DNA of 64,000 nucleotides from Streptomyces echinatus. Lineage in GTDB: Bacteria; Actinomycetota; Actinomycetes; Streptomycetales; Streptomycetaceae. The position numbers were made by a program, and so were the translations under genes. The first letter of the stretch is position 1; each line of letters begins with the position of its first letter. The notes under the pieces are model-generated. The model ran no database searches. It saw only the letters and a program-made list of their open reading frames with translations, and had not been told where the DNA came from. Shown piece by piece: positions 1-64,000 of the stretch. The stretch spans positions 1 to 64,000 of the forward strand of contig NZ_JACHJK010000007.1 in the NCBI RefSeq assembly GCF_014203595.1, written 5' to 3'.

Positions 1-63
1 ACCACGAGGTAAGAACGACTCCAGCCGATCCCACTCCGCATTCGTCAGGTCACCACGTCCCAT
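1..63 (-). CDS. IS5-type transposase, N-terminal fragment cut by the window edge
   Basis: Reading leftward from the ATG at 63-61 gives 21 codons, MGRGDLTNAEWDRLESFLPR and then G, open to the edge. The DLTxxEWxxLxxxLP opening is typical of Streptomyces IS5-family transposases (DDE enzymes that cut and paste their own element). It contains a TTA leucine codon, which is rare in Streptomyces and needs the bldA tRNA. The rest of the gene and one end of its element lie outside the window, so intactness cannot be judged. It sits 56 bp from the IS701 element. Confidence 0.7.
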   Translation of the reverse strand, partial: MGRGDLTNAEWDRLESFLPRG

Positions 64-122
64 GCAGCCAGCCTGCCCCCAACGCCCCACTCACGCAGGG
101 AGATCCGAGAAACAGCGCCTAG

Positions 123-159
123 TACTGCAACGGTGCTTGCTGTGACTGATGACCAGGTC
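123..159 (+). repeat. IS701 left inverted repeat
   Basis: 37-bp terminal repeat just inside the CTAG target duplication at 119-122. It differs from the right copy only at positions 145 and 154. Confidence 0.9.
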
Positions 160-175
160 GGTCGTTGGTGTGGTT

Positions 176-1485
176 ATGGGTGGGGACCTTGCTGATGTCA
201 GGTCGTGGGCGGGTGAACTGGAGGCTGTGCATGAGCGGTTCGCGCACCGTTTCAGCAGGTCGGAGCCGCGTGAGTCGACACTGGCCTATATGCGGGGGCT
301 GATCGCTCCACTGCAGCGGAAGAACGGCTGGACGCTGGCGGAGGAAGCCGGCCACGCGGGCCCGGACCGCATCCACCGGATGTTGAATCGGATTGAGTGG
401 GACGCCGATGAGGTCCTCGACGATGTGCGTCAGTACGTGGTCGACAACCTCGGCGACCCCGGCGCCGTCCTGGTCGTGGACGACACGGGCTTCTTGAAGA
501 AGGGGACGCGGTCGGCCGGGGTGCAGCGGCAGTACTCCGGCACCGCCGGACGCACGGAGAACTGCCAGGTCGGTGTCTTCCTCGCCTATGCCACTGAGCG
601 CGGGCGGACATTGATCGACCGCCGTCTGTATCTGCCCACCTCCTGGACTGATGACCGCGACAGGTGCCGCCGGGCCGGCATCGACGACGAGGTTGGCTTC
701 GAGACGAAGGTGGCCATGGCCAAGGCGATGGTCCGCCGCGCCATCACGGACAAGATCCCGTTTCGATGGGTGACCGCAGATGCCGCCTACGGCTTCTCCA
801 AGGGCTGGCGCTCGGAGCTGGAGCGGGCGGACGTCTTCCACGTCATGGCCACCACCCGGCACGACACCGTGGTCACCCGCTGGGCGATCGACCATCCCGT
901 CCACGACCTGTTCAACGGCCTTGCCCGGCAGAAATGGAAGCGCCGTTCCTGCGGCAGTGGGGCTCACGGCCTGCGGATCTACGACTGGGCACGTGTCGAG
1001 GTGCGGCCCTGGCACCGGCCCGACCGCCGCCACTGGGTGATCGCCCGCCGCAGCGTGGCCCGCCCGCAGGAGATCTCCTACTACATCGCCTACTGCCCCG
1101 CCGAGACCACGCTTGATGACCTGATCCGCATCGCGGGCAGCCGATGGGCCATCGAAGAATGCTTCCAGAGCGCGAAACAGGAGTGCGGCCTGGACGACTA
1201 CCAGGTCCGCCGCTACCCCGGATGGCACCGCCACATGACGCTCGCCATGGCCGCCCACGCCTGCCTGACCGTCCTGCGAGCCCGCGAACTGGATGCCGGG
1301 AAAGCAGAAACGGATCCTCCCAGCTCATCCACCTCAGCCTCGCCGAGATACGACGGCTGATCACCCGCCTCACCAACCGCCGGCCCACACCCGTCGAGCA
1401 CATCCTGCACTGGTCGACCTGGCGCCGACGACGCCAACACCAAGCCCGCACCAGCCACTACAGACGACGCGGACACATCCCCTGA
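176..1485 (+). pseudogene. IS701-family transposase with a C-terminal frameshift
   Basis: DDE transposase of the IS701/IS4-like superfamily. Candidate catalytic residues are the Asp pair in LVVDDTGFLKKG, the Asp in WVTADAAYGFS and the Glu pair in RWAIEECFQSAKQECGL. The family-like start MGGDLADVRSWAGEL is the ATG at 176; an upstream in-frame ATG at 149 lies inside the terminal repeat. The reading frame runs into unrelated SSSTSASPRYDG and stops at 1360. The expected tail (QLIHLSLAEIRRLITRL to RRRGHIP) continues in another frame from 1321 to a stop at 1485. Adding one C to the CCC run at 1319-1321 would rejoin the two parts. Alternatives are a sequencing error in the C run or a functional slippage site. 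Confidence 0.85.
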
Positions 1486-1520
1486 CCTGGCCATCAGTCA
1501 CGGCAAGCACCGTTGCAGTA
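1484..1520 (-). repeat. IS701 right inverted repeat
   Basis: 37-bp terminal repeat mirrored to the left end, followed directly by CTAG at 1521-1524. Confidence 0.9.
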
Positions 1521-1595
1521 CTAGGACCGTCCCCGGCACCCGACCGGCCCCGGACGGCGGCGTCTCGTCGCCTCCCGGGGCGGGCCCTGAGGTCG

Positions 1596-2237
1596 TCAGC
1601 GGTCGTCGTCCGGATGCCGCTCCGCCGTCGCGTACGGGTTCTCCTGACCGTCGGCGAGCACACCGACGAAGGGCTCGCCCTCGCCCGCGAAGGTGTACGC
1701 GCCCGCCTCCAGGCGGTCGATCAGGCCCTGGGTCCAGGCCGCGTCGGAGTCGGCCGTGTGCAGCCAGAGGTTCATGATCTCGCCGATGTGGCCGAGCTGC
1801 CCGGGGCCGTCCTCGGGGACGTAGTCCTCGGTGACCGCGGCCCGCCACCGCCCGATCCCTTCGATCCGCTCCCGGAGCAGCTCCAGCACCTCGGCGCGGG
1901 GCAGTTCGACCAGGAATCCGATGGCCGCCGACTGGATGTCCGTCTTCTGGTCGTAGGCGACCAGGGACTCGCGCAGCAGCCGGAAGAACTCCTCGTCGCC
2001 GCGGTCCGTGATCTCGTACTCGGTGCGCGGCGGACCGCCCGCCGTGGACGGCGCGATCTCGTGCGCGTGCAGCAGTCCCTGCCGGGCCATCTGCTTGAGA
2101 GCGTGGTAGATCGAGCCCGGCTTGGCGTGGGACCACTCGTGCGCGCCCCAGTACTCCAGGTCGTTGCGGATCTGGTAGCCGTGGGCCCGCCCGTGCTGGC
2201 GCACCGCGCCCAGTACGAGAAGACGGATCGCTGACAT
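1596..2237 (-). CDS. PadR family transcriptional regulator
   Basis: 213-residue regulator. Residues 1-85 form the PadR winged helix, with MSAIRLLVLGAVRQHGRAHGY and the PGSIYHALKQMARQGLL recognition region. The rest is the helical Vir/PadR C-terminal dimerisation part (LPRAEVLELLRERIEGI). PadR proteins are usually repressors controlled by a small ligand and often act on a neighbouring gene; the nearest candidate is the DinB gene 47 bp upstream on the same strand. The start is the ATG at 2237; no clear Shine-Dalgarno is seen, only a TAACCT element 7 nt upstream of the ATG. The inducer is unknown. Confidence 0.9.
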   Translation of the reverse strand: MSAIRLLVLGAVRQHGRAHGYQIRNDLEYWGAHEWSHAKPGSIYHALKQMARQGLLHAHEIAPSTAGGPPRTEYEITDRGDEEFFRLLRESLVAYDQKTDIQSAAIGFLVELPRAEVLELLRERIEGIGRWRAAVTEDYVPEDGPGQLGHIGEIMNLWLHTADSDAAWTQGLIDRLEAGAYTFAGEGEPFVGVLADGQENPYATAERHPDDDR

Positions 2238-2283
2238 GCGGTCCAGGTTATGGCCGGGGAGCCGCCCGGACCGCCGCGGAGCC

Positions 2284-2829
2284 TTACGCCTGTCCGGCCT
2301 GCGCCAGTGCCACCAGCTCGAACGCGGTCTTCCCGTCCAGCGACTCGCGGATGATGTCGGCGTGGCCGGCGTGCCGGGCCGTCTCGCGGATCAGGTGCAG
2401 GCACAGCCAGCGCAGCGAGACACGGCCCTCCGGCGGAAACCAGGGGTCGGGCGGCAGCGGGAAGGTGTCGTCCAGGCTGGGCGCGGAGCGGATGTACTTC
2501 TCCGTCTCGGCGGCCACCTGCTCCCAGTACGCCAGCTGCGAGGCGACCGTCTCGTCACCGACCAGCTGGAAGGTCTCGTGCCAGTTCGTCTCGTCCCGCT
2601 GCACCCGCGGCGGCTCCTGCCTGGCCCGGGCCAGCCAGCCCTGCTCCACCTCGGCGACGTGCTTGAGCAGGCCGCCGAGGGACAGCTCGCTGGCGCTGGG
2701 CCGGGTACGGGCCTGCTCCTCGGTCAGCCCGAGCAGCGCCCGGCGGATTCCGCCGCGCTGTTCCTCGATGAACGCGAGAAGCGCTCCGCGCTCGTCGCCC
2801 TTCGCCTCCGCCGGAACGTGCATGACCAT
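2284..2829 (-). CDS. DinB/DUF664 family protein
   Basis: 181-residue four-helix protein of the DinB/DUF664 (mini-circle protein, mycothiol transferase-like) superfamily. Two candidate metal-binding histidine segments are LLKHVAEVEQGWLAR and CLHLIRETARHAGHADIIRE. Members are metal-dependent thiol transferases or of unknown function; mycothiol is the actinobacterial thiol, but the substrate here cannot be inferred. The start ATG at 2829 has AAGGCGG upstream; a second ATG lies two codons in. It probably forms a transcription unit with the PadR gene 46 bp downstream. Confidence 0.88.
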   Translation of the reverse strand: MVMHVPAEAKGDERGALLAFIEEQRGGIRRALLGLTEEQARTRPSASELSLGGLLKHVAEVEQGWLARARQEPPRVQRDETNWHETFQLVGDETVASQLAYWEQVAAETEKYIRSAPSLDDTFPLPPDPWFPPEGRVSLRWLCLHLIRETARHAGHADIIRESLDGKTAFELVALAQAGQA

Positions 2830-2890
2830 GGCACGCCGCCTTTCGTCTGGCTGTCCGCCGGGGCCGTTTCCCCGACATGGAAGACGCTAC

Positions 2891-2927
2891 GGGCCATTGC
2901 GGTCAGCAGCTGTCCGCAATGGCCCGG
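2891..2927 (-). terminator. Hairpin downstream of the aldehyde dehydrogenase gene
   Basis: A perfect 13-bp stem (2891-2903 with 2915-2927, arm CGGGCCATTGCGG) and an 11-nt loop lie 28 bp past the dehydrogenase stop. There is no U-tract, as is common for Streptomyces terminators. It also lies in front of the DinB gene, so a regulatory role is possible. Confidence 0.65.
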
Positions 2928-2954
2928 CGCCTCGAAAAAGGCGACCAGAGGTGA

Positions 2955-4415
2955 CTAGAACGGGAATCCGCTGCGGCCGTGCTGCACCGAGATCCACTTG
3001 ACCGTGGTGAACGCCTCCAGCGTCGTCTCGCCGTTGAGGCGGCCGAGGCCGGAGTGCTTCTCGCCGCCGAAGGGCACGATCGGCTCGTCGTGGACGGTGC
3101 CGTCGTTCACGTGGAACATGCCGGTGTCGATCCGCTTGGCGAAGGCCACGCCCCGCTCGACGTCCCCCGTGTGGACCGCGCCGCTGAGGCCGTAGGGGGT
3201 GCCGTTGACGATCCCGACCGCCTCCTCCTCGCCGTCGAACGGGACGAGGAAGACGACCGGGCCGAAGACCTCCTGCTGGAGCAGCGCGGAGTCGGCGGGG
3301 ATGCCGGTCAGCACGCTCGGCTCGACCAGGTTGTCGGTCGTGGTGCCGCGCACCAGGGCGGTGGCGCCCTCGGCGAGCGCCTGCTCGACGGTGCCGGAGA
3401 TCGCGCCCGCCTGCGCGGAGTTGATCACCGGGCCGATCACGGTCTCCGGGTCCCGCGGGTCGCCGACCTTGAGGGTGCGGACCTTGGCGACGAACTTCTC
3501 GGTGAACTCCTCGGCGACAGAACGGTCCACCAGGACGCGGTTCGCGGCCATGCAGACCTGGCCCTGGTGCACGAACCGGCTGAAGACCGCCGCGTCCACC
3601 GCGTAGTCGATGTCGGCGTCGTCCAGCACCACCAGCGCGCTGTTGCCGCCCAGTTCGAGGACCGAGCGCTTGAAGTGCTTGGCACAGACGGTGGCGACAT
3701 GCCGGCCGATCTTGTCGGAACCGGTGAAGGAGATGACCTTCGGGACCGGGTGCTCGATGAACGCGTCGCCGATCTCGGCGATGTCGGTGACGACGACGTT
3801 CAGCAGGCCGCCGGGCAGCCCGGCCTCCTCGAAGATCTTCGCGATCAGGGTGCCGCCGGCGATCGGGGTGTTCTGGTGCGGCTTGAGCACCACGCCGTTG
3901 CCCAGCGCGAGGGCCGGTGCGACCGACTTCAGCGACAGCAGGAAGGGGAAGTTGAAGGGGCTGATCACGCCCACGACGCCGACCGGCACGCGGTAGACGC
4001 GGTTCTCCTTGCCCTCGGTCGGGGAGGGCAGGATCTTCCCCTCGGGGCGCAGCGCGAGGTGGATCGACTCGCGCAGGAACTCCTTGGCCAGGTGCAGCTC
4101 GAAACCGGCCTTCACGCGCGTGCCGCCCAGTTCCGCGATGATCAGGTCGGCTATCTCCTGCTCGCGGTCCTCTATCCACCGCAGCGCCCGCTCGAAGACC
4201 GCGCGCCGGGTGTAGGGGTTGGTCTCGCCCCACTTCTTCTGGGCACGGGCGGCCGCCCGGTAGGCCTCGTCCACCTCGTCGACCGTGGCCACCGTGATCG
4301 AGGCCAGTTTCTCGTCGTCGTAGGGGTTGAAGTCGATGACGTCCCAGGAGCCCGTGCCCGGGCGCCACTCGCCGTCGATGTACTGCTGGGACAGGTCGGT
4401 GAACCAGGACGCCAT
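2955..4415 (-). CDS. NAD(P)-dependent aldehyde dehydrogenase (benzaldehyde dehydrogenase-like)
   Basis: 486-residue aldehyde dehydrogenase that oxidises an aldehyde to the carboxylate in the cytoplasm. Key residues are present: the general base Glu254 in LELGGNSALVV, the nucleophile Cys288 in GQVCMAANR, the SPFNFP and FTGSDKIGRH cofactor loops, and the C-terminal PFGGEKHSGLGR. Length and HQGQVCMA context resemble benzaldehyde/vanillin dehydrogenases, but substrate is inference. The ATG at 4415 has AGGG upstream; an in-frame TTG at 4427 is less likely. It is a single gene, followed by a hairpin. Confidence 0.92.
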   Translation of the reverse strand: MASWFTDLSQQYIDGEWRPGTGSWDVIDFNPYDDEKLASITVATVDEVDEAYRAAARAQKKWGETNPYTRRAVFERALRWIEDREQEIADLIIAELGGTRVKAGFELHLAKEFLRESIHLALRPEGKILPSPTEGKENRVYRVPVGVVGVISPFNFPFLLSLKSVAPALALGNGVVLKPHQNTPIAGGTLIAKIFEEAGLPGGLLNVVVTDIAEIGDAFIEHPVPKVISFTGSDKIGRHVATVCAKHFKRSVLELGGNSALVVLDDADIDYAVDAAVFSRFVHQGQVCMAANRVLVDRSVAEEFTEKFVAKVRTLKVGDPRDPETVIGPVINSAQAGAISGTVEQALAEGATALVRGTTTDNLVEPSVLTGIPADSALLQQEVFGPVVFLVPFDGEEEAVGIVNGTPYGLSGAVHTGDVERGVAFAKRIDTGMFHVNDGTVHDEPIVPFGGEKHSGLGRLNGETTLEAFTTVKWISVQHGRSGFPF

Positions 4416-4510
4416 GTCATCCCTCAATCGCTAGCGGACACCAGATCTACGCCGGGTCTGATCGGTTGTCATCGTACTTGCGACAGAAGGGAGTTGAGCA
4501 GATCGATCGG

Positions 4511-5371
4511 TCAGGAGAGTTGCAGGAGGCCGCGGAGCAGGTCCCGGCTCTCGTCCGGGCCGGGGCTGTCCTGCTGCAGTTCCTTCAGGGCCTGCTCGTA
4601 CTGGGCGACGTCCTCGCGCTTGTCCAGGTAGAGGGCACTGGTCAGCTGCTCCAGGTAGACGACGTCGGACAGGTCCGCGTCGGGGAAGCTGAGGATGGTG
4701 AACGCGCCGCTCTCGCCGGAGTGCCCGCCGAAGCTGAACGGCATGACCTGCAGCCGCACGTTGGGCCGCTCGGAGATGTCGATCAGGTGCTGCAGCTGGC
4801 CGCGCATCACCTCGCGGTCCCCGTAGGGACGGCGCAGGGCGGCCTCGTCCAGGACGATGTGGAACTCGGGGGCGTTGTCGGCGAGAAGGTACTTCTGCCG
4901 CTCCAGGCGCAGCGCGACCCGGCGTTCGACGTCGGCGACGCTCGCGCCCTGCATGCCGCGCCGGACCACCACGCGGGCGTACTCCTCGGTCTGCAGCAGG
5001 CCGTGCACGAACTGCACCTCGTAGGCGCGGATCAGTGAGGCGGCGCCCTCCAGGCCGACGTAGGTGGGGAACCAGGTGGGCAGGACGTCGGTGTAACTGT
5101 GCCACCAGCCCGCCACGTTGGCCTCCCGGGCGAGGGAGAGCAGCGACTCGCGCTCCGCCTCGTCGGTGATGCCGTAGAGCGTCAGCAGGTCCTCGACGTC
5201 TCTGGTCTTGAAGCTCACCCGGCCCAGCTCCATCCGGCTGATCTTCGACTCGGAGGCGCGGATCGAGTAACCCGCCGCCTCACGCGTGATCCCGCGCGCT
5301 TCCCGCAGCCGCCTGAGTTGCGAGCCGAGCAGCATCCGCCGCACCACCGATCCGGGCTCTCCCGCGCTCAC
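4511..5371 (-). CDS. XRE-family regulator of the WhiJ/Scr1 type (HTH plus DUF5753)
   Basis: 286-residue DNA-binding protein. The N-terminal XRE helix-turn-helix is LGSQLRRLREARGITREAAG with SESKISRMELGR; the rest is the DUF5753 domain (GLLQTEEYARVVVRRGM, RPNVRLQVMPF). In Streptomyces these regulators work with a small DUF397 protein and an RsbW-like ATPase in developmental or toxin-antitoxin-like modules, and both partners are adjacent here. The GTG at 5371 is chosen because GGAGG lies 9 nt upstream; an in-frame TTG at 5389 is weaker. It is divergent from the ATPase gene. It probably binds the repeated site described at 5579 and 6652. Confidence 0.9.
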   Translation of the reverse strand: MSAGEPGSVVRRMLLGSQLRRLREARGITREAAGYSIRASESKISRMELGRVSFKTRDVEDLLTLYGITDEAERESLLSLAREANVAGWWHSYTDVLPTWFPTYVGLEGAASLIRAYEVQFVHGLLQTEEYARVVVRRGMQGASVADVERRVALRLERQKYLLADNAPEFHIVLDEAALRRPYGDREVMRGQLQHLIDISERPNVRLQVMPFSFGGHSGESGAFTILSFPDADLSDVVYLEQLTSALYLDKREDVAQYEQALKELQQDSPGPDESRDLLRGLLQLS

Positions 5372-5578
5372 GTTCGCCAGCCTCCCCAACCGTCTTCAGG
5401 GGCCGAAGTCTGCCACTAAAACACTCCGAGCAGTACTCGTCCGGTTACGGAAACGGAAAGAGCTCGGCCGTTTCTGGCGCGTTGAGACCGGGAAGAGGTC
5501 CGGACCTCTGACAGGACCGTCAGGAAGATGGCAGAAAAAATGGCCAAGAAGCGGTACGGGCAGTGCCATTTCGGTCGC

Positions 5579-5606
5579 GTGCACGTGCATCTGCCCTTGC
5601 ATCTGC
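5579..5606 (+). promoter_or_regulatory. Putative operator of the WhiJ-like triad, copy 1
   Basis: A 28-bp element begins GTGCACGTGCAT and ends TGCATCTGC, 75 bp upstream of the ATPase gene start. It matches 24 of 28 positions with the element in front of the DUF397 gene, in the same orientation relative to the gene and at nearly the same distance. It is likely the binding site of the XRE regulator (inference). Confidence 0.6.
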
Positions 5607-5680
5607 TCTACGCATCCGAAACCATGGGAGCCGCGCCACCGCTGCATCGCAACGACCGCGAATTCCCGGGAGTGCCTCGC

Positions 5681-6178
5681 ATGGGGACGAATGGATCGAC
5701 CATGCTCAAGCCGTTACGGCAGGGCCTTCCGCCGCTGGATCCCGCGGCCGTGTCCGATGCCGCCTCGTGCGCCCTCCCCGCCCGCTACGAAGCGGTGCGC
5801 GAAGCCCGGCACTTCACCCGGGACACCCTGGACAAGTGGGACGTCGGAGATCACTTCGACGACATATGCCTCGTCGTCTCCGAGCTCGTCACCAACGCCC
5901 TGCGCCACGCCGTGCCGGCCGACCCGTGCCGTACCGACGAGCGTCACCCGTCGGTACGGCTGCACCTGATGCGCTGGACCGAGCGGCTGGTGTGCGCGGT
6001 GCGCGACCCGAGCCACGAGACGCCGGTCCCGCGGGACTCGGACGACTTCTCCGCCGAGTCGGGCCGCGGCCTCTTCCTGGTCGACTCCTTCGCCGACAGC
6101 TGGGGCTGGCACCCGCTGGCCGGCACGCTGGAGGGCAAGGTGGTCTGGGCGCTGTTCCGGCTCCGGACGGCCGGCTGA
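5681..6178 (+). CDS. RsbW-like ATP-binding protein (anti-sigma factor kinase family)
   Basis: 165-residue GHKL/HATPase_c_2 protein. The N-box is VVSELVTNALRHAVP, the G1 region is ESGRGLFLVDSFAD and the C-terminus is GKVVWALFRL. Such proteins bind ATP and either inhibit sigma factors and phosphorylate STAS antagonists, or serve as partners in WhiJ/DUF397 modules. The ATG at 5681 (MGTNGSTMLKPLRQG) has GGGAG 8 nt upstream; the open frame continues upstream to 5528 through the operator-like repeats, which argues against a longer protein. It is divergent from the XRE gene. Confidence 0.88.
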   Translation: MGTNGSTMLKPLRQGLPPLDPAAVSDAASCALPARYEAVREARHFTRDTLDKWDVGDHFDDICLVVSELVTNALRHAVPADPCRTDERHPSVRLHLMRWTERLVCAVRDPSHETPVPRDSDDFSAESGRGLFLVDSFADSWGWHPLAGTLEGKVVWALFRLRTAG

Positions 6179-6297
6179 TCCGGTGACGACGCCGCACGCA
6201 GGGGATGTCTACGCGCGTATATCCATCGCGGACACCGCCTGTGCGCCGGCGCCCGCCCGACATCGTTGCCACCCTCCGCGGCGGCCGGCGCCGACGC

Positions 6298-6570
6298 TCA
6301 GCTGGCGATCAGGTGGTCGAACTCCCCGTCCTTGATGCCGAGGAGCATCGCCTCGATCTCCGCACGCGTGTAGACGAGCGCGGGGCCGTCCGGGAAACGC
6401 GAGTTGCGTACGGCGACCTCGCCCCCCGGCAGCCGCGCGAACTCCACGCAGGAGCCCTGCGAGTTGCTGTGCCTGCTCTTCTGCCAGGCCACTCCGTCCA
6501 GCTGCGTGGCAGCCATGCCGTTGTACACGTCGTCGTACCCCCCGTACACGCCGTCAACGTCGCGGTCCAC
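6298..6570 (-). CDS. DUF397 domain protein, small partner of the WhiJ-like regulator
   Basis: 90-residue acidic protein with the DUF397 signature WQKSRHSNSQGSCVEFARL, then VAVRNSRFPDGPALVYTRAEIEAMLLGIKDGEFDHL. DUF397 proteins are encoded beside DUF5753 XRE regulators and act as their partners or antagonists. The first 20 residues are variable. The GTG at 6570 has GGGGAG 6 nt upstream. Together with the genes at 4511 and 5681 it makes a complete three-gene module sharing one operator sequence. Confidence 0.87.
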   Translation of the reverse strand: MDRDVDGVYGGYDDVYNGMAATQLDGVAWQKSRHSNSQGSCVEFARLPGGEVAVRNSRFPDGPALVYTRAEIEAMLLGIKDGEFDHLIAS

Positions 6571-6651
6571 AGGTCGCTCCCCGGTGGTGCACTGGCTGGT
6601 GAGGCCATAGATGCTGTGGTCAACTGACCCGGATCATAGCTCTCTTCACGT

Positions 6652-6679
6652 GCAGGTGCATGAGCAAATGCACGTGCAC
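6652..6679 (-). promoter_or_regulatory. Putative operator of the WhiJ-like triad, copy 2
   Basis: On the minus strand the element starts GTGCACGTGCATTTGC and ends CACCTGC, 82 bp upstream of the DUF397 start. It matches copy 1 at 24 of 28 positions with no gaps. Confidence 0.6.
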
Positions 6680-6716
6680 GAGGGGTGTTCCCGTGGTTAC
6701 AGCTTTGACGTGCCCT

Positions 6717-7190
6717 TTACCCGAGCCGCTCCAGCGCCTGCCCAAGAGCAGGCAGGACATGTCCCCTCCAGCCCCCGTTCATGATGGTGCGCGCCATCAT
6801 CTGAGCCGGGTCGTCCGGATCGAATCCCTCGTGCACTAGGAAGAGACGCGTACCGCGCCCTTCGTGTTCCAGGGTCCAGGTGATGGTCCAGTCCGCGGGA
6901 TTGGCCGGATCGGCGTCCGTCCAGCGGAGGGACAGCATCCGCTCGGTGTCGTAGGCGAGCACCCGCACCTCTACGACGCCGGAGAAGCGGGAGTTGGGAC
7001 GGGGGACGGAAGTCATCCGGTACCGGTGGCCGACCCGGAGCCGGAAGTCCTCCGCGCCGGGCATCTGCCAGCGCGCGAGCAGTTCGGGGTCGGTCAGGGC
7101 CCGCCAGACCTTGGCGGGCGGGTGCGGAAAGAATTGGTCGACGCGGATCGTGGTGAGGTCGTCCTCGTCACCGCCGGCTGCCGGGCTCAT
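6717..7190 (-). CDS. SRPBCC / AHSA1 family protein
   Basis: 157-residue START-like hydrophobic-cavity protein of the AHSA1 (Aha1/CalC) family. It has VDQFFPHPPAKVWRALTDPELLARWQMPG near the start and EHEGRGTRLFLVHEGF, then NGGWRGHVLPALGQAL at the C-terminus. Members bind or sequester small hydrophobic molecules; the ligand is unknown. Its ATG overlaps the stop of the ArsR gene by 4 bp, so the two are translationally coupled. ArsR-AHSA1 pairs are common in actinobacteria. Confidence 0.9.
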   Translation of the reverse strand: MSPAAGGDEDDLTTIRVDQFFPHPPAKVWRALTDPELLARWQMPGAEDFRLRVGHRYRMTSVPRPNSRFSGVVEVRVLAYDTERMLSLRWTDADPANPADWTITWTLEHEGRGTRLFLVHEGFDPDDPAQMMARTIMNGGWRGHVLPALGQALERLG

Positions 7191-7534
7191 GACTCGCCAT
7201 CGTCGGGCATCCGGTCGAGCAGATCACCGAGGCCCCTCAGCCGGTCGCGCCAGAACCGCTCGTACGGATGGAGCCAGTCCTGCACCTCGGCGAGCGGGGC
7301 CGCCTCCAGGCGGTAGATCCGCTGCCGTCCGGAGCGCTGCTCGGAGACGAGGCCGGCCTCCCGGAGCACCCTGAGGTGTTCCGAGAGGCTGGGGCGGCGC
7401 ATCTCGAAGTGGTCGGCCAGGGCCTGCACGGCCTGGGGCCCGCGCTCGCGCAGCAGCCGCAGCACCTCGCGGCGGGTGGCGTTGGCGAGCGCGGCGAAGA
7501 CCCGGTCCTCGGCGGCGGTACCCGTCGCGTTCAT
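7187..7534 (-). CDS. ArsR family transcriptional regulator
   Basis: 115-residue winged-helix repressor (VFAALANATRREVLRLLRERGPQAVQALADHFEMRRPSLSEHLRVLREAGLVSEQRSGRQRIYRLE). No Cys-containing metal motif is present, so it is probably not a metal sensor and belongs to the AHSA1-associated subgroup. It is the middle gene of a VOC-ArsR-SRPBCC operon, with 7 bp to the upstream gene and a 4-bp overlap with the downstream one. It is the likely binder of the large inverted repeat at 7927-7973. Confidence 0.92.
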   Translation of the reverse strand: MNATGTAAEDRVFAALANATRREVLRLLRERGPQAVQALADHFEMRRPSLSEHLRVLREAGLVSEQRSGRQRIYRLEAAPLAEVQDWLHPYERFWRDRLRGLGDLLDRMPDDGES

Positions 7535-7541
7535 GGTGCGG

Positions 7542-7916
7542 TCAGAAGCCTTCCTTCTCCGTCAGCAGCATCAGACCGTTGCCGTCGGGGTCCGTGAAGG
7601 AGGCCATCCGCCCCCAGGGGAGTTCGTCCGGCCCCTGCACCGGGACGCCTGCCGCGGCGAGCCGGGCGCAGTCCGCGTCGACGTCGGTCGTGACCAACAT
7701 GATCCCCCGGGCGGACCCGGGCTCGAAACCGCCCATCCCCGGGCCCGAGAGGGTGAAGACGGTCTGCGCGCCCTCGGGGGCGACCTGCAGCCAGCGGCCC
7801 GGGGGCAGCTCCCGGTCGACGGTGACCTCGAAGCCGAGGACGTCGGTGTAGAAGCGCAGGGCCCGGTCCTGGTCGGTGACGGGGAGCGTGACGAAAGAGG
7901 CGTGCGTGATGGTCAT
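7542..7916 (-). CDS. VOC superfamily protein (glyoxalase/dioxygenase fold)
   Basis: 124-residue paired beta-alpha-beta-beta-beta protein. The N-terminal half has HASFVTLPVTDQDRALRFYTDVLGFEV and the C-terminal half has GRMASFTDPDGNGLMLLTE. Candidate metal ligands are His5 and the Glu near the C-terminus. The family includes glyoxalases, dioxygenases and antibiotic-binding proteins; the substrate is unknown. It is the first gene of the operon, directly behind the operator-like repeat. Confidence 0.9.
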   Translation of the reverse strand: MTITHASFVTLPVTDQDRALRFYTDVLGFEVTVDRELPPGRWLQVAPEGAQTVFTLSGPGMGGFEPGSARGIMLVTTDVDADCARLAAAGVPVQGPDELPWGRMASFTDPDGNGLMLLTEKEGF

Positions 7917-7926
7917 GCCGGGAGGA

Positions 7927-7973
7927 TAGGTAGGGAATCACCTACGCGTCAATCGTAGGAGAATTCCTACCTA
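7927..7973 (-). promoter_or_regulatory. Large inverted repeat, probable ArsR operator
   Basis: Arm 7927-7946 (TAGGTAGGGAATCACCTACG) and the reverse complement of 7954-7973 match at 17 of 20 positions around a 7-bp centre. Each arm is itself a rough dyad (GTAGGA-GAAT-TCCTAC at 7955-7970). It begins 10 bp upstream of the VOC start, so it would block transcription when bound. Confidence 0.6.
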
Positions 7974-8311
7974 TGGGCCTCGCCTGCTGGAGCAGGGCAG
8001 CAATACCGACTCCCGCGCGTGTCTGAGGCCTGCGTCGGCTGCCGCTGCTGCTGGGCGGCCGGCCCGATGTGGCCGGTGTGCCCGTGCCCCGGCGGCTCGG
8101 GGGCTCGGGGCCCCGGCGGCTCGGCGGCTCGGCGGCTCGGCGGCTCGGCGGCTGGCGGCTCGGCGGCTCTTGCCGCGGTCGGAGGCGGACTTCCGCGGCG
8201 GGTCGGTGGTCGTCACGGCACTCTTTCCGGTGGTCCTGCCGGTGACTGCTGGTAGCTTGCGCTGCGGGCCGTCCGGCTCGGCGGCCGGCCGATACCGCTT
8301 GGGGGATTCCG
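7974..8311. other. Intergenic region with GC-rich 9-bp tandem repeats
   Basis: No convincing gene. At about 8091-8167 the sequence consists of roughly eight degenerate copies of GGCTCGGCG. Open frames crossing it encode only Arg/Ala/Pro-rich low-complexity sequence. The right part carries the ribosome-binding region of the following lipoprotein gene (GGGGGATTCCG before 8312). Confidence 0.5.
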
Positions 8312-8800
8312 GTGACGAGTGCGACTGCGAAAGTACGGAGCGCGGCCGTGGCCGCGGGACTGGTGGGCACGTTGGCGCTGACGGCGTGCAGCGGCGGCTC
8401 CGGGGACGGGGACGGTTCCTCGTCCGCTCCGAGCACGTCCACGGCCCCGTCCGGGGCGGCGTCCTCCCCGGACGCGAGCGGTGCCTCCGCCGACATCCAG
8501 GGCAGCTGGATCACCACCGTCGGCGGCAAGGTCGTGGCCCTGGTGATCAACGGGAAGCAGGCCGGGAGCTTCGAGACCGGCGGGGCCGTGTGCAACGGGA
8601 CCGCCGGAGCCGAGAACGGCATGCAGATGATCCACCTGACCTGCGCCGACGGCAGCGAGAACCGCACCACCGGCATGGTCGACTCGGTCGACGGTACGAC
8701 GCTGAAGGTGACCTGGTCGGGCAAGACCGGCCAGGAGACCTACACCAAGGCGGACGGCGGCAAGCTGCCGTCGGGCCTGCCGACAGCGCTGACTCGGTGA
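8312..8800 (+). CDS. Putative secreted lipoprotein
   Basis: 162 residues. An N-terminal signal peptide (VRSAAVAAGLVGTLALTAC) ends in the lipobox LTAC, followed by a Ser/Gly/Asp-rich linker and a small beta-rich domain (DIQGSWITTVGGKVVALVINGK to TTLKVTWSGKTGQETYTKADG). It is predicted to be anchored on the outer face of the membrane. Two Cys in the mature domain (AVCNGT, LTCADG) could form a disulfide. I recognise no function. The start is the GTG at 8312 with GGGGGA upstream. Confidence 0.85.
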   Translation: MTSATAKVRSAAVAAGLVGTLALTACSGGSGDGDGSSSAPSTSTAPSGAASSPDASGASADIQGSWITTVGGKVVALVINGKQAGSFETGGAVCNGTAGAENGMQMIHLTCADGSENRTTGMVDSVDGTTLKVTWSGKTGQETYTKADGGKLPSGLPTALTR

Positions 8801-8840
8801 GACGGGGGCGGCGACGGGGGTAGCGGGACGGGTTGTCTTC

Positions 8841-8951
8841 CGTTCCGAGGAGTGAGGCCAGGGCGCGAGTGGTTCGTTCCGGAGGAGTGAGGCCGCGGCG
8901 CGAGTGGTTCGTTCCGGAGGAGTGAGGCCGCGGCGCGAGTGGTTCGTTCCG
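8841..8951. repeat. Three-copy 35-bp tandem repeat between lipoprotein genes
   Basis: Copies at 8841-8874 (one base short), 8875-8909 and 8910-8944, plus a partial fourth start (CGTTCCG). The unit begins CGTTCCGGAGGAGTGAGGCC and ends GCGCGAGTGGTT. The second and third copies are identical, so it expanded recently. Confidence 0.85.
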
Positions 8952-9064
8952 CGGTGGACGGGGTCCTCGGTGAAGGTGGTTCTTCCGGAGGGGCGGGCGA
9001 GCGGGGGCCGGGCGCAGGCGCCATGATGCAAGGGCACCGTCACCACCAGGACAGGGACCTGCCC

Positions 9065-9580
9065 ATGCGCGTCATTCCGCTCACCGTCACCGCCCTCGCC
9101 GCCGCCCTGCTGCTGACCGCCTGCGACGACGGTGGCGGCAAGAACGGCGAGAACGCCGGCTCGGCCTGCGAGATCGGCGGGGTCTCCGTGGAGATCGGGT
9201 CGGCGAGCGTGGCCCCGGCCGCCGGGGACAGCGGCGAGATCCCGGTCAGCATCACCAACCAGAGCGCCTCCTGCACCCTGGACCACTTCCCCGGCGTCTC
9301 GCTGAACGCCGGCGACGGCGAGAAGGCCGTGCCCGTGCTCAAGGGGGCGAAGGCCCAGACGCTGAAGCTCGCCAAGGGCGACTCCGCGAGCTTCTCCATC
9401 AGCTACGTGCGCGGCAAGGACGGCGACAAGAACGCCGTGGCGGCGCAGACCGTGAAGATCACCCTGCCAGGCTCGGACACCAGCCGGAGCTTCCCGTGGA
9501 AGTACGGCCCGGTGGCCGGCAAGGCCGACGGGAGCGGGCCGGACGCTTCGGTGAGCGCCTTCCAGCAGGTCGGCGACTGA
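9065..9580 (+). CDS. DUF4232-type secreted lipoprotein
   Basis: 171 residues. The signal peptide and lipobox are MRVIPLTVTALAAALLLTAC, then a Gly/Asn linker and a single immunoglobulin-like DUF4232 domain (NQSASCTLDHFPGVSLNAG, KAQTLKLAKGDSASFSISY). DUF4232 proteins are abundant in Streptomyces and their role is unknown. The two domain Cys (SACEIGG, ASCTLDH) could pair. The start is the ATG at 9065 with AGGGA upstream; an earlier in-frame start at 8939 would lie in the tandem repeat. Confidence 0.87.
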   Translation: MRVIPLTVTALAAALLLTACDDGGGKNGENAGSACEIGGVSVEIGSASVAPAAGDSGEIPVSITNQSASCTLDHFPGVSLNAGDGEKAVPVLKGAKAQTLKLAKGDSASFSISYVRGKDGDKNAVAAQTVKITLPGSDTSRSFPWKYGPVAGKADGSGPDASVSAFQQVGD

Positions 9581-9583
9581 CGC

Positions 9584-10690
9584 TCACTCCAGCCGCGGGC
9601 GTGCCCTGACCTGCGCCCGGTCCGCCGCGCGTGCGCCCTCGGTCCAGCCCGCCGCGTCACTGACACCGCGCAGCCGGGTCGTGGTGGTCTCCGGGAACAT
9701 GCGCTCCAGCCGGCCGGTGACGGCCGTCTCGCGCGTGGCCAGCACCGGCAGCAGGTCCTGGGTCACCTGGGTCTCGGCGGCGGCCGCGAGGCGGTCGCCG
9801 ACGCGGTGGGCGTAGGCGGCGAGGAACGACTGCCGGAAGGTCTTGGTCCGCTTGCGCCCGCCGGCCCGCTGGGCGGCTTCCGCCGCCGTCATCGCGTGCG
9901 TGGCCTGCACCAGCAGCGAGGTGTAGAGCAGCTCGACCGCCTCCAGGTCCGCCTCGAAGCCGACGACCGTGGAGAAGGCGAGCGGTTCGTTCCACACCGC
10001 CCGGCAGTGGTTCGCGGTGGCCACCGCGTCCAGCAGGACGGCCTTGGCCTGTTCGTACGGCGGCTCGACCCCCAAGCGACAGGCGCCGGGCGCGTCCGGC
10101 GCGGGTGCCTCGGCGGCGAGCAGCGCCTCGTCGACGCTGTGCCGGGCCATCAGCTCCTGCGCCTTGGCGCTGAGCGCCTCCGCCTCCTCCGGATAGCCGG
10201 TGGCCTCGGCCTTGGCGAGCAGCGCGCGGATGCGGGTGAGCATGCGGGAGGCGGCCGGGCCGGTGGCGCGGCGGGGCTCCTCCAGGGGCTCCAGGGCGGG
10301 CAGGCCCAGCAGCAGGCGGTACAGCTCCAGGACGGCCGTGGAGTGCGAGAAGCGGTCGGCGGTGCGCTCGGGGGCGGCGGGCAGCGCCGCCAGCTGGTCG
10401 GCCCAGCGGCGCCCGCGCGGGCGGTCCTGCCCGGCCTGCGCCCGGATCAGCGTGGCGGCCAGCCGGACGTGTGTGTCCTCCAGTTCGCGCCGCACCAGCC
10501 GTACGACGTCGGCGGGCTGCCAGCCGCGCCGCCAGGCCTGCGCGACGAAGTCCTCACCGCGCCGCGTGAGTTCGGTGTCGGCGGCCGGGTCGGCGGCGAG
10601 CAGGGAGGCGCCCGTGTCGAGGCCGGTGTCGGTGTCGTCGTAGAGGGCCGCCCGGAAGGCCCGCTCGACGGTGCTGGCGGTACTGGTCAC
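9584..10690 (-). CDS. DUF2786 domain protein
   Basis: 368 residues. The central part has the DUF2786 signature (RMLTRIRALLAKAEATGYPEEAEALSAKAQELMARHSVDEALL), after a helical N-terminal region. The second half is a conserved helical segment with basic patches (GGRKRTKTFRQSFLAAYAHRVGDRLAAAAE). Function is unknown; some phage and plasmid proteins carry DUF2786. The GTG at 10690 (VTSTASTVERAFRAAL) is chosen over longer upstream starts because the upstream part is low-complexity. It converges on the DUF4232 gene with only 3 bp between stops. Confidence 0.85.
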   Translation of the reverse strand: MTSTASTVERAFRAALYDDTDTGLDTGASLLAADPAADTELTRRGEDFVAQAWRRGWQPADVVRLVRRELEDTHVRLAATLIRAQAGQDRPRGRRWADQLAALPAAPERTADRFSHSTAVLELYRLLLGLPALEPLEEPRRATGPAASRMLTRIRALLAKAEATGYPEEAEALSAKAQELMARHSVDEALLAAEAPAPDAPGACRLGVEPPYEQAKAVLLDAVATANHCRAVWNEPLAFSTVVGFEADLEAVELLYTSLLVQATHAMTAAEAAQRAGGRKRTKTFRQSFLAAYAHRVGDRLAAAAETQVTQDLLPVLATRETAVTGRLERMFPETTTTRLRGVSDAAGWTEGARAADRAQVRARPRLE

Positions 10691-10732
10691 ACCGCCGATC
10701 GTGCCACGCGCCACCGACAGGGGGCGCGGGCC

Positions 10733-10749
10733 GTCCACAACCTGTGGAC
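10733..10749. promoter_or_regulatory. Perfect dyad resembling two opposed DnaA boxes
   Basis: GTCCACA-ACC-TGTGGAC lies in the divergent gap between the DUF2786 and LysE genes. The right half reads CTGTCCACA on the minus strand, close to the Streptomyces DnaA box TTGTCCACA. A DnaA role is inference; it could be another dimeric regulator's site. Confidence 0.35.
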
Positions 10750-10884
10750 AGCGGTCCGGGCGCGGCGGCTGCTCGACGGAATCGGCGCGACGGCCCACGG
10801 ACGGCGCCCCGGGCGGCAGCGGCGCCGCTGTCTCACTCCCCGGAATTTCGCCCGCGCGCGTGGGCGGGTGCCAAGCATGGCCGC

Positions 10885-11511
10885 ATGATGGACGCTTCTC
10901 TCTACGCGGCGTTCCTGGTCGCCGCGTTCGCACTCTGCATCACTCCCGGGCCCGACATGATGTTCATCGTGGCGGTGGGCGGCCGGGGCGGCCCGCTGAC
11001 CGGGGTGACGGCCGCCGCGGGGGTGGCCTGCGCGATGTTCGCGCACGCCGTCGCCGCGGCGCTCGGCCTGTCCGCGCTGTTTCTGACCCTGCCCGCGCTG
11101 TACCACGTGCTGCGCTGGGCCGGCGCGGCCTATCTCCTGTTCCTCGCGGTCAGGGCGTTCCGCGGCGAGGGCGGGCCGACCGGGGCGGGGCCGGTGCCCG
11201 GGAAGGGACGCCGGCGGGCCTTCTGGCGCGGTGCCGTCACCAATCTCCTCAACCCGAAGGTGATCCTCTTCAACGTCTCCTTCCTGCCGCAGTTCGTGAA
11301 CCCGGACCTGGGACACGTACGGGAACAGTTCCTCGTGCTGGGCTGCACGATCACGGTGATGGGCCTCCTGGTGGACGGCTCGGTCGGGCTGCTCTCCGGC
11401 AAACTCGCCTCGCTGCTGCGGCGCAGCCGGCGAGTGGCGCGGGGCCTGGACTGCTTCAGCGGGACGGTGTTCGCCGGGCTCGCGGTACGGCTGGCCGCCA
11501 CGCCCAAGTAG
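10885..11511 (+). CDS. LysE/RhtB family exporter
   Basis: 208-residue inner-membrane exporter of amino acids or related metabolites. The family signature is near the start (AAFALCITPGPDMMFIVAVGGRGG). Five to six hydrophobic segments follow, and the conserved FWRGAVTNLLNPKVILFNVSFLPQFV loop is intact. The start is one of two adjacent ATGs, at 10885 or 10888. The substrate is not predictable. Confidence 0.92.
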   Translation: MMDASLYAAFLVAAFALCITPGPDMMFIVAVGGRGGPLTGVTAAAGVACAMFAHAVAAALGLSALFLTLPALYHVLRWAGAAYLLFLAVRAFRGEGGPTGAGPVPGKGRRRAFWRGAVTNLLNPKVILFNVSFLPQFVNPDLGHVREQFLVLGCTITVMGLLVDGSVGLLSGKLASLLRRSRRVARGLDCFSGTVFAGLAVRLAATPK

Positions 11512-11560
11512 GCCGCAGGAGGACCCCGAACCGACCGGAGGAGGACAGGGCATGGACATT

Positions 11561-11605
11561 GTCAACCATCGGTTGACACTCCCTAAGTGACAACCTACGG
11601 TTGAC
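11561..11605 (+). promoter_or_regulatory. Leaderless promoter overlapped by two copies of a 17-bp operator
   Basis: Dyad 1 (11561-11577) is GTCAACC-ATC-GGTTGAC, perfect. Dyad 2 (11589-11605) is GACAACC-TAC-GGTTGAC, one mismatch. The copies start 28 bp apart. A TTGACA (11573-11578) and a TACGGT (11596-11601) are separated by 17 bp and lie inside the two dyads. The predicted start of transcription falls on the ATG at 11609, so the mRNA should be leaderless; no Shine-Dalgarno is present. This suggests autorepression. Confidence 0.7.
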
Positions 11606-11608
11606 ATC

Positions 11609-12385
11609 ATGGCGAGCAACCCGAACCCCACGGCATCCGTGCGCCTCGACGACCTCATCGAGGCCATCAAGAAGGTTCACCACGAACCCCTCGACCAGCT
11701 CCAGGACGCGGTGATCGCCGCCGACCACCTCGGCGACGTGGCCGATCACCTGATCGGCCACTTTGTCGACCAGGCCCGGCGCTCGGGCGCGTCCTGGACC
11801 GACATCGGCCGGAGCATGGGCGTGACCCGGCAGGCGGCACAGAAGCGGTTCGTGCCCAAGGAGTCCGCCGACCTCGACCCCAGCCAGGGCTTCAGCCGCT
11901 ACACCCCGCGCGCGCGGAACGTGGTCATGGCCGCGCACAACGAGGCCGTGGCCGCCCGCAGCCCCGAAGGACGCCCCGCGCACCTGGTCCTCGGCCTGCT
12001 GACCGAGCCCGAGGGCCTGGCCGCGAAGGCGATCACCACCCAGGGCGTCCTCCTGGACGCCGTACGCCAGGCCGCGACCGCCGCGCTGCCGCCCGCCGCG
12101 GACGAGGTCCCCGACCTCGTCCCGTACGGCCCCGAGGCCAAGAAGGTCCTGGAACTCACCTTCCGCGAGGCCCTCCGGCTCGGCCACAACTACATCGGCA
12201 CCGAGCACCTCCTGCTGGCCCTGCTGGAGCACGAGAACGGCCGGGGCGTCCTCAACGGCCTGGGCATCACCAAGGCGTCCACCGAGGAGCGGCTCGCCGA
12301 GATGTTCGCGCTGCTGCTGGAGGGCACGCCCGACACCGGCGGCACGCAGGAGCAGAGCCGCGACACCGACGGCACGCAGAAGTAG
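11609..12385 (+). CDS. HTH regulator fused to two Clp-N (Clp R) repeats
   Basis: 258 residues. Residues 1-88 include a helix-turn-helix-like segment (GASWTDIGRSMGVTRQAAQKRF, about 50-72). Residues 89-155 and 167-232 are two Clp amino-terminal repeats (FSRYTPRARNVVMAAHNEAV, VPYGPEAKKVLELTFREALRLGHNYIGTEHLLLALL). In ClpA/ClpC these domains bind adaptors or substrates, but no AAA+ ATPase domain follows here. A direct regulatory role, possibly sensing misfolded proteins or a Clp adaptor, is inference. The C-terminal 25 residues are low-complexity. The protein probably controls its own promoter. Confidence 0.88.
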   Translation: MASNPNPTASVRLDDLIEAIKKVHHEPLDQLQDAVIAADHLGDVADHLIGHFVDQARRSGASWTDIGRSMGVTRQAAQKRFVPKESADLDPSQGFSRYTPRARNVVMAAHNEAVAARSPEGRPAHLVLGLLTEPEGLAAKAITTQGVLLDAVRQAATAALPPAADEVPDLVPYGPEAKKVLELTFREALRLGHNYIGTEHLLLALLEHENGRGVLNGLGITKASTEERLAEMFALLLEGTPDTGGTQEQSRDTDGTQK

Positions 12386-12433
12386 AGCCGCAGGTCAGGC
12401 GCATTGTCAGACCTCCCTGCCACACTCGCATGC

Positions 12434-14122
12434 ATGACCGACCGGTGGGCGCTCGCACCGGCCGAGGACGGAGGCGTGGACGTCGCCCCCCTCGGCCCGG
12501 ACGGGCTGCCCAGCGGGCCGGTGCGGCGGGAGAGCGATCTCGCCGGGGCGGTGCGGAGCCGCCCGGAGGTGACGCGCTGGGTGTGGCGGTCGACCGCCGA
12601 GGTCTATCCGCGTCTGCTCGCCACGGGGGTGCGAGTGGAGCGGTGCTACGACATCGAGGACGCCGAGACACTCCTGCTGGGCCACGAGGGGCGGTACGGC
12701 GAGCCACGCTCGGCCGCCGCCGCCCTGGCCCGCCTCCGGGGCGGCCCCGTCCCGCCCGACCCGCCGCAGCGGTCGGCCGAACCGGGCGCCCAGTCACCGC
12801 TGTTCGAGCCCGCCGGCATCCGCCTGCCCCTGCCGGACCTGCTCGCGGTCTACGCCGACCAGCTGCGCCGGCACGAGAAGGCCGCCCATCCCGACCGGAT
12901 GCGGCTGCTGACTGCCGCCGAGTCGGCCGGGATGCTGGTGGCCGCCGAGATGAACCGCACGGGTCTGCCCTGGAGCACCGAGGTCCACCGCGAGCTGCTG
13001 CACACCCTGCTCGGCGAACGCTACGCGGGCGGCGGCGAGCCGCGCCGCCTCGCCGAGCTGGCCGACGAGGTGTCCGCCGCCTTCGGCCGGCGGGTGCGCC
13101 CCGATCTGCCCGCCGACGTGGTCAAGGCCTTCGCCCAGGCCGGGATCAAGGTGAAGTCCACCCGCCGCTGGGAGATCCGGTCCGTCGACCACCCGGCCGT
13201 CGAGCCGTTGCTGGAGTACAAGAAGCTGTACCGCATCTGGGTGGCGCACGGCTGGTCCTGGCTGCAGGACTGGGTGCGCGACGGCCGCTTCCGCCCCGAG
13301 TTCCTCGCCGGCGGCACGGTCACCGGGCGCTGGGTGACGAACGGCGGGGGCGGCCTGCAGATCCCCAAGGTGATCCGCCGGGCCGTCGTCGCCGACCCCG
13401 GCTGGCGGCTGGTGGTGGCCGACGCCGACCAGATGGAACCGCGCGTGCTGGCCGCGATCTCCCGCGACCCCGGCCTGATGGAGGTGGCGGCCCGCGAGAG
13501 CGACCTGTACCAGTCCGTCTCCGACCGCGCCTTCTCCGGCGACCGTGACCAGGCCAAGATCGCCGTGCTCGGCGCGGTCTACGGCCAGACGTCCGGCGAC
13601 GGCCTGAAGAACCTCGCCGCGCTCCGCCGCCGCTTCCCGAAGGCCGTCGCCTACGTCGACGAGGCGGCCCGCGCGGGCGAGGAGGGCCGCCTGGTGCGCA
13701 CCTGGCTGGGCCGCACCTGCCCGCCGGCCGCCGGTGCGGGCGAGGACGCGGCGGAGGAGGCGGGCATCCCAGTCGGCGAGGAGGAGCCGGAGGGCCAGAC
13801 CGGCTGGGTCCCCGGATACGCCTCCACCAACTCCCGCGCGCGGGGCCGCTTCGCGCGCAACTTCGTCGTCCAGGGCAGCGCCGCCGACTGGGCGCTGCTG
13901 CTGCTCGCCGCGCTGCGCCGGACCTGCGCGGAACTCCGGGCCGAACTGGTCTTCTTCCAGCACGACGAGGTGATCGTGCACTGCCCCGCCGAGGAGGCCG
14001 ACACCGTCGCCGGGGCCATCCGCGAGGCCGCCGCCCTGGCCGGCCGGCTGACCTTCGGCGAGACACCGGTGCGCTTCCCGTTCACGACGGCGGTGGTGGA
14101 GTGCTACGCCGACGCCAAGTGA
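12434..14122 (+). CDS. Family A DNA polymerase (annotated elsewhere as bifunctional 3'-5' exonuclease/polymerase)
   Basis: 562 residues. The polymerase core is complete: motif A VVADADQMEPRVLA (Asp330), motif B RDQAKIAVLGAVYGQTSGDGLKNL and motif C FFQHDEVIVH (His510, Asp511). There is no 5'-3' nuclease domain, so this is an accessory polymerase and not the main Pol I. The N-terminal 190 residues occupy the place of a 3'-5' exonuclease, but I see none of the expected DxE...D...D motifs, so proofreading is doubtful. A linker holds an acidic run. The ATG at 12434 lacks a clear ribosome-binding site. Confidence 0.88.
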   Translation: MTDRWALAPAEDGGVDVAPLGPDGLPSGPVRRESDLAGAVRSRPEVTRWVWRSTAEVYPRLLATGVRVERCYDIEDAETLLLGHEGRYGEPRSAAAALARLRGGPVPPDPPQRSAEPGAQSPLFEPAGIRLPLPDLLAVYADQLRRHEKAAHPDRMRLLTAAESAGMLVAAEMNRTGLPWSTEVHRELLHTLLGERYAGGGEPRRLAELADEVSAAFGRRVRPDLPADVVKAFAQAGIKVKSTRRWEIRSVDHPAVEPLLEYKKLYRIWVAHGWSWLQDWVRDGRFRPEFLAGGTVTGRWVTNGGGGLQIPKVIRRAVVADPGWRLVVADADQMEPRVLAAISRDPGLMEVAARESDLYQSVSDRAFSGDRDQAKIAVLGAVYGQTSGDGLKNLAALRRRFPKAVAYVDEAARAGEEGRLVRTWLGRTCPPAAGAGEDAAEEAGIPVGEEEPEGQTGWVPGYASTNSRARGRFARNFVVQGSAADWALLLLAALRRTCAELRAELVFFQHDEVIVHCPAEEADTVAGAIREAAALAGRLTFGETPVRFPFTTAVVECYADAK

Positions 14123-14141
14123 GCCGTTCCGGGCGGCCCGG

Positions 14142-17100
14142 TCAGCCCCTGAGAAGCTCCCGCAGCTCCGCCAGCACCACCTGCTCGTCCGTGCCGTCCA
14201 GCGCCGCCCGGGCCGCGCGCCAGGCCTCGTACGCCTCCGCCCGCCGACCCTGCTCGCGCAAGAGAAACCCGTGCTGGTGCAGGGCCAGTCCGCCCGTGTA
14301 GCGGTCGGCGCGGGCGTCGGCCCGGCGCAGCAGCTCGGCGCACTCGCGGGCCGCCCGCGCGTTCTCCCCCAGCCGCCGCAGCGCACGGACCAGGCCGAGC
14401 CGGGTCTGGGACTCACCGTGCCAGTCACCGTGCTCGCCGAGGATGCGCAGGCTCTCCTCGAAGTGCCGGGCGGCCGCGTCCGGTTCGCCGAGGGTGAGAT
14501 GGGCGTAGCCGATGTTGCAGTGTGCCGAGTGGCGCACGATGACCGCGCCGATCCGGTCCCCGATCGCCAGCGAGCGCCGGTGCTGCTCGATGGCGGCGCG
14601 CGGGTCGGTGTGCTCGTAGAGGTTGCCGAGGTGGCTGCGGGTGACGGCCTCGCCGTAGGGGTCGTTCAGCAACCGCGAGTAGGCGAGGCTCTGCCGCAGC
14701 GCCTCGCCGGACTCCTCGAAGCGCCCGAGCCCCTCCAGCAGCAGCCCGCGGTTGTTCAGACAGCGCCGGATCCGGGAGGCCGTGCCCAGCCGCACCCAGA
14801 TGTCCAGCGCCTCGTCCGTGAGGGTGAGTGCGTCGTTCTGCCGGCCCGTCAGGAAGTACAGGCCGGCGAGGTCACCGAGCGCGTACGCCTCGGCCGCCAG
14901 GTCGCCGAGCCGCCGTGCCGCCCCGAGCGCGGCCTGCCCCAGCACCTCCATCTCGGCGACCCGGCCGCTGCGCTGCACGTAGGGGAAGAGGAGCCGCGCG
15001 AGCACCGACAGATGGGCCGCCGTGCGCGGGTCACCGGTGTCCGCGTTCCGCGCCACCAGGGCGACGACGTTCTCCAGCTCGACCTCGCCCCAGGCGAAGG
15101 CCTGCTCGGCCGACTCGAAGGACGCCAGGGCGCCGACGTCCTCCGCGTGCCCGGCAGGCTGCGCGAAGGTCGGCCGCCGCCGGTCGTCCTGGTCGAGCCC
15201 GGGTTCCACGACCGCCGTCAGCATGCGCTCGGCGACGGCGGCGTACCAGCGGAGGGCGACGAGATCGGCTGCGGTGGGGGTGCCACCGGGGCCGGCGGCA
15301 CCCTGGGCGCCCGAGCCGCCCGAGCCGCCCGAGGCGCCGGGAGCCTCGATGGCGCCGGAAGACCGAGGCCCGCCGGAAGCCTCGGGGGTGCCGGGAGCCT
15401 CGTCGGCGCCGGAACCCGCGGTGCCGGGGGTGGCCGCGATGCCGGGGGTGGCGGCGGCACGCGGGGCAGCGTCCGCCAGTTCGCGGGCGAAGTCCCGGAC
15501 CAGGTCGTGCGGTGTGTAGCGGCCGTACGCCGTCTCCTCCAGCAGGGCGACGTCGACCAGACGGTCCAGGGCGGCCTCGGCCCGCCGCTCGTCGGTGCCG
15601 GTGAGACGGGCGATCAGCGGGGCACCGTACGTCGGCAGGTCGAGCACGCCGATGCGGCACAGCGCGAGGGCCGCGTCCCGGTCGGCCTCGCGCTCGGCGG
15701 CGGCGAGCGCGTCGTGGGCGACCGCCAGGGAGCGGCGGACGCTCAGGTCGTCGTACTCCAGGTGACGCAACCGTCCCCCCGTGGCGGCCAGCTGGCCGGC
15801 CAGCACGTCCGGGGTGAGCGCACGGCGGGCGGCCAGCCGGGCGGCGACCACACGCAGTGCCAGCGGGAGCCGGCCGGTCAGCTCGACCAGCGCGTGACCG
15901 GCGTCCAGCCCCGCGCGTCCGCTCACCGCGCGGAGCAGGGCCGCGCTGTCCTCGCCGGTCAGCGGGGTGAGCGGAAAGCGGCGGGCACCGTCGAGCGCGG
16001 TGAGCGGCGAACGGCTGGTGACGATCACCGCGCAGCCCGGCCCGGCCGGCAGCAGGGGCCGTACCTGCGCCGCATGGGCCGCGTCGTCCAGCACCAGCAG
16101 AATGCGGGCGGGGGCGAGCAGTGAGCGGAGCAACGCCGAGGCTGCGTCCGGGTGTTCGGGGATGTTCCGGGGGTCGACGCCGAGGTCGCGCAGCAGCGCG
16201 GCGAGCGCCTGCGTGGCGGTGAGCGGGGGCATGCCGGGGGTGGCGCCGTGCAGGTTGACGTAGAGCTGACCGTCGGTGAAACGTTCCCTCAGCTCATGGG
16301 CGACGTGCAGGGCCAGGGCGCTCTTGCCGACGCCGGCCATGCCGCTGATCACCACGACGGCGGGGGCCGGGGCGGGCGGCTCGGTCAGCGCCCGGCCCAG
16401 CTCGCGGCACACCTCTGCCCGTCCGGTGAAATGGGCGGGCGGGGCCGGCAGCTGGGCAGGGCGCGGGGTCTGCCGCGCCGCCGGAGCGGCGCCGTCCTGC
16501 GCGGAGCCGCCGTTCGCGGAGGACGCGAGGACCTCCGGGGCCCCGTGGGCCGTCGACGCCGTGGGAGCCGTGTGAGCCGTGGCGGACGCGGAGGAAGCGA
16601 AGCCTTCGGGGTCCGCGGAGTCCGCGGGGGCCCCGGCATCCCCGAGGGTGCCGGTGGGCGACTCGCCTTCCCGCCGCGGCCGTCCCTCCCGGCCGGACTG
16701 CCGCGGATCACCGGTCGCCTCGTCCCGCCACCAGCCCCCGCCGCTCCCCCGCAACACCTCGACATGGGCCTCGCGGACCGCGGCGCCGGGTTCGATGCCG
16801 AGTTCCTCCAGCAGGCGGGCACGCAGATCCCGGTGGACGGCGAGGGCCTCGGCCTGCCGGCCGGTGCGGTGCAGGGCGAGCATCAGTTGACGGTGGTACG
16901 CCTCGCGCAGCGGGTGCTCGGCGATCAGCGCCGCCAGCTCGGGGACCAGGGCGGCCAGGCGGGCGCCGCCGAGGGCGAGTTCGGCGTCGTAGCGCCACTC
17001 CAGCAGAAACAGCCGGGCCTGCTCCAGGCGCTGCACGAGGGCGTAGCCGCCGAAGTCGGCGGGGAGACCGCTGAGCGGGGTGCCGCGCCACAGCGCCAGA

Positions 17101-17582
17101 GCGGCGGCGCACGCCCGCACCACGCCCGGCCAGTCCCGCCGGGCGTGCGCGGCCCGCGCCTCGGTGACCCGGGCGTCGAAGACATGCACATCCAGTTCGC
17201 CCTGGTCGACCCGCAGCACGTAGCCGGGCGGTACGGCCCTGAGGCGCTCGGGGTCGTCGAGGAGACGGCGCAACCGGGTGACGTGGTTGTGCAGGGAGGC
17301 CTGCGCGGAGACGGGCGGCGCGCCGCCCCACAGCGCGTCCTTCAGCGACTCGACGGACACCACCCGGCCGGACTCCAGCAGCAGCGCGGCGAGCAGGGCG
17401 CGGACCTTGGGACTGCCGATGGCCCGGACGCAGTTGTCGGGGGCGTCGCCACCGGCCCGCTCGACGGGCCGGCCGGAAGAGCCGGAGGTCCCGGACGAGG
17501 GGTCGTACGAGATCCCGTACGGCGTCCGGTCGTAGAGGACCGGCGGTCCCAGCAGTCCGAAGCGCAGCTCGCACCGCCGCAT
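14142..17582 (-). CDS. Large SARP/AfsR-type regulator (HTH-BTAD-NB-ARC-TPR)
   Basis: 1146 residues. The N-terminal OmpR-like HTH contains RALLAALLLESGRVVSVESL and the BTAD domain AHAEHPLREAYHRQLMLALHRTGRQ-like sequence. A Ser/Ala/Gly-rich linker follows, then an NB-ARC ATPase with the P-loop GMAGVGKSALALH (near residue 412), and C-terminal TPRs (LNNRGLLLEGLGRFEESGEAL, HCNIGYAHLTLGEPDAAARHFEESLR). AfsR-type proteins activate secondary-metabolism or development genes in an ATP-dependent way. A second Gly/Ala/Ser-rich insert lies between ATPase and TPR. The ATG at 17582 has GGAG 7 nt upstream. Its target genes are not evident nearby. Confidence 0.9.
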   Translation of the reverse strand: MRRCELRFGLLGPPVLYDRTPYGISYDPSSGTSGSSGRPVERAGGDAPDNCVRAIGSPKVRALLAALLLESGRVVSVESLKDALWGGAPPVSAQASLHNHVTRLRRLLDDPERLRAVPPGYVLRVDQGELDVHVFDARVTEARAAHARRDWPGVVRACAAALALWRGTPLSGLPADFGGYALVQRLEQARLFLLEWRYDAELALGGARLAALVPELAALIAEHPLREAYHRQLMLALHRTGRQAEALAVHRDLRARLLEELGIEPGAAVREAHVEVLRGSGGGWWRDEATGDPRQSGREGRPRREGESPTGTLGDAGAPADSADPEGFASSASATAHTAPTASTAHGAPEVLASSANGGSAQDGAAPAARQTPRPAQLPAPPAHFTGRAEVCRELGRALTEPPAPAPAVVVISGMAGVGKSALALHVAHELRERFTDGQLYVNLHGATPGMPPLTATQALAALLRDLGVDPRNIPEHPDAASALLRSLLAPARILLVLDDAAHAAQVRPLLPAGPGCAVIVTSRSPLTALDGARRFPLTPLTGEDSAALLRAVSGRAGLDAGHALVELTGRLPLALRVVAARLAARRALTPDVLAGQLAATGGRLRHLEYDDLSVRRSLAVAHDALAAAEREADRDAALALCRIGVLDLPTYGAPLIARLTGTDERRAEAALDRLVDVALLEETAYGRYTPHDLVRDFARELADAAPRAAATPGIAATPGTAGSGADEAPGTPEASGGPRSSGAIEAPGASGGSGGSGAQGAAGPGGTPTAADLVALRWYAAVAERMLTAVVEPGLDQDDRRRPTFAQPAGHAEDVGALASFESAEQAFAWGEVELENVVALVARNADTGDPRTAAHLSVLARLLFPYVQRSGRVAEMEVLGQAALGAARRLGDLAAEAYALGDLAGLYFLTGRQNDALTLTDEALDIWVRLGTASRIRRCLNNRGLLLEGLGRFEESGEALRQSLAYSRLLNDPYGEAVTRSHLGNLYEHTDPRAAIEQHRRSLAIGDRIGAVIVRHSAHCNIGYAHLTLGEPDAAARHFEESLRILGEHGDWHGESQTRLGLVRALRRLGENARAARECAELLRRADARADRYTGGLALHQHGFLLREQGRRAEAYEAWRAARAALDGTDEQVVLAELRELLRG

Positions 17583-17926
17583 CACGCCGCTCCACAGCCT
17601 TCCCGCGCGGCCGGGGCCGACCGCACTCCGTGGCGGGCGCGCGCCCGCCGCCGTCTGGCGGAATCCCGCCGTGTCCACAACGGTTTCCCGCCACCTTCTG
17701 CCTGTCGGTCCGGCACCGGAATCCGGTACTCCGACGGGCCGTTGCCGTTACGGCCGGACGACTTCCAGCCATCCGGTTCGCGGCTCACCGACGAACCGTT
17801 GGCCACATGTTAGCGATCCGTTGGCGAATCCTGATGTGATCATTGCATCGGATCCGGCCCGACGGCGCGCGCGTATGTCGCGTAACTCGGGGGAGTGTCG
17901 CCGCAGGCTGGGTCCGGGGACGACAA
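17583..17926. other. SARP upstream region
   Basis: No gene seen. The part near 17790-17830 is less GC-rich, contains the direct repeat CCGTTGGC and probably carries the SARP promoter. A GTGTCCACA sequence is at 17672-17680. Confidence 0.4.
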
Positions 17927-17961
17927 GGGCCCCGGTCGGCGGAGGTGAACGACCGGGGCCC
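17927..17961 (-). terminator. Strong hairpin downstream of the glycosyltransferase gene
   Basis: A perfect 12-bp stem (GGGCCCCGGTCG at 17927-17938 with 17950-17961) and an 11-nt loop. It is about 190 bp past the GT2 stop and 345 bp from the SARP start, so it probably insulates the two. Confidence 0.5.
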
Positions 17962-18071
17962 CGTCCCGCCTTTCCGGCTTCCGGCCGCTCGCCCCGCGCC
18001 CCTGATCGCGGTCGGACCCGTTCCTCCCTCAGGTCGCGTCACAGGCCTCTATCCCGCAGATCGCCCCCCAT

Positions 18072-18157
18072 ACCGCCGAGGCTTCCCCCTCGGACCGCCG
18101 GGGCTTCCCCCTCAGACCGCCGGGGCTTCCCCCTCGGATCATGGGCTTCCCGCTCAG
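18072..18157. repeat. 22-bp tandem repeat at the 3' end of the GT2 gene
   Basis: Three near-identical copies of ACCGCCGGGGCTTCCCCCTC plus two bases, at 18072-18093, 18094-18115 and 18116-18137. A degenerate fourth copy runs into the GT2 stop codon. Confidence 0.75.
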
Positions 18158-19047
18158 ATCACCGGCGGACGCCCCAGCCGGGTCAGCCGCCACACCGTCC
18201 GCCAGCGCATCGGCCGCCGCTCCCCGGCCGGTTCCCGCAGGCCCTCGGCGAAACCGCCGAACCATGCCTTGAGCCCGGCCGGGGAGCGGGTCCGGGCGAG
18301 GGTGAGGAGCGTCCACACCCCGAGGTGCACCGGAACGAGCGGCAGGGGCAGCCGGCGCCGGACGAGCCAGACCCGGTTGCGGGCGTTGACCCGGTAGTAG
18401 ATGGCGTGCCGGGCCGGTGAGGTCCAGGGGTGCTGGAGGAGCAGCTCGGGGGCGTACAGGATCTTCCAGCCGGCGTCGACGGCCCGCCAGGCGAGGTCGG
18501 TCTCCTCGTGCGCGAAGAAGAACTCGGCCGGCCAGTCCCCGGTCTCGGCCAGCATCGCCATCCGGAAGGCGTGCCCGCCACCGAGGAACCCGGTGACGTA
18601 ACCGCCGCGCATCGGGTCGGACTTGCCCACCCGGGGCACGTGCCGCTGCTGGGTCCGGCCCTGCTCGTCGGCGATGCGGAAGCCGACGACGCCGAGGCGC
18701 GGGTCGGCGGCGTACAGGTCACGCACCCGGCGCAGCACGTCCGGGTCGACGAGCAGCCCGTCGTCGTCCAGCTCCACGACGACGTCCACGTCCCCGAAGT
18801 CCCTCAGCCGGGAGAGGGCCACGTTCCGGCCACCGGGACAGCCGAGGTTCTCCTCGACGTCGATGGCCGTGACCTCGCCGGGCAGGGAGAGCCGGCGGGC
18901 GAACTCGGGCAGCCGGCAGCCGTTGCCGACGATCACGATGCGGGCGGGGGCGATGTCCTGCTTGGCCACGGACTGGAGCAGGGCGTCGACCTCCGCGGGC
19001 CGGTTGCCCATCGTCACCACGGCGACGGCGATCCTCGGCTCCACCAC
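18154..19047 (-). CDS. Family 2 glycosyltransferase
   Basis: 297-residue GT-A fold enzyme that transfers a sugar from a nucleotide-sugar donor. The N-terminal Rossmann part is VEPRIAVAVVTMGNRPAEVDAL. The donor/metal motif is in VVVELDDDGLLVD, and the acceptor-side acid is in FFAHEETDLAWRAVDAGW. The C-terminal part has the PLVPVHLGVWTLLTLARTRS hydrophobic segment, suggesting membrane association. Acceptor unknown; cell-wall or exopolysaccharide is plausible. The GTG at 19047 follows GAGG; a second GTG is adjacent and the frame is open to 19113. Confidence 0.88.
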   Translation of the reverse strand: MVEPRIAVAVVTMGNRPAEVDALLQSVAKQDIAPARIVIVGNGCRLPEFARRLSLPGEVTAIDVEENLGCPGGRNVALSRLRDFGDVDVVVELDDDGLLVDPDVLRRVRDLYAADPRLGVVGFRIADEQGRTQQRHVPRVGKSDPMRGGYVTGFLGGGHAFRMAMLAETGDWPAEFFFAHEETDLAWRAVDAGWKILYAPELLLQHPWTSPARHAIYYRVNARNRVWLVRRRLPLPLVPVHLGVWTLLTLARTRSPAGLKAWFGGFAEGLREPAGERRPMRWRTVWRLTRLGRPPVI

Positions 19048-19313
19048 GTCCCTCACCTCATCCGGCCGACGGCGACAGCGCTGCCCGACCGCGCGCTGCC
19101 CGCCGTTCACCAAGATGTTGCCTCAGAGCCCCCGGTTCACCTGACGCCGATTCACTTTGCCGCGTCTTTGATCCGGTTTTATGACCACGTTTGCCGGCTC
19201 CCACCCCTTGGATTCGTTGAAGGGGCAACCAGCCCGGGGCCAAGATGCGTCGGATCAGCCGTCCCCACACGATGGGAAAGGGGCCGACCTGCCCGGACAG
19301 CTGGGAGAAGACA

Positions 19314-21128
19314 GTGAATGCTGAACGACTCCCGCCGTCGTGGCTCTTTCCCCAGGCCCACGCCGCCCACGTGCCGAGAACCATGGGAAGCGAACCGTTC
19401 CTTCGGATGGTCGACGGCGTCCAGACGGTCTGCGAGTGCGGATTCCTGCGCGGGATCGTCGAAGGCACCACCGCCCCCGTGCTCATCCTGGACCGCCATC
19501 TGCGGCACCTCTACGTCAATCCGGCCTGGTCCCGGGTCACCGGGGTCCCGGCCTCCGCGTTCCTCGGCAGGACGCTCGCGGAGGTGCTGCCCGACGTGCA
19601 GACGTCCGAAGACGTGCTGATCGAGGTGCTCGCCGACGGCCGGCCCCGGGAGGTCACCCTGTCCGGCACCACACGCGTCCCCTCACCCGTGGGACGACGG
19701 CTCTGGCGCGCCGTCTTCCACCGGCTGGAGACGCAGGGCCAGGTGGTCGGCGTGTGCGGGATGGCCGTCGAGGTCAGCAACCTGCGCCAGTACCTGGACG
19801 ACCTGGAGAACGCCCACCAGCGGCTCGCCCTCCTGGACGCCGCGGCCACCCGGGTCGGCACGACCCTCGACGTGGAGGCCACCTGCGCCGAACTGGCGGA
19901 CTTCCTCGCACCCTCCCTCGCCGACATCGCCGCGGTCGGAATCGTGGAGAAGGAGTTCTTCGGCGTACCCCCGCCGCCGCCCGGAATGCTGCGCCTGCGC
20001 AAGATGAGCCTGACGGTGCCGCCGGAACTGCAACGGCACCTGAGCGAGCTCGGCGGGCCGAGGCCCTACATCGATCTCCCGCGCGGCTCGGCGCCCCGCC
20101 GCTGCATCGACAGCGGACGGCCCTGGCTGGGCAACCTGGCCTCCGACGAGCTGTTCGAGAAGGTCATCGCCGATCCCGACCGGCTGCGGATCTACCGGGC
20201 GGCCGGGGTTCACTCGGTGCTCATCGTCCCGCTGCCCACGGCCGGCCGCAGCGTCGGCGTGGTCATCCTCATGCGGATGGGAGCGTCCCCCTCCTTCAGC
20301 AACGACGACATCCTGACCGCGCAGGGCGTCGCCGCGCGGGCGGCCGTCTCCATCGACAGCGCCCACCGGTACAGCCACGAGCACACGATGACCCTGGAGC
20401 TCCAGCGCGCCCTGCTGTCCGAGCCCGACCGCCCGCACCCCACGGTCGAGGTGGCCACCCGCTATCTGCCGTCCGGCCGCAGCGCCCTCGTCGGCGGCGA
20501 CTGGTACGACTCCATCGCGCTCCCCGACTGCCGCACCCTGCTGGTCATGGGCGACGTGATGGGGCACGGCTTCCAGGCCGCCGTGGCCATGAGCCAGTAC
20601 CGTTCCGTCCTGCGCACCGTCGCCGCGTCCGGGCTGGCCGTGGACGCCATGCTCTCCGAGGCGGACCGCAGAGCGGCACGCATCGGCCTCGACCGCGTCG
20701 CCACCTGCCTGCTCGTCCTGCTGGACCCCGCGGCCGGGACCTGTACGGCGGCCACGGCCGGGCATCTGCCACCCCTCGTCATCCGCCCCAACGGCAGCAC
20801 CGGCCTGATGCGCCTCCCGGCCGGCCCCCCGATCGGCACGGAACTCGGCGAGTACGAGATGACAACGTTCGCATTCGAACCGGGCTCCGTGCTGCTGCTC
20901 TACACAGACGGTCTCGTGGAGCAGCGGGGCGTGGACATCGACGACTCGGTGCGCGCCCTCACCGAGATGGGACTGTCCGCCGACGACTGTCTGGAGGACC
21001 TGCTGGACACCCTGCTGACCCAGCTGACCAGCGGCTTGTGCGAGGACGACATAGCCCTCCTCGCAGCCCGCCTCCGCCCCACCATCGCCCACCACCCCGA
21101 GAGCCTGCCGGAACCGGACGACCGCTGA
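19314..21128 (+). CDS. PAS-GAF-SpoIIE (PP2C-type) serine phosphatase
   Basis: 604 residues. A PAS domain (APVLILDRHLRHLYVNPAWSRVTG) is followed by a GAF domain (residues about 170-370) and a SpoIIE phosphatase domain with metal motifs VGGDWYDSI, VMGDVMGHG and LLYTDGLVE. Such proteins dephosphorylate STAS anti-anti-sigma factors and so release stress or developmental sigma factors; BldG-like proteins are possible targets, which is inference. The GTG at 19314 has GGGAGA upstream. Confidence 0.9.
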   Translation: MNAERLPPSWLFPQAHAAHVPRTMGSEPFLRMVDGVQTVCECGFLRGIVEGTTAPVLILDRHLRHLYVNPAWSRVTGVPASAFLGRTLAEVLPDVQTSEDVLIEVLADGRPREVTLSGTTRVPSPVGRRLWRAVFHRLETQGQVVGVCGMAVEVSNLRQYLDDLENAHQRLALLDAAATRVGTTLDVEATCAELADFLAPSLADIAAVGIVEKEFFGVPPPPPGMLRLRKMSLTVPPELQRHLSELGGPRPYIDLPRGSAPRRCIDSGRPWLGNLASDELFEKVIADPDRLRIYRAAGVHSVLIVPLPTAGRSVGVVILMRMGASPSFSNDDILTAQGVAARAAVSIDSAHRYSHEHTMTLELQRALLSEPDRPHPTVEVATRYLPSGRSALVGGDWYDSIALPDCRTLLVMGDVMGHGFQAAVAMSQYRSVLRTVAASGLAVDAMLSEADRRAARIGLDRVATCLLVLLDPAAGTCTAATAGHLPPLVIRPNGSTGLMRLPAGPPIGTELGEYEMTTFAFEPGSVLLLYTDGLVEQRGVDIDDSVRALTEMGLSADDCLEDLLDTLLTQLTSGLCEDDIALLAARLRPTIAHHPESLPEPDDR

Positions 21129-21174
21129 CGACACGCCTCGGGCTCCCTCAGCGGCTCCATGCCCACCGAACGAC

Positions 21175-21209
21175 GAAAGACCAGCCAGGACATCCCTGAC
21201 TGGTCTTTC
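21175..21209 (-). terminator. Terminator between the phosphatase gene and tRNA-Thr
   Basis: Stem GAAAGACCAGCCAGG (21175-21189) pairs with 21195-21209 with one mismatch around a 5-nt loop. It starts 4 bp past the tRNA 3' end, so it is mainly the tRNA terminator, but it can act on both strands. Confidence 0.8.
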
Positions 21210-21212
21210 CGA

Positions 21213-21289
21213 TGGAGCCGCTTTCGGGATTCGAACCCGAGACCTACGCATTACGAGTGCGTTGCTCTGGCCATCTGAGCTAAAGCGGC
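21213..21289 (-). tRNA. tRNA-Thr (anticodon CGT)
   Basis: Reading leftward from 21289: acceptor GCCGCTT pairs with AAGCGGC, the D arm is GCTCAGATGGCCAGAGC, the anticodon stem ACGCA/TGCGT holds the loop CTCGTAA, and the T arm is TCGGGTTCGAATCCCGA. Discriminator T is followed by an encoded CCA (21215-21213). All stems are perfectly paired. It reads the ACG threonine codon. Confidence 0.97.
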
Positions 21290-21396
21290 GTGCTGCCAGC
21301 ACCATGGTGCGATCAGCAACGTCGGTAAGTCTACACAGTTTCCGAGAGTGCTTCGTACCCACCCCGGAGCGGGCGGCCCCGGGGTGGGCGGCAGGG

Positions 21397-23055
21397 CTAT
21401 GAGCAGCGCTTTCCGGCGGCCGGCGGGGTGCCCCGGAGGAGGTAGGCGTCGATCGCCGCGTCGATGCAGGAGCTTCCCCGGCCGTACGCCGTGTGGCCGT
21501 CGCCGTCGTAGGTCAGCAGGCGGGCCGAGGAGAGCTGGCCGGCCAGGGACCGGGCCCAGCGGTACGGCGTCGCCGGGTCGCGGACCGTACCGACCACCAC
21601 GATCGGCGCCGCTCCCCTCGCCTCGATGCGGCGCGGCTCGCCCGTGGCCCGCACCGGCCAGTACGCGCAGTTCAGCGAGGCCCAGGCCAGACCCGGCCCG
21701 AAGACCGGGGACGCCTTCCCGAACGCGGGCAGGGCCTTCTCGACCTGTTCGGGACCGTTGAAGGCCGGCGGCAGGTCCAGGCAGTTCACGGCGGCGTTGG
21801 CCATCATCAGGTTGCTGTAGTGGCCGCTCGCGTCCCGCTCGTAGTAGAGGTCGGAGAGGGACAGCAGACCGGACCCGTCATGCTCCTTCATCGCCGAGGT
21901 CAGCGCCTCGCGCAGCCGCCCCCAGGACCCCTCGTCGTACATCGACGCGATCACCCCGTTGGTGGCCAGCGCCTCCCCGAGCTTGCGGCCCTCCGGCTCG
22001 CCCGCCGGGATGGGGTGGGCGTCCAACTGGCGGAAGAACGCCCTCAGGTGATCACCGACCTGCGCGGGCGTCGTGCCCTTTCCGCCGAGCGGGCAGTCGG
22101 TGTGCCGTACGCAGTCCTTCGCGAACGCCGCGAACGCCGTCTCGAAGCCCGCCGTCTGGTCCTGGTTCAACGTGCGGGAGTCCAGGGACGGGTCCATCGC
22201 GCCGTCCAGCACCATCCGGCCGACCCGCCCGGGGAACAGACCGGCGTACGTCGCCCCGAGCAGCGTGCCGTACGACGCCCCGACGTAGTTCAGCCTCCGG
22301 TCCCCCAGCACCGCCCGGAGGATGTCCATGTCCCGCGCCGCCTCCACGGTGGACACGTGCCGCAGCAGCCGCGCCGAGTGGGTTCCGCAGCTCTCCGCGA
22401 ACGTCTGCTGCGCCGTGACCACCGCGTTGCGTTCCCGCTGGTCGTCGGGCGTCAGGTCGGTCTCCGTGTACGTGTCCATCTGCCGGCCGTTGAGGCATTG
22501 GACGGGCTCGCTGCGGGCGACGCCCCGGGGATCCATCGCCACCATGTCGTAGCGGGCGCGGACCTCTGCCGGATAGCCGAGGCCCGCGTAGTCCTGGAGG
22601 TACCCGATGGCCGAACCGCCCGGGCCTCCCGGGTTGACCAGCAGCGAGCCGATCGGCCTGCTCTTGCCGGTGGCCTTCTTGCGGGCGACGGCGAGCCGGA
22701 TGGTGCCCGCGTCGGGGTTCGCGTAGTCCAGCGGGGCCTTCATCGTCGCGCACTGGAATCCGGGGACACCGCAGTCGCGCCAGCGCAGCCGCTGGTCGTA
22801 GTACGACGCCAGGGCCGACGGAGTCGAATGCGGCAGCGCGGCGAGCGCCGCCTCCACCGTCCCGCCGGCCGTGGTGGTCGAGGCCCCGGAGGAGCAGGCG
22901 GACACGAGCAGGGCGGTGGCCGTGAGGAGGGTGGCCGTGAATCGGGCCGTCGTCCGGGGGCGGGGCCCCCGGGTCCGGCGGGAGCGGGGGGATGGCCTGG
23001 TGTACATCAGGCGAGCGTAACGCTGGGCGACGGATCGGGTGCGCTGCGTGGACAT
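21397..23055 (-). CDS. Secreted alpha/beta-hydrolase, TAP-like peptidase lipoprotein
   Basis: 552 residues. An Arg-rich N-region, a hydrophobic stretch (ATLLTATALLVSAC) and lipobox VSAC mark an exported lipoprotein. The hydrolase core has the oxyanion motif NPGGPGGSA, the nucleophile Ser in YVGASYGTLLGA, an acid in VVGTVRDPATPY and His in YDGDGHTAYG. The C-terminal TAP-like domain resembles Streptomyces tripeptidyl aminopeptidases (Slp group). It probably trims peptides outside the cell. The start may instead be the ATG at 23007 (MYTRPSPRSRRTRG). Confidence 0.9.
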   Translation of the reverse strand: MSTQRTRSVAQRYARLMYTRPSPRSRRTRGPRPRTTARFTATLLTATALLVSACSSGASTTTAGGTVEAALAALPHSTPSALASYYDQRLRWRDCGVPGFQCATMKAPLDYANPDAGTIRLAVARKKATGKSRPIGSLLVNPGGPGGSAIGYLQDYAGLGYPAEVRARYDMVAMDPRGVARSEPVQCLNGRQMDTYTETDLTPDDQRERNAVVTAQQTFAESCGTHSARLLRHVSTVEAARDMDILRAVLGDRRLNYVGASYGTLLGATYAGLFPGRVGRMVLDGAMDPSLDSRTLNQDQTAGFETAFAAFAKDCVRHTDCPLGGKGTTPAQVGDHLRAFFRQLDAHPIPAGEPEGRKLGEALATNGVIASMYDEGSWGRLREALTSAMKEHDGSGLLSLSDLYYERDASGHYSNLMMANAAVNCLDLPPAFNGPEQVEKALPAFGKASPVFGPGLAWASLNCAYWPVRATGEPRRIEARGAAPIVVVGTVRDPATPYRWARSLAGQLSSARLLTYDGDGHTAYGRGSSCIDAAIDAYLLRGTPPAAGKRCS

Positions 23056-23172
23056 GGGTGCCTCCTACGAGGGACACGGCGCCGTCCCCGAGCCGGGCCG
23101 GTCCCGCTGCCCGCACGGGTCGCACGGGGTCAATCGGGTCGCACGAGGCTCAGGCCGTCGCCGGCGCGGCTG

Positions 23173-24378
23173 TCAGCCCGCCCTCAGTGCCATCGTCATC
23201 GCCTCCACGGCGAGCAGCGGAGCCACGTTGCGGTCCAGGGCCTCGCGGCACGCGGAGATCGCCTCGATGCGGCGGAGCGTGGACTCGGGGGCGCCGGCGC
23301 GGGCCAGCCGCTCCAGGGCCTCCCCCGCGTCGGCGTTGGCGATCGCCACGCGCGTGCCGAGCTGCAAGGCGAGGACATCGCGGTAGAAAGCAGTGAGGTC
23401 ACCGAGGGCGACGTCCAGGCTGTCGCGCTGGGTGCGGGTTCTGCGCCGCTTCTGCATGTCCTCCAAGTCCTTGATGACGCCCGCCGTACCGCGCGGCAGC
23501 CGGCCGCCCTGGGCCGCGCCGAGCGCCGCCTTCAGCTCCTCGGTCTCCTTGCCGTCCATCTCCTCGGCGAGCTGTCTGGCGTCCTCCGCGGCGGCGTCGA
23601 CCAGCTCCTGGGCGGCCCTGAGGCAGGCGCCGACCTCGTCCAGCCGCAGCGGCAGCTTCAGGACGGCGGCGCGGCGCTCGCGGGCCGCCGGGTCGGTGGC
23701 CAGACGGCGGGCCCGGTCGACATGGCCCTGGGTGGCGCGGGCAGCGGACGCGGCGACCTCGGGCTCGATGCCGTCACGCCTTACGAGCATGTCGGCGACC
23801 GCCTCGACGGACGGCGTGCGCAGGGTCAGATGGCGGCAGCGGGAGCGGATCGTCGGCAGGACGTCCTCGACGGAGGGGGCACACAGCAGCCACACGGTGC
23901 GCGAGGCGGGCTCCTCCACGGCCTTCAGGACGGCGTTGGCCGACTTCTCGTTCAGCCGCTCGGCGTCCTCGACCAGAATGATCTGCCAGCGGCCGTTCGC
24001 CGGGGAGGTGAACGACTTGCGGACCGTGTCGCGCATGTCCTTGACCAGGATCTCGGAGCCGACCGCGGCCACCGTCGTGACATCCGCGTGGGTGCCGAGC
24101 AGCGCGGTGTGGCAGCCGTCGCAGAAGCCGCAGCCGGGGACACCGCCGAGGGCCCGGTCCGGGCTCACGCACTGCAGGGCCGCGGCGAAGGCCCGCGCCG
24201 CCTGGTTCCGGCCCGCGCCGGGCGGGCCCGTGAACAGCCAGGCGTGGGTCATCTTCGAGGCCGTGGGCGGCGGCTCGTCCGCCGCGGCGGCCGTGACGAG
24301 GGCGTCGGCGTCCCGCGCGGCGGCGTCGAGCACCGCGCTCACCTTCTCCTGCCCGACGAGGTCGTCCCACACGGTCAT
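23173..24378 (-). CDS. holB: DNA polymerase III subunit delta'
   Basis: 401-residue clamp-loader subunit. The AAA+ domain begins MTVWDDLVGQEKVSAVL. The P-loop position is FTGPPGAGRNQAARAF, lacking the usual GKT/S, as expected for a delta' that does not bind ATP. A zinc-ribbon motif CGFCDGCH and the sensor/arginine-finger segment LPTIRSRCRHL are intact. It helps load the beta clamp during replication. It is 484 bp from the tmk fusion and on the same strand. Confidence 0.94.
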   Translation of the reverse strand: MTVWDDLVGQEKVSAVLDAAARDADALVTAAAADEPPPTASKMTHAWLFTGPPGAGRNQAARAFAAALQCVSPDRALGGVPGCGFCDGCHTALLGTHADVTTVAAVGSEILVKDMRDTVRKSFTSPANGRWQIILVEDAERLNEKSANAVLKAVEEPASRTVWLLCAPSVEDVLPTIRSRCRHLTLRTPSVEAVADMLVRRDGIEPEVAASAARATQGHVDRARRLATDPAARERRAAVLKLPLRLDEVGACLRAAQELVDAAAEDARQLAEEMDGKETEELKAALGAAQGGRLPRGTAGVIKDLEDMQKRRRTRTQRDSLDVALGDLTAFYRDVLALQLGTRVAIANADAGEALERLARAGAPESTLRRIEAISACREALDRNVAPLLAVEAMTMALRAG

Positions 24379-24446
24379 GGGTCACGCCGCCCTTCCGTCG
24401 CACTCCGCTTCCCGCCATCCATTGTGCGGGTGGGCACCGACAACGA

Positions 24447-24550
24447 GGTCCCACCGCCGACGAGGCCCGGCGTCGACGAGGTCCCGGCGTCGACGAGGTC
24501 CCGGCGTCGACGAATCTCCGACGCCACCGAGGTCCCGACGACGAGGCCGA
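24447..24550. repeat. 17-bp degenerate tandem repeat in the holB-tmk spacer
   Basis: Unit GGTCCCGGCGTCGACGA, with two exact copies and three or four degenerate ones. The spacer 24379-24862 (484 bp) holds no convincing gene. It also has a repeated CAGGAGGCCCACCGGC and the large hairpin at its right end. Confidence 0.75.
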
Positions 24551-24774
24551 GAGATCCGGACCCGGCGACCAGGCCCAGGCCCAGGCGACAACAGGCTCAC
24601 CGGCGAGGGGGCCGCCCCGCCGGAAAGGCCGTACCCGGAGAAGCCCGTCGGCAAAGGGCGTCACCGGCTGGGGCCGACAAGCAGGCGCCCACTCGCAGGA
24701 AACCCCACCGGCAGAGGCACCTGCCGGCAGGAGGCCCACCGGCGGAGGTTCCCGCCGCCAGGAGGCCCACCGGC

Positions 24775-24835
24775 CCGGACGGGGGCGCCCGCAAGCACCG
24801 GGTCCTCGCCGGTGCCCGTGGGCGCCCCCGTCCGG
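24775..24835 (-). terminator. Two-tier hairpin downstream of the tmk fusion gene
   Basis: A perfect 16-bp outer stem (CCGGACGGGGGCGCCC at 24775-24790 with 24820-24835) encloses a second stem GCACCGG (24795-24801) with CCGGTGC (24809-24815). It lies 28 bp past the tmk stop. This is one of the strongest hairpins in the window. Confidence 0.8.
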
Positions 24836-24862
24836 AAGAGCCGTCGGAAGAGCTCGTGCCGG

Positions 24863-27800
24863 TCAGCCGCGTCGGCCCCGGCCGCGGCCCTTGCGGCCCT
24901 GCTGATCCGCGCCGTCACCCTGGTCGCCGTTCTTCGGCTCGTCGTACGAACCCAGCAGTTCGTCGGCCAGCGTCGGCAGGTCGTCCAGCGGGGTCTCCTC
25001 GGCCCAGTCGGACCGCGGCCGGCGGCGGGGCGTGCCGTCGGCGTCGAGCTGGGGCATCTCACGGGTGCGCGGCTCGGAGCCGTCGGGGCCCGCGGCGGAC
25101 CGCTCGTCCCGGAAGAAGCCGGGCGGCACCCGGTCCGCCGGGGCGTCGTCGCGCACCGGCGGCAGCACTGCGGTCTCGTCGGCGGCGCCCGGAGCCACCC
25201 GCGGCGCCTCGGCCGTACCGTCGGCGGAGACCGGCGGCAGCACGGTCGTCTCGTCCGCCGCGCCCGGGGGCACCTGCGGCAGCACCGCCGTCTCCTCAGC
25301 CGGCCCGGAGGGCACCGGCGGCTGCGGCAGCTCGGTGGTCATCTCGGCGTCCGACTGGCGGCCCCGGGCGTCGTCGGCCCAGCCGCCGCGCTCCTCGCGC
25401 ACCGGCCGCAGCACCGTCGTCTCGTCCGTGCCCCGCGTGTCCGGCGCGTGCGTGTCCGGCGCGTCCGTGCCCTGCCCGTCCGCGCTGCGCTCCGCCGCAC
25501 CCGGCTCCCGAGCGTCCGGTGCCTGGGCGTCCGGCGACACCACCGGCGTCGGGACGGTCTCCTCGGCGCCCCGGACCACATCCGGTGAGACGACCGGCGT
25601 GGGGACCGTGACGGCGTCGGCAACCACGCCCGGGGCCGTCGGCCGCGGCGCGCTGGGCCTGCGGGCCGCCGCGTCGGCCGCCGCCGCGGCCTCGGCCGCC
25701 TGCCGACGGGCCTCCTCGGCGCGCAGCAGCGCCTCCTCGGCCTTGCGCTGCGCCTCCAGACGCCGGGCGTCCTCCTCGGCACGCAGCCGCGCCTGCCGGG
25801 CCTCCTCCTCGGCGCGGACCCGGGCCTCTTCCTCGGCCTGCCTGCGGCGCCGCTCCTCCTCGGCCTTGCGGCGTGCCTCCTCCTCGGCGCGCGCCTTCTC
25901 CTCGGCGAGCAGCCGCTGCCGCTCCTCCTCCGCGCGCCGGGCCGCTTCCTCGGCCCGCAGCCGGGCCTCCTCCGCCTGCCGTTCGGCCTCGCGCCGCTGC
26001 GCCTCCTCCAGCTCGCGCCGCTTGCGCTCCTCCTCCTCGGCGCGCAGCCGGGCGAGCTGCTCCTGGCGCTCGCGCTCCAGGCGCTCCTCCTCGGCCTTGC
26101 GGGCGGCCTCTTCCTCGGCCTTGCGGCGGGCCTCCTCCTCGGCCTGCCTGCGCGCCTCCTCCCGGGCCTCGATCTCGGCCTCGGACAGCGGCAGCACTGT
26201 GTCCAGCCGGTGCCGGATCACGGTGGTGACGGCCTCGGGCTCCTGGCCCGCGTCCACGATCAGGTAACGCCCGGGGTCGGAAGCGGCCAGTGTGAGGAAA
26301 CCGGCCCGCACGCGCGCGTGGAACTCCGCCGGCTCCGACTCCAGCCGGTCCGGCGCCTCGGTGAACCGCTCGCGGGCGGTCTCCGGGGAGACGTCCAGCA
26401 GGACGGTGAGGTGCGGGACGAGCCCGTTGGTGGCCCAGCGGTTGATGCGGGCGATCTCGGTCGGGGACAGGTCGCGGCCGGCGCCCTGGTAGGCGACGGA
26501 GGAGTCGATGTAACGGTCGGAGATCACCACCGCGCCGCGCTCCAGGGCGGGGCGTACGACCGTGTCGACGTGCTCCGCGCGGTCGGCGGCGTACAGCAGC
26601 GCCTCCGCGCGGTGCGACAGGCCCGCCGAGGACACGTCCAGCAGGATCGACCGCAGCCGCTTGCCGACCGGGGTGGCCCCCGGCTCGCGGGTGAGCACGA
26701 CCTCGTGCCCCTTGGCGCGGATCCACTCGGCGAGCGCCTCGGCCTGGGTGGACTTGCCGGCGCCGTCACCGCCCTCCAGGGCGATGAAGAAGCCGTTCGC
26801 CGCCGGGACCGTGACCGGGTCGTCGCCGCCGAGCAGCGCGTCCCTGAGGTCTTGGCGCAGCGGCACGCCGGAACGGTCGTCGACCTTGGCGAGCACCAGC
26901 GCGGCCACCGGCAGCAGCAGCGCGCCGACCAGCATCAGCGTGAAGGCCGCCCCGCCGTGCGCGAAGACGAACCTGCCGTTCTCCAGCCGGTGCGGGCCGA
27001 TCAGGGCCGCGACCACTGGCGCGACCAGGACGCCGAGCGCTGTGAAGACGCGGACCACGGCGTGCAGGTGCTCGGTGGTGCGCGCCCGGCGGTATTCCTC
27101 GGTCTCCTGGTCGAGCAGGGTGTGCCCGGTGTTGGCGGCCACGCCCGCGGCGGCACCGGCCAGCGTGACGATCAGCAGGACCGTGGTGACGTCCGGGACC
27201 AGCCCGGCGGCCAGCAGCGCGATGCCGGTGACGGCGATCGCCAGGGCGAGCAGACGGCGGCGGGACAGCGAGGGCAGCAACGCGGGGGCGGTGCGGATAC
27301 CGACGGCGACTCCGCCGGTCAGGCCCAGCACCAGCAGGCCGTACAGCACCGGGCCGCCGCCCAGGTCCTTGGCGTGCAGCACGCAGACCGAGACGGCCGC
27401 CGCGATCGCCCCGGCGACGCCGGCGCAGGCCGGGATCAGCAGCGGGACGGCTCCCGTGCGGCCCTTGTCGACGCCGGTGCCGGTGCGCGGGCGGCGCAGG
27501 CCCTCCAGCGGGGACCGCGGGCGCGGGGTGCGCGTGTCGGGCAGTTCCAGGTACGTCAGCACGGACAGGGAGGCGGCGAACAGGCCCGCCGCCACGTACG
27601 ACGCGAGGGCCGCCTGGTGCTGGTCGAACCAGGCCACGCCGGTGCCCAGCAGGTTGTTCAGCAGGGAGGCGGTGACCAGGGTGGCGGCGGCCAGCGGGAC
27701 CGCGAGGAAACCGGTGCGCAGCGCGAGGCGGCGCAGGGCGTCCAGGTGGTCCGGCAGCGGCCGTACGGTGGCGCCCTCCGGTGGCGGGCCCGGCAGCAGG

Positions 27801-28318
27801 GCCGGGGCGGCGCTCTCCCGGCACACCGTCCACAGCCGCTCGGCGACGCCGGTGACGAAGGCGGTGACCAGCAGGACGGCGAGCGCGTCGTCGGGGATCC
27901 AGTCGATCCACAGGGGCGCGACGATCAGCAGCGCGGCGCGCAGGCCGTCGGCACCGACCATGGTCCAGCGGCGGTCGAGCGGGCCCTCCTGCGCGGTGAG
28001 CGAGGTCAGCGGGCCGAGGAGGACGGCTCCGAAGAACAGTGTGGCGAGGATGCGGGCGCCGAAGACCGTCGCCACCGCGAACGCCACGCCTCGGTAGCCA
28101 CCGCCGAAGGCCCCCTCGTCGATTGCCGCCTGGAGGACCAGGACGACCAGCACGAGAAGGGAGAGGGCGTCACCGACACCGCTCACCAGTTGCGCGCTCC
28201 ACAGGCGCCGCAGCTGCGGGCGGCGCAACAGGGAACGGACGGCGCGCTCGCGGGAGTCCGCGACCAGGGCGTCGTCCGGGGGGGTGGGGTGGGCCGTTGG
28301 CTGCTCGGCTCGCGTCAT
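24863..28318 (-). CDS. tmk: Membrane protein-thymidylate kinase fusion with coiled coil and acidic tail
   Basis: 1151 residues, against about 210 for ordinary Tmk. Residues 30-480 carry about 10-12 hydrophobic segments of an MFS-like membrane domain. Residues 508-710 are a full dTMP kinase: P-loop EGGDGAGKST, LTREPG, DRYIDSSVAYQGAGR; it makes dTDP from dTMP. Residues 712-910 are an Ala/Glu/Arg coiled coil of repeated EEARRKAEEE units. The rest is a disordered acidic tail with repeated DETAVLPPV-like units. The ATG at 28318 is the only sensible start. The known actinobacterial architecture suggests the kinase is membrane-tethered. Confidence 0.93.
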   Translation of the reverse strand: MTRAEQPTAHPTPPDDALVADSRERAVRSLLRRPQLRRLWSAQLVSGVGDALSLLVLVVLVLQAAIDEGAFGGGYRGVAFAVATVFGARILATLFFGAVLLGPLTSLTAQEGPLDRRWTMVGADGLRAALLIVAPLWIDWIPDDALAVLLVTAFVTGVAERLWTVCRESAAPALLPGPPPEGATVRPLPDHLDALRRLALRTGFLAVPLAAATLVTASLLNNLLGTGVAWFDQHQAALASYVAAGLFAASLSVLTYLELPDTRTPRPRSPLEGLRRPRTGTGVDKGRTGAVPLLIPACAGVAGAIAAAVSVCVLHAKDLGGGPVLYGLLVLGLTGGVAVGIRTAPALLPSLSRRRLLALAIAVTGIALLAAGLVPDVTTVLLIVTLAGAAAGVAANTGHTLLDQETEEYRRARTTEHLHAVVRVFTALGVLVAPVVAALIGPHRLENGRFVFAHGGAAFTLMLVGALLLPVAALVLAKVDDRSGVPLRQDLRDALLGGDDPVTVPAANGFFIALEGGDGAGKSTQAEALAEWIRAKGHEVVLTREPGATPVGKRLRSILLDVSSAGLSHRAEALLYAADRAEHVDTVVRPALERGAVVISDRYIDSSVAYQGAGRDLSPTEIARINRWATNGLVPHLTVLLDVSPETARERFTEAPDRLESEPAEFHARVRAGFLTLAASDPGRYLIVDAGQEPEAVTTVIRHRLDTVLPLSEAEIEAREEARRQAEEEARRKAEEEAARKAEEERLERERQEQLARLRAEEEERKRRELEEAQRREAERQAEEARLRAEEAARRAEEERQRLLAEEKARAEEEARRKAEEERRRRQAEEEARVRAEEEARQARLRAEEDARRLEAQRKAEEALLRAEEARRQAAEAAAAADAAARRPSAPRPTAPGVVADAVTVPTPVVSPDVVRGAEETVPTPVVSPDAQAPDAREPGAAERSADGQGTDAPDTHAPDTRGTDETTVLRPVREERGGWADDARGRQSDAEMTTELPQPPVPSGPAEETAVLPQVPPGAADETTVLPPVSADGTAEAPRVAPGAADETAVLPPVRDDAPADRVPPGFFRDERSAAGPDGSEPRTREMPQLDADGTPRRRPRSDWAEETPLDDLPTLADELLGSYDEPKNGDQGDGADQQGRKGRGRGRRG

Positions 28319-28369
28319 GCGTTCAGCCTATCCGCAGCCGCCGACACCACACCTCGCCCGTCCTGGCAT

Positions 28370-28408
28370 GCGCACGCCCCGGCATCGAAGTGATGCCGGG
28401 GCGTGCGC
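28370..28408 (-). terminator. Terminator between topA and tmk
   Basis: A perfect 17-bp stem (GCGCACGCCCCGGCATC at 28370-28386 with 28392-28408) and a 5-nt loop, 88 bp past the topA stop and 52 bp before the tmk start. It separates the two transcription units. Confidence 0.85.
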
Positions 28409-28495
28409 TCTGCGATTCCCAAGGCCGCGACTCCGAAGGCCACGGTCCGAAGGGGCCGACCGTCACGGCCCGAAGGCTCCGGTCCGGAAGGCGCG

Positions 28496-31321
28496 TCAGT
28501 CCTCCGCGCCGGAAGCCGCCGTCTTCGAAGCCGCCTTCTTCGCGGTGGTCTTCTTGGCGGTCGTCTTCTTCGCGGCCGTCGTCTTCTTCGCGGCCGTCTT
28601 CTTGGCGGCGGTCTTCTTCGCCGGGGCCGTCTTCTTCGCCGCCGCCTTCTTCGCGGTCTTCTTGGCCGGGCTCTTCGCGCGCTTCTCGGCGAGCAGCTCG
28701 AAACCACGCTCAGGAGTGATCGTCTCGACACTGTCACCGGAGCGGAGGGTGGCGTTGGTCTCGCCGTCGGTGACGTACGGGCCGAACCGGCCGTCCTTCA
28801 CCACGACCGGCTTGCCGGACACCGGGTCCTCGCCCAGCTCCTTCAGCGGCGGCTTGGCGGCGGCCCGGCCACGCTGCTTCGGCTGGGCGTAGATCGCCTG
28901 GGCCTCCTCCAGCGTGATCGTGAAGAGCTGGTCCTCGGTCTGCAGCGAGCGCGAGTCCGTGCCCTTCTTCAGGTACGGGCCGTAGCGGCCGTTCTGCGCG
29001 GTGATCTCCACGCCCTCGGCGTCCGTGCCGACGACACGCGGCAGCGACATCAGCTTCAGCGCGTCCTCGAGCGTCACCGTGTCGAGCGACATCGTCTTGA
29101 AGAGCGAGGCCGTCCGCGGCTTGACCGCGTTCTTGCCGGTCTTGGGGGTGCCGTCGGGGAGCACCTCGGTGACGTACGGGCCGTAGCGGCCGGCCTTGGC
29201 CACGATCGGGTGACCCGTCTGCGGGTCGGTGCCCAGCTCGAAGTCGCCGCTGGGCTTGGCCAGCAGTTCCTCGGCCAGCTCGACGGTGAGCTCGTCCGGC
29301 GCCAGGTCGTCCGGGATGTCGGCGCGCTGGTGCTGCTCGGTGTCCTTCTCGCCACGCTCGATGTACGGGCCGTAGCGGCCGACGCGGAGCACGATCTCGT
29401 TGCCCACCGGGAACGACGACACCTCGCGCGCGTCGATCGCGCCCAGGTCGGTCACCAGTTCCTTGAGGCCGCCGAGGTGGTCCCCGTCGCCGTTGCCGGC
29501 CTCGGCCGCGCCGCCCGTCGCCGTGCCCTCGCCGAAGTAGAAGCGCTTCAGCCACGGCACGGCCTTCGCCTCACCGGCCGCGATCCGGTCGAGGTCGTCC
29601 TCCATCCTGGCGGTGAAGTCGTAGTCGACGAGCCGCCCGAAGTGCTTCTCCAGGAGGTTCACCACGGCGAAGGACAGGAAGGACGGCACCAGGGCCGTGC
29701 CCTTCTTGAAGACGTAGCCGCGGTCGAGGATCGTGCCGATGATCGACGCGTACGTCGACGGGCGGCCGATCTCGCGCTCTTCCAGCTCCTTGACCAGCGA
29801 GGCCTCGGTGTAGCGGGCCGGAGGCTTGGTGGCGTGGCCGTCGACCGTGATCTCCTCGGCGGACAGCGCGTCGCCCTCGGCGACCTGGGGCAGCCGGCGC
29901 TCGCGGTCGTCCAGCTCGGCGTTCGGGTCGTCGGCACCCTCGACGTAGGCCTTCAGGAAGCCGTGGAAGGTGATCGTCTTGCCGGAGGCGCTGAACTCGA
30001 CGTCCCGGCCGTCGGCGGCGGCACCGCCGATCCGGACGGTGACGCTGTTGCCGGTCGCGTCCTTCATCTGGGAAGCGACGGTCCGCTTCCAGATCAGCTC
30101 GTAGAGCTTGAACTGGTCGCCGGTCAGGCCGGTCTCCGCGGGCGTGCGGAAACGATCACCCGAAGGGCGGATCGCCTCGTGCGCCTCCTGCGCGTTCTTG
30201 ACCTTCGCGGCGTAGGTGCGCGGCTGCGGCGGCAGGTAGTCGGCGCCGTACAGCTGCGTGACCTGGGCGCGGGCCGCGGCGATCGCGGTGTCGCTCAGCG
30301 TCGTGGAGTCCGTACGCATGTACGTGATGTAGCCGTTCTCGTACAGCTTCTGGGCGACCTGCATGGTCGCCTTCGCACCGAAGCCCAGCTTGCGGCTGGC
30401 CTCCTGCTGCAGCGTCGTCGTACGGAACGGGGCGTACGGCGAGCGGCGGTACGGCTTGGACTCGACGGACCGCACGGAGAAGCGGGTGTTCTCCAGGGCG
30501 GCGGCGAGGGCGCGGGCGTTCGCCTCGTCGAGGTGAAGGGTGTTCGCACCCTTGAGCTGTCCCAGGGAGTCGAAGTCGCGGCCCTGCGCGACCCGCCTGC
30601 CGTCGACGGTCTGCAGGCGGGCGACCAGCGACGACGGGTCCGAGGGGTCTCCCGCACGGCCGGTCGCGAAGGTGCCCGTCAGGTCCCAGTACTCGGCGGA
30701 ACGGAAGGCGATGCGCTCGCGTTCCCGCTCGACGACGAGTCGTGTGGCGACGGACTGCACGCGGCCGGCCGACAGCCGGGGCATGACCTTCTTCCACAGG
30801 ACCGGCGAGACCTCGTAGCCGTAGAGGCGGTCGAGGATGCGGCGGGTCTCCTGGGCGTCGACCAGCTTCTGGTTGAGCTGGCGCGGGTTGGCGACGGCCT
30901 CGCGGATCGCGTCCTTGGTGATCTCGTGGAACACCATGCGCTTGACCGGGATCTTCGGCTTCAGGACCTCCTGGAGGTGCCAGGCGATCGCCTCGCCCTC
31001 CCGGTCCTCATCGGTGGCGAGGAAGAGCTCGTCGGAGTCCTTCAGCAGGTCCTTGAGCTTCTTGACCTGTGCCTTCTTGTCCGCGTTGATGACATAGATC
31101 GGCTGGAAGTCATGTTCGACGTCCACACCGAGGCGGCGGACCTCGCCGGTGTACTTGTCCGGCACCTCCGCGGCGCCGGTGGGAAGGTCGCGGATGTGCC
31201 CGACGCTCGCCTCGACGGTGTAGCCGGGGCCGAGATAGCCCTTGATCGTCTTCGCCTTGGCAGGCGACTCGACGATGACGAGTCGGCGACCGCCCTGGGC
31301 GGTCTCGCTGGTCGGGGACAA
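28496..31321 (-). CDS. topA: DNA topoisomerase I, Streptomyces long-tailed type
   Basis: 941-residue type IA topoisomerase that relaxes negative supercoils. The Toprim domain starts LVIVESPAKAKTIKGYLG and has FLATDEDREGEAIAWHL; the catalytic Tyr334 is in GYITYMRTDSTTLS. Four repeat domains of the GRYGPYI type follow (VGRYGPYIERGE, AGRYGPYVTEVL, NGRYGPYLKKGT, DGRFGPYVTDGE). The last 70 residues are Lys/Ala/Thr repeats (KKTAAKKTAAKKTTAAKK) that in actinobacteria add DNA binding and processivity. The start is TTG at 31321, preceded by GGAGAGAAGAGCGAAG. Confidence 0.97.
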   Translation of the reverse strand: MSPTSETAQGGRRLVIVESPAKAKTIKGYLGPGYTVEASVGHIRDLPTGAAEVPDKYTGEVRRLGVDVEHDFQPIYVINADKKAQVKKLKDLLKDSDELFLATDEDREGEAIAWHLQEVLKPKIPVKRMVFHEITKDAIREAVANPRQLNQKLVDAQETRRILDRLYGYEVSPVLWKKVMPRLSAGRVQSVATRLVVERERERIAFRSAEYWDLTGTFATGRAGDPSDPSSLVARLQTVDGRRVAQGRDFDSLGQLKGANTLHLDEANARALAAALENTRFSVRSVESKPYRRSPYAPFRTTTLQQEASRKLGFGAKATMQVAQKLYENGYITYMRTDSTTLSDTAIAAARAQVTQLYGADYLPPQPRTYAAKVKNAQEAHEAIRPSGDRFRTPAETGLTGDQFKLYELIWKRTVASQMKDATGNSVTVRIGGAAADGRDVEFSASGKTITFHGFLKAYVEGADDPNAELDDRERRLPQVAEGDALSAEEITVDGHATKPPARYTEASLVKELEEREIGRPSTYASIIGTILDRGYVFKKGTALVPSFLSFAVVNLLEKHFGRLVDYDFTARMEDDLDRIAAGEAKAVPWLKRFYFGEGTATGGAAEAGNGDGDHLGGLKELVTDLGAIDAREVSSFPVGNEIVLRVGRYGPYIERGEKDTEQHQRADIPDDLAPDELTVELAEELLAKPSGDFELGTDPQTGHPIVAKAGRYGPYVTEVLPDGTPKTGKNAVKPRTASLFKTMSLDTVTLEDALKLMSLPRVVGTDAEGVEITAQNGRYGPYLKKGTDSRSLQTEDQLFTITLEEAQAIYAQPKQRGRAAAKPPLKELGEDPVSGKPVVVKDGRFGPYVTDGETNATLRSGDSVETITPERGFELLAEKRAKSPAKKTAKKAAAKKTAPAKKTAAKKTAAKKTTAAKKTTAKKTTAKKAASKTAASGAED

Positions 31322-31578
31322 CTTCGCTCTTCTCTCCGGTCGACGCTGGGGCCTCCCCAGGCCTTCGTCCCGGGGTCGCGGCGTGCTGCTGGCTCGTGTG
31401 ACGCTGCGGAGTGTGACGCTACATCCCGCCCCCGTGTCAAACGGGAAAAGCCCACAACGGCCACTCGAACGGTAACCCGACTACCGGCATTCCTGCCGCC
31501 CGGACTGTCCGACCGCTGTCGCACCTCTGTCCGGAGCGTGACGCTCCCCTTACCCTCCGGACACGGTGTCCGCCGGGC

Positions 31579-31776
31579 TCAGAGCCGGGTCAGGCAGTAC
31601 ACACCGAGGGCCAGCGCGGCCATCCCGGCGACGCTCGCGGCGGTGGCAGATGCGATCCGATTCACACCGGCGGCAACCGGTTCCCGGCGCCTGACGCGCG
31701 TCCCGGTCCAGGCCAGCAGACCTGCCCCGAACAGGGCGAACACCACTCCCGCGAAGATCGCCGGTCCGCTCTCCAT
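31579..31776 (-). CDS. Small two-helix membrane protein of unknown function
   Basis: 65 residues with two hydrophobic helices (PAIFAGVVFALFGAGLLAW, ASVAGMAALALGVYCL) joined by a basic loop (RVRRREPVAAG). The ATG at 31776 has an AGGGAAGGGG sequence upstream. Frames extending further upstream give only Arg/Pro-rich sequence. It sits between topA and a methyltransferase gene; function unknown. Small hairpins follow its stop (GGACAC-G-GTGTCC near 31558). Confidence 0.7.
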   Translation of the reverse strand: MESGPAIFAGVVFALFGAGLLAWTGTRVRRREPVAAGVNRIASATAASVAGMAALALGVYCLTRL

Positions 31777-32420
31777 CGGCCGCCCACCCCTTCCCTGCCG
31801 TCGGCTCTGCCCAGCGCCGGGAGGGTGGCACGCGCGGGAGACGCGCGGGCGACATCGGGGTGAACGGAAGGCCGACATGCAATCGAACGCACGCCCGAAC
31901 GGGTCCGCCCCCGACCCCTCGGCCATATTTTTCCGGCCGTTTTCCGGAAACGGGTCCACACCCGTCTCCTGCGGCATCCTCCCGCGACCCGTGCCCCCGG
32001 CATACGACGACGCTCGCGCCGGTCGCAAGACGCCCGCACTCGGACGGAAATGCCCGGGTCCGGTCGGAAGACGCCAGAGCCGAGGCCGGAAGGTGATCGC
32101 GCCGAAGCCGGAAGACGCCCGCGTCAGGGTCGGCAGATGATCACGTCCCCTTCCCCAGCCACATCCGCAGCCGCAGCACATCCGCCTCCACTTCCGCGTC
32201 CTCAGTCACGTCCGCCCCGCGGAGGATCGCGCACGCATCCGCAGATCATCGGAGCCCGCGTCTACGAGGGCACGAGCATCCGGCGTACGGCACCCGCCCG
32301 GCACCGCATCGCTGTCCGGCACCGCACCGTCCGCTCGGCGCCCTCGACCGGCGGCCACGGCATCCACGCCGGTGCCGGGTCCTCGGCACGGCACCGCGCA
32401 CCGGCTTCGGCGCACCGGCT
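31777..32420. other. 644-bp intergenic region without a convincing gene
   Basis: Open frames here are low-complexity on both strands. It holds the palindrome TTTCCGGAAA (31941-31950) in a less GC-rich patch, probably the promoter region of the small membrane protein. Between about 32030 and 32140 it has scattered CGGAAGACGCC-like repeats, and then CCGGCACCGC-like repeats up to the methyltransferase stop. Confidence 0.5.
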
Positions 32421-33941
32421 TCAGCGCACCGGCTCCAGGAAGCCCTGTTCCACCAGCAGCCGGATCTGTGCGGGGGTGCGGTCGCGGAGCAGCACCGGGT
32501 CCTCGCCGACGAGCTGCGCGATGGCGTCCAGGATCCGGCCCGCGCTCAGCGTACCGTCGCAGACGCCCGCGAACCCCGCGCCGACCGTGTCCACCTTCGT
32601 CGCCCGGCGCATGCCCCGGTGCTGCCGCAGCACGACGTGCTCGGGGTCCTCGGCGCCGGGCAGCCCGACCTGTTCCTGGACCACCTCGGCGACGAGCTTG
32701 AAGTGGCTGTCCAGCAGCGCCGCGTCGTCGTGCTCCCGGAGGTAGTCGAGACGGTCGAAGTGCGCCCGGATCGTCTCCCCGAGCGGCTGCTCGACCGGGT
32801 GCGGCCACTCCTCCACGGTGACGACGGGCTCGGCGGACCCGGTCCTGCGCAGGGTGATCCAGCCGAATCCGATCGCCTTGACCTTGCACGCCTCGAACTC
32901 GTCGAGCCAGGCGTCGTACCGCGCCTGGTACTCCGCCGGGTCGCCACGGTGGTCTCCGGCGTCCCTCAGCCACAGCTCGGCGTACTGCGTGACGTCCTGC
33001 ACCTCGCGCTGCACGATCCAGGCATCGCACCCGCGCGGCACCCATGACCTGAGTCTGTCCTGCCAGTCCTCCCCCGCCACGTGCTGCCAGTTCGCGAGGA
33101 ACTGCGCGAACCCGCCCTCGTTCAGCCGTTCCCCCGCCTGCTGAACGAGCGAGCGGCACAGATCGTCCCCGCCCATGCCGCCGTCGCGGTACGTCAGCCG
33201 GGCGCCCGGGGAGATCACGAAGGGCGGGTTGGAGACGATGAGGTCGAACGTCTCGTCGTCTGCGACCGGCTCGAACAGGGAGCCCTCGCGCAGGTCGGCG
33301 GCGGGCGCGCCGGAGAGCGCGAGCGTGAGCGCGGTGATGTGCAGCGCGCGCGGGTTGAGATCGGTCGCCGTCACGCGCGTGGCGTGCTGGGCGGCGTGCA
33401 GTGCCTGGATGCCGGAGCCGGTGCCGAGGTCCAGGGCGGAGGCGACGGGGGTGCGGACGGTGATGCCGGCGAGCGTCGTGGAGGCGCCGCCGACGCCCAG
33501 GACGACGCCCTCGTCGCGCTGCCCGATGCCGCCGGCGCCACCGACCGCGCACCCGAGGTCGGAGACGATGAACCAGTCCTCGCCGCCGGGACCGCCGTAC
33601 GGCCGTACGTCCACGGTCGCGGCCACCTCGTCACCGCCCACGCGCGTGAGCCAGCCGGCCTCCAGTGCCTCCTCGACGGGCAGAACGGCCTCCACGCGCG
33701 CGTGGAGCACCGGTTGCTGGAGCAGGAACAGCCGTACGAGCGTCTCCAGCGGCGTGTCGCCACGGGTCGCCCGCAGGGCGGGCACGGTCTCACTACGGGC
33801 CAGCGCCGCGTACGCGGGGGCGCCGAGCAGGTCGAGCAGCCCGTCGGCGGTGAAGGAGGCGGCCAGCAGCGCGTCCCTCAGGCGCGCGGCGGTGTCGGGC
33901 CGGTCGGATGCGGGCAGGGGAGCGAGTCCGGAGTCAGTCAC
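32421..33941 (-). CDS. Class I SAM-dependent methyltransferase (HemK/PrmC-like catalytic motif)
   Basis: 506 residues. The N-terminal 160 residues are a helical/winged region (DGLLDLLGAPAYAALARSETVPAL). The Rossmann core has the SAM motif ALDLGTGSGIQALHAA, the acidic motif VTATDLNPRAL and the NPPF motif (DLIVSNPPFVISPG) typical of N5-glutamine and N6-adenine methyltransferases. The C-terminal 180 residues are family-specific. Target protein or nucleic acid unknown. The GTG at 33941 follows a GGGGGC stretch. Confidence 0.9.
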   Translation of the reverse strand: MTDSGLAPLPASDRPDTAARLRDALLAASFTADGLLDLLGAPAYAALARSETVPALRATRGDTPLETLVRLFLLQQPVLHARVEAVLPVEEALEAGWLTRVGGDEVAATVDVRPYGGPGGEDWFIVSDLGCAVGGAGGIGQRDEGVVLGVGGASTTLAGITVRTPVASALDLGTGSGIQALHAAQHATRVTATDLNPRALHITALTLALSGAPAADLREGSLFEPVADDETFDLIVSNPPFVISPGARLTYRDGGMGGDDLCRSLVQQAGERLNEGGFAQFLANWQHVAGEDWQDRLRSWVPRGCDAWIVQREVQDVTQYAELWLRDAGDHRGDPAEYQARYDAWLDEFEACKVKAIGFGWITLRRTGSAEPVVTVEEWPHPVEQPLGETIRAHFDRLDYLREHDDAALLDSHFKLVAEVVQEQVGLPGAEDPEHVVLRQHRGMRRATKVDTVGAGFAGVCDGTLSAGRILDAIAQLVGEDPVLLRDRTPAQIRLLVEQGFLEPVR

Positions 33942-34002
33942 GCCCCCATTGTGGCCCGGGGCGGCCGCCCGGTGCCGACTCCGCGCAGACCGCCGGCCGA
34001 CG

Positions 34003-34638
34003 TCAGCCGGTGGTCGCCTGACCCGTCGCCTGACCCGTCAGCTGACCCGTCGGCTGACCCGCCGCGGACGCGGCGACCTTGCAGCTCGGCTGCTCGGCCA
34101 TCGCTTCCTTGACGTCGCCCTGTTCGAGCCGCTTCAGCGCCTGCGTGCCGTTGTCGCCCTGCTTGCCGACTTCCTTCGTCTGGATGGCGACCTCCTTGAG
34201 ACCCTTGGCGAACTTGCCCTGGTCCTTGGTGTCGAGGCCGTCGACCTTCTTCTTCAGTTCGGCGTACGACGTGGAGAGGCCCGCGAGGTTCTTGGACGCG
34301 TCCTGCTGCAGCTTGGCGCCGCCGTCGACCCCCGGGGGCGCTCCGGCGGTGTCGAGGGCGTTCGCGAGCGTCTTGTAGCCGTCGGCCAGGTCCTGGAAGG
34401 CCTCGACGTACGTCTGCTGGGCGCTCTTGGGCGGCAGGTTGCTGTCCGTGGCGATGGCCGCGATGGACGCGTTGGCCGACTTGATCTTCGTGCTCTGCGC
34501 GGGCACCGCGTCGCACACCGTCTTGGCCCAGGACACCAGCTTGGGGTCGGGCCCCTTGTCACCGCCGCTGCTGCAACCCGTCGCCGCCACTACCAGTACC
34601 GCACCGCCGGACAGTGCGGCCGCGAGCTTCTTGTTCAC
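34003..34638 (-). CDS. Putative lipoprotein with four-fold C-terminal repeat
   Basis: 211 residues. The signal peptide with lipobox (AALSGGAVLVVAATGC) is followed by a mainly helical domain (KLVSWAKTVCDAVPAQSTKI, SYAELKKKVDGL) and a tail of PTGQLTGQATGQA repeats. The tail is encoded by about four copies of a 12-bp unit (CTGACCCGTCGC type, 34018-34063). The GTG at 34638 has AAGGG 9 nt upstream; the ATG at 34656 is the alternative. Function unknown; it is just 62 bp from the methyltransferase gene on the same strand. Confidence 0.85.
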   Translation of the reverse strand: MNKKLAAALSGGAVLVVAATGCSSGGDKGPDPKLVSWAKTVCDAVPAQSTKIKSANASIAAIATDSNLPPKSAQQTYVEAFQDLADGYKTLANALDTAGAPPGVDGGAKLQQDASKNLAGLSTSYAELKKKVDGLDTKDQGKFAKGLKEVAIQTKEVGKQGDNGTQALKRLEQGDVKEAMAEQPSCKVAASAAGQPTGQLTGQATGQATTG

Positions 34639-34785
34639 CGGATCGGTCCCTTCCATGGCTCTCGGCCCCCGGAATCTACACGGCGGACGGGGTTCCTCCC
34701 CGAGCCGGAGGAGGTATCAGTCAGCTTTTGTGACTATTTGCACCATGAGAGAGAAGGCTCACGACGTGGGTGATCACACACGGAA

Positions 34786-34823
34786 GCGGGCGGACGGCAC
34801 GTGCGTACGCGCCGTCCGCCCGC
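34786..34823 (-). terminator. Terminator downstream of hppA
   Basis: A perfect 13-bp stem (GCGGGCGGACGGC at 34786-34798 with 34811-34823) and a 12-nt loop, 28 bp past the hppA stop. Confidence 0.8.
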
Positions 34824-34850
34824 CTGTGGACCGGGCCTTCTGGGCCTGCC

Positions 34851-37262
34851 CTACGAAACCACTGCCGCGTCGGGCGAGTTGGCGATCCGCTCGGCGCTCG
34901 TCTCGTCGTCGTCCCCGACGGCGATGCCGCGCCGCTTGGAGACGTACACGGCGACGACGATCACCAGAAGGGCGAGGATCGCGACCCCGATCCGCACTCC
35001 GAGGTTCTTGTCCTCACCGTAGGAGAACTTGATCACCGCCGGCGCGATGAGCAGCGAGACCAGGTTCATGACCTTCAGCAGCGGGTTGATCGCCGGCCCG
35101 GCGGTGTCCTTGAAGGGGTCACCGACCGTGTCGCCGATCACCGTGGCCGCGTGGGCCTCGCTGCCCTTGCCGCCGTGGTGGCCGTCCTCCACCAGCTTCT
35201 TGGCGTTGTCCCAGGCTCCGCCGGAGTTGGCCAGGAACACCGCCATCAGCGTGCCCGAGCCGATGGCGCCGGCGAGGTAGGAGCCGAGCGCACCGACGCC
35301 GAGCGTGAACCCGATGAAGATCGGCGCCATGACGGCGAGCAGACCGGGCGTGGCCAGCTCCCGCAGGGCGTCCTTGGTGCAGATGTCGACGACCTTGCCG
35401 TACTCGGGCGTCTCGGTGTAGTCCATGATCCCGGGCTTCTCACGGAACTGCCGGCGCACCTCGAAGACCACCGAACCCGCCGAGCGGGACACGGCGTTGA
35501 TGGCCAGTCCGGAGAAGAGGAAGACGACCGCGGCGCCCGCGATGAGGCCGACGAGGTTGTTGGGCTGCGAGATGTCCAGGGACAGGCTGAGCGGCGATCC
35601 GGGCCCGGTCAGCTTCGTCCCGACGTCCTGCACGTTGGTGGTGATCGCGTCGCGGTAAGACCCGAACAGCGCCGACGCGGCCAGGACGGCGGTGGCGATG
35701 GCGATGCCCTTGGTGATGGCCTTGGTCGTGTTGCCGACCGCGTCCAGGTTGGTGAGCACCCGCGCGCCCGCGCCCTCGACGTCGCCGGACATCTCGGCGA
35801 TGCCCTGCGCGTTGTCGGAGACAGGCCCGAAGGTGTCCATGGCGACGATCACGCCGACCGTGGTGAGCAGGCCGGTACCGGCCAGGGCGACCGCGAACAG
35901 CGCCAGCATGATCGACGTACCGCCGAGCAGGAAGGCGCCGTACACGCCGAGCCCGATGAGCAGGGCCGTGTACACGGCGGACTCCAGACCGACCGAGATG
36001 CCGGACAGGACGACGGTGGCCGGGCCCGTGAGGGAGGTCTTGCCGATGTCCCGCACCGGGCGGCGGTTGGTCTCCGTGAAGTAGCCGGTCAGCTGCTGGA
36101 TGACGGCGGCGAGCAGGATGCCGATGGCCACCGCGACCAGCGCCAGGAGACGCGGGTCGCCGTCCTTGCCCTTGATCGCCGCGTCGGTGACCCCGTCGAG
36201 GTCGGCGTACTTCGACGGCAGATAGAGGAAGACCGCGACCGCGACCAGCACCAGCGAGATCACCGCGGAGATGAAGAAGCCTCGGTTGATCGCGCTCATG
36301 CCGCTGCGGTCGCTGCGGCGCGGAGCGACCGCGAAGATGCCGATCATCGCCGTGATGACGCCGATGGCGGGCACCAGCAGCGGGAAGGCCAGTCCCGAGT
36401 CGCCGAAGGCGGCCTTGCCGAGGATCAGCGCGGCCACCAGGGTGACGGCGTACGACTCGAAGAGGTCGGCCGCCATGCCGGCGCAGTCGCCGACGTTGTC
36501 GCCCACGTTGTCGGCGATGGTCGCGGCATTGCGCGGGTCGTCCTCCGGAATGCCCTGTTCGACCTTGCCGACCAGGTCGGCGCCGACGTCGGCGGCCTTG
36601 GTGAAGATGCCGCCGCCCACTCGCATGAACATCGCGATCAGGGCGGCACCGAGGCCGAAGCCCTCCAGCACCTTCGGCGCGTCGGCCGCGTACACCAGCA
36701 CCACGCAGGAGGCGCCCAGCAGGCCGAGGCCCACCGTGAACATGCCGACGACGCCGCCTGTGCGAAATGCGATCTTCATCGCGGTGTGCGAGACGGTGGT
36801 GAGATCCTTTTCGGGTTCGCCTTCCGCCGGTGTGGCTTCCCGGGCCGCCGCGGCGACCCGCACGTTGCTGCGCACGGCGAGCCACATGCCGATATAGCCG
36901 GTGGCTGCCGAGAATGCCGCTCCGATCAGGAAGAACAACGAGCGGCCGGCCCGCTGATTCCAGTCGTCCGCGGGCAGCAGCATGAGCAGGAAGAAGACGA
37001 CCACGGCGAATACGCCGAGCGTGCGCAACTGTCGGGCGAGATACGCCTTGGCGCCTTCCTGGACCGCCTCGGCGATCCGTTTCATGCTGTCGGTGCCCTC
37101 GCCCGCCGCGAGCACCTGACGCACCAGGATCCCCGCGACCACCAGCGCGGCCACGGCGACGGCCGCGATGACGGCCACGATGATCCGATTGTCGTCGGTC
37201 AGTACCGCGGCCGCGAGGGATGTGGGGTGACCCAGCTGATGTGGGGTAGAAAGCCCCGCCAT
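34851..37262 (-). CDS. hppA: Membrane-bound proton-translocating pyrophosphatase
   Basis: 803-residue integral membrane enzyme with about 16 hydrophobic helices. It hydrolyses pyrophosphate and pumps protons. Substrate motifs are present: GGIFTKAADVGADLVGKVE, EDDPRNAATIADNVGDNVGD and, near the C-terminus, NSGGAWDNAKKLVEDG with KDTAGPAINPLLK. The sequence GNTTKAITKG has Lys where potassium-dependent enzymes have Ala, so the potassium-independent H+ type is predicted. The ATG at 37262 has AAGGAGG upstream. It stands alone as a unit. Confidence 0.97.
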   Translation of the reverse strand: MAGLSTPHQLGHPTSLAAAVLTDDNRIIVAVIAAVAVAALVVAGILVRQVLAAGEGTDSMKRIAEAVQEGAKAYLARQLRTLGVFAVVVFFLLMLLPADDWNQRAGRSLFFLIGAAFSAATGYIGMWLAVRSNVRVAAAAREATPAEGEPEKDLTTVSHTAMKIAFRTGGVVGMFTVGLGLLGASCVVLVYAADAPKVLEGFGLGAALIAMFMRVGGGIFTKAADVGADLVGKVEQGIPEDDPRNAATIADNVGDNVGDCAGMAADLFESYAVTLVAALILGKAAFGDSGLAFPLLVPAIGVITAMIGIFAVAPRRSDRSGMSAINRGFFISAVISLVLVAVAVFLYLPSKYADLDGVTDAAIKGKDGDPRLLALVAVAIGILLAAVIQQLTGYFTETNRRPVRDIGKTSLTGPATVVLSGISVGLESAVYTALLIGLGVYGAFLLGGTSIMLALFAVALAGTGLLTTVGVIVAMDTFGPVSDNAQGIAEMSGDVEGAGARVLTNLDAVGNTTKAITKGIAIATAVLAASALFGSYRDAITTNVQDVGTKLTGPGSPLSLSLDISQPNNLVGLIAGAAVVFLFSGLAINAVSRSAGSVVFEVRRQFREKPGIMDYTETPEYGKVVDICTKDALRELATPGLLAVMAPIFIGFTLGVGALGSYLAGAIGSGTLMAVFLANSGGAWDNAKKLVEDGHHGGKGSEAHAATVIGDTVGDPFKDTAGPAINPLLKVMNLVSLLIAPAVIKFSYGEDKNLGVRIGVAILALLVIVVAVYVSKRRGIAVGDDDETSAERIANSPDAAVVS

Positions 37263-37469
37263 TCGTCCTCCTTGACGCTTGGGCTGAGCTCAAGATGTGG
37301 ACGGATTGTAGGTACCCCCGAGTGATCTAAACAGGGGACGGTAAGTGGAATCAGCCTTCTGATGCTCTTCAGCAAATGATCGAGGCGCCACCATGGGACC
37401 CGAAAGGGGTAACGCCCTAAAAGCATTGACGGCCGCATTGGCGCTTGATCAAATTATCAGGCTATTGAT

Positions 37470-37485
37470 CGTGAATTGCTTCACG
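37470..37485. promoter_or_regulatory. AT-rich dyad in the hppA upstream region
   Basis: CGTGAA-TTGC-TTCACG, a perfect 6-bp inverted repeat. It lies in an unusually AT-rich stretch (about 37425-37490) within the 316-bp gap upstream of hppA, and two TTGATC sequences flank it. It is a candidate regulator site; no other gene is seen in the gap. Confidence 0.35.
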
Positions 37486-37512
37486 AATTCCGGGACGCGC
37501 CGGAAAACGCGA

Positions 37513-37539
37513 CGAGGGCCCTGCTCAGCAGGGCCCTCG
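37513..37539 (-). terminator. Terminator of the bldG operon
   Basis: A perfect 12-bp stem (CGAGGGCCCTGC at 37513-37524 with 37528-37539) and a TCA loop, 39 bp past the stop of the anti-sigma gene. Confidence 0.85.
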
Positions 37540-37578
37540 GGAAGGGGTACCACGGCCCGCAGGCGGACCGCGGGCGAC

Positions 37579-38010
37579 TCAGAGGAGTGCCGTGACCGGC
37601 GGTGCGGTCGGCCAGGTCATGCGGATCAGGCCACCGTTCTGCCCGGTGGTGACTTCCACGTCGTCGACGAGGCCGCTGATGACCGCGAGGCCCATCTCGT
37701 CCTCCTCGATCTCCGCGTCGCCGTCCTGCGCGCCGGGCGTGTCGCCGCCCGGCACGGCGTGCGGCGCCTCGTCGCCGACCTCGATGGAGAACTGTTTCTC
37801 CTCTTCGATCAGCGCCACCTTCACCGGTGCCGTGACGCCACTGTTCCGGTGCAGCCCGACGGCGCGGGAGCACGCCTCGCCCACGGCGAGGCGGACCTCG
37901 TCCAGGACGGCCTCGTCCACTCCGGCCCTGCGCGCCACCGCTGCCGCCACCAGACGGGCGGTCCGGACGTGCTCGGGCAGCGCGCTGAAGCGGAGTTCGA
38001 CGGTGGCCAT
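37579..38010 (-). CDS. RsbW-like ATP-binding anti-sigma protein downstream of bldG
   Basis: 143-residue HATPase_c_2 protein. The N-box region is EVRLAVGEACSRAVGLH and the later lobe is DEMGLAVISGLVDDVEV. It has an acidic insert (DGDAEIEEDE). By position and sequence it is the homologue of the anti-sigma partner encoded after bldG in S. coelicolor (SCO3548, from memory), which BldG antagonises. The 295-bp gap to bldG has two copies of a 29-bp direct repeat (CACCGGCCCGGCGCGGTC..., from 38148 and 38209) and no gene. Confidence 0.92.
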   Translation of the reverse strand: MATVELRFSALPEHVRTARLVAAAVARRAGVDEAVLDEVRLAVGEACSRAVGLHRNSGVTAPVKVALIEEEKQFSIEVGDEAPHAVPGGDTPGAQDGDAEIEEDEMGLAVISGLVDDVEVTTGQNGGLIRMTWPTAPPVTALL

Positions 38011-38305
38011 GCATCCCCCTCGCGACTACGGGCGTGCGGTCGGGGTCGGGGCCGCCGAGCGCCCGCACCCCTTGGTGTACTTCTGTGCCCCGGGCCTCTT
38101 CACCGGCCCCGGAGCGGACCGGCGCACAGGCCTGGGAAGGAACCGGGCACCGGCCCGGCGCGGTCGACAGTCCGGCGCGGAACGGTCATCGGTCCGACAG
38201 GGGACGGTCACCGGCCCGGCGCGGTCAGCTGTCCGGCATCGGTCCAGACGGGACCGGCCGACGTCCGGGCCCCCTCGGGAGCCCGGCGCCGGCGACCGGT
38301 CCGGG

Positions 38306-38647
38306 TCAGTCGGTGGCCGCGACCGCTTCCTCGACCGAGGTGTGGATCGGGAACACCTTGGTGAGGCCGGTGATGCGGAAGATCTTCAGAATGCGCTCCT
38401 GGTTGCAGACCAGGCGCAGCGAGCCCTCATGGGCACGAACTCGCTTCAGGCCGCCGACCAGCACGCCGAGCCCGGTGGAGTCGAGGAAGTCCACGCCCTC
38501 CATGTCGACGACGAGGTGGAAATTCCCGTCGTTCACCAGCTCGACCAGCTGCTCGCGCAGCTTGGGCGCGGTATATACGTCGATTTCGCCACCGACCTCG
38601 ACGACCGTACGATCGCCGACGGTACGGGTCGACAGGGACAGGTCCAC
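38306..38647 (-). CDS. bldG: Anti-anti-sigma factor BldG (STAS domain)
   Basis: 113-residue STAS protein. The phosphorylatable Ser57 is in [18 protein letters not shown], and the N-terminus [18 protein letters not shown] matches BldG closely. BldG is needed for aerial growth and antibiotic production: unphosphorylated, it binds anti-sigma factors and frees sigma factors such as SigH; phosphorylated, it is inactive. The neighbouring kinase-like gene supports the assignment. It is divergent from the helicase gene; the ATG at 38647 follows a GGAGGATCC sequence. Confidence 0.95.
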
Positions 38648-38728
38648 GGATCCTCCAGCACCTTGCTATCGAGCGGTTGTCCCTCGGGCTCCTCGGCTTG
38701 CGGCCCTCGGGACGTTTCGCCAGCCGCG

Positions 38729-41362
38729 ATGGCATTCAATCACTTACCGGCAGGCGTGCACGACGCCTTGACTCCATTGTCCGTCACGCCAGTGACACAC
38801 TCGGTGCCAATGGCCAAGAATCACCGATCCGATCGAACCCCGGCGAACCCGGCGTCCCGCCCGTCTCCGGGCGCGGTCCTGGACCGGCTCGCCTCCGGGC
38901 CGAGCCGGGCTGCGCGCATCACTCATACGGAGCACTTGCCCCCGCGCGCGGGCCGCCATGCCGTCTGGCCTGACCGTATTCGGTCCGAGGTGATCGCGGC
39001 CGTCCAGGCGTGCGGCATCGAGCATCCCTGGGCGCACCAGGCGCTGGCCGCCGAGCACGCCCTGGAGGGCGACTCGGTGGTCGTCGCCACCGGCACCGCC
39101 TCCGGCAAGTCCCTGGCCTACCTCGTGCCCGTCCTTTCCACCCTCATGGATGGCGCCGAAGCGCCGAACGGCCGCGGCGCCACCGCCCTGTACCTGTCCC
39201 CCACCAAGGCGCTGGCGGCGGACCAGTGCCGGTCGGTGAAGGAACTTTCACAACCTTTGGGCAATGCCGTACGCCCAGCCGTGTACGACGGCGACACCCC
39301 GTTCGAGGAACGCGAGTGGATCCGCCAGTACGGCAACTACGTCCTCACCAACCCGGACATGCTGCACCGCGGGATACTTCCCTCCCACCCGCGCTGGTCC
39401 TCCTTCCTGAAGTCGCTCCGGTACGTCGTCATCGACGAGTGCCACACCTACCGGGGCGTCTTCGGCTCGCATGTCGCCCAGGTGCTGCGCCGGCTGCGCC
39501 GTCTGTGTGCCCGCTACGGCTCCTCCCCCGTCTTCCTGCTGGCCTCGGCGACCGCTGCCGAGCCCGCGGTCGCCGCCGGCCGGCTGACCGGGCTGCCGGT
39601 GGTCGAGGTCGCCGACGACGCGTCCCCGCGCGGGGAGCTGGTGTTCGCCCTCTGGGAGCCCCCGCTCACCGATCTGCAGGGTGAGAAGGGCGCGCCCGTC
39701 CGGCGTACCGCCACCGCCGAGACCGCCGACCTGCTGACCGACCTCACCGTGCAGGGCGTGCGCTCGGTCGCCTTCGTACGCTCCCGGCGCGGCGCCGAGC
39801 TGATCTCGGTCATCACCCAGGAGAGACTCGCCGAGGTCGACCGCTCCCTGGTCCGGCGTGTCGCCGCCTACCGCGGGGGCTACCTCCCCGAGGAGCGCCG
39901 CGCCCTGGAGCGCGCCCTGCACTCCGGCGAACTCCTCGGCCTCGCCGCCACGACGGCCCTGGAGCTGGGCGTGGACGTCTCCGGCCTGGACGCGGTGGTG
40001 ATCGCCGGCTACCCGGGCACCCGCGCGTCCCTGTGGCAGCAGGCGGGCCGCGCGGGCCGCTCCGGCGAGGGCGCCCTCGCCGTCCTCGTGGCCCGTGACG
40101 ACCCGCTGGACACCTTCCTCGTCCATCATCCCGAGGCCCTGTTCGACCAACCGGTGGAATCGACCGTCCTCGACCCCGACAATCCCTACGTCCTCGCCCC
40201 GCACCTGTGCGCCGCCGCCGCGGAGCTGCCGCTGACCGAGGAGGACCTGGACCTCTTCGGCCCCGCCTGCGCGGACGTGCTGCCGCAGCTGGAGGCCGCG
40301 AAGCTGCTGCGCCGGCGGACGAAGGCCTGGCACTGGACCCGCCGGGAGCGGGCCGCCGACCTCACCGACATCCGCGGCGCCGGCGGCCGGCCGGTGCAGG
40401 TCGTCGAGTCCGGGACGGGCCGCCTGCTCGGCACGGTCGACGCGGGCGCCGCGCACTCCACGGTCCACGAGGGCGCCGTCCACCTGCACCAGGGCCGCAC
40501 CTACCTGGTGCGCACCCTGGACCTGGAGGACTCGGTCGCCCTGGTCGAGCAGGCGGACCCGCCGTACTCGACGGTCGCCCGCGACACCACGTCGATCTCC
40601 ATCCTGGAGACGGACACCGAGATCCCGTGGGGCGCCGGCCGCCTCTGCTACGGCTCGGTGGAGGTCACCAACCAGGTGGTCTCCTACCTCCGCAGACGCC
40701 TCATCACCGGCGAGGTGCTCGGCGAGACGAAACTCGACCTGCCGCCCCGTACGCTGCGCACCCGCGCGGTGTGGTGGACGGTCACCGACGACCAGCTGGA
40801 CGAGGCACGGATCATCCCGGAGATCCTCGGCGGCTCCCTGCACGCCGCCGAGCACGCGTCCATCGGCATGCTGCCCCTCTTCGCGACCTGCGACCGCTGG
40901 GACATCGGCGGCGTCTCGGTCCCGCTGCACCCCGACACCCTCCTCCCCACGGTCTTCGTCTACGACGGCCACCCCGGCGGCGCGGGATTCGCCGAGCGCG
41001 CCTTCCACACGGCCCGCGCCTGGCTCTCCGCCACCCGCGAGGCCATCGCGTCCTGCGAGTGCGAGGCCGGCTGCCCGTCCTGCATCCAGTCCCCCAAGTG
41101 CGGCAACGGCAACGACCCGCTCCACAAGCGGGGCGCCGTACGCCTGCTCACGGTGCTGCTGCGGGGGGCGCCGGAGGAGACGCCGGGGAAGGAAGAGCGG
41201 CCGGAAGGTGCGCTGAGGGAGGCGGAACGAGCGGCGGAGGAGGAACCGGTGGCGGAGGAGGAACCGGTGGCGGAGGAGGAACCGGTGGCGGAGGAGGAAC
41301 CGGTGGCGGAGGAGGAACCGGTGGCGGAGGAGAAGCCGACGGAAGAGGCGCGGGCCGACTAG
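38729..41362 (+). CDS. DEAD/DEAH helicase with C-terminal cysteine cluster (MrfA/YprA-like)
   Basis: 877-residue superfamily 2 helicase. Motif I is VVATGTASGKSLAYL, motif II VIDECHTYRG, motif III LLASAT, and motif VI in LWQQAGRAGRSGEGA. The C-terminal domain has a four-Cys metal cluster (CECEAGCPSCIQSPKCGNG) typical of DUF1998/MZB helicases such as the DNA-repair helicase MrfA. The last 50 residues repeat EEEPVA five times. The start is uncertain: ATG at 38729 (MAFNHLPAGVHDAL) or ATG at 38810 (MAKNHRSDRTPA, 850 residues); neither has a strong ribosome-binding site. Confidence 0.93.
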   Translation: MAFNHLPAGVHDALTPLSVTPVTHSVPMAKNHRSDRTPANPASRPSPGAVLDRLASGPSRAARITHTEHLPPRAGRHAVWPDRIRSEVIAAVQACGIEHPWAHQALAAEHALEGDSVVVATGTASGKSLAYLVPVLSTLMDGAEAPNGRGATALYLSPTKALAADQCRSVKELSQPLGNAVRPAVYDGDTPFEEREWIRQYGNYVLTNPDMLHRGILPSHPRWSSFLKSLRYVVIDECHTYRGVFGSHVAQVLRRLRRLCARYGSSPVFLLASATAAEPAVAAGRLTGLPVVEVADDASPRGELVFALWEPPLTDLQGEKGAPVRRTATAETADLLTDLTVQGVRSVAFVRSRRGAELISVITQERLAEVDRSLVRRVAAYRGGYLPEERRALERALHSGELLGLAATTALELGVDVSGLDAVVIAGYPGTRASLWQQAGRAGRSGEGALAVLVARDDPLDTFLVHHPEALFDQPVESTVLDPDNPYVLAPHLCAAAAELPLTEEDLDLFGPACADVLPQLEAAKLLRRRTKAWHWTRRERAADLTDIRGAGGRPVQVVESGTGRLLGTVDAGAAHSTVHEGAVHLHQGRTYLVRTLDLEDSVALVEQADPPYSTVARDTTSISILETDTEIPWGAGRLCYGSVEVTNQVVSYLRRRLITGEVLGETKLDLPPRTLRTRAVWWTVTDDQLDEARIIPEILGGSLHAAEHASIGMLPLFATCDRWDIGGVSVPLHPDTLLPTVFVYDGHPGGAGFAERAFHTARAWLSATREAIASCECEAGCPSCIQSPKCGNGNDPLHKRGAVRLLTVLLRGAPEETPGKEERPEGALREAERAAEEEPVAEEEPVAEEEPVAEEEPVAEEEPVAEEKPTEEARAD
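41237..41340 (+). repeat. 18-bp tandem repeat encoding EEEPVA units
   Basis: Five to six direct copies of GAGGAACCGGTGGCGGAG inside the 3' end of the helicase gene. Near-perfect DNA identity points to recent slippage, so copy number probably varies between strains. Confidence 0.9.
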
Positions 41363-41401
41363 GGGCCGGGGGCCGACCCGGCGGCGGGGCCGGCCCCACC
41401 G

Positions 41402-41953
41402 TCATCCAGGCGCCACCCCCACCGGCGCCTCGGGCCGCGCCGGACCCGCCGGACCCGCTCTCGCCCTGACCTCCGCCGTGAACGGTCCTCTTCCCGCGGC
41501 CGCCGTCACCTCCGAGGTGTCGCCCACGACGGCGCACCGCACCAGCCGTACCCCTTGGGCCGCCGCCAGCCGTTCGGCCCGGGCGCAGGCCGCCGGGCCG
41601 CCCTCGCTCCAGTGGTCCGCCGCGGCGAGCGCCGCCAGATCCGCGCCGCCGGCCGCCCGGTGCCGGACGACGACAGCCTGCCCGAGAGCGAGAACGGCGC
41701 CGAACACCACGCACAGCACGGCGATCGCCCCCAGGCTCCACACGGTGGCGGACCCCCGGTCGGTGTCCTCCCGCCGGCCCCGGCGACCATGCGGCCTGCG
41801 CCGGGCCTCCGCGCGGTCACGCCGCTCGCTCCGCCACCGCCCCGGCCATCCACGGCACCCCTCACCCCGCACCCGAGCGAGGTCCTCCCGGTCGGCCCGC
41901 CGCCCCGGGAGGGCGTGCCCCCCTTCGCCGTCCGGCTCTTCCTCGCGCCTCAC
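41402..41953 (-). CDS. TadE/TadG-like pseudopilin-associated protein (Rv3654c type)
   Basis: 183 residues. A basic hydrophilic N-terminal region is followed by the motif DRGSATVWSLGAIAVLCVVFGAVLALGQAVVVRH, a pilin-like hydrophobic helix, and AAGGADLAALAAADH, then a domain with two Cys (ACARAERL, LVRCAVV). Rv3654c-like proteins are the last gene of actinobacterial Tad clusters. The GTG at 41953 overlaps the TadE stop (GTGA). Its stop is 39 bp from that of the convergent helicase gene. Confidence 0.82.
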   Translation of the reverse strand: MRREEEPDGEGGHALPGRRADREDLARVRGEGCRGWPGRWRSERRDRAEARRRPHGRRGRREDTDRGSATVWSLGAIAVLCVVFGAVLALGQAVVVRHRAAGGADLAALAAADHWSEGGPAACARAERLAAAQGVRLVRCAVVGDTSEVTAAAGRGPFTAEVRARAGPAGPARPEAPVGVAPG

Positions 41954-42336
41954 GGCCCCGCCTCCCCCGTCCGTACCGTCGCCCCCACGGTGTCCTCGAC
42001 GAGCGCCACGGCCTCCTCCCGTACCTCGAACGGCAGGCCGCTCAGCACCGGGGGCTCGGCCACCACCGTCACCCTGACCTTGTCGCCCTCGCGTGCGACG
42101 GTCACCCGCGCTCCCCGCGGCGCCGCTTCCCGGGTCACCGTCACCACCGCGTCCGCCGGGTCCTGACGGGCGGCGGCCCGGGCGCCGGCACGGGCCGCGT
42201 CCACGCACTCGATCTGCGCCGCCACCACGAGCAGGCCCCAGACCAGCGCCATCGTGAACGCCACCAGCACGCACAGCACCACGGCCGCCTCGGCGGTCAC
42301 GAACCCCCGGTCCCCGCCCCGCTCACATCCGCGCAC
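41950..42336 (-). CDS. TadE family minor pseudopilin
   Basis: 128 residues with the TadE motif DRGFVTAEAAVVLCVLVAFTMALVWGLLVVAAQIECVDAARAGARAAARQD: a prepilin-like site, a hydrophobic helix and the conserved Asp-Ala-Arg region. TadE proteins are minor pilins of Flp/Tad systems. The GTG at 42336 overlaps the end of the DUF4244 gene by 14 bp, showing tight coupling. Confidence 0.87.
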   Translation of the reverse strand: MRGCERGGDRGFVTAEAAVVLCVLVAFTMALVWGLLVVAAQIECVDAARAGARAAARQDPADAVVTVTREAAPRGARVTVAREGDKVRVTVVAEPPVLSGLPFEVREEAVALVEDTVGATVRTGEAGP

Positions 42337-42523
42337 TGAGGGCCTTCTTCACGATGGCCGCCAGCTCCGCCCGCACCTGGCCGCTGGTGACGACCTCGTA
42401 GAGCAGCACCGCGAACCCGACGGCCGCGATGATCCCCATGGCGTACTCGGAGGTCACCATTCCGGCGTCCTGACGGCACACCCCGCTGAACCGGGCCGCC
42501 GTTTTCCTGATCTTTCCGAACAT
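42323..42523 (-). CDS. DUF4244 protein, probable Flp-type major pilin
   Basis: 66 residues. A short basic head (MFGKIRKTAARFSGVCRQD) precedes AGMVTSEYAMGIIAAVGFAVLLYEVV, which resembles a Flp prepilin cleavage site (Gly/Ala then MxTxEY) and hydrophobic helix. This is the likely structural subunit of the Tad apparatus. The ATG at 42523 is preceded by ACGGGGGTTGAG. No dedicated prepilin peptidase gene is present in the window. Confidence 0.82.
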   Translation of the reverse strand: MFGKIRKTAARFSGVCRQDAGMVTSEYAMGIIAAVGFAVLLYEVVTSGQVRAELAAIVKKALSARM

Positions 42524-42616
42524 CTCAACCCCCGTAAGGTTCTGGTCTGTAGTCGTTCCACGCGCGCGATCCACGCGCTTGTCCCACGTCTGCGTGCCGG
42601 TCCGTCTCGGTAGGCC

Positions 42617-43396
42617 TCACCCCCTTCCGGTCACCCCGCCCGCCAGCCCGATCACGACGGGCAGCACCCCGACCGCGATGAACGCCGGCAGGAAGCACAG
42701 GCCGACCGGCGCGGAGATCCCCACGGCCGCCCGGCGCGCCCGTGCCGTCGCCGTGCGGGCCCACTCCGCCCGCGCGTCCGCCGCGAGCCGGGCGGCCGGT
42801 CCGGCCGCGGGAAGCCCGGACTCGTCGGCCCGCTCCAGCAACCGCGCCAGGGCACCCGCGCCAGGCAGCGGGGCCAGACTCCGCCAGGCGTGCGCCGGTG
42901 CGCCGCCGAGCCGGACCTCCGCCGCGCCCCTCGCGAGTGCCTGTCCGACGGGTCCGCCGAGGGCCTCGCCCACCGCGTGGGCGGCGACCACCGGACCGGC
43001 ACCGGCCGCGATGCAGGCCGCCAGCAGGTCGGCCGCGAGCGGGAGTTGGGGTGCGGCCGCCGCGGTGTCGATCGCCTCCTTCGGGCCGGCCGCCGTCTGC
43101 CGGCCCCGCCACCGCCAGAGCACGACGCCGACGCCCAGCCCGAGAACGGCCCCCACAGCCCCGCCGACCAGCACCCACACACCGCATGCCGCACCCGCCG
43201 GCGCCGGCCACCGCCGTACGGCGTCCGGAATCGCGAACCGCGTTCTGCCGGAGGGTGCTTCGAGCCCCAGCAGTCCGGCCACCCGGATCCGCGTCCGACG
43301 CCGACGCCGCGCCAGCTCCAGCCTCCGCACACCCCAGCCGAGGACCAGCATCCCGGCCCCGGCCATCCCCAACCTGTGGACAACTTCCCCGCTCAC
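42617..43396 (-). CDS. TadC-like type II/IV secretion membrane protein
   Basis: 259 residues with the T2SSF domain (PLAADLLAACIAAGAGPVVAAHAVGEALGGPVGQAL, PGAGALARLLERADESGLPAA) and three to four membrane helices, ending in GLCFLPAFIAVGVLPVVIGLAGG. It is the second platform protein of the Tad machine. The GTG at 43396 has a GGAAGGGCGGG stretch upstream. Confidence 0.87.
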   Translation of the reverse strand: MSGEVVHRLGMAGAGMLVLGWGVRRLELARRRRRTRIRVAGLLGLEAPSGRTRFAIPDAVRRWPAPAGAACGVWVLVGGAVGAVLGLGVGVVLWRWRGRQTAAGPKEAIDTAAAAPQLPLAADLLAACIAAGAGPVVAAHAVGEALGGPVGQALARGAAEVRLGGAPAHAWRSLAPLPGAGALARLLERADESGLPAAGPAARLAADARAEWARTATARARRAAVGISAPVGLCFLPAFIAVGVLPVVIGLAGGVTGRG

Positions 43397-43517
43397 ACCG
43401 CCCGCCCTTCCCGCACGTGTCGACCTGCCCGCCATTCCGCACATCCCGGATCTTTCGCCGCCCTCCGGACACCACCCCCTTCTCACACGGCACACCACCC
43501 CCGGCCCGGCCCCCCTC

Positions 43518-44381
43518 TCACACCGCCTCGGCCCTCCGCACGATCCACACCGCCCACCACATCCCGGCCGTCTCGAACACCGCCCCGGCGGCCAGACAGC
43601 CGAGACCTGCTCCGCTGTGCAGCAGGACGCGCAACGGATCCGCTCCCATGGCCGTGCCGAGGAGCAGGCCGAGGGCGGGCAGCGCGGCGAGCAGCACCGC
43701 GGTGGCGCGGGCTCCCGCCAACTGGGCCCGCAGATCGGCCCGCTGGTCCCGCTCGGCGCGCAGGGCCGCCTCCAGCCGGTCCAGGCCGGCGACGAGTCCG
43801 GCTCCCTGGTCCACCGCCACGCGCCAGCACGCGGCGAGTCCGAGCAGCCCTTCGGCGCCCTGCTGCCGCGCCGCCGCGGCGAGCGCGCCGGGCACGTCTC
43901 CGCCGAACCGCGCCGCCGCCACCACGGCGGCCTGCGCGTCACCGAGTCCGCCGGAGTCCCGCGCGGCCCGCAGCAGCGCCGCCCCCGGCTGCCGTCCCGC
44001 CCGCACCTCCCCGGCGAGCGCCCCGCACAGGGCGATCACCGCGTCGGCCCGCCGTTCCCGGTCCTGCCGGGCCTGCCGGGCCAGCCGCACCCGGCGCAGC
44101 ACCGGCACCCCGGCCGCCCCCGCGACGACCGGAATCACCGAGGAGCCCAGCAGGGCCACCACAAGGCCGGCGACCGGCGCCCACCACTCGGCGCCCAACC
44201 GGCCGCCCCAGCGCCGCAGTTCCGCGAGTGCCCGTTCCGGGGCGGGCGGTCCGGTCGCCACCGTCCCGCCGCCTGCCAGTAGCAGCCGGGCCCTGCGCAT
44301 CCCGTAGTGCCGGCCTCCCAGCAGCCAGGCCAGCGCGCCGAGACAGAGCAGCGCGGCTCCCATGGACGTCCCACCGATCAC
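43518..44381 (-). CDS. TadB-like type II/IV secretion membrane protein
   Basis: 287 residues with the T2SSF domain (DAVIALCGALAGEVRAGRQPGAALLRAARDSGG, DQGAGLVAGLDRLEAALRAERD) and helices at both ends. It is the inner-membrane platform protein paired with TadC. The start is uncertain: the GTG at 44381 has GAGAGG 8 nt upstream, while ATGs at 44402 and 44363 are alternatives. The spacer to tadA (245 bp) shows no gene. Confidence 0.85.
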   Translation of the reverse strand: MIGGTSMGAALLCLGALAWLLGGRHYGMRRARLLLAGGGTVATGPPAPERALAELRRWGGRLGAEWWAPVAGLVVALLGSSVIPVVAGAAGVPVLRRVRLARQARQDRERRADAVIALCGALAGEVRAGRQPGAALLRAARDSGGLGDAQAAVVAAARFGGDVPGALAAAARQQGAEGLLGLAACWRVAVDQGAGLVAGLDRLEAALRAERDQRADLRAQLAGARATAVLLAALPALGLLLGTAMGADPLRVLLHSGAGLGCLAAGAVFETAGMWWAVWIVRRAEAV

Positions 44382-44626
44382 TTCCGTCACCTCTCTCGTC
44401 ATCCAGGGACCCGGCCCGCTCACGGGTCCCACCTCTCGCCACCGGGGCATCCGCCTCCCGCCATCCGGGAACCGCCTCGCACGGGACTCCGGCCTTCCGC
44501 CCTCCAGGGCCCCACCCCGACACACGGCCCCCGCCTCTCGCAGTCCGGGGAACCCACCCCGCACACCGCCCCGCCTCCCGTCGTCCGGGCATCACCCCGC
44601 ACACAGCCCCCGCCCGCCCGGACTGT

Positions 44627-45817
44627 TCACTCGTCCGCGAACTCACCCGACGCGGCCAGGAGGTGCCGCAGCCGCTCCCAACCCCGCTCCCGCGCGAACG
44701 CCCGCTCGCCCCAGCGCAGTGCGGGTACCGTCCGCACCAGCCCGCCGGCGTCCCGCTCCAGCACATGCACCTCGTCGATCCGGCGCCGTCCGGACCGGTC
44801 CCGCACCAGGTGCACCACCACCGAGAGGGCGGCCGCCAGCTGGCTGTGCAGCGCGGCCCGGTCCAGCCCGGCGGCCGTGGCCAGCGCCTCCAGCCGGGCC
44901 GGTACATCCGCGGCGGCGTTGGCGTGAACCGTGCAGCAGCCGCCTTCGTGTCCGGTGTTGAGGGCCGCGAGCAGATGCACGACCTCGGGTCCGCGTACCT
45001 CGCCGACGACCAGCCGGTCCGGCCGCATCCGCAGCGCCTGCCGCACGAGGTCCTCCAGGGTGACCAGGCCTGCGCCCTCCTGGTTGGCGGGCCTGGTCTC
45101 CAGCCGGACGACGTGCGGGTGGTCGGGCCGCAGCTCGGCGGAGTCCTCGGCGAGCACGATCCGTTCGCCCGGTCCGACGAGGCCGAGCAGGGCGCTGAGC
45201 AAGGTGGTCTTGCCGCATCCGGTGCCGCCGCTGACCAGGAAGGACAGCCGGGCCGCCAGCAGCGCCCGCAGGATCCGGTCGCCGCCGGGCGGCACCGTGC
45301 CGGCCGCGACGAGTTCCTCGACGGTGAAGGCCCGGGGCCGTACCACCCGCAGGGCCAGGCAGGTGCAGCCGACGGCGACCGGGGGCAGCACCGCGTGCAG
45401 CCGGGTTCCGTCGGGCAGCCGCGCGTCCGCCCAGGGCCGGGCGTCGTCCAGCCGGCGTCCGGCGACGGCGGCCAGTCGCTGCGCGAGACGACGCACGGCG
45501 GCCGCGTCGGGGAAGGTCACCGGGGTCAGTTGCAGTCCGCCGCCGCGATCCACCCACACCCGGTCCGGGGCGGAGACCAGGACGTCGGTGACGTCCTGGT
45601 CGGCGAGCAGCGGTTCCAGGGGGCCGGTGCCGACGAGTTCGGACCGCAGGTGTTCGGCCGCGCCGAGGACCTCGGCGTCGCCGAGCACCCGGCCCTGTTC
45701 GCGCAGTGCCTGGGCCACTCGGGCGGGAGTGGGTTCGGCGCCGCTCTCGGCGAGCCAGCGGCGGACGCCGTCGAGCAGGGCCGCGCCGTCGGCCCGGTCG
45801 AGTCCGGGCAGGGTCAT
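44627..45817 (-). CDS. TadA-type secretion ATPase (CpaF family)
   Basis: 396-residue hexameric ATPase that powers pilus assembly. The Walker A motif is LVSGGTGCGKTTLLSALLG, the Asp box is VLAEDSAEL and the Walker B region is RPDRLVVGEVRGPEVV; the His box is in NTGHEGGCCTVHANAA. The N-terminal domain has TGPLEPLLADQDVTDVLV. The ATG at 45817 overlaps the TadZ stop (ATGA), so the two are translationally coupled. Confidence 0.93.
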   Translation of the reverse strand: MTLPGLDRADGAALLDGVRRWLAESGAEPTPARVAQALREQGRVLGDAEVLGAAEHLRSELVGTGPLEPLLADQDVTDVLVSAPDRVWVDRGGGLQLTPVTFPDAAAVRRLAQRLAAVAGRRLDDARPWADARLPDGTRLHAVLPPVAVGCTCLALRVVRPRAFTVEELVAAGTVPPGGDRILRALLAARLSFLVSGGTGCGKTTLLSALLGLVGPGERIVLAEDSAELRPDHPHVVRLETRPANQEGAGLVTLEDLVRQALRMRPDRLVVGEVRGPEVVHLLAALNTGHEGGCCTVHANAAADVPARLEALATAAGLDRAALHSQLAAALSVVVHLVRDRSGRRRIDEVHVLERDAGGLVRTVPALRWGERAFARERGWERLRHLLAASGEFADE

Positions 45818-46920
45818 CGGGTGCCTCCCGCCTCGACGAGCGCGCGCTCCCAGAAGTGCGCGCAGAAGCGGGCGAGCGGCCCCCGCCCGGTCGCGCCGGG
45901 GGGCTTCGCGGCGCCGTGCGGGCGCAGCAGCGCCGGTTCGACGGGTACTTCGCCGGCCAGCGGCAGACCGAGCAGCCGGGCCACCTCGCGGTCGTCGAGG
46001 CCGGGTGCGTAGGGCCCGCGCACCGCCACCCGCAGGTCGCGTACGACCATGCCGACGGCGGAGGCGACCCGGCCGGCGGCCGCGACCGCCCGCAGTTCGG
46101 CCGGGACGACGAGCAGGGCCAGGTCGAGCTGGGCGAGGGCTTCGGCGACCCCCTCGTCGAGCCGGCGGGGCAGGTCGACCACGACCGTGCCGCCGCGCCG
46201 CCGGGCGGCGGCCAGCACCGCGCGCACCGCCGGGGAAGGAACGGCGACGCAGTCGCCGCGGTCCCAGCTGAGCACGCGAAGGGAGTGCAGCTGGGGCAGC
46301 GACTCCTCCAGGGCGCCACCGCCGACGCGGCCCCGGGAGGCGGCGAAGGCGGGCCAGCGCAGCCCTTCCGCGCCCTCGCCGCCGAGGAGTACGTCGAGTC
46401 CGCCGCCGAGCGGGTCGGCGTCCACCAGCAGGGTGCGCAGTCCTTCGCGTGCGGAGGTGACGGCGAGCGCGCAGGCGAGCGTGGACGCCCCGGCACCGCC
46501 CCGGCCGCCGATCACCCCGACGGTGAGGGCCGGGCGGCCGATGCCCTCGGCGACGTCGGCGATGCGGTCGACCAACCACGGCTCGCCGTCGGGGAGCATC
46601 AGGACGTGGTCGGCTCCGATCTGGACGGCTCGTTTCCATACCCCTGGGTCGTCCTGGTCCAGGCCGACCAGCACCACTCCGGGCCGGCGCGCGACGCCGT
46701 TCACCCGGCGGGCGGCGTCGTCGCCGACAAGCACGAGCGGGGCCGCCGCCCAGCCGTCGCCGGATTCCGGTACGCCGTGGTGGACCTCGGGTGTGGCGCC
46801 CGCCGCCGCGCACAGGCGCAGCAGATCGTCCAGGAGCGCGGCGTCCTCGGTGAGGATGAGCGGCCGTCCGGGCCGGTCTCCGGGGCCGGGCGGCGGGTCG
46901 TGGGTGACGGTTCCGGTCAC
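45814..46920 (-). CDS. TadZ/CpaE-like MinD-family protein (septum-site determining type)
   Basis: 368 residues. The N-terminal receiver-like half has PLILTEDAALLDDLLRLCAAAG. The MinD/ParA half starts VGVIGGRGGAGASTLACALA; the P-loop Lys before Ser/Thr is replaced by Ala, so ATP hydrolysis is doubtful. LVDADPLGGGLDVLLG and VVVDLPRRLDEG follow. TadZ proteins position the Tad machine in the cell. The GTG at 46920 has GAAGGGGGA upstream. It is the first gene of the operon. Confidence 0.9.
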   Translation of the reverse strand: MTGTVTHDPPPGPGDRPGRPLILTEDAALLDDLLRLCAAAGATPEVHHGVPESGDGWAAAPLVLVGDDAARRVNGVARRPGVVLVGLDQDDPGVWKRAVQIGADHVLMLPDGEPWLVDRIADVAEGIGRPALTVGVIGGRGGAGASTLACALAVTSAREGLRTLLVDADPLGGGLDVLLGGEGAEGLRWPAFAASRGRVGGGALEESLPQLHSLRVLSWDRGDCVAVPSPAVRAVLAAARRRGGTVVVDLPRRLDEGVAEALAQLDLALLVVPAELRAVAAAGRVASAVGMVVRDLRVAVRGPYAPGLDDREVARLLGLPLAGEVPVEPALLRPHGAAKPPGATGRGPLARFCAHFWERALVEAGGTR

Positions 46921-47320
46921 GGGTGTTCCCCCTTCGCTGCACGGGCCGCGCGGCCCCGACGGCCACGCGATTCCCAAAGGTGTGAAGAACCGGCAAGCGG
47001 CCTCCATATGAACGGCCGATAGGAACCGGCCATACGCGCCCGGGCAATCAGAACCGGCCATGAACTCGCCGTGGCCGAAGCGCGTGGGAATCACGGTGCA
47101 GCGATCCGCGAAATAAAGTGGATCTTGGGCGAAAACTGTGGACAACGCCGGTCCTGTGAATAACTCCGTCACCCATACCGGTGACCCCTGTACTGATCCC
47201 TGTGCGACTTCCACAGAGCAGCGCCGCAATTACCCTCAGTAACAGATCATGGACATGCCGAAGCGGTGCCGACAACGGCACGATGCCGGCCGTGCGGCCG
47301 CGCGGAGGAAGGAGAAGGAG
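46921..47320. other. Tad operon upstream region with repeated GAACCGGCCAT elements
   Basis: No gene seen. GAACCGGCCAT occurs exactly at 47023-47033 and 47051-47061, with variants at 46987-46997 and 47010-47020. A perfect DnaA-box sequence TTGTCCACA lies on the minus strand at 47137-47145 and a TTATTCACA variant at 47154-47162. The region is less GC-rich than its surroundings and probably contains the tad promoter and the 3' end of the 6C RNA. Confidence 0.5.
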
Positions 47321-47329
47321 GGGAAAACC

Positions 47330-47412
47330 CATCCGGACATGCGACGACCCCCGCCGGGGGGGAGAGCGGGGGTCGTCCCCACGGCCGACTCGGGGGGGGG
47401 AGGAGTCGGACC
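47330..47412 (-). ncRNA. 6C small RNA
   Basis: Read leftward, two stem-loops follow each other. The first has a 7-bp stem CCGACTC (47409-47403 with 47391-47385) and a loop containing nine consecutive C. The second has a perfect 12-bp stem GACGACCCCCGC (47377-47366 with 47354-47343) and a loop with seven consecutive C. Two hairpins with at least six loop Cs define the actinobacterial 6C RNA, which in S. coelicolor is found next to the gene for this HAD protein (from memory). A TTTT near 47327 may mark the end. Exact ends are estimates. Confidence 0.85.
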
Positions 47413-47513
47413 GGGTTAGCACGGTCGCGAACGATCCGTGACTTCCATGGTGTACCCGAGAGCCCTCTCAGGCAAACCCACGCGCCCCACCTTACGCCGA
47501 ATGGTGGGCGCCT

Positions 47514-48344
47514 ATGCTCAGGGACGTGGAAAACCACTCCTTGCCCCGCGCAGCAGCCTTCTTTGACCTGGACAAGACGGTCATTGCTAAGTCGAGCACG
47601 CTCACCTTCAGCAAGTCCTTCTACCAAGGCGGTCTGATCAACCGCAGGGCCGCCCTGCGTACCGCATACGCCCAGTTCGTCTTCCTGGCCGGCGGCCTCG
47701 ACCACGACCAGATGGAGCGCATGCGTGAGTATCTCTCCGCGCTGTGCCGAGGCTGGAACGTCCAGCAGGTCCGGGAGATCGTCGCCGAGACCCTGCACGA
47801 CCTGATCGACCCGATCATCTACGACGAGGCCGCCTCCCTCATCGAGGAGCACCACGCGGCCGGCCGCGACGTCGTGATCGTGTCCACCTCGGGCGCGGAG
47901 GTGGTCGAACCGGTCGGCGAGCTGCTGGGCGCGGACCGCGTGGTCGCCACCCGCATGGTCGTGGGCGAGGACGGCTGTTTCACCGGAGAGGTGGAGTACT
48001 ACGCCTACGGCCCGACGAAGGCCGAGGCCGTCAGGGAGCTCGCCGCGTCCGAGGGCTACGACCTCGACCGCTGCTACGCCTACAGCGACTCGGCGACCGA
48101 TCTGCCCATGCTCCGGACCGTCGGCCACCCGCACGCGGTGAACCCGGACCGCGCGCTGCGCCGCGAGGCACTCGCGCAAGGGTGGCCGGTTCTGGAGTTC
48201 CGCCGCCCGGTCCCGCTCAAGAAGCGGCTGCCCACGTTCTCCGTCCCGCCCCGCCCTGCGCTGGTCGCGGCGGCGGCCCTAAGCGCGGCGGCCGCGACCG
48301 CCGGGCTCGTCTGGTACACCAGCCGGCGTCGCGGCACGGCCTGA
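47514..48344 (+). CDS. HAD-IB family phosphatase with C-terminal membrane helix
   Basis: 276 residues. HAD motif I is AAFFDLDKTVIAKSSTL (nucleophile Asp18, acid Asp20), motif II VVIVSTSGAEVVEP, motif III Lys in YGPTKAEAVRELA and motif IV YSDSATDLPML. A basic stretch and one helix (ALVAAAALSAAAATAGLVWY) follow, so it is probably tail-anchored to the membrane. Relatives are called morphological differentiation-associated proteins or phosphoserine phosphatase-like. The substrate is unknown. The ATG at 47514 follows an imperfect hairpin (GCGCCCCACC/GGTGGGCGC). Confidence 0.92.
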   Translation: MLRDVENHSLPRAAAFFDLDKTVIAKSSTLTFSKSFYQGGLINRRAALRTAYAQFVFLAGGLDHDQMERMREYLSALCRGWNVQQVREIVAETLHDLIDPIIYDEAASLIEEHHAAGRDVVIVSTSGAEVVEPVGELLGADRVVATRMVVGEDGCFTGEVEYYAYGPTKAEAVRELAASEGYDLDRCYAYSDSATDLPMLRTVGHPHAVNPDRALRREALAQGWPVLEFRRPVPLKKRLPTFSVPPRPALVAAAALSAAAATAGLVWYTSRRRGTA

Positions 48345-48630
48345 CCCGCACCCGATTCACCCCTGTTCGCACCTGAAAGTAAAGAAGTGCAGGCAGGGGT
48401 TCCGCTTCGTCCCGGCTCGCGGTACAAAGAACGTAGGCCCGCGAGACCAAAGGACATCCGAGAGGATCCCCTGACACTACGCACTTGGCCCCACGGACCC
48501 CGCATGAACATCGGGCACCCACGCGACGTCGACCCGTCGATTACGGGCCAGCCGCACCAGGTGACGGGCAAAGTATCCCGACCTGATGGGCAACATATCG
48601 AGGACGCTTGGTAACCGGGTGAGCATGCCA
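48345..48630. other. Intergenic region between HAD and Fic-like genes
   Basis: An unusually low-GC stretch for this genome, with no gene I can support. A 75-codon frame at 48387-48614 has no relatives I recognise and no typical start context. The genes on either side converge. Confidence 0.4.
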
Positions 48631-48658
48631 GCGGCGGTACGAAAAATCGTACCGCCGC
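48631..48658. terminator. Bidirectional terminator
   Basis: A perfect 12-bp stem (GCGGCGGTACGA at 48631-48642 with 48647-48658) and an AAAA loop lie between convergent genes, 20 bp past the Fic-like gene's stop. Confidence 0.85.
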
Positions 48659-48680
48659 AACCCTTGTCCGGGGCTTCTCC

Positions 48681-49505
48681 TCAGGCCGCGCCGCGCTGCA
48701 GCGCCTCGCACACCGCCGTCGACTCACGCACGCCCAGCTCCACCGCCCTGCCGCAGTGGGCGATCCACGCCGCCATGCCCTCGGGGGTGCCGGAGACGTA
48801 ACCGTCGAGGGCGGCCAGATAGGAGGCGCGGCCCAGCTCGGCGTGTCCGACCTCGGCCGGGCAGATCGCCTTCGGGTCCAGCCCGCTGCCGATCAGCACG
48901 ATCCGCTCGGCCGCGCGCGCGATCAGGCCGTTGTGGGACACGAAGGGGCGCAGCGCGAGCAGCTCGCCGTGCACCACGGCGGCCGTCACCAGGGCGGGGG
49001 CCGAGGTACCGGCGATGATCAGGTCCGCCAGCCCCTCCAGCCGTCCCGCGACCTCCCCGGCGGCCGGCAGCGGCAGCTCGACCAGCGGTTCGTCCACCGG
49101 TTCGCCGGCCTGCCGCGGCCTGCCGACCCGGTCGTCGTCGCTCGCCGCGGCGACCAAGTGGAGCCGGGCCAGCACCCGCAGGGGCGACTGGCGCCAGATG
49201 GACAGCAGCTGTCCCCCCTCGGCGGAGAGCCGCAGGGCCGCGCCGACGACCCGGGCCTCGGCGTCGGCGCCGAAGTCGGTGCGCCGCCGCACCTCCTCCA
49301 GCGCCCAGTCCGCACCGGACAGGGCAGCCGAGCCACGGGCGCCGCGCAGCGCCGCCTCGGAGGTGATCTCGTTGCTGCGGCGGCGCATGATCCGGTGCCC
49401 GTAGACCCGGTCCACGGCCTTGCGCACGGACTCCACGGACTCGGCCACACCGGGCAGCGAGCCCAGGGCCGCGAGCGGATCGGCGGTCGCGCCTGTCGTA
49501 CTCAT
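48681..49505 (-). CDS. Degenerate Fic-fold protein (called oxidoreductase in related genomes)
   Basis: 274 residues. Residues 173-212 read VTAAVVHGELLALRPFVSHNGLIARAAERI... and align with the Fic core HxxLxxIHPFxDGNGRxxR, but the catalytic His is Arg186 and GNGR has become HNGL; Pro, Phe, Asn, Gly and the last Arg remain. The following helix and SYLAALDGYVSGTPEGMAAWIAHC match the Fic C-terminal part. AMP transfer is therefore unlikely. The ATG at 49505 lies at the centre of a perfect palindrome, and a TACTGT is 7 nt upstream, so it may be leaderless. Confidence 0.82.
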   Translation of the reverse strand: MSTTGATADPLAALGSLPGVAESVESVRKAVDRVYGHRIMRRRSNEITSEAALRGARGSAALSGADWALEEVRRRTDFGADAEARVVGAALRLSAEGGQLLSIWRQSPLRVLARLHLVAAASDDDRVGRPRQAGEPVDEPLVELPLPAAGEVAGRLEGLADLIIAGTSAPALVTAAVVHGELLALRPFVSHNGLIARAAERIVLIGSGLDPKAICPAEVGHAELGRASYLAALDGYVSGTPEGMAAWIAHCGRAVELGVRESTAVCEALQRGAA

Positions 49506-49516
49506 GAGTACGACAG
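49493..49516. promoter_or_regulatory. Perfect 24-bp palindrome over the start codon of the Fic-like gene
   Basis: Half-site CTGTCGTACTCA is mirrored exactly by TGAGTACGACAG. It covers the start codon and the -10-like TACTGT is next to it, an ideal place for a repressor to block both transcription and initiation. Confidence 0.65.
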
Positions 49517-49605
49517 TACGCACCTCACCGGCCGACCCCACGAAGGAGTGGTCTTCTTCACTCCCCCTGACACGTACAGCTATCGCCCGACTACCTTTGG
49601 TGAAC

Positions 49606-50586
49606 ATGAAAATTGCTTTCGTCGGGAAGGGCGGCAGCGGCAAGACCACGCTCTCCTCCCTCTTCATCCGCCATCTCGCCGCCGCCGGCGCCCCGGTCGT
49701 CGCCATCGACGCGGACATCAACCAGCACCTCGGCCCCGCACTCGGCCTCGGCGAGGAGGAGGCGGCGGCACTGCCCGCCATGGGCGAACGTCTGCCGCTG
49801 ATCAAGGACTACCTGCGCGGCAACAACCCGCGCATCGCCTCGGCCGCGACGATGATCAAGACGACGCCGCCCGGCGAGGGCTCGCGGCTGGTCCGGGTCC
49901 GGGAGCCCAACCCGGTCTACGACGCCTGCGCGCGTCCGGTGGAACTCGACGGCGGCGCCGTCCGTTTGATGGTCACGGGCCCCTTCACGGACGCCGACCT
50001 GGGGGTCGCCTGCTACCACTCCAAGACGGGAGCGGTGGAGCTGTTCCTGAACCACCTCGTCGACGGCCCCGACGAGTACGTCGTGGTCGACATGACGGCC
50101 GGTTCGGACTCCTTCGCCTCCGGCATGTTCACCCGCTTCGACATGACGTTCCTCGTCGCCGAGCCGACCCGGAAGGGGGTCTCCGTCTACCGCCAGTACA
50201 AGGAGTACGCCCGCGACTTCGGGGTCGCCCTGAAGGTGGTCGGCAACAAGATCCAGGAACCGGACGACATCGACTTCCTGCGCGACGAGGTCGGGGACGA
50301 CCTGCTCGTGACGGTCGGACGCTCGGACTGGGTGCGCGCCATGGAGAAGGGCCGCCCGCCCCGGTTCGATCTCCTGGAGGAGACCAACGCCCGCGCCCTG
50401 GACACCCTCCGGGCCACCGTCGACGCCACCCACGAGCGGCGCGACTGGGAGCGCTACACCCGTCAGATGGTGCACTTCCACCTGAAGAACGCCGAGTCCT
50501 GGGGGAACGAGCGCACGGGGATCGACCTGGCGGCCCAGGTCGACCCCCACTTCGTGCTCGGCGAGAGTGTGGCGACGCCCGCCTGA
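49606..50586 (+). CDS. CooC/MinD-like P-loop ATPase
   Basis: 326 residues beginning MKIAFVGKGGSGKTTLSSLF, a deviant Walker A with the signature Lys. It has AIDADINQHLGPALGL, the Asp motif EYVVVDMTAGSDSFASGMF and NKIQEPDDIDF as the nucleotide-base contact. CooC-type members insert metals or mature enzymes; others are ParA-like. Two Cys (YDACARP, GVACYH) are candidate metal ligands. A TACCTT 8 nt before the ATG and no Shine-Dalgarno suggest a leaderless message; a GTG at 49600 is the alternative start. Confidence 0.9.
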   Translation: MKIAFVGKGGSGKTTLSSLFIRHLAAAGAPVVAIDADINQHLGPALGLGEEEAAALPAMGERLPLIKDYLRGNNPRIASAATMIKTTPPGEGSRLVRVREPNPVYDACARPVELDGGAVRLMVTGPFTDADLGVACYHSKTGAVELFLNHLVDGPDEYVVVDMTAGSDSFASGMFTRFDMTFLVAEPTRKGVSVYRQYKEYARDFGVALKVVGNKIQEPDDIDFLRDEVGDDLLVTVGRSDWVRAMEKGRPPRFDLLEETNARALDTLRATVDATHERRDWERYTRQMVHFHLKNAESWGNERTGIDLAAQVDPHFVLGESVATPA

Positions 50587-50589
50587 CGC

Positions 50590-51855
50590 CTACCGCTTGT
50601 CCGCCGGCGCCCCGGGCACTCCCTTGGGCGCCGGGGCCGGCCGGCCGGACAGGAAGGACGCCCAGCCCTGCCGGGGCGCCTCGCCCACCTCCAGGGTGCG
50701 CAGCCGGGCCAGGGTCCCCGGGTCCTGGGCGTCCAGCCAGTCGACCAGCTGGCGGAAGGAGACGCAGCGCACCTCGGGCTTGGTGCACACCTCCTTCACC
50801 ACGTCCTCGACGGCGCGCATGTAGGTGCCGCCGTTCCAGGACTCGAAGTGGTTGCCGATGATCAGGGGCGCGCGGTTGCCGTCGTAGGCGCGGTAGAAGC
50901 CCTTCAGGAGCCCGTCGCGCATCTGGCTGCCCCAGTAGTCGAACTTGTCCGGGTCGCCCTGGGTCTCGGTGCCGGACTGGTTGACCATGAAGTTGTAGTC
51001 CATGGTCAGCTGCTCATAGGTGTGCCCCGGGAAGGGCACCAGCTGCATGGACAGGTCCCACAGCCCCTCCTTCCTCTTGGGCCAGATCTGGTCGTTGACC
51101 CCGCTGGAGTCATAGCGGAAGCCCAGCTGGCGGGCGGCCTTCATGAAGTTCTTCTGCCCCTCCAGACAGGGTGTGCGGGCGCCGATCAGCTCCTTTTCGT
51201 AGTCGAAGGGCAGCGGGGCCTCGTCCTTCATCCCGGCGTTGGTCCTCCAGGACTTCACGAACTTCTTGGCCTGGGCGATCTCGCTCTTCCACTCGTCCAC
51301 CGACCAGGTGCCGACACCGCCGTCGGGCCCGCAGAAGTGACCGTTGAAGTGGGTGCCGATCTCGTTGCCCTCCAGCCAGGCCAGTCGTACCTGTTCGAGG
51401 GTGTCGGCGATGCCCTGCTCGTCGTTGAAGCCGATGTCGGAGCGGCCCGGCGCATGCTGCGGCGGCTTGTACAGGTCGCGCTTCTCCTCGGGCAGCATGT
51501 ACACGCCGCTGAGGAAGTAGGTCATGGTCGCGTTGTTCTCCTTGGCGACCTTGCGGAAGTGCGAGAACAGCTTCTGGCTGTCCTCGCCCGCGCCGTCCCA
51601 GGAGAAGACCACGAACTGCGGAGGCTTCTGACCGGGACTCAGCCTTTCAGGGCTGGGCAGATGCGGCTGGGATCCGGTGTACGCGGTGGATCCGTCGCCG
51701 ATCGGCCGGAACACACTGCCCGGCGCCGGCGCCCCCTTCCGCGGGCCGGACGCCCCTTGCTTCGCACCGCTGGAGTCGGTCGCACAGCCGGCGAGCGACG
51801 CCGCACAGGCCGCGGCGACCATGGCGCCGACGGCGATCCTCTGGGTGGCGGCCAT
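50590..51855 (-). CDS. Polysaccharide deacetylase-like lipoprotein
   Basis: 421 residues. The signal peptide and lipobox are RIAVGAMVAAACAASLAGC. The NodB-like domain begins PPQFVVFSWDGAG, where the usual TFDDG becomes SWDG, and the metal-ligand motif appears as IGTHFNGHFCG (H-x3-H). Later PFDYEKELIGARTPCLEG and GFRYDSSG fit the family barrel. It probably acts on cell-wall or surface polysaccharide, but the altered first motif makes activity uncertain. It converges on the ATPase gene with 3 bp between stops. Confidence 0.88.
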   Translation of the reverse strand: MAATQRIAVGAMVAAACAASLAGCATDSSGAKQGASGPRKGAPAPGSVFRPIGDGSTAYTGSQPHLPSPERLSPGQKPPQFVVFSWDGAGEDSQKLFSHFRKVAKENNATMTYFLSGVYMLPEEKRDLYKPPQHAPGRSDIGFNDEQGIADTLEQVRLAWLEGNEIGTHFNGHFCGPDGGVGTWSVDEWKSEIAQAKKFVKSWRTNAGMKDEAPLPFDYEKELIGARTPCLEGQKNFMKAARQLGFRYDSSGVNDQIWPKRKEGLWDLSMQLVPFPGHTYEQLTMDYNFMVNQSGTETQGDPDKFDYWGSQMRDGLLKGFYRAYDGNRAPLIIGNHFESWNGGTYMRAVEDVVKEVCTKPEVRCVSFRQLVDWLDAQDPGTLARLRTLEVGEAPRQGWASFLSGRPAPAPKGVPGAPADKR

Positions 51856-52191
51856 GTTCCGCCCACCTTCTTCCTTCTCTCAGGCACACGCTGACGAGGG
51901 CCATTTGTGGTGATTTGCCGGGCTTGGCCTGGCAGCGCCGTCAAGGTCGCACAAGATCGAGAAGGAATTAGTACGACAAGCCGATCAAATGATTAGTTCA
52001 CTCCGGCGAGCGATCTTCTGCCCCGTTTGCCCCGAAAAATCATGCTTGACCTTTACGTGGCATTACGGTTCTTTTACCGAGCGTTGCTCCATCCCGCCGC
52101 TGCACGCCGTGACCCACGGCCGCGACCGACCCCGCCCATCACGGCGGGCCCACCCAGTCCGCGACCGCGCCGCCCCGGAGGAGACGGGAAC
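51856..52191. other. AT-rich divergent promoter region
   Basis: 336 bp between divergent genes, no gene seen. The segment 51950-52075 is among the least GC-rich in the window (GAATTAGTACGACAAGCCG, CAAATGATTAGTTCAC). A TTGACC at about 52049 may be a -35 element for the transporter gene. GGAGGAG upstream of 52192 is the ribosome-binding site. Confidence 0.45.
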
Positions 52192-54537
52192 ATGCCAGCC
52201 TGCGCACCCCTTCACACCGAGCACCCCCACTCGCCGCACAGCCCCGCACCGACACGCCGCCGCCCCCGGATCGAGGGCGCCGACCTGTCCGCGGCCGTCG
52301 CGGTCTTCCTGATCGCCCTGCCCCTGTCCCTCGGCATCGCCCTGGCCACCGGCGCCCCGCTGCAGGCCGGCCTCGTCGCCGCCGCCGTCGGCGGAGTCGT
52401 CGCCGGACGGCTGGGCGGCTGCCCGCTCCAGGTCAGCGGGCCCGCCGCCGGACTCACCGTGGTCACCGCCGACCTGATCCACCGTTACGGCTGGCGGGCG
52501 ACCTGCGGTATCACGGTGCTCGCCGGTGTCGCCCAGCTCGGCCTCGGCTGCCTGCGAGTGGCGCGCGGCGCGCTCGCGGTCAGCCCGGCCGTGGTGCACG
52601 GCATGCTCGCCGGCATCGGCATCACCATCGCCGTCGCCCAGCTGCACATCGTCCTCGGCGGCAGCCCGGACAGCTCCGTCCTCGCCAACCTGCGGGATCT
52701 GCCCGCCCAGTTGGCCGGCCTGCACCCGGCGGCGGTGACGATGAGCGTGCTGACCCTGACCCTGCTGCTGGCCTGGCCGCGCCTGCCCGGGCGCGCCGGC
52801 CGGCTGCTGCGCAAGGTGCCGGCCGCCCTCGTGGCCGTGAGCGGAGCCGCCGCCACCGCGGCCCTCACCGGCCTGGCCCTGCCCCGGGTCGACCTGCCGT
52901 CCTGGCACAGCCACGCCCTGGCCGGACTCCCCGAGGGACCGGTGCTCGGTGTGGCGGCCGCCGTGCTCACCACCACCCTGGTGTGCAGCGTGCAGTCGCT
53001 GCTCGGGGCGGTGGCCGTGGACAAACTGGTCGCCTCCCGTCCCGGGCCCCAGTCCCGTGTCGGCCGCTCCGACCTGGACCGGGAACTGCTCGGCCAGGGC
53101 GCCGCCAACATCGTCTCGGGAGCCCTCGGCGGGCTGCCGGTCGCGGGAGTGGCGGTGCGCAGTACCGCGAACGTGAAATCAGGGGCGGTCAGCCGGAACT
53201 CCACGATGCTGCACGGCGTTCTCGTAGTAGTCGCCGCGCTGCTGATGGTCCCGGTCCTGGAGGAGATCCCGCTCGCCTCCCTCGCCGCACTGGTGATGGC
53301 CGTCGGCATCCAGATGGTGTCCCTGCACCACATCCGCACGGTGACGCGCCACCGCGAAGTGCCGGTCTACGCCGCGACCGCACTCGGTGTGGTGTTCCTC
53401 GGCGTCCTGCAGGGCGTGTGCCTCGGAGTCGCCGTGGCCGTCGCCATCGCCCTGCACCGCCTCGCCCACACCCGCATCACCCACACCGAGAAGGAAGGAG
53501 TCCATCACGTACGGGTCCGCGGCCAGCTGACCTTCCTCGCCGTGCCCCGGCTCAGCAGAGCACTGCATCTCGTACCCCAAGGCACCCACGCCGTCGTGGA
53601 GTTGGACGGTTCGTTCATGGACCACGCGGCGTACGAGTCGCTGCAGGACTGGCGCGGTGCCCACCTCGCACGGGGTGGAACGGCCGAGCTGACGGGCCGG
53701 CGCGACGGAATCCGGACCGCCGGGCAGGCCCCGCCCGCCGAGTGCCGGTGCCACCCCTGGACCCCCTGGCGCAACCATCAGTCCTGCTTCGCCGGTGCCC
53801 CCGCCGCCCCGGCCGGGCGGGAGGCGGGCCGGGAACTGGCCCGTGGCATCAGCTCGTTCCAGCGGAACACCGCGCCGCTGGTGCGCGACGAGCTGGCGCG
53901 GCTCGCCCGGGAGGGCCAGCGACCCGCCCAGCTGTTCCTCACCTGCGCCGACTCCCGGCTCGTCACGTCGATGATCACAGCCAGTGGTCCCGGCGACCTG
54001 TTCGTCGTCCGCAACGTCGGCAACCTGGTGCCGCCGCCGGGCGAGGAGCACGGTGACGACTCGGTGGCCGCCGCCATCGAGTACGCGGTGGACGTGCTCG
54101 GGGTGCGCTCGATCACGGTGTGCGGGCACTCCGGGTGCGGGGCGATGCAGGCGCTGCTCACCACCGGGCCCGATGACCGGAGCACTCCGCTGCGGCGGTG
54201 GCTGCGGCACGGGCTGCCGAGTCTGACCCGGATGGCCGGAGACCTGCGCGGCCGGCCCCGGCTGGCCGGGCGGGCCCCCGTTGACGCGGTGGAGCTGCTG
54301 TGCCTGACCAATGTCGTCCAGCAGCTGGCGCACCTGCGGGCGCACGAGCCGGTCGCCCGGGCGCTGGCCAGGGGAGAGCTGGAGCTGCACGGCATGTACT
54401 TCCACGTGGGCGAGGCCCAGGCGTACCTGCTCGCGGGACCGGAGGGAGGAACGGTGTTCGAGGACGTCGCGGAAGGCGTCCGCCGAGGTGAGGAGGCATG
54501 CGGCCCGGCACGACCCAGGAGCCGGGGACAGGTCTAA
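52192..54537 (+). CDS. SulP-type anion transporter fused to beta-carbonic anhydrase
   Basis: 781 residues. Residues 25-430 form the SulP membrane domain with 11-12 helices (ALPLSLGIALATGAPLQAGLVAAAVGG), followed by a short STAS domain (VRGQLTFLAVPRLSRAL, VVELDGSFMD). Residues 540-760 are a beta-carbonic anhydrase with zinc ligands Cys585, His646 and Cys649 (TCADSR, GHSGCGAM) and the Asp587-Arg589 dyad. It probably imports bicarbonate and interconverts it with CO2 at the membrane. M. tuberculosis Rv3273 is a known similar fusion. The ATG at 52192 has GGAGGAG upstream. Confidence 0.93.
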   Translation: MPACAPLHTEHPHSPHSPAPTRRRPRIEGADLSAAVAVFLIALPLSLGIALATGAPLQAGLVAAAVGGVVAGRLGGCPLQVSGPAAGLTVVTADLIHRYGWRATCGITVLAGVAQLGLGCLRVARGALAVSPAVVHGMLAGIGITIAVAQLHIVLGGSPDSSVLANLRDLPAQLAGLHPAAVTMSVLTLTLLLAWPRLPGRAGRLLRKVPAALVAVSGAAATAALTGLALPRVDLPSWHSHALAGLPEGPVLGVAAAVLTTTLVCSVQSLLGAVAVDKLVASRPGPQSRVGRSDLDRELLGQGAANIVSGALGGLPVAGVAVRSTANVKSGAVSRNSTMLHGVLVVVAALLMVPVLEEIPLASLAALVMAVGIQMVSLHHIRTVTRHREVPVYAATALGVVFLGVLQGVCLGVAVAVAIALHRLAHTRITHTEKEGVHHVRVRGQLTFLAVPRLSRALHLVPQGTHAVVELDGSFMDHAAYESLQDWRGAHLARGGTAELTGRRDGIRTAGQAPPAECRCHPWTPWRNHQSCFAGAPAAPAGREAGRELARGISSFQRNTAPLVRDELARLAREGQRPAQLFLTCADSRLVTSMITASGPGDLFVVRNVGNLVPPPGEEHGDDSVAAAIEYAVDVLGVRSITVCGHSGCGAMQALLTTGPDDRSTPLRRWLRHGLPSLTRMAGDLRGRPRLAGRAPVDAVELLCLTNVVQQLAHLRAHEPVARALARGELELHGMYFHVGEAQAYLLAGPEGGTVFEDVAEGVRRGEEACGPARPRSRGQV

Positions 54538-54629
54538 ACCAATTTTTCCGTCGACCCTTGTCATCGGACCCCCGCGTCTGATGAGCTGTGGCCTGGGACA
54601 CAACGGACACCCTTCGAAAGGGAGATGTC

Positions 54630-56585
54630 GTGAGCAACGAAAGCCTGGCCAACCTGCTGAAGGAAGAGCGCAGGTTCGCGCCGCCCGCCGACCTGGCCGC
54701 GCACGCCAACGTCACCGCGGAGGCGTACGAGCAGGCCAAGGCTGACAGGCTCGGCTTCTGGGCCGAGCAGGCCCGTCGGCTGACCTGGGCCAAGGAACCG
54801 ACCGAGACGCTGGACTGGTCCAACCCGCCGTTCGCGAAGTGGTTCAAGGACGGCGAGCTGAACGCCGCGTACAACTGCGTGGACCGGCATGTGGAGGCGG
54901 GCCATGGGGACCGTGTCGCCATCCACTTCGAGGGTGAGCCCGGCGACAGCCGCGCGATCACCTACGCGGAGCTGAAGGACGAGGTCTCCCGGGCCGCCAA
55001 CGCCCTGCTGGAGCTGGGCGTGCGCAAGGGCGACCGGGTCGCCATCTACATGCCGATGATCCCGGAGACCGCGATCGCGATGCTGGCCTCGGCCCGTATC
55101 GGCGCGGCGCACTCGGTCGTCTTCGGCGGATTCTCCGCGGACGCTCTCGCGACCCGGATCCAGGACGCGGCCGCCAAGGTCGTCATCACCGCCGACGGCG
55201 GCTACCGGCGCGGCAAGCCGTCCGCGCTCAAGCCGGCCGTCGACGAGGCGGTCGAGAAGGCGGGCGGTGTCGAGCACGTGCTCGTGGTGCGCCGTACCGG
55301 GCAGGAGGTGGTCTGGAACGGCGAGCGGGACGTGTGGTGGCACGAGCTGGTGGGCCGGCAGTCGGCCGAGCACACCCCGGAGGCGTTCGACGCGGAGCAC
55401 CCGCTGTTCATCCTCTACACCTCCGGTACGACGGGGAAGCCGAAGGGCATCCTGCACACCTCCGGCGGCTACCTCACCCAGACGGCCTACACCCACTGGG
55501 CGGTGTTCGACCTCAAGCCGGAGACGGACGTGTACTGGTGCACGGCCGACGTCGGCTGGGTGACCGGGCACTCGTACATCGTGTACGGCCCGCTGGCCAA
55601 CGGCGCCACGCAGGTGATGTACGAGGGCACGCCGGACACCCCGCACCAGGGCCGGTTCTGGGAGATCGTGCAGAAGTACAAGGTCACGATCCTCTACACC
55701 GCGCCCACCGCGATCCGGACGTTCATGAAGTGGGGCGACGACATCCCCGCCAAGTTCGATCTGAGCAGCCTGCGGGTCCTGGGGTCGGTCGGTGAGCCCA
55801 TCAACCCCGAGGCCTGGGTCTGGTACCGCAAGCACATCGGGGCCGACGCCACGCCCGTCGTGGACACATGGTGGCAGACCGAGACCGGCGCCATGATGAT
55901 CACGCCGCTGCCCGGGGTCACCGAGGCCAAGCCCGGTTCGGCGCAGCGGCCGCTGCCCGGCATCAGCGCGACCGTCGTCGACGACGAGGCGAACGAGGTG
56001 CCCGACGGCGGCGGCGGTTACCTGGTGCTCACCGAGCCGTGGCCGTCGATGCTGCGCACCATCTGGGGCGACGACCAGCGGTTCCTCGACACCTACTGGT
56101 CCCGCTTCGAGGGCAAGTACTTCGCCGGGGACGGGGCGAAGAAGGACGACGACGGCGACATCTGGCTGCTGGGCCGGGTGGACGACGTGATGCTCGTCTC
56201 CGGGCACAACATCTCCACCACCGAGGTGGAGTCCGCGCTCGTCTCGCACCCGTCGGTCGCCGAGGCCGCCGTCGTGGGCGCCGCGGACGAGACCACCGGC
56301 CAGGCCATCGTCGCGTTCGTGATCCTGCGCGGCACGGTCTCGGAGACCGACCAGCTCGTCGGTGAGCTGCGCAACCACGTCGGTGCCACGCTCGGTCCGA
56401 TCGCCAAGCCCAAGCGGATCCTGCCGGTCGCGGAGCTGCCCAAGACCCGCTCCGGCAAGATCATGCGGCGCCTGCTGCGGGACGTCGCGGAGAACAGGGA
56501 GCTGGGCGATGTCACCACCCTGACCGACAGTACGGTCATGTCGCTCATCCAGGACAAACTGCCCTCTGCGCCCAGCGAGGACTGA
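54630..56585 (+). CDS. acs: Acetyl-CoA synthetase
   Basis: 651-residue ANL enzyme that makes acetyl-CoA from acetate, ATP and CoA. The P-loop is [21 protein letters not shown], the acetate pocket includes [14 protein letters not shown]5 is [10 protein letters not shown], the hinge is [23 protein letters not shown] and Lys610 in [10 protein letters not shown] is the site usually controlled by acetylation. The GTG at 54630 has AAAGGGAG upstream. Confidence 0.96.
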
Positions 56586-56615
56586 GCGCACCCGGAGGCG
56601 TGAACGGCACCCCGG

Positions 56616-56649
56616 GGGGCACTCGGCCGGCGAACGTGCCGGGTGCCCC
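56616..56649 (+). terminator. Terminator downstream of acs
   Basis: A 12-bp stem with one G-T pair (GGGGCACTCGGC at 56616-56627 with GCCGGGTGCCCC at 56638-56649) and a 10-nt loop, 31 bp past the acs stop. Confidence 0.75.
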
Positions 56650-56789
56650 GCGGGTGACTAACGTAAAGATCACCGGACCCGGCACGCCCCACGTTAGGTA
56701 AACTAAACAAAGTGCCGCAGGAGCGGCACGCCAGGTGCGCCGGGAAGTCTGGTCGGCATGTGCGTCCCGCCTGCCCCCGGAGGTCTCCC

Positions 56790-58226
56790 GTGACCGCGCC
56801 CCGCACCACCCCCCGCAAGGTCCTCGGCCGGCTGTCCCTGCCCGAGCGGACCTTCGTCGCGAACGCGCTGCGCACCGAGACCGTGGGCGGCACCCTGCTG
56901 CTCCTGGCCGCCGTCGCGGCGCTGCTGTGGGCGAACATCCCCGCCCTGCGCGACAGCTACACGAGCGTCGGCCACTTCCACCTCGGCCCCGGCGCCCTCG
57001 GCCTGCATCTCTCCGTGGCCCACTGGGCCGCCGACGGACTGCTCGCCGTGTTCTTCTTCGTCGCCGGCATCGAGCTCAAGCGTGAGCTGGTCGCAGGCGA
57101 CCTGCGCGACCCCCGGGCGGCCGTGCTGCCGGTCGTGGCGGCGCTGTGCGGGATGGCCGTACCGGCGCTCGTCTACACGCTCACCGCCCTCGCCGGGCAC
57201 GGCTCTCCGCAGGGCTGGGCGGTGCCCACCGCCACCGACATCGCCTTCGCCCTCGCCGTCCTCGCGGTCATCGGCACCTCACTGCCCAGCGCCCTGCGCG
57301 CCTTCCTGCTCACGCTCGCGGTCGTCGACGACCTCTTCGCGATCCTGATCATCGCGGTCTTCTTCACGGACCGGCTGAACTTCGCCGCCCTCGGCGGGGC
57401 CGCCGCCGGCCTCGCCGTGTTCTGGCTGCTGCTGCGCAAGGGCGTGCGCGGCTGGTACGTGTACGTGCCGCTCGCCCTCGTCGTCTGGGCACTGATGTAC
57501 AACAGCGGCGTGCACGCCACCATCGCCGGCGTGGCGATGGGCCTGATGCTGCGCTGCACCCCCCGAGAAGGTGAGCGGCACTCCCCGGCCGAACACGTCG
57601 AGCATCTGGTGCGGCCCCTGTCGGCCGGGCTGGCCGTCCCGCTGTTCGCGCTGTTCAGCGCCGGTGTGCCGATATCCGGCCGGGCGCTCGGCGACGTGTT
57701 CGCCAGGCCCGAGACGCTCGGCGTCGTGCTCGGCCTGGTCGTGGGCAAGGCGGTCGGCATCTTCGGCGGCACGTGGCTGACCGCCCGCTTCACCCGCGCC
57801 CAGCTCAGCACGGAGCTGGCCTGGGCCGACGTCTTCGCCGTGGCCTCGCTCTCCGGGATCGGTTTCACGGTCTCGCTGCTCATCGGTGAGCTGGCCTTCG
57901 AGGGCGACGCCGTGCTCACGGACGAGGTGAAGGCGGCCGTCCTCACCGGATCGCTGATCGCGGCGGTGTGCGCGACGGTGCTGCTGAAGCTGCGCAATGC
58001 CCGGTACCGCGGGCTGTGCGAGGACGAGGAGCGCGACGAGGACCTCGACGGCATCCCGGACGTCTACGAGCAGGACGACCCGGCGTACCACCTCCGCATG
58101 GCCGCGATCCACGAGCGCAAAGCCGCCGAACACCGGCGTCTGGCGGCCGAGCGGGCGGCCGAGGCACGCCACGGGCTTGCCGAAGTACCGGGCGGGGCAG
58201 GCGAGGAGAGCGGCGGTCCGGCATGA
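56790..58226 (+). CDS. nhaA: NhaA-type Na+/H+ antiporter with a charged tail
   Basis: 478 residues. About 12 membrane helices contain the NhaA signatures FFFVAGIELKRELVAGDLRDPR, PTATDIAFALAVLAVIG and the ion-binding LAVVDDLFAILIIAVFF (paired Asp), with VFAVASLSGIGFTVSLLIGELAF near the end. It exports sodium in exchange for protons. A 70-residue cytoplasmic tail contains DEDLDGIPDVYEQDD and a helical AIHERKAAEHRRLAAERAAEAR. The GTG at 56790 has GGAGG upstream. Confidence 0.95.
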   Translation: MTAPRTTPRKVLGRLSLPERTFVANALRTETVGGTLLLLAAVAALLWANIPALRDSYTSVGHFHLGPGALGLHLSVAHWAADGLLAVFFFVAGIELKRELVAGDLRDPRAAVLPVVAALCGMAVPALVYTLTALAGHGSPQGWAVPTATDIAFALAVLAVIGTSLPSALRAFLLTLAVVDDLFAILIIAVFFTDRLNFAALGGAAAGLAVFWLLLRKGVRGWYVYVPLALVVWALMYNSGVHATIAGVAMGLMLRCTPREGERHSPAEHVEHLVRPLSAGLAVPLFALFSAGVPISGRALGDVFARPETLGVVLGLVVGKAVGIFGGTWLTARFTRAQLSTELAWADVFAVASLSGIGFTVSLLIGELAFEGDAVLTDEVKAAVLTGSLIAAVCATVLLKLRNARYRGLCEDEERDEDLDGIPDVYEQDDPAYHLRMAAIHERKAAEHRRLAAERAAEARHGLAEVPGGAGEESGGPA

Positions 58227-58351
58227 TCTGACGAGACGGTACAAAACAAGACGGCCGCACACGCACGACGGCTACCCGGATGGCCGTACGGAACCGACGG
58301 CCGTTCCACACAGCGCATGTGCGGCACGAGAGACCTCTGAGGGAGAACGCG

Positions 58352-58840
58352 ATGAGCGCACCCGACGGCAGCCCGGTCGGCGCCGAACGCAGCATCGGCC
58401 AGCTGTTCGCCTCGGCGACGACCGATTTGTCGGCGCTGGTGCACGACGAGATCGCCCTGGCCAAGGCCCAGCTGAAGCAGGACGTGAAGAAGGGCGCGGT
58501 GAGCGGTGGCGCCTTCTCGGTCGCCGGCGCGGTGCTGGTCTTCTCCCTGCCGATGCTCAACTTCGCCCTGGCGTACGGCATCAGGACCTGGAGCGGCTGG
58601 AACCTGGCCGTCTGCTTCCTGCTGTCCTTCGCGGCCAACGTGCTCATCGCCGGCTTCCTCGCGCTCATCGGCGTGGTGTTCGCGAAGAAGGCCAAGAAGA
58701 GCCAGGGCCCGCAGAAGGTGGCCGCCTCGATGAAGGAGACGGCGGGCGTCCTGCAGAACGCCAAGCCGCACCCGCGCCCGGAACTGCCCGAGGACCGGGC
58801 GCCCGCGGCCATCAAGGCTGTGGCACGCTCGTCGTCATGA
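58352..58840 (+). CDS. Phage holin family protein (actinobacterial Phage_holin_3_6)
   Basis: 162 residues. An amphipathic N-terminal helix (GQLFASATTDLSALVHDEIALAKAQLKQDVKK) is followed by two membrane helices (AFSVAGAVLVFSLPMLNFALAYGI, LAVCFLLSFAANVLIAGFLALIGVVFAKKAKK) and a Pro-rich tail. Despite the family name these are chromosomal membrane proteins of unknown role. The ATG at 58352 has GAGGGAGA upstream. Its stop overlaps the next gene's start (ATGA). Confidence 0.9.
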   Translation: MSAPDGSPVGAERSIGQLFASATTDLSALVHDEIALAKAQLKQDVKKGAVSGGAFSVAGAVLVFSLPMLNFALAYGIRTWSGWNLAVCFLLSFAANVLIAGFLALIGVVFAKKAKKSQGPQKVAASMKETAGVLQNAKPHPRPELPEDRAPAAIKAVARSSS

Positions 58841-59772
58841 CGGACCCCGCCGCCCTCTCACCCGTGCGGATCGACCTCCCGGACGGGAGGCAGGTCACCC
58901 ACCGGGATGTCGCCGCCAACGGCGCCCGCTTCCACATCGCCGAGCTGGGCGACGGCCCCCTGGTGCTGCTCCTGCACGGCTTCCCGCAGTTCTGGTGGAC
59001 GTGGCGGCACCAGCTGGCCGCGCTCGCGGACGCGGGCTACCGGGCGGTGGCGATGGACCTGCGGGGCGTCGGCGGCAGCGACCGCACGCCCCGCGGGTAC
59101 GACCCCGCCAACCTGGCCCTGGACGTCACCGGGGTGATCCGCTCGCTCGGCGAACCGGACGCCGCGCTGGTCGGCCACGACCTCGGCGGCTATCTGGCGT
59201 GGACGGCGGCGGCCATGCGGCCCAAGCTCGTGCGGCGCCTCGCCGTGGTGTCCATGCCGCATCCGCGGCGCTGGCGCGCGGCCATGCTGCGGGACGCCCG
59301 GCAGACGGCCGCCAACTCCTACATCTGGGGGTTCCAGCGGCCGTGGCTCCCGGAGCGTCAACTCACCGCGGACGAGGGCGCGCTGGTGGGCCGGCTGATC
59401 CGGGACTGGTCCGGGCCGCGGCTACCCGAGGACGCGGCCGTGGAGACGTACCGGCGGGCCATGTGCATCCCCTCCACCGCGCACTGCTCGATCGAGCCGT
59501 ACCGCTGGCTGGTGCGCTCGCTGGCCCGCCCGGACGGCGTGCAGTTCTACCGCCGGATGAAACGGCCGGTGCGCGTGCCGACGCTGCATCTGCACGGCTC
59601 GCTGGATCCGGTGACCCGCACGCGCAGCACGGCCGGTTCGGGCGAGTACGTCGAAGCGCCGTACCGCTGGCGGCTGTTCGACGGCCTCGGCCACTTCCCC
59701 CACGAGGAGGACCCGGCGGCCTTCTCCACCGAACTGGTCAACTGGCTCAAGGATCCCGAGCCCGACCGGTGA
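58837..59772 (+). CDS. Alpha/beta-fold hydrolase, epoxide hydrolase-like
   Basis: 311 residues. The oxyanion motif is LLLHGFPQFWWTWRHQ, the nucleophile elbow is LVGHDLGGYLAW (Asp), and His comes from DGLGHFPHEED. An Asp nucleophile with HGxP fits epoxide hydrolases or haloacid-type dehalogenases; the cap region has EPYRWLVRSLARPDG. It is translationally coupled to the holin-like gene. M. tuberculosis has an epoxide hydrolase gene (ephE) at the matching place near marP. Confidence 0.9.
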   Translation: MTDPAALSPVRIDLPDGRQVTHRDVAANGARFHIAELGDGPLVLLLHGFPQFWWTWRHQLAALADAGYRAVAMDLRGVGGSDRTPRGYDPANLALDVTGVIRSLGEPDAALVGHDLGGYLAWTAAAMRPKLVRRLAVVSMPHPRRWRAAMLRDARQTAANSYIWGFQRPWLPERQLTADEGALVGRLIRDWSGPRLPEDAAVETYRRAMCIPSTAHCSIEPYRWLVRSLARPDGVQFYRRMKRPVRVPTLHLHGSLDPVTRTRSTAGSGEYVEAPYRWRLFDGLGHFPHEEDPAAFSTELVNWLKDPEPDR

Positions 59773-59911
59773 CCGTTCTGTGAGCAATTGGATGCGCGGA
59801 GTATCCGTATCGTGAACAGATGTCCCCCGAACGGCCACATGCCTGCCGCATAGGCCAATTGGGCGGCGCGGAGGCGGTTATCGACCTTCGGGCGGGGGCA
59901 CACGTCGGGGT

Positions 59912-60091
59912 ATGGGCTGGACGCACGACTACAGTGACGCACCCCGCAACCGCCGCTCGGCCGCTGGCCTGAGCATGCCTCAGCGAGGCACCCCGCAACT
60001 CGCGGATGGCGACCTCCGGGTGGGAATTCCGCGTATCCTCCGCCGCCGGGCCCGCTGGGTCTCGGTGCGCCTGCGTCACCCGCGGGCCTGA
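59912..60091 (+). CDS. Possible small basic protein of 59 residues
   Basis: Reads MGWTHDYSDAPRNRRSAAGL, then SMPQRGTPQLADGD and a basic end (GIPRILRRRARWVSVRLRHP, RA), stopping at 60091. CGGGGT lies just before the ATG. About 81 percent of its third codon positions are G or C, plausible for coding but below its neighbours. It lies between the convergent hydrolase and marP genes in a 334-bp gap. No function known. Confidence 0.45.
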   Translation: MGWTHDYSDAPRNRRSAAGLSMPQRGTPQLADGDLRVGIPRILRRRARWVSVRLRHPRA

Positions 60092-60106
60092 CGCCGCCGC
60101 GCCGTC

Positions 60107-61306
60107 CTACAGGGCGCAGCTGTCCGTGTCCACCTGCTCGTTCGCCGTACGGCCCCGTTCGATGTCGGCCCGGATCTCGTCCGACGTCAGGGCGTAGCCC
60201 GTGTCCGCGTCATCGAGGGACTTGGCGAACACCACTCCGTACACCTTGCCGGCCGGAGTGAGCAGCGGGCCGCCGGAGTTGCCCTGACGGACGGTGGCGT
60301 ACAGGGAGTACACGTCGCGGCGGACCGTGCCGCGGTGGTAGATGTCCGGGCCGTTGGCCGTGATGCGTCCGCGGACCCGCGCCGCGCGCACGTCGTACGC
60401 GCCGTTCTCGGGGAAGCCCGCGACGATCGCGCCGTCGCCTCCGCTCGCGTCCTGGTCGGTGAACCGCAGCGAGGTCGCCCTCAGGTCCGGTACGTCGAGT
60501 ACCGCGATGTCGCGCTTCCAGTCGTACAGCACGACCTTGGCGTCGTACTTGCGGCCCTCGCCGCCTATCTGCACCCGCGGCGCGTCGACTCCGCCGACCA
60601 CGTGCGCGTTGGTCATCACACGGCGGTCGGCGAAGACGAACCCGGTGCCCTCCAGGACCTTGCCGCAGCTCTGGGCGGTGCCGGTGACCTTGACGATGGA
60701 GCGCTGGGCGCGCAGGGCCACCGGGCCGTTCGCGAGGGCCGGGTCGGGCGGCTGCACGTCCTTGATCGGCTCGTCCGAGAACGGGCTGAAGACCTGCGGG
60801 AAGCCGTTCTGCGCGAGCACGGAGGAGAAGTCCGCGAACCAGGTGTCGGCCTGTGCGGGCAGCGCCCGGGAGACGCCGAGGAGCACCTTGGAGCCGCGGA
60901 CCTCCTTGCCGAGCGTGGGCAGGGTCGTGCCGGCCAGGGCGGAGCCGATCAGCCAGGCCACCAGGAGCATCGCGACGACGTTGACCAGCGCTCCGCCGGT
61001 GGCGTCCAGGGCACGGGCCGGGGACCAGGTGATGTACCTGCGCAGTTTGTTGCCGAGGTGGGTGGTCAGGGCCTGGCCCACGGAGGCGCAGACGATGACG
61101 ACGACCACGGCCACGACGGCGGCGGTGGTGCCGACCTCCGTCCTGTCGGTCATGGCGTCCCAGATGACGGGCAGCGTGTACACGGCGACGAGGCCACCGC
61201 CCAGAAACCCGATCACCGACAGGACGCCGACGACGAAGCCCTGGCGGTAGCCCACCACCGCGAACCACACGGCCGCGACGAGCAACAGGATGTCCAGCAC
61301 GTTCAC
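60107..61306 (-). CDS. marP: Membrane-anchored serine protease MarP
   Basis: 399 residues. Four N-terminal helices of the CvpA type (residues 1-125) lead to an extracytoplasmic chymotrypsin-like domain. The catalytic triad is His235 (VMTNAHVVGG), Asp266 (KRDIAVLDV) and Ser344 (QGNSGGPLL), almost the numbering of M. tuberculosis MarP. Cys214 and Cys397 can form the disulfide that orders the active site. In mycobacteria MarP supports acid and oxidative resistance by acting on cell-wall hydrolases; a similar envelope role is inferred here. Confidence 0.94.
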   Translation of the reverse strand: MNVLDILLLVAAVWFAVVGYRQGFVVGVLSVIGFLGGGLVAVYTLPVIWDAMTDRTEVGTTAAVVAVVVVIVCASVGQALTTHLGNKLRRYITWSPARALDATGGALVNVVAMLLVAWLIGSALAGTTLPTLGKEVRGSKVLLGVSRALPAQADTWFADFSSVLAQNGFPQVFSPFSDEPIKDVQPPDPALANGPVALRAQRSIVKVTGTAQSCGKVLEGTGFVFADRRVMTNAHVVGGVDAPRVQIGGEGRKYDAKVVLYDWKRDIAVLDVPDLRATSLRFTDQDASGGDGAIVAGFPENGAYDVRAARVRGRITANGPDIYHRGTVRRDVYSLYATVRQGNSGGPLLTPAGKVYGVVFAKSLDDADTGYALTSDEIRADIERGRTANEQVDTDSCAL

Positions 61307-61396
61307 TGCTTCAGGCCTCGCCTACTCACTCCGCTCCCAGCAGCTCGGCCGGGGCCCGGGGGTCGCCCCGGGCGATACAGCACGGGGATCACCCTG

Positions 61397-62098
61397 TCAT
61401 GCGTGCCAGTCGAGCGGGACCTGCTTCGCACGGTCCCACGGGCGTTCCCAGCCCGCGTAGTGCAGGAGGCGGTCGATCACTCCGGCCGTGAATCCCCACA
61501 CCAGGGCCGATTCGACCAGGAATGCCGGACCGCTGTGGCCTCTGGGATGGACGGCGGTGGCGCGGTTGGCGGGATCCGTGAGATCCGACACGGGGACGGT
61601 GAAGACCCGGGCGGTCTCCTTCGGATCGACGACGCCGACCGGGCTGGGCTCGCGCCACCAGCCGAGCACGGGTGTCACGACGAAGCCGCTGACCGGGATG
61701 TACAGCCGGGGCAGGACGCCGAAGAGCTGCACACCGGAGGGGTCGAGCCCGGTCTCCTCCTCGGCCTCGCGCAGCGCGGCCCGCAGCGGGCCGTCGCCCT
61801 GCGGGTCGCCGTCCTCGGGGTCCAGTGCGCCGCCGGGGAAGGACGGCTGTCCGGCGTGCGAGCGCAGGGAGCCCGAGCGCTCCATGAGCAGCAGCTCGGG
61901 GCCGTGCGCTCCCTCGCCGAACAGGATCAGCACGGCCGACTGCCGCCCGGAGCCGTTCTCCGGCGGCAGGAAGCGGCTCAGCTGGAGCGGCTGGACCGTC
62001 TCGGCGGCGTGCGCGACGGGATCCAGCCAGTCCGGCAGCCCTTCCTTGCTGAGCGTCACCGGACCGCCTCGTGTCTCGCTTGCCCTCGTCATCGCCAC
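61397..62098 (-). CDS. Nudix hydrolase, CoA pyrophosphatase-like
   Basis: 233 residues. The nudix box is SFPGGALDPEDGDPQGDGPLRAALREAEEETGLDP, with REAEEETGL intact and an expanded spacer. The upstream LLMERSGSLRSHAGQPSFPGG matches the UPF0035 motif of CoA/ADP-ribose pyrophosphatases. It cleaves a nucleoside-diphosphate compound, most likely CoA. The GTG at 62098 or the ATG at 62092, which has GGGGGTGG before it, is the start. It keeps the conserved order marP-nudix-nth-crp. Confidence 0.92.
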   Translation of the reverse strand: MAMTRASETRGGPVTLSKEGLPDWLDPVAHAAETVQPLQLSRFLPPENGSGRQSAVLILFGEGAHGPELLLMERSGSLRSHAGQPSFPGGALDPEDGDPQGDGPLRAALREAEEETGLDPSGVQLFGVLPRLYIPVSGFVVTPVLGWWREPSPVGVVDPKETARVFTVPVSDLTDPANRATAVHPRGHSGPAFLVESALVWGFTAGVIDRLLHYAGWERPWDRAKQVPLDWHA

Positions 62099-62147
62099 CC
62101 CCGTCGCTCTGCCTTCTCCAACGCCCGAGGGCCCCTAGATCGTTCCG

Positions 62148-63242
62148 TCACGCGGCCCCCAGCGGCGGCGCCGGTCTGCCGCCCGCGTCGAGGTAGGCCT
62201 GCGGTGGCTTCAGCCGCTGCCCGGGGAAGCCGCCCTTCTCGTACTTCAGGAGCTTTTGCGCCTTCTCCGGGTCGGTCTCGCCCTCGCCGTAGGCCGGGCA
62301 GAGGGGGGCGATGGGGCAGGCGCCGCAGGCGGGCTTGCGGGCGTGGCAGATCCGGCGGCCGTGCCAGATCACGTGGTGGGACAGGTCGGTCCAGTCGCTC
62401 TTCGGGAAGAGCGCGCCGACGGCGGCCTCGATCTTGTCCGGGTCGGTCTCCTCGGTCCACCGCCAGCGCCGGACCAGCCGCTGGAAGTGGGTGTCCACGG
62501 TGATCCCGGGCCGCCCGAAGGCGTTGCCGAGGACGACGAAGGCCGTCTTGCGGCCCACGCCGGGCAGCTTGACCAGGTCCTCCAGCCTGCCGGGCACCTC
62601 GCCGCCGAAGTCCTCGGTGAGGGCCTTGGAAAGCCCTATGACCGACCGGGTCTTGGCGCGGAAGAAGCCGCAGGGGCGCAGGATCTCCTCGACCTGCTCC
62701 GGGTCGGCGGCGGCGAGGTCCTCGGGGGTGGGGTACCTGGCGAAGAGAGCCGGGGTCGTCTGGTTGACGCGCAGGTCGGTGGTCTGGGCCGACAGCACCG
62801 TGGCGACCAGTAGCTGGAAGGGGTTCTCGAAGTCCAGTTCCGGGTGGGCGTACGGGTACACCTCGGCCAGCTCGCGGTTGATGCGGCGGGCCCGCCGCAC
62901 CAGGGCGGTGGACGACTCCCCGGACGGCGGCCTGACGGCGATCTTCTTCACGGCCGCGGCCTTCTTCTCGGCACCCTTGGCGCCGGCCGCCTTCTTCGCG
63001 GCACCCCTGGCCCCGGCCGCCTCCTTCTCGACGCTGCCGACGGCGACCGCCTTCTTCGCCGGCGCGGCCTTCTTCGCGGGCGCGGCCTGCTGCGAGGAGT
63101 TCTCCGGAGCTACGACAGCCTTTTTAGCCGATTTGCGTGTTTTACTACTTCCTCCGGAAGCGTGTTCGCCCACAGCGGAATCGCGACGTACAACCACCCG
63201 CCCAGCCCCCTTGGCCTGTGCTCTCACCGGCGATTTGGACAC
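62148..63242 (-). CDS. nth: Endonuclease III with a Lys/Ala-rich N-terminal tail
   Basis: 364 residues. The DNA glycosylase/AP lyase core (about residues 105-345) has the HhH motif [18 protein letters not shown] with catalytic Lys, the catalytic Asp in [12 protein letters not shown], and the 4Fe-4S cluster ligands [17 protein letters not shown]. It removes oxidised pyrimidines. The N-terminal 100 residues are repeats of [10 protein letters not shown] type, resembling the TopA tail and histone H1-like proteins. The GTG at 63242 is assumed; an internal start without the tail is possible. Confidence 0.94.
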
Positions 63243-63344
63243 CCGGCCAGCCTAAAGCCCGGCGCCGACATCCGCCCCGGACCCCGTGGACCGGCCCCCG
63301 ATTGGACCCCTGACGCTTACCCCGGGACACCTGTGCGGCATCCT

Positions 63345-63358
63345 TGTGACAGATCACA
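63345..63358. promoter_or_regulatory. Possible CRP-like dyad upstream of crp
   Basis: TGTGA-CAGA-TCACA is a perfect dyad 90 bp before the crp start and 102 bp from the divergent nth start. Half-sites match the CRP consensus but the spacer is 4 bp, not 6, so this is tentative. Confidence 0.35.
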
Positions 63359-63448
63359 CTGTTTGGACCGTCCGGCAAAACGGGGAACACGGTCCCCTGG
63401 TACACCGGGGAGCAATATCCCCTGAGCAGGTCGACAAGGAGAGAACTC

Positions 63449-64000
63449 GTGGACGACGTTCTGCGGCGCAACCCGCTCTTCGCGGCTCTCGACGACGAGC
63501 AGGCCGCGGAGCTTCGCGCCTCCATGAGTGAGGTGACCCTCGCACGCGGCGACTCACTCTTTCATGAGGGGGACCCAGGCGACCGGCTGTACGTCGTCAC
63601 CGAGGGGAAGGTCAAGCTGCACCGCACTTCCCCCGACGGCCGGGAGAACATGCTCGCCGTCGTCGGCCCCGGCGAACTGATCGGCGAGCTGTCGCTGTTC
63701 GACCCGGGCCCGCGTACGGCGACCGCCAGCGCGCTGACCGAGGTCAAGATGCTCGGCCTGGGCCACGGCGACCTCCAGCCCTGGCTGAACGTGCGGCCCG
63801 AGGTGGCCGGCGCCCTGCTGCGCGCCGTCGCCCGCCGGCTGCGCAAGACCAACGACGCCATGTCGGACCTGGTCTTCTCCGACGTCCCCGGCCGCGTGGC
63901 CCGCGCCCTGCTGGACCTCTCGCGCCGCTTCGGCGTGCAGTCCGAGGAGGGCATCCACGTCGTCCACGACCTCACCCAGGAGGAACTGGCCCAGCTGGTC
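63449..64000 (+). CDS. crp: Crp/Fnr family regulator, 3' end outside the window
   Basis: 184 codons are visible (VDDVLRRNPLFAALDDEQAA...). The cyclic-nucleotide-binding domain has LFHEGDPGDRLYVVTEGKVKL and the phosphate-binding cassette GELIGELSLFDPGPRTATA. The linker helix and the start of the winged helix (VVHDLTQEELAQLV) follow, where the window ends. Sequence and position match the Streptomyces cAMP receptor protein (about 224 residues) that controls germination and secondary metabolism. The GTG at 63449 has AAGGAG 7 nt upstream. Confidence 0.95.
   Translation, partial: MDDVLRRNPLFAALDDEQAAELRASMSEVTLARGDSLFHEGDPGDRLYVVTEGKVKLHRTSPDGRENMLAVVGPGELIGELSLFDPGPRTATASALTEVKMLGLGHGDLQPWLNVRPEVAGALLRAVARRLRKTNDAMSDLVFSDVPGRVARALLDLSRRFGVQSEEGIHVVHDLTQEELAQLV

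Follow-up and report, generated by a model that had tools for sequence, protein, structure and literature searches.

The gene at 11609-12385 of the window (the whole 64,000-nucleotide stretch of Streptomyces echinatus DNA that was analyzed) is, judged by its sequence, the Streptomyces orthologue of clpC2 (Mycobacterium tuberculosis Rv2667), and it very probably forms a one-gene sensor-repressor in which the N-terminal helix-turn-helix (HTH) is the DNA reader, within a family of HTH autoregulators using one operator code. The locus itself is a member of the system described in mycobacteria and adds little that is new. The comparisons suggest two new points: the role of the HTH as reader, and a modular family with a common operator code. 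We consider it likely that the HTH, not the Clp-like domain, reads DNA, and that the actinobacteria have a large and so far undescribed family of such HTH autorepressors, which employs the code GTCAA-N6/7-TTGAC, often over leaderless promoters, with interchangeable sensors. As parts of this likely reading, the proposed sensors are a fused Clp_N, a Clp_N protein encoded by the next gene, DUF3887, and a DUF2812-like domain accompanied by a small membrane protein; whether the spacer is 6 or 7 would depend on the subfamily, and letter 3 of the half-site would follow the recognition helix. Among the matches listed from the open-licence PMC literature, preprints excluded, no paper was found that describes DNA reading by the HTH, the split operon, or operators at the DUF2812 and DUF3887 fusions.

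Identity and domain organization of ClpC2

The initial annotation described a DNA-binding segment joined to two Clp repeats without an ATPase, and this architecture was borne out by the Pfam scan and by the helices predicted with AlphaFold2. PF02861 (Clp_N) was found in two stretches at residues ~95-239 (E 1.5e-22), no AAA+ family was listed at E up to 1, and no Pfam family reached its gathering score in the N-terminal 89 residues. The gene and protein features are as follows.

11609-12385, plus strand: clpC2 coding sequence, ATG, 258 amino acids and stop; inferred transcription start at its first base (leaderless, from promoter geometry, as published for orthologues)
11636-11854, plus strand: N-terminal dimerisation and HTH domain, residues 10-82 (8ADA match, E 1.7e-29; fold match, Z 13.0 over residues 10-72)
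11795-11851, plus strand: helix-turn-helix, residues 63-81 (AlphaFold2 helices)
11828-11851, plus strand: predicted recognition helix, residues 74-81, RQAAQKRF (AlphaFold2; Q75, A76, Q78 and R80 invariant in 110 orthologues)
11891-12325, plus strand: C-terminal domain with two Clp_N repeats, residues 95-239, presumed ligand or client sensor (PF02861; 8AD9 fold match)
11891-11893, plus strand: Phe95, a kept cyclomarin-contact residue (F95 in 110 of 110 orthologues)
12125-12127, plus strand: Tyr173, replacing the cyclomarin-contact Phe172 of M. tuberculosis ClpC2 (orthologue alignment; contacts from excerpts of PMC10030653)

Among solved structures, the sequence search with ClpC2 matched 9p2p (a ClpC2 structure; E 9e-67, residues 85-242), 8ad9 (the C-domain of M. 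tuberculosis ClpC2; E 1e-39), and 8ada (the N-domain of Rv2667; E 1.7e-29, residues 4-72). The fold comparisons agreed: the N-domain superposed on 8ADA with Z 13.0 and rmsd 1.0 over 63 aligned residues (10-72), and the C-domain on 8AD9 (Z 24.0, rmsd 2.5, 151 aligned) and on the N-terminal domain of ClpC1, 3wdc (Z 19.8, rmsd 2.3, 145 aligned), of which it is a copy. ClpC1 contains no HTH, and its N-terminal domain is joined to AAA+ modules. With 258 residues and Clp_N only, ClpC2 falls outside the Clp ATPases (ClpC, ClpB, ClpA), which have AAA+ modules. In a fold search of the N-domain for solved HTH proteins, 8ADA was the sole clear match; the low-scoring ones, Spo0J (Z 3.2) among them, carry no weight as evidence, and the RelI structure 9sdc was absent, though matched by sequence.

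AlphaFold2 placed helices at residues 63-69 and 74-81 in a model of the N-domain and at 63-70 and 74-81 in a model of the full protein. Confidence was moderate (mean pLDDT 76.8 and 82.2, respectively), and across the block of residues 71-80, with the recognition helix, pLDDT averaged 56 when the N-domain was modelled by itself and 80 for the full protein.

Relation to known systems

Taylor et al. (2023) reported that ClpC2 dimerises via its N-domain and binds cyclomarin A via its C-domain, and that it is an autorepressor of its own promoter, released by cyclomarin, as well as a cyclomarin sponge protecting ClpC1 (PMC10030653; this and the other papers given by PMC number are cited from excerpts). 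The published operator, CGTCAAC-n5-GTTGACG, lies 1-2 nt upstream of the open reading frame, is accompanied by an upstream repeat in many species, and overlies putative -35 and -10 elements whose positions suggest a leaderless transcript; cyclomarin is reported to induce the gene, as does heat to a milder degree (PMC10030653). Among three ClpC1-binding peptides, cyclomarin alone raises ClpC2 in M. tuberculosis (PMC12913811). The initial annotation was partly supported: its idea of a self-contained sensor holds, and the sensing of Clp protease load or adaptors that it proposed is a possibility, but its statement that no function had been described does not hold, because autorepression, the cyclomarin sponge, the same operator, and the leaderless promoter are in print (PMC10030653).

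The Streptomyces protein resembles its mycobacterial counterpart in domain order, in D46 and R57, and in two Clp_N repeats without an ATPase, and its locus is alike in operator sequence, doubling, and position over -35 and -10, with a predicted leaderless start (PMC10030653). The two residues of the salt bridge reported for the dimer, D46 and R57, were conserved in 110 of 110 ClpC2 orthologues. It differs from M. tuberculosis ClpC2 in having Tyr173 for Phe172 (PMC10030653), and its function is predicted from orthology and the promoter. The remaining published cyclomarin contacts (two Phe, Glu, and Gln in all) are kept as F95, E182, and Q93. Residue 173 is Y in 63, F in 46, and I in 1 of the 110 orthologues. 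Tyr173 may alter the ligand of ClpC2; it need not abolish cyclomarin binding, because ClpC1 F80Y was crystallised with cyclomarin A (entry 3wde, from its title).

The HTH region of the RelI antitoxin (Rv2664) is homologous to the ClpC2 N-domain (9sdc, E 5e-08 with the N-domain profile), and the RelI paper notes the similarity to ClpC2 together with fusions to DUF3887 and DUF2812 (PMC13284704). Unlike ClpC2, RelI has 85 residues, is paired with a toxin, and has its HTH region engaged with that toxin (PMC13284704); ClpC2 is not of the RelI type, having 258 residues with Clp_N and long open reading frames as apparent neighbours. The 'ClpC2' of the Streptomyces acyldepsipeptide papers is a Clp-ATPase working with ClpP1P2, and the common name, beyond membership of the wider Clp group, is a clash only (PMC9765437).

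Operators and promoter of clpC2

Two dyads lie directly over the promoter of clpC2, as listed below.

11561-11577, unstranded: distal operator, perfect 17-bp dyad GTCAACC-ATC-GGTTGAC, the right arm of which forms the -35 element (sequence, chance estimate, and orthologue conservation)
11589-11605, unstranded: proximal operator, dyad GACAACC-TAC-GGTTGAC with one mismatch in the left arm, the spacer of which holds the -10 element, ending 3 nt before the ATG (sequence and orthologue conservation)
11573-11578, plus strand: -35 element TTGACA (sequence; TTGAC followed by G, A or T in 109 of 109 orthologue promoters)
11596-11601, plus strand: -10 element TACGGT (TANNNT), 17 nt after the -35 and 7 nt before the A of the ATG at 11609 (sequence; TANNNT in 108 of 109 orthologues)

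The distal dyad extends to a perfect 19 bp, TGTCAACCATCGGTTGACA, and the proximal dyad is offset from it by 28 bp. GTCAAC-N5-GTTGAC with at most one mismatch occurred twice in the window against 0.04 expected, and none of 100 shuffles contained two. The initial annotation had proposed two 17-bp dyads of GTCAACC half-sites 28 bp apart; the length and the offset were correct, and three of the four half-sites, rather than all four, are exact GTCAACC/GGTTGAC. It had also read a TTGACA-17-TACGGT promoter beneath the dyads with a start that would coincide with the ATG, and these positions are right.

A generic sigma-70 scan listed no promoter at clpC2, because TACGGT fits TATAAT at only three of six positions. 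The assignment of the -10 rests instead on conservation: 108 of 109 orthologue promoters have TANNNT within the second dyad's spacer, and the first dyad's spacer is free. The conserved promoter provides good indirect evidence for the clpC2 promoter and for a leaderless start.

The orthologue set comprised 110 loci, namely the best 30 of the order-level search, one of them the locus of the window itself, and the top 80 among at least 579 matches of another search, and leans to closer relatives; it covers Streptomyces, Kitasatospora, Actinomadura, Micromonospora, Nocardia, Rhodococcus, Mycobacterium, and other genera. Two copies of the window (L009 and L016) and a ClpC ATPase (L002) were left out, and all 110 proteins and all 109 scored promoters are distinct; one locus (L112, offset 28) was mis-paired in promoter scoring and had no scored start. 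Within the order, clpC2 was present at E <= 1e-30 in 107 of 147 sampled genomes. Two dyads, each with at least 10 of 12 letters, were found at 110 of 110 loci, with offsets of 28 bp in 87, 29 in 21, and 30 in 2. The second dyad ended 2 or 3 nt upstream of the ATG in all 109 scored promoters (85 and 24, respectively), and the -35 and -10 were 17, 18, or 19 nt apart in 86, 21, and 2.

A small frame at 11552-11590 (12 codons, with a strong Shine-Dalgarno sequence, running through the first operator) was considered as a functional upstream open reading frame and rejected: it is present in 1 of 109 promoters and absent from the other 108, and it begins upstream of the operators and of the proposed clpC2 transcript. 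As for the neighbours of clpC2, we take 10744-11511 to be a LysE-type exporter gene and 12404-14122 to be a PolA-like polymerase gene, neither with an evident Clp link.

HTH relatives without a fused Clp_N domain

ClpC2 combines an HTH of the pattern W..IG..LGVxxQA with a GTCAA-N6/N7-TTGAC dyad over its own promoter, the combination that characterizes the proposed family. The same genome encodes a 183-residue HTH paralogue on contig 17 (L006:1303-1932, minus strand; orthologues L133-L162), which adjoins what we take to be fmt. The upstream site of this paralogue is GGTCAAGAAAGAGTTGACC or close variants: GTCAA-N7-TTGAC was found in 29 of 30 loci, ending 35-67 bp before the start, and the thirtieth differs by one base, these being the best 30 matches and all from one genus. 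The shared half-site core in front of 29 of these 30 genes raises the question of whether another or additional regulator, such as the paralogue, binds the clpC2 dyads, with clpC2 as a target and not an autoregulator. We regard this as highly improbable: DNA of the clpC2 promoter retained ClpC2 of M. smegmatis, and the deletion strain no longer repressed a clpC2-promoter reporter (PMC10030653), the pair of dyads is found at all 110 clpC2 loci examined, and the flanks and position 6 differ between the clpC2 operators and those of the paralogue.

The label 'DUF2812-like' is given here by resemblance, after the RelI paper (PMC13284704), and a Pfam scan of two such members listed no DUF2812. In the first set of these loci (L183-L188), GTCAA-N7-TTGAC was present in 6 of 6, and five had paired dyads at an offset of 28-29 bp, the second being followed after 2-3 nt by an ATG, a layout like that of clpC2. 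These loci are operons of a small, apparently membrane-bound protein and an HTH-DUF2812-like protein, and the ATG after the dyads is that of the small protein. Over both sets, with a repeat removed, an exact dyad was found in 8 of 10 loci; of the other two, L201 contains the HTH with a best dyad of 8 of 10 letters, and L198 has no HTH motif match to anchor a dyad. No exact GTCAA/TTGAC at the other spacings from 0 to 15 was found in the paralogue set or the first DUF2812-like set. As a control, the half-sites were also searched in reverse order (TTGAC-Nn-GTCAA). The DUF2812-like set then gave hits at n=11 in 1 locus and n=12 in 4 loci, which corresponds to the distance separating two paired dyads, and two DUF3887 loci gave hits at n=13.

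DUF3887 was confirmed by Pfam in one fusion member (E 4.3e-19). Among the first seven DUF3887 fusions, the exact GTCAA-N7-TTGAC occurred in one and the relaxed GTMAA-N7-TTKAC in five, with one relaxed hit at N10; when letter 3 was left free, dyads of the GTAAA/GTCAA type were present in 17 of 20. Before the counts over the HTH relatives, L197, L202, L211, and L212 were dropped as repeats of L188, L192, L190, and L189, respectively.

In a sample picked by HTH similarity, 11 of 20 loci contained an exact dyad (N7 in 3 and N6 in 8; one N2 hit was also seen), and no exact dyad occurred at the 18 other spacings. This sample was taken from a search giving 38 places, of which 11 were ClpC2, 4 the 183-residue paralogue, 20 the sample, and 3 not taken; it includes one diverged ClpC2 (L163, N7), without which the count is 10 of 19. 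Nine of the 20 had no exact dyad, and seven of these nine had none even at 9 of 10 letters.

A split HTH and Clp_N operon

The N6 sites of this sample led us to a split form, in which a short HTH gene (74 residues in L175) is followed directly downstream by a two-repeat Clp_N gene. We examined 50 split loci, being the best 30 and 20 hand-picked lower matches, one per genome, out of far more, and counted 48 after dropping two without the motif (L272 and L279); 11 of the 48 are from one family and 13 from Streptomyces. An exact GTCAA-N6-TTGAC dyad was present in 43 of 48 and one of at least 9 of 10 letters in 45; exact sites numbered 73 at N6 and 0 at spacings 3-5 or 7-11. A frame matching Clp_N lay directly downstream in all 48, with Clp_N confirmed by Pfam for four, and the dyads were often paired, 27-28 bp apart (L234-L271, L273-L278, and L280-L283). 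The 48 loci represent 13 family codes, and the split operon was seen in 13 of the 16 Streptomyces genomes in the search. It was not found in the S. echinatus genome, where the sole match in the search was the 183-residue paralogue.

Additionally, a free-standing Clp_N gene on contig 14 has a different dyad (L003:1463-1500), GTCAATA-N6-TATTGAC, in full CCCTGTCAATA-N6-TATTGACAGGG. No ClpC2-type HTH was found upstream of it in the frames examined, and by eye the dyad adjoins an apparent divergent gene for another kind of HTH.

The domain that reads the operator

Taylor et al. assigned DNA binding to the C-domain on the basis of its conserved basic face and a weaker-binding double mutant, R185A/R189A (PMC10030653). 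On their account the operator is recognised by the Clp_N domain, with R185 and R189 (R186 and R190 here) on the helix that contacts it, the N-domain serves only for dimerisation, and cyclomarin blocks the DNA site of the C-domain. The expression data from M. smegmatis, where the C-domain mutant R188A/R192A is up 2.0-fold, agree with it (PMC10030653), and of our 110 orthologues 109 keep R186 and 108 keep R190. However, the ClpC1 of the S. echinatus genome shares the first arginine (SLREALQLGHN), and little specificity for the clpC2 operator is reported for ClpC1 (PMC10030653). Relatives free of Clp_N have the same half-sites, the split operon encodes Clp_N in a gene of its own, and the electrophoretic mobility shift (EMSA) behaviour of the dimer mutant and of the isolated C-domain was taken by the authors as support for the importance of the dimer (PMC10030653). 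We consider the C-domain very unlikely to be the reader.

Instead, we think that the N-terminal HTH reads DNA, as sequence comparison and structural models indicate. The HTH is preferred because the published N-domain crystal ends at residue 72, upstream of the predicted recognition helix at 74-81, because the HTH has the operator where Clp_N is not fused, because 11 of 20 loci chosen by the HTH have an exact dyad, and because of the split operon. Also in its favour, the dimer mutation R57A raised expression 4.6-fold in M. smegmatis against 2.0-fold for R188A/R192A (PMC10030653). Since the deposited crystal stops at residue 72, the second helix of the HTH was hidden from the published view (PMC10030653). 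The N-terminal segment, which the initial annotation had taken as the DNA binder, is on our evidence preferred to the published assignment.

Variation in the half-site points to the recognition helix as well. Half-sites of proteins with Q or H next to the xQAx motif have C as letter 3 in 448 of 448 cases; with F at that residue, 24 of 42 half-sites have A instead, and C is retained at three F-type loci (L193-L195). This comparison used 107 ClpC2 loci, three being without the HTH search pattern, and 101 of these have a dyad unmismatched outside letter 3; it used 8 of 8 DUF2812-like loci, with L201 and L198 omitted, while 4 of 16 short or other loci are without the pattern. The change of letter 3 may be a single event in one clade, and in the distal dyad the -35 places its own constraint on one arm.

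Several points count against the HTH as reader. The lower DNA binding of R185A/R189A implies a contribution of the C-domain (PMC10030653), 9 of the 20 loci chosen by the HTH and 2 of the 10 DUF2812-like loci are without an exact dyad, and the authors of the RelI paper found no inverted repeat upstream of M. tuberculosis relSI (PMC13284704). In addition, homologous genes may share promoters through descent, although descent alone does not easily explain dyads that persist when all other domains are lost or exchanged and that have only two spacings. It is possible, if somewhat doubtful, that both domains touch DNA, with the HTH giving sequence recognition and a basic face of the C-domain giving non-specific affinity that the ligand removes. 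Such an arrangement would reconcile the C-domain mutant data (PMC10030653) with the association of HTH and operator, but it is superfluous for Clp_N-free relatives with equally good operators. It is compatible with the HTH as the sequence reader and differs from our preferred explanation in how the ligand acts.

Further dyads in the genome

A genome search for further dyads, as the initial annotation had suggested, found the core GTCAA-N7-TTGAC exactly 4 times in 9.39 Mb, against 7 in a reversed control, and the longer GTCAAC-N5-GTTGAC exactly 3 times, once at clpC2. Two of the four exact core sites are upstream of HTH-family genes, one (L011) is in a 688-codon frame, and one (L010, contig 8) is in a frame of at most 187 codons and may lie between genes. 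The 12-base pattern with one mismatch occurred at 23 sites against 9 in the control, which is some excess. Besides the two clpC2 operators and the paralogue's site, 20 such sites remain, and of the 19 looked at, 16 are inside stop-to-stop frames of at least 250 codons and 3 (L010, L022, and L230) in shorter ones. L022 (contig 12) is probably between two genes. The single dyads L010:1501-1517 and L022:1501-1517, one exact and one mismatched, could be targets of the HTH family. A wide ClpC2 regulon is not apparent from the exact core sites (4 against 7 in the control); a small regulon of further single sites is possible.

Proposed mechanism and implications

For mycobacteria, autorepression, the operator, dimerisation, and release by cyclomarin are published (PMC10030653), and orthology and the same promoter suggest that the Streptomyces copy acts alike. 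The N-terminal helices would hold the ClpC2 dimer so that its two recognition helices (residues 74-81) sit on the GTCAA/TTGAC half-sites of a dyad, and two dimers on the two dyads would cover the -35 and -10 and keep the leaderless promoter off. The Clp_N pair, as a copy of the ClpC1 docking surface, could be filled by a cyclic peptide, an exposed protein segment, or an adaptor. The filled dimer would release DNA, much ClpC2 would be made, and the ligand would be soaked up and ClpC1 spared. We infer that the natural signal in Streptomyces is a peptide or an unfolded client.

Should the HTH be the DNA reader, derepression by cyclomarin, which is modelled in print as the covering or rearranging of a DNA site on the C-domain (PMC10030653), would have to be allosteric. 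The importance of these results would lie in this correction and in the family; the locus extends the published mycobacterial system to Streptomyces. The split HTH and Clp_N operon may be a second, overlooked Clp-docking sensor and a natural place to seek protection against ClpC1-directed compounds. Taken more widely, GTCAA-N6/7-TTGAC over a promoter would offer a sequence rule for finding sensors of small molecules or of proteostasis.
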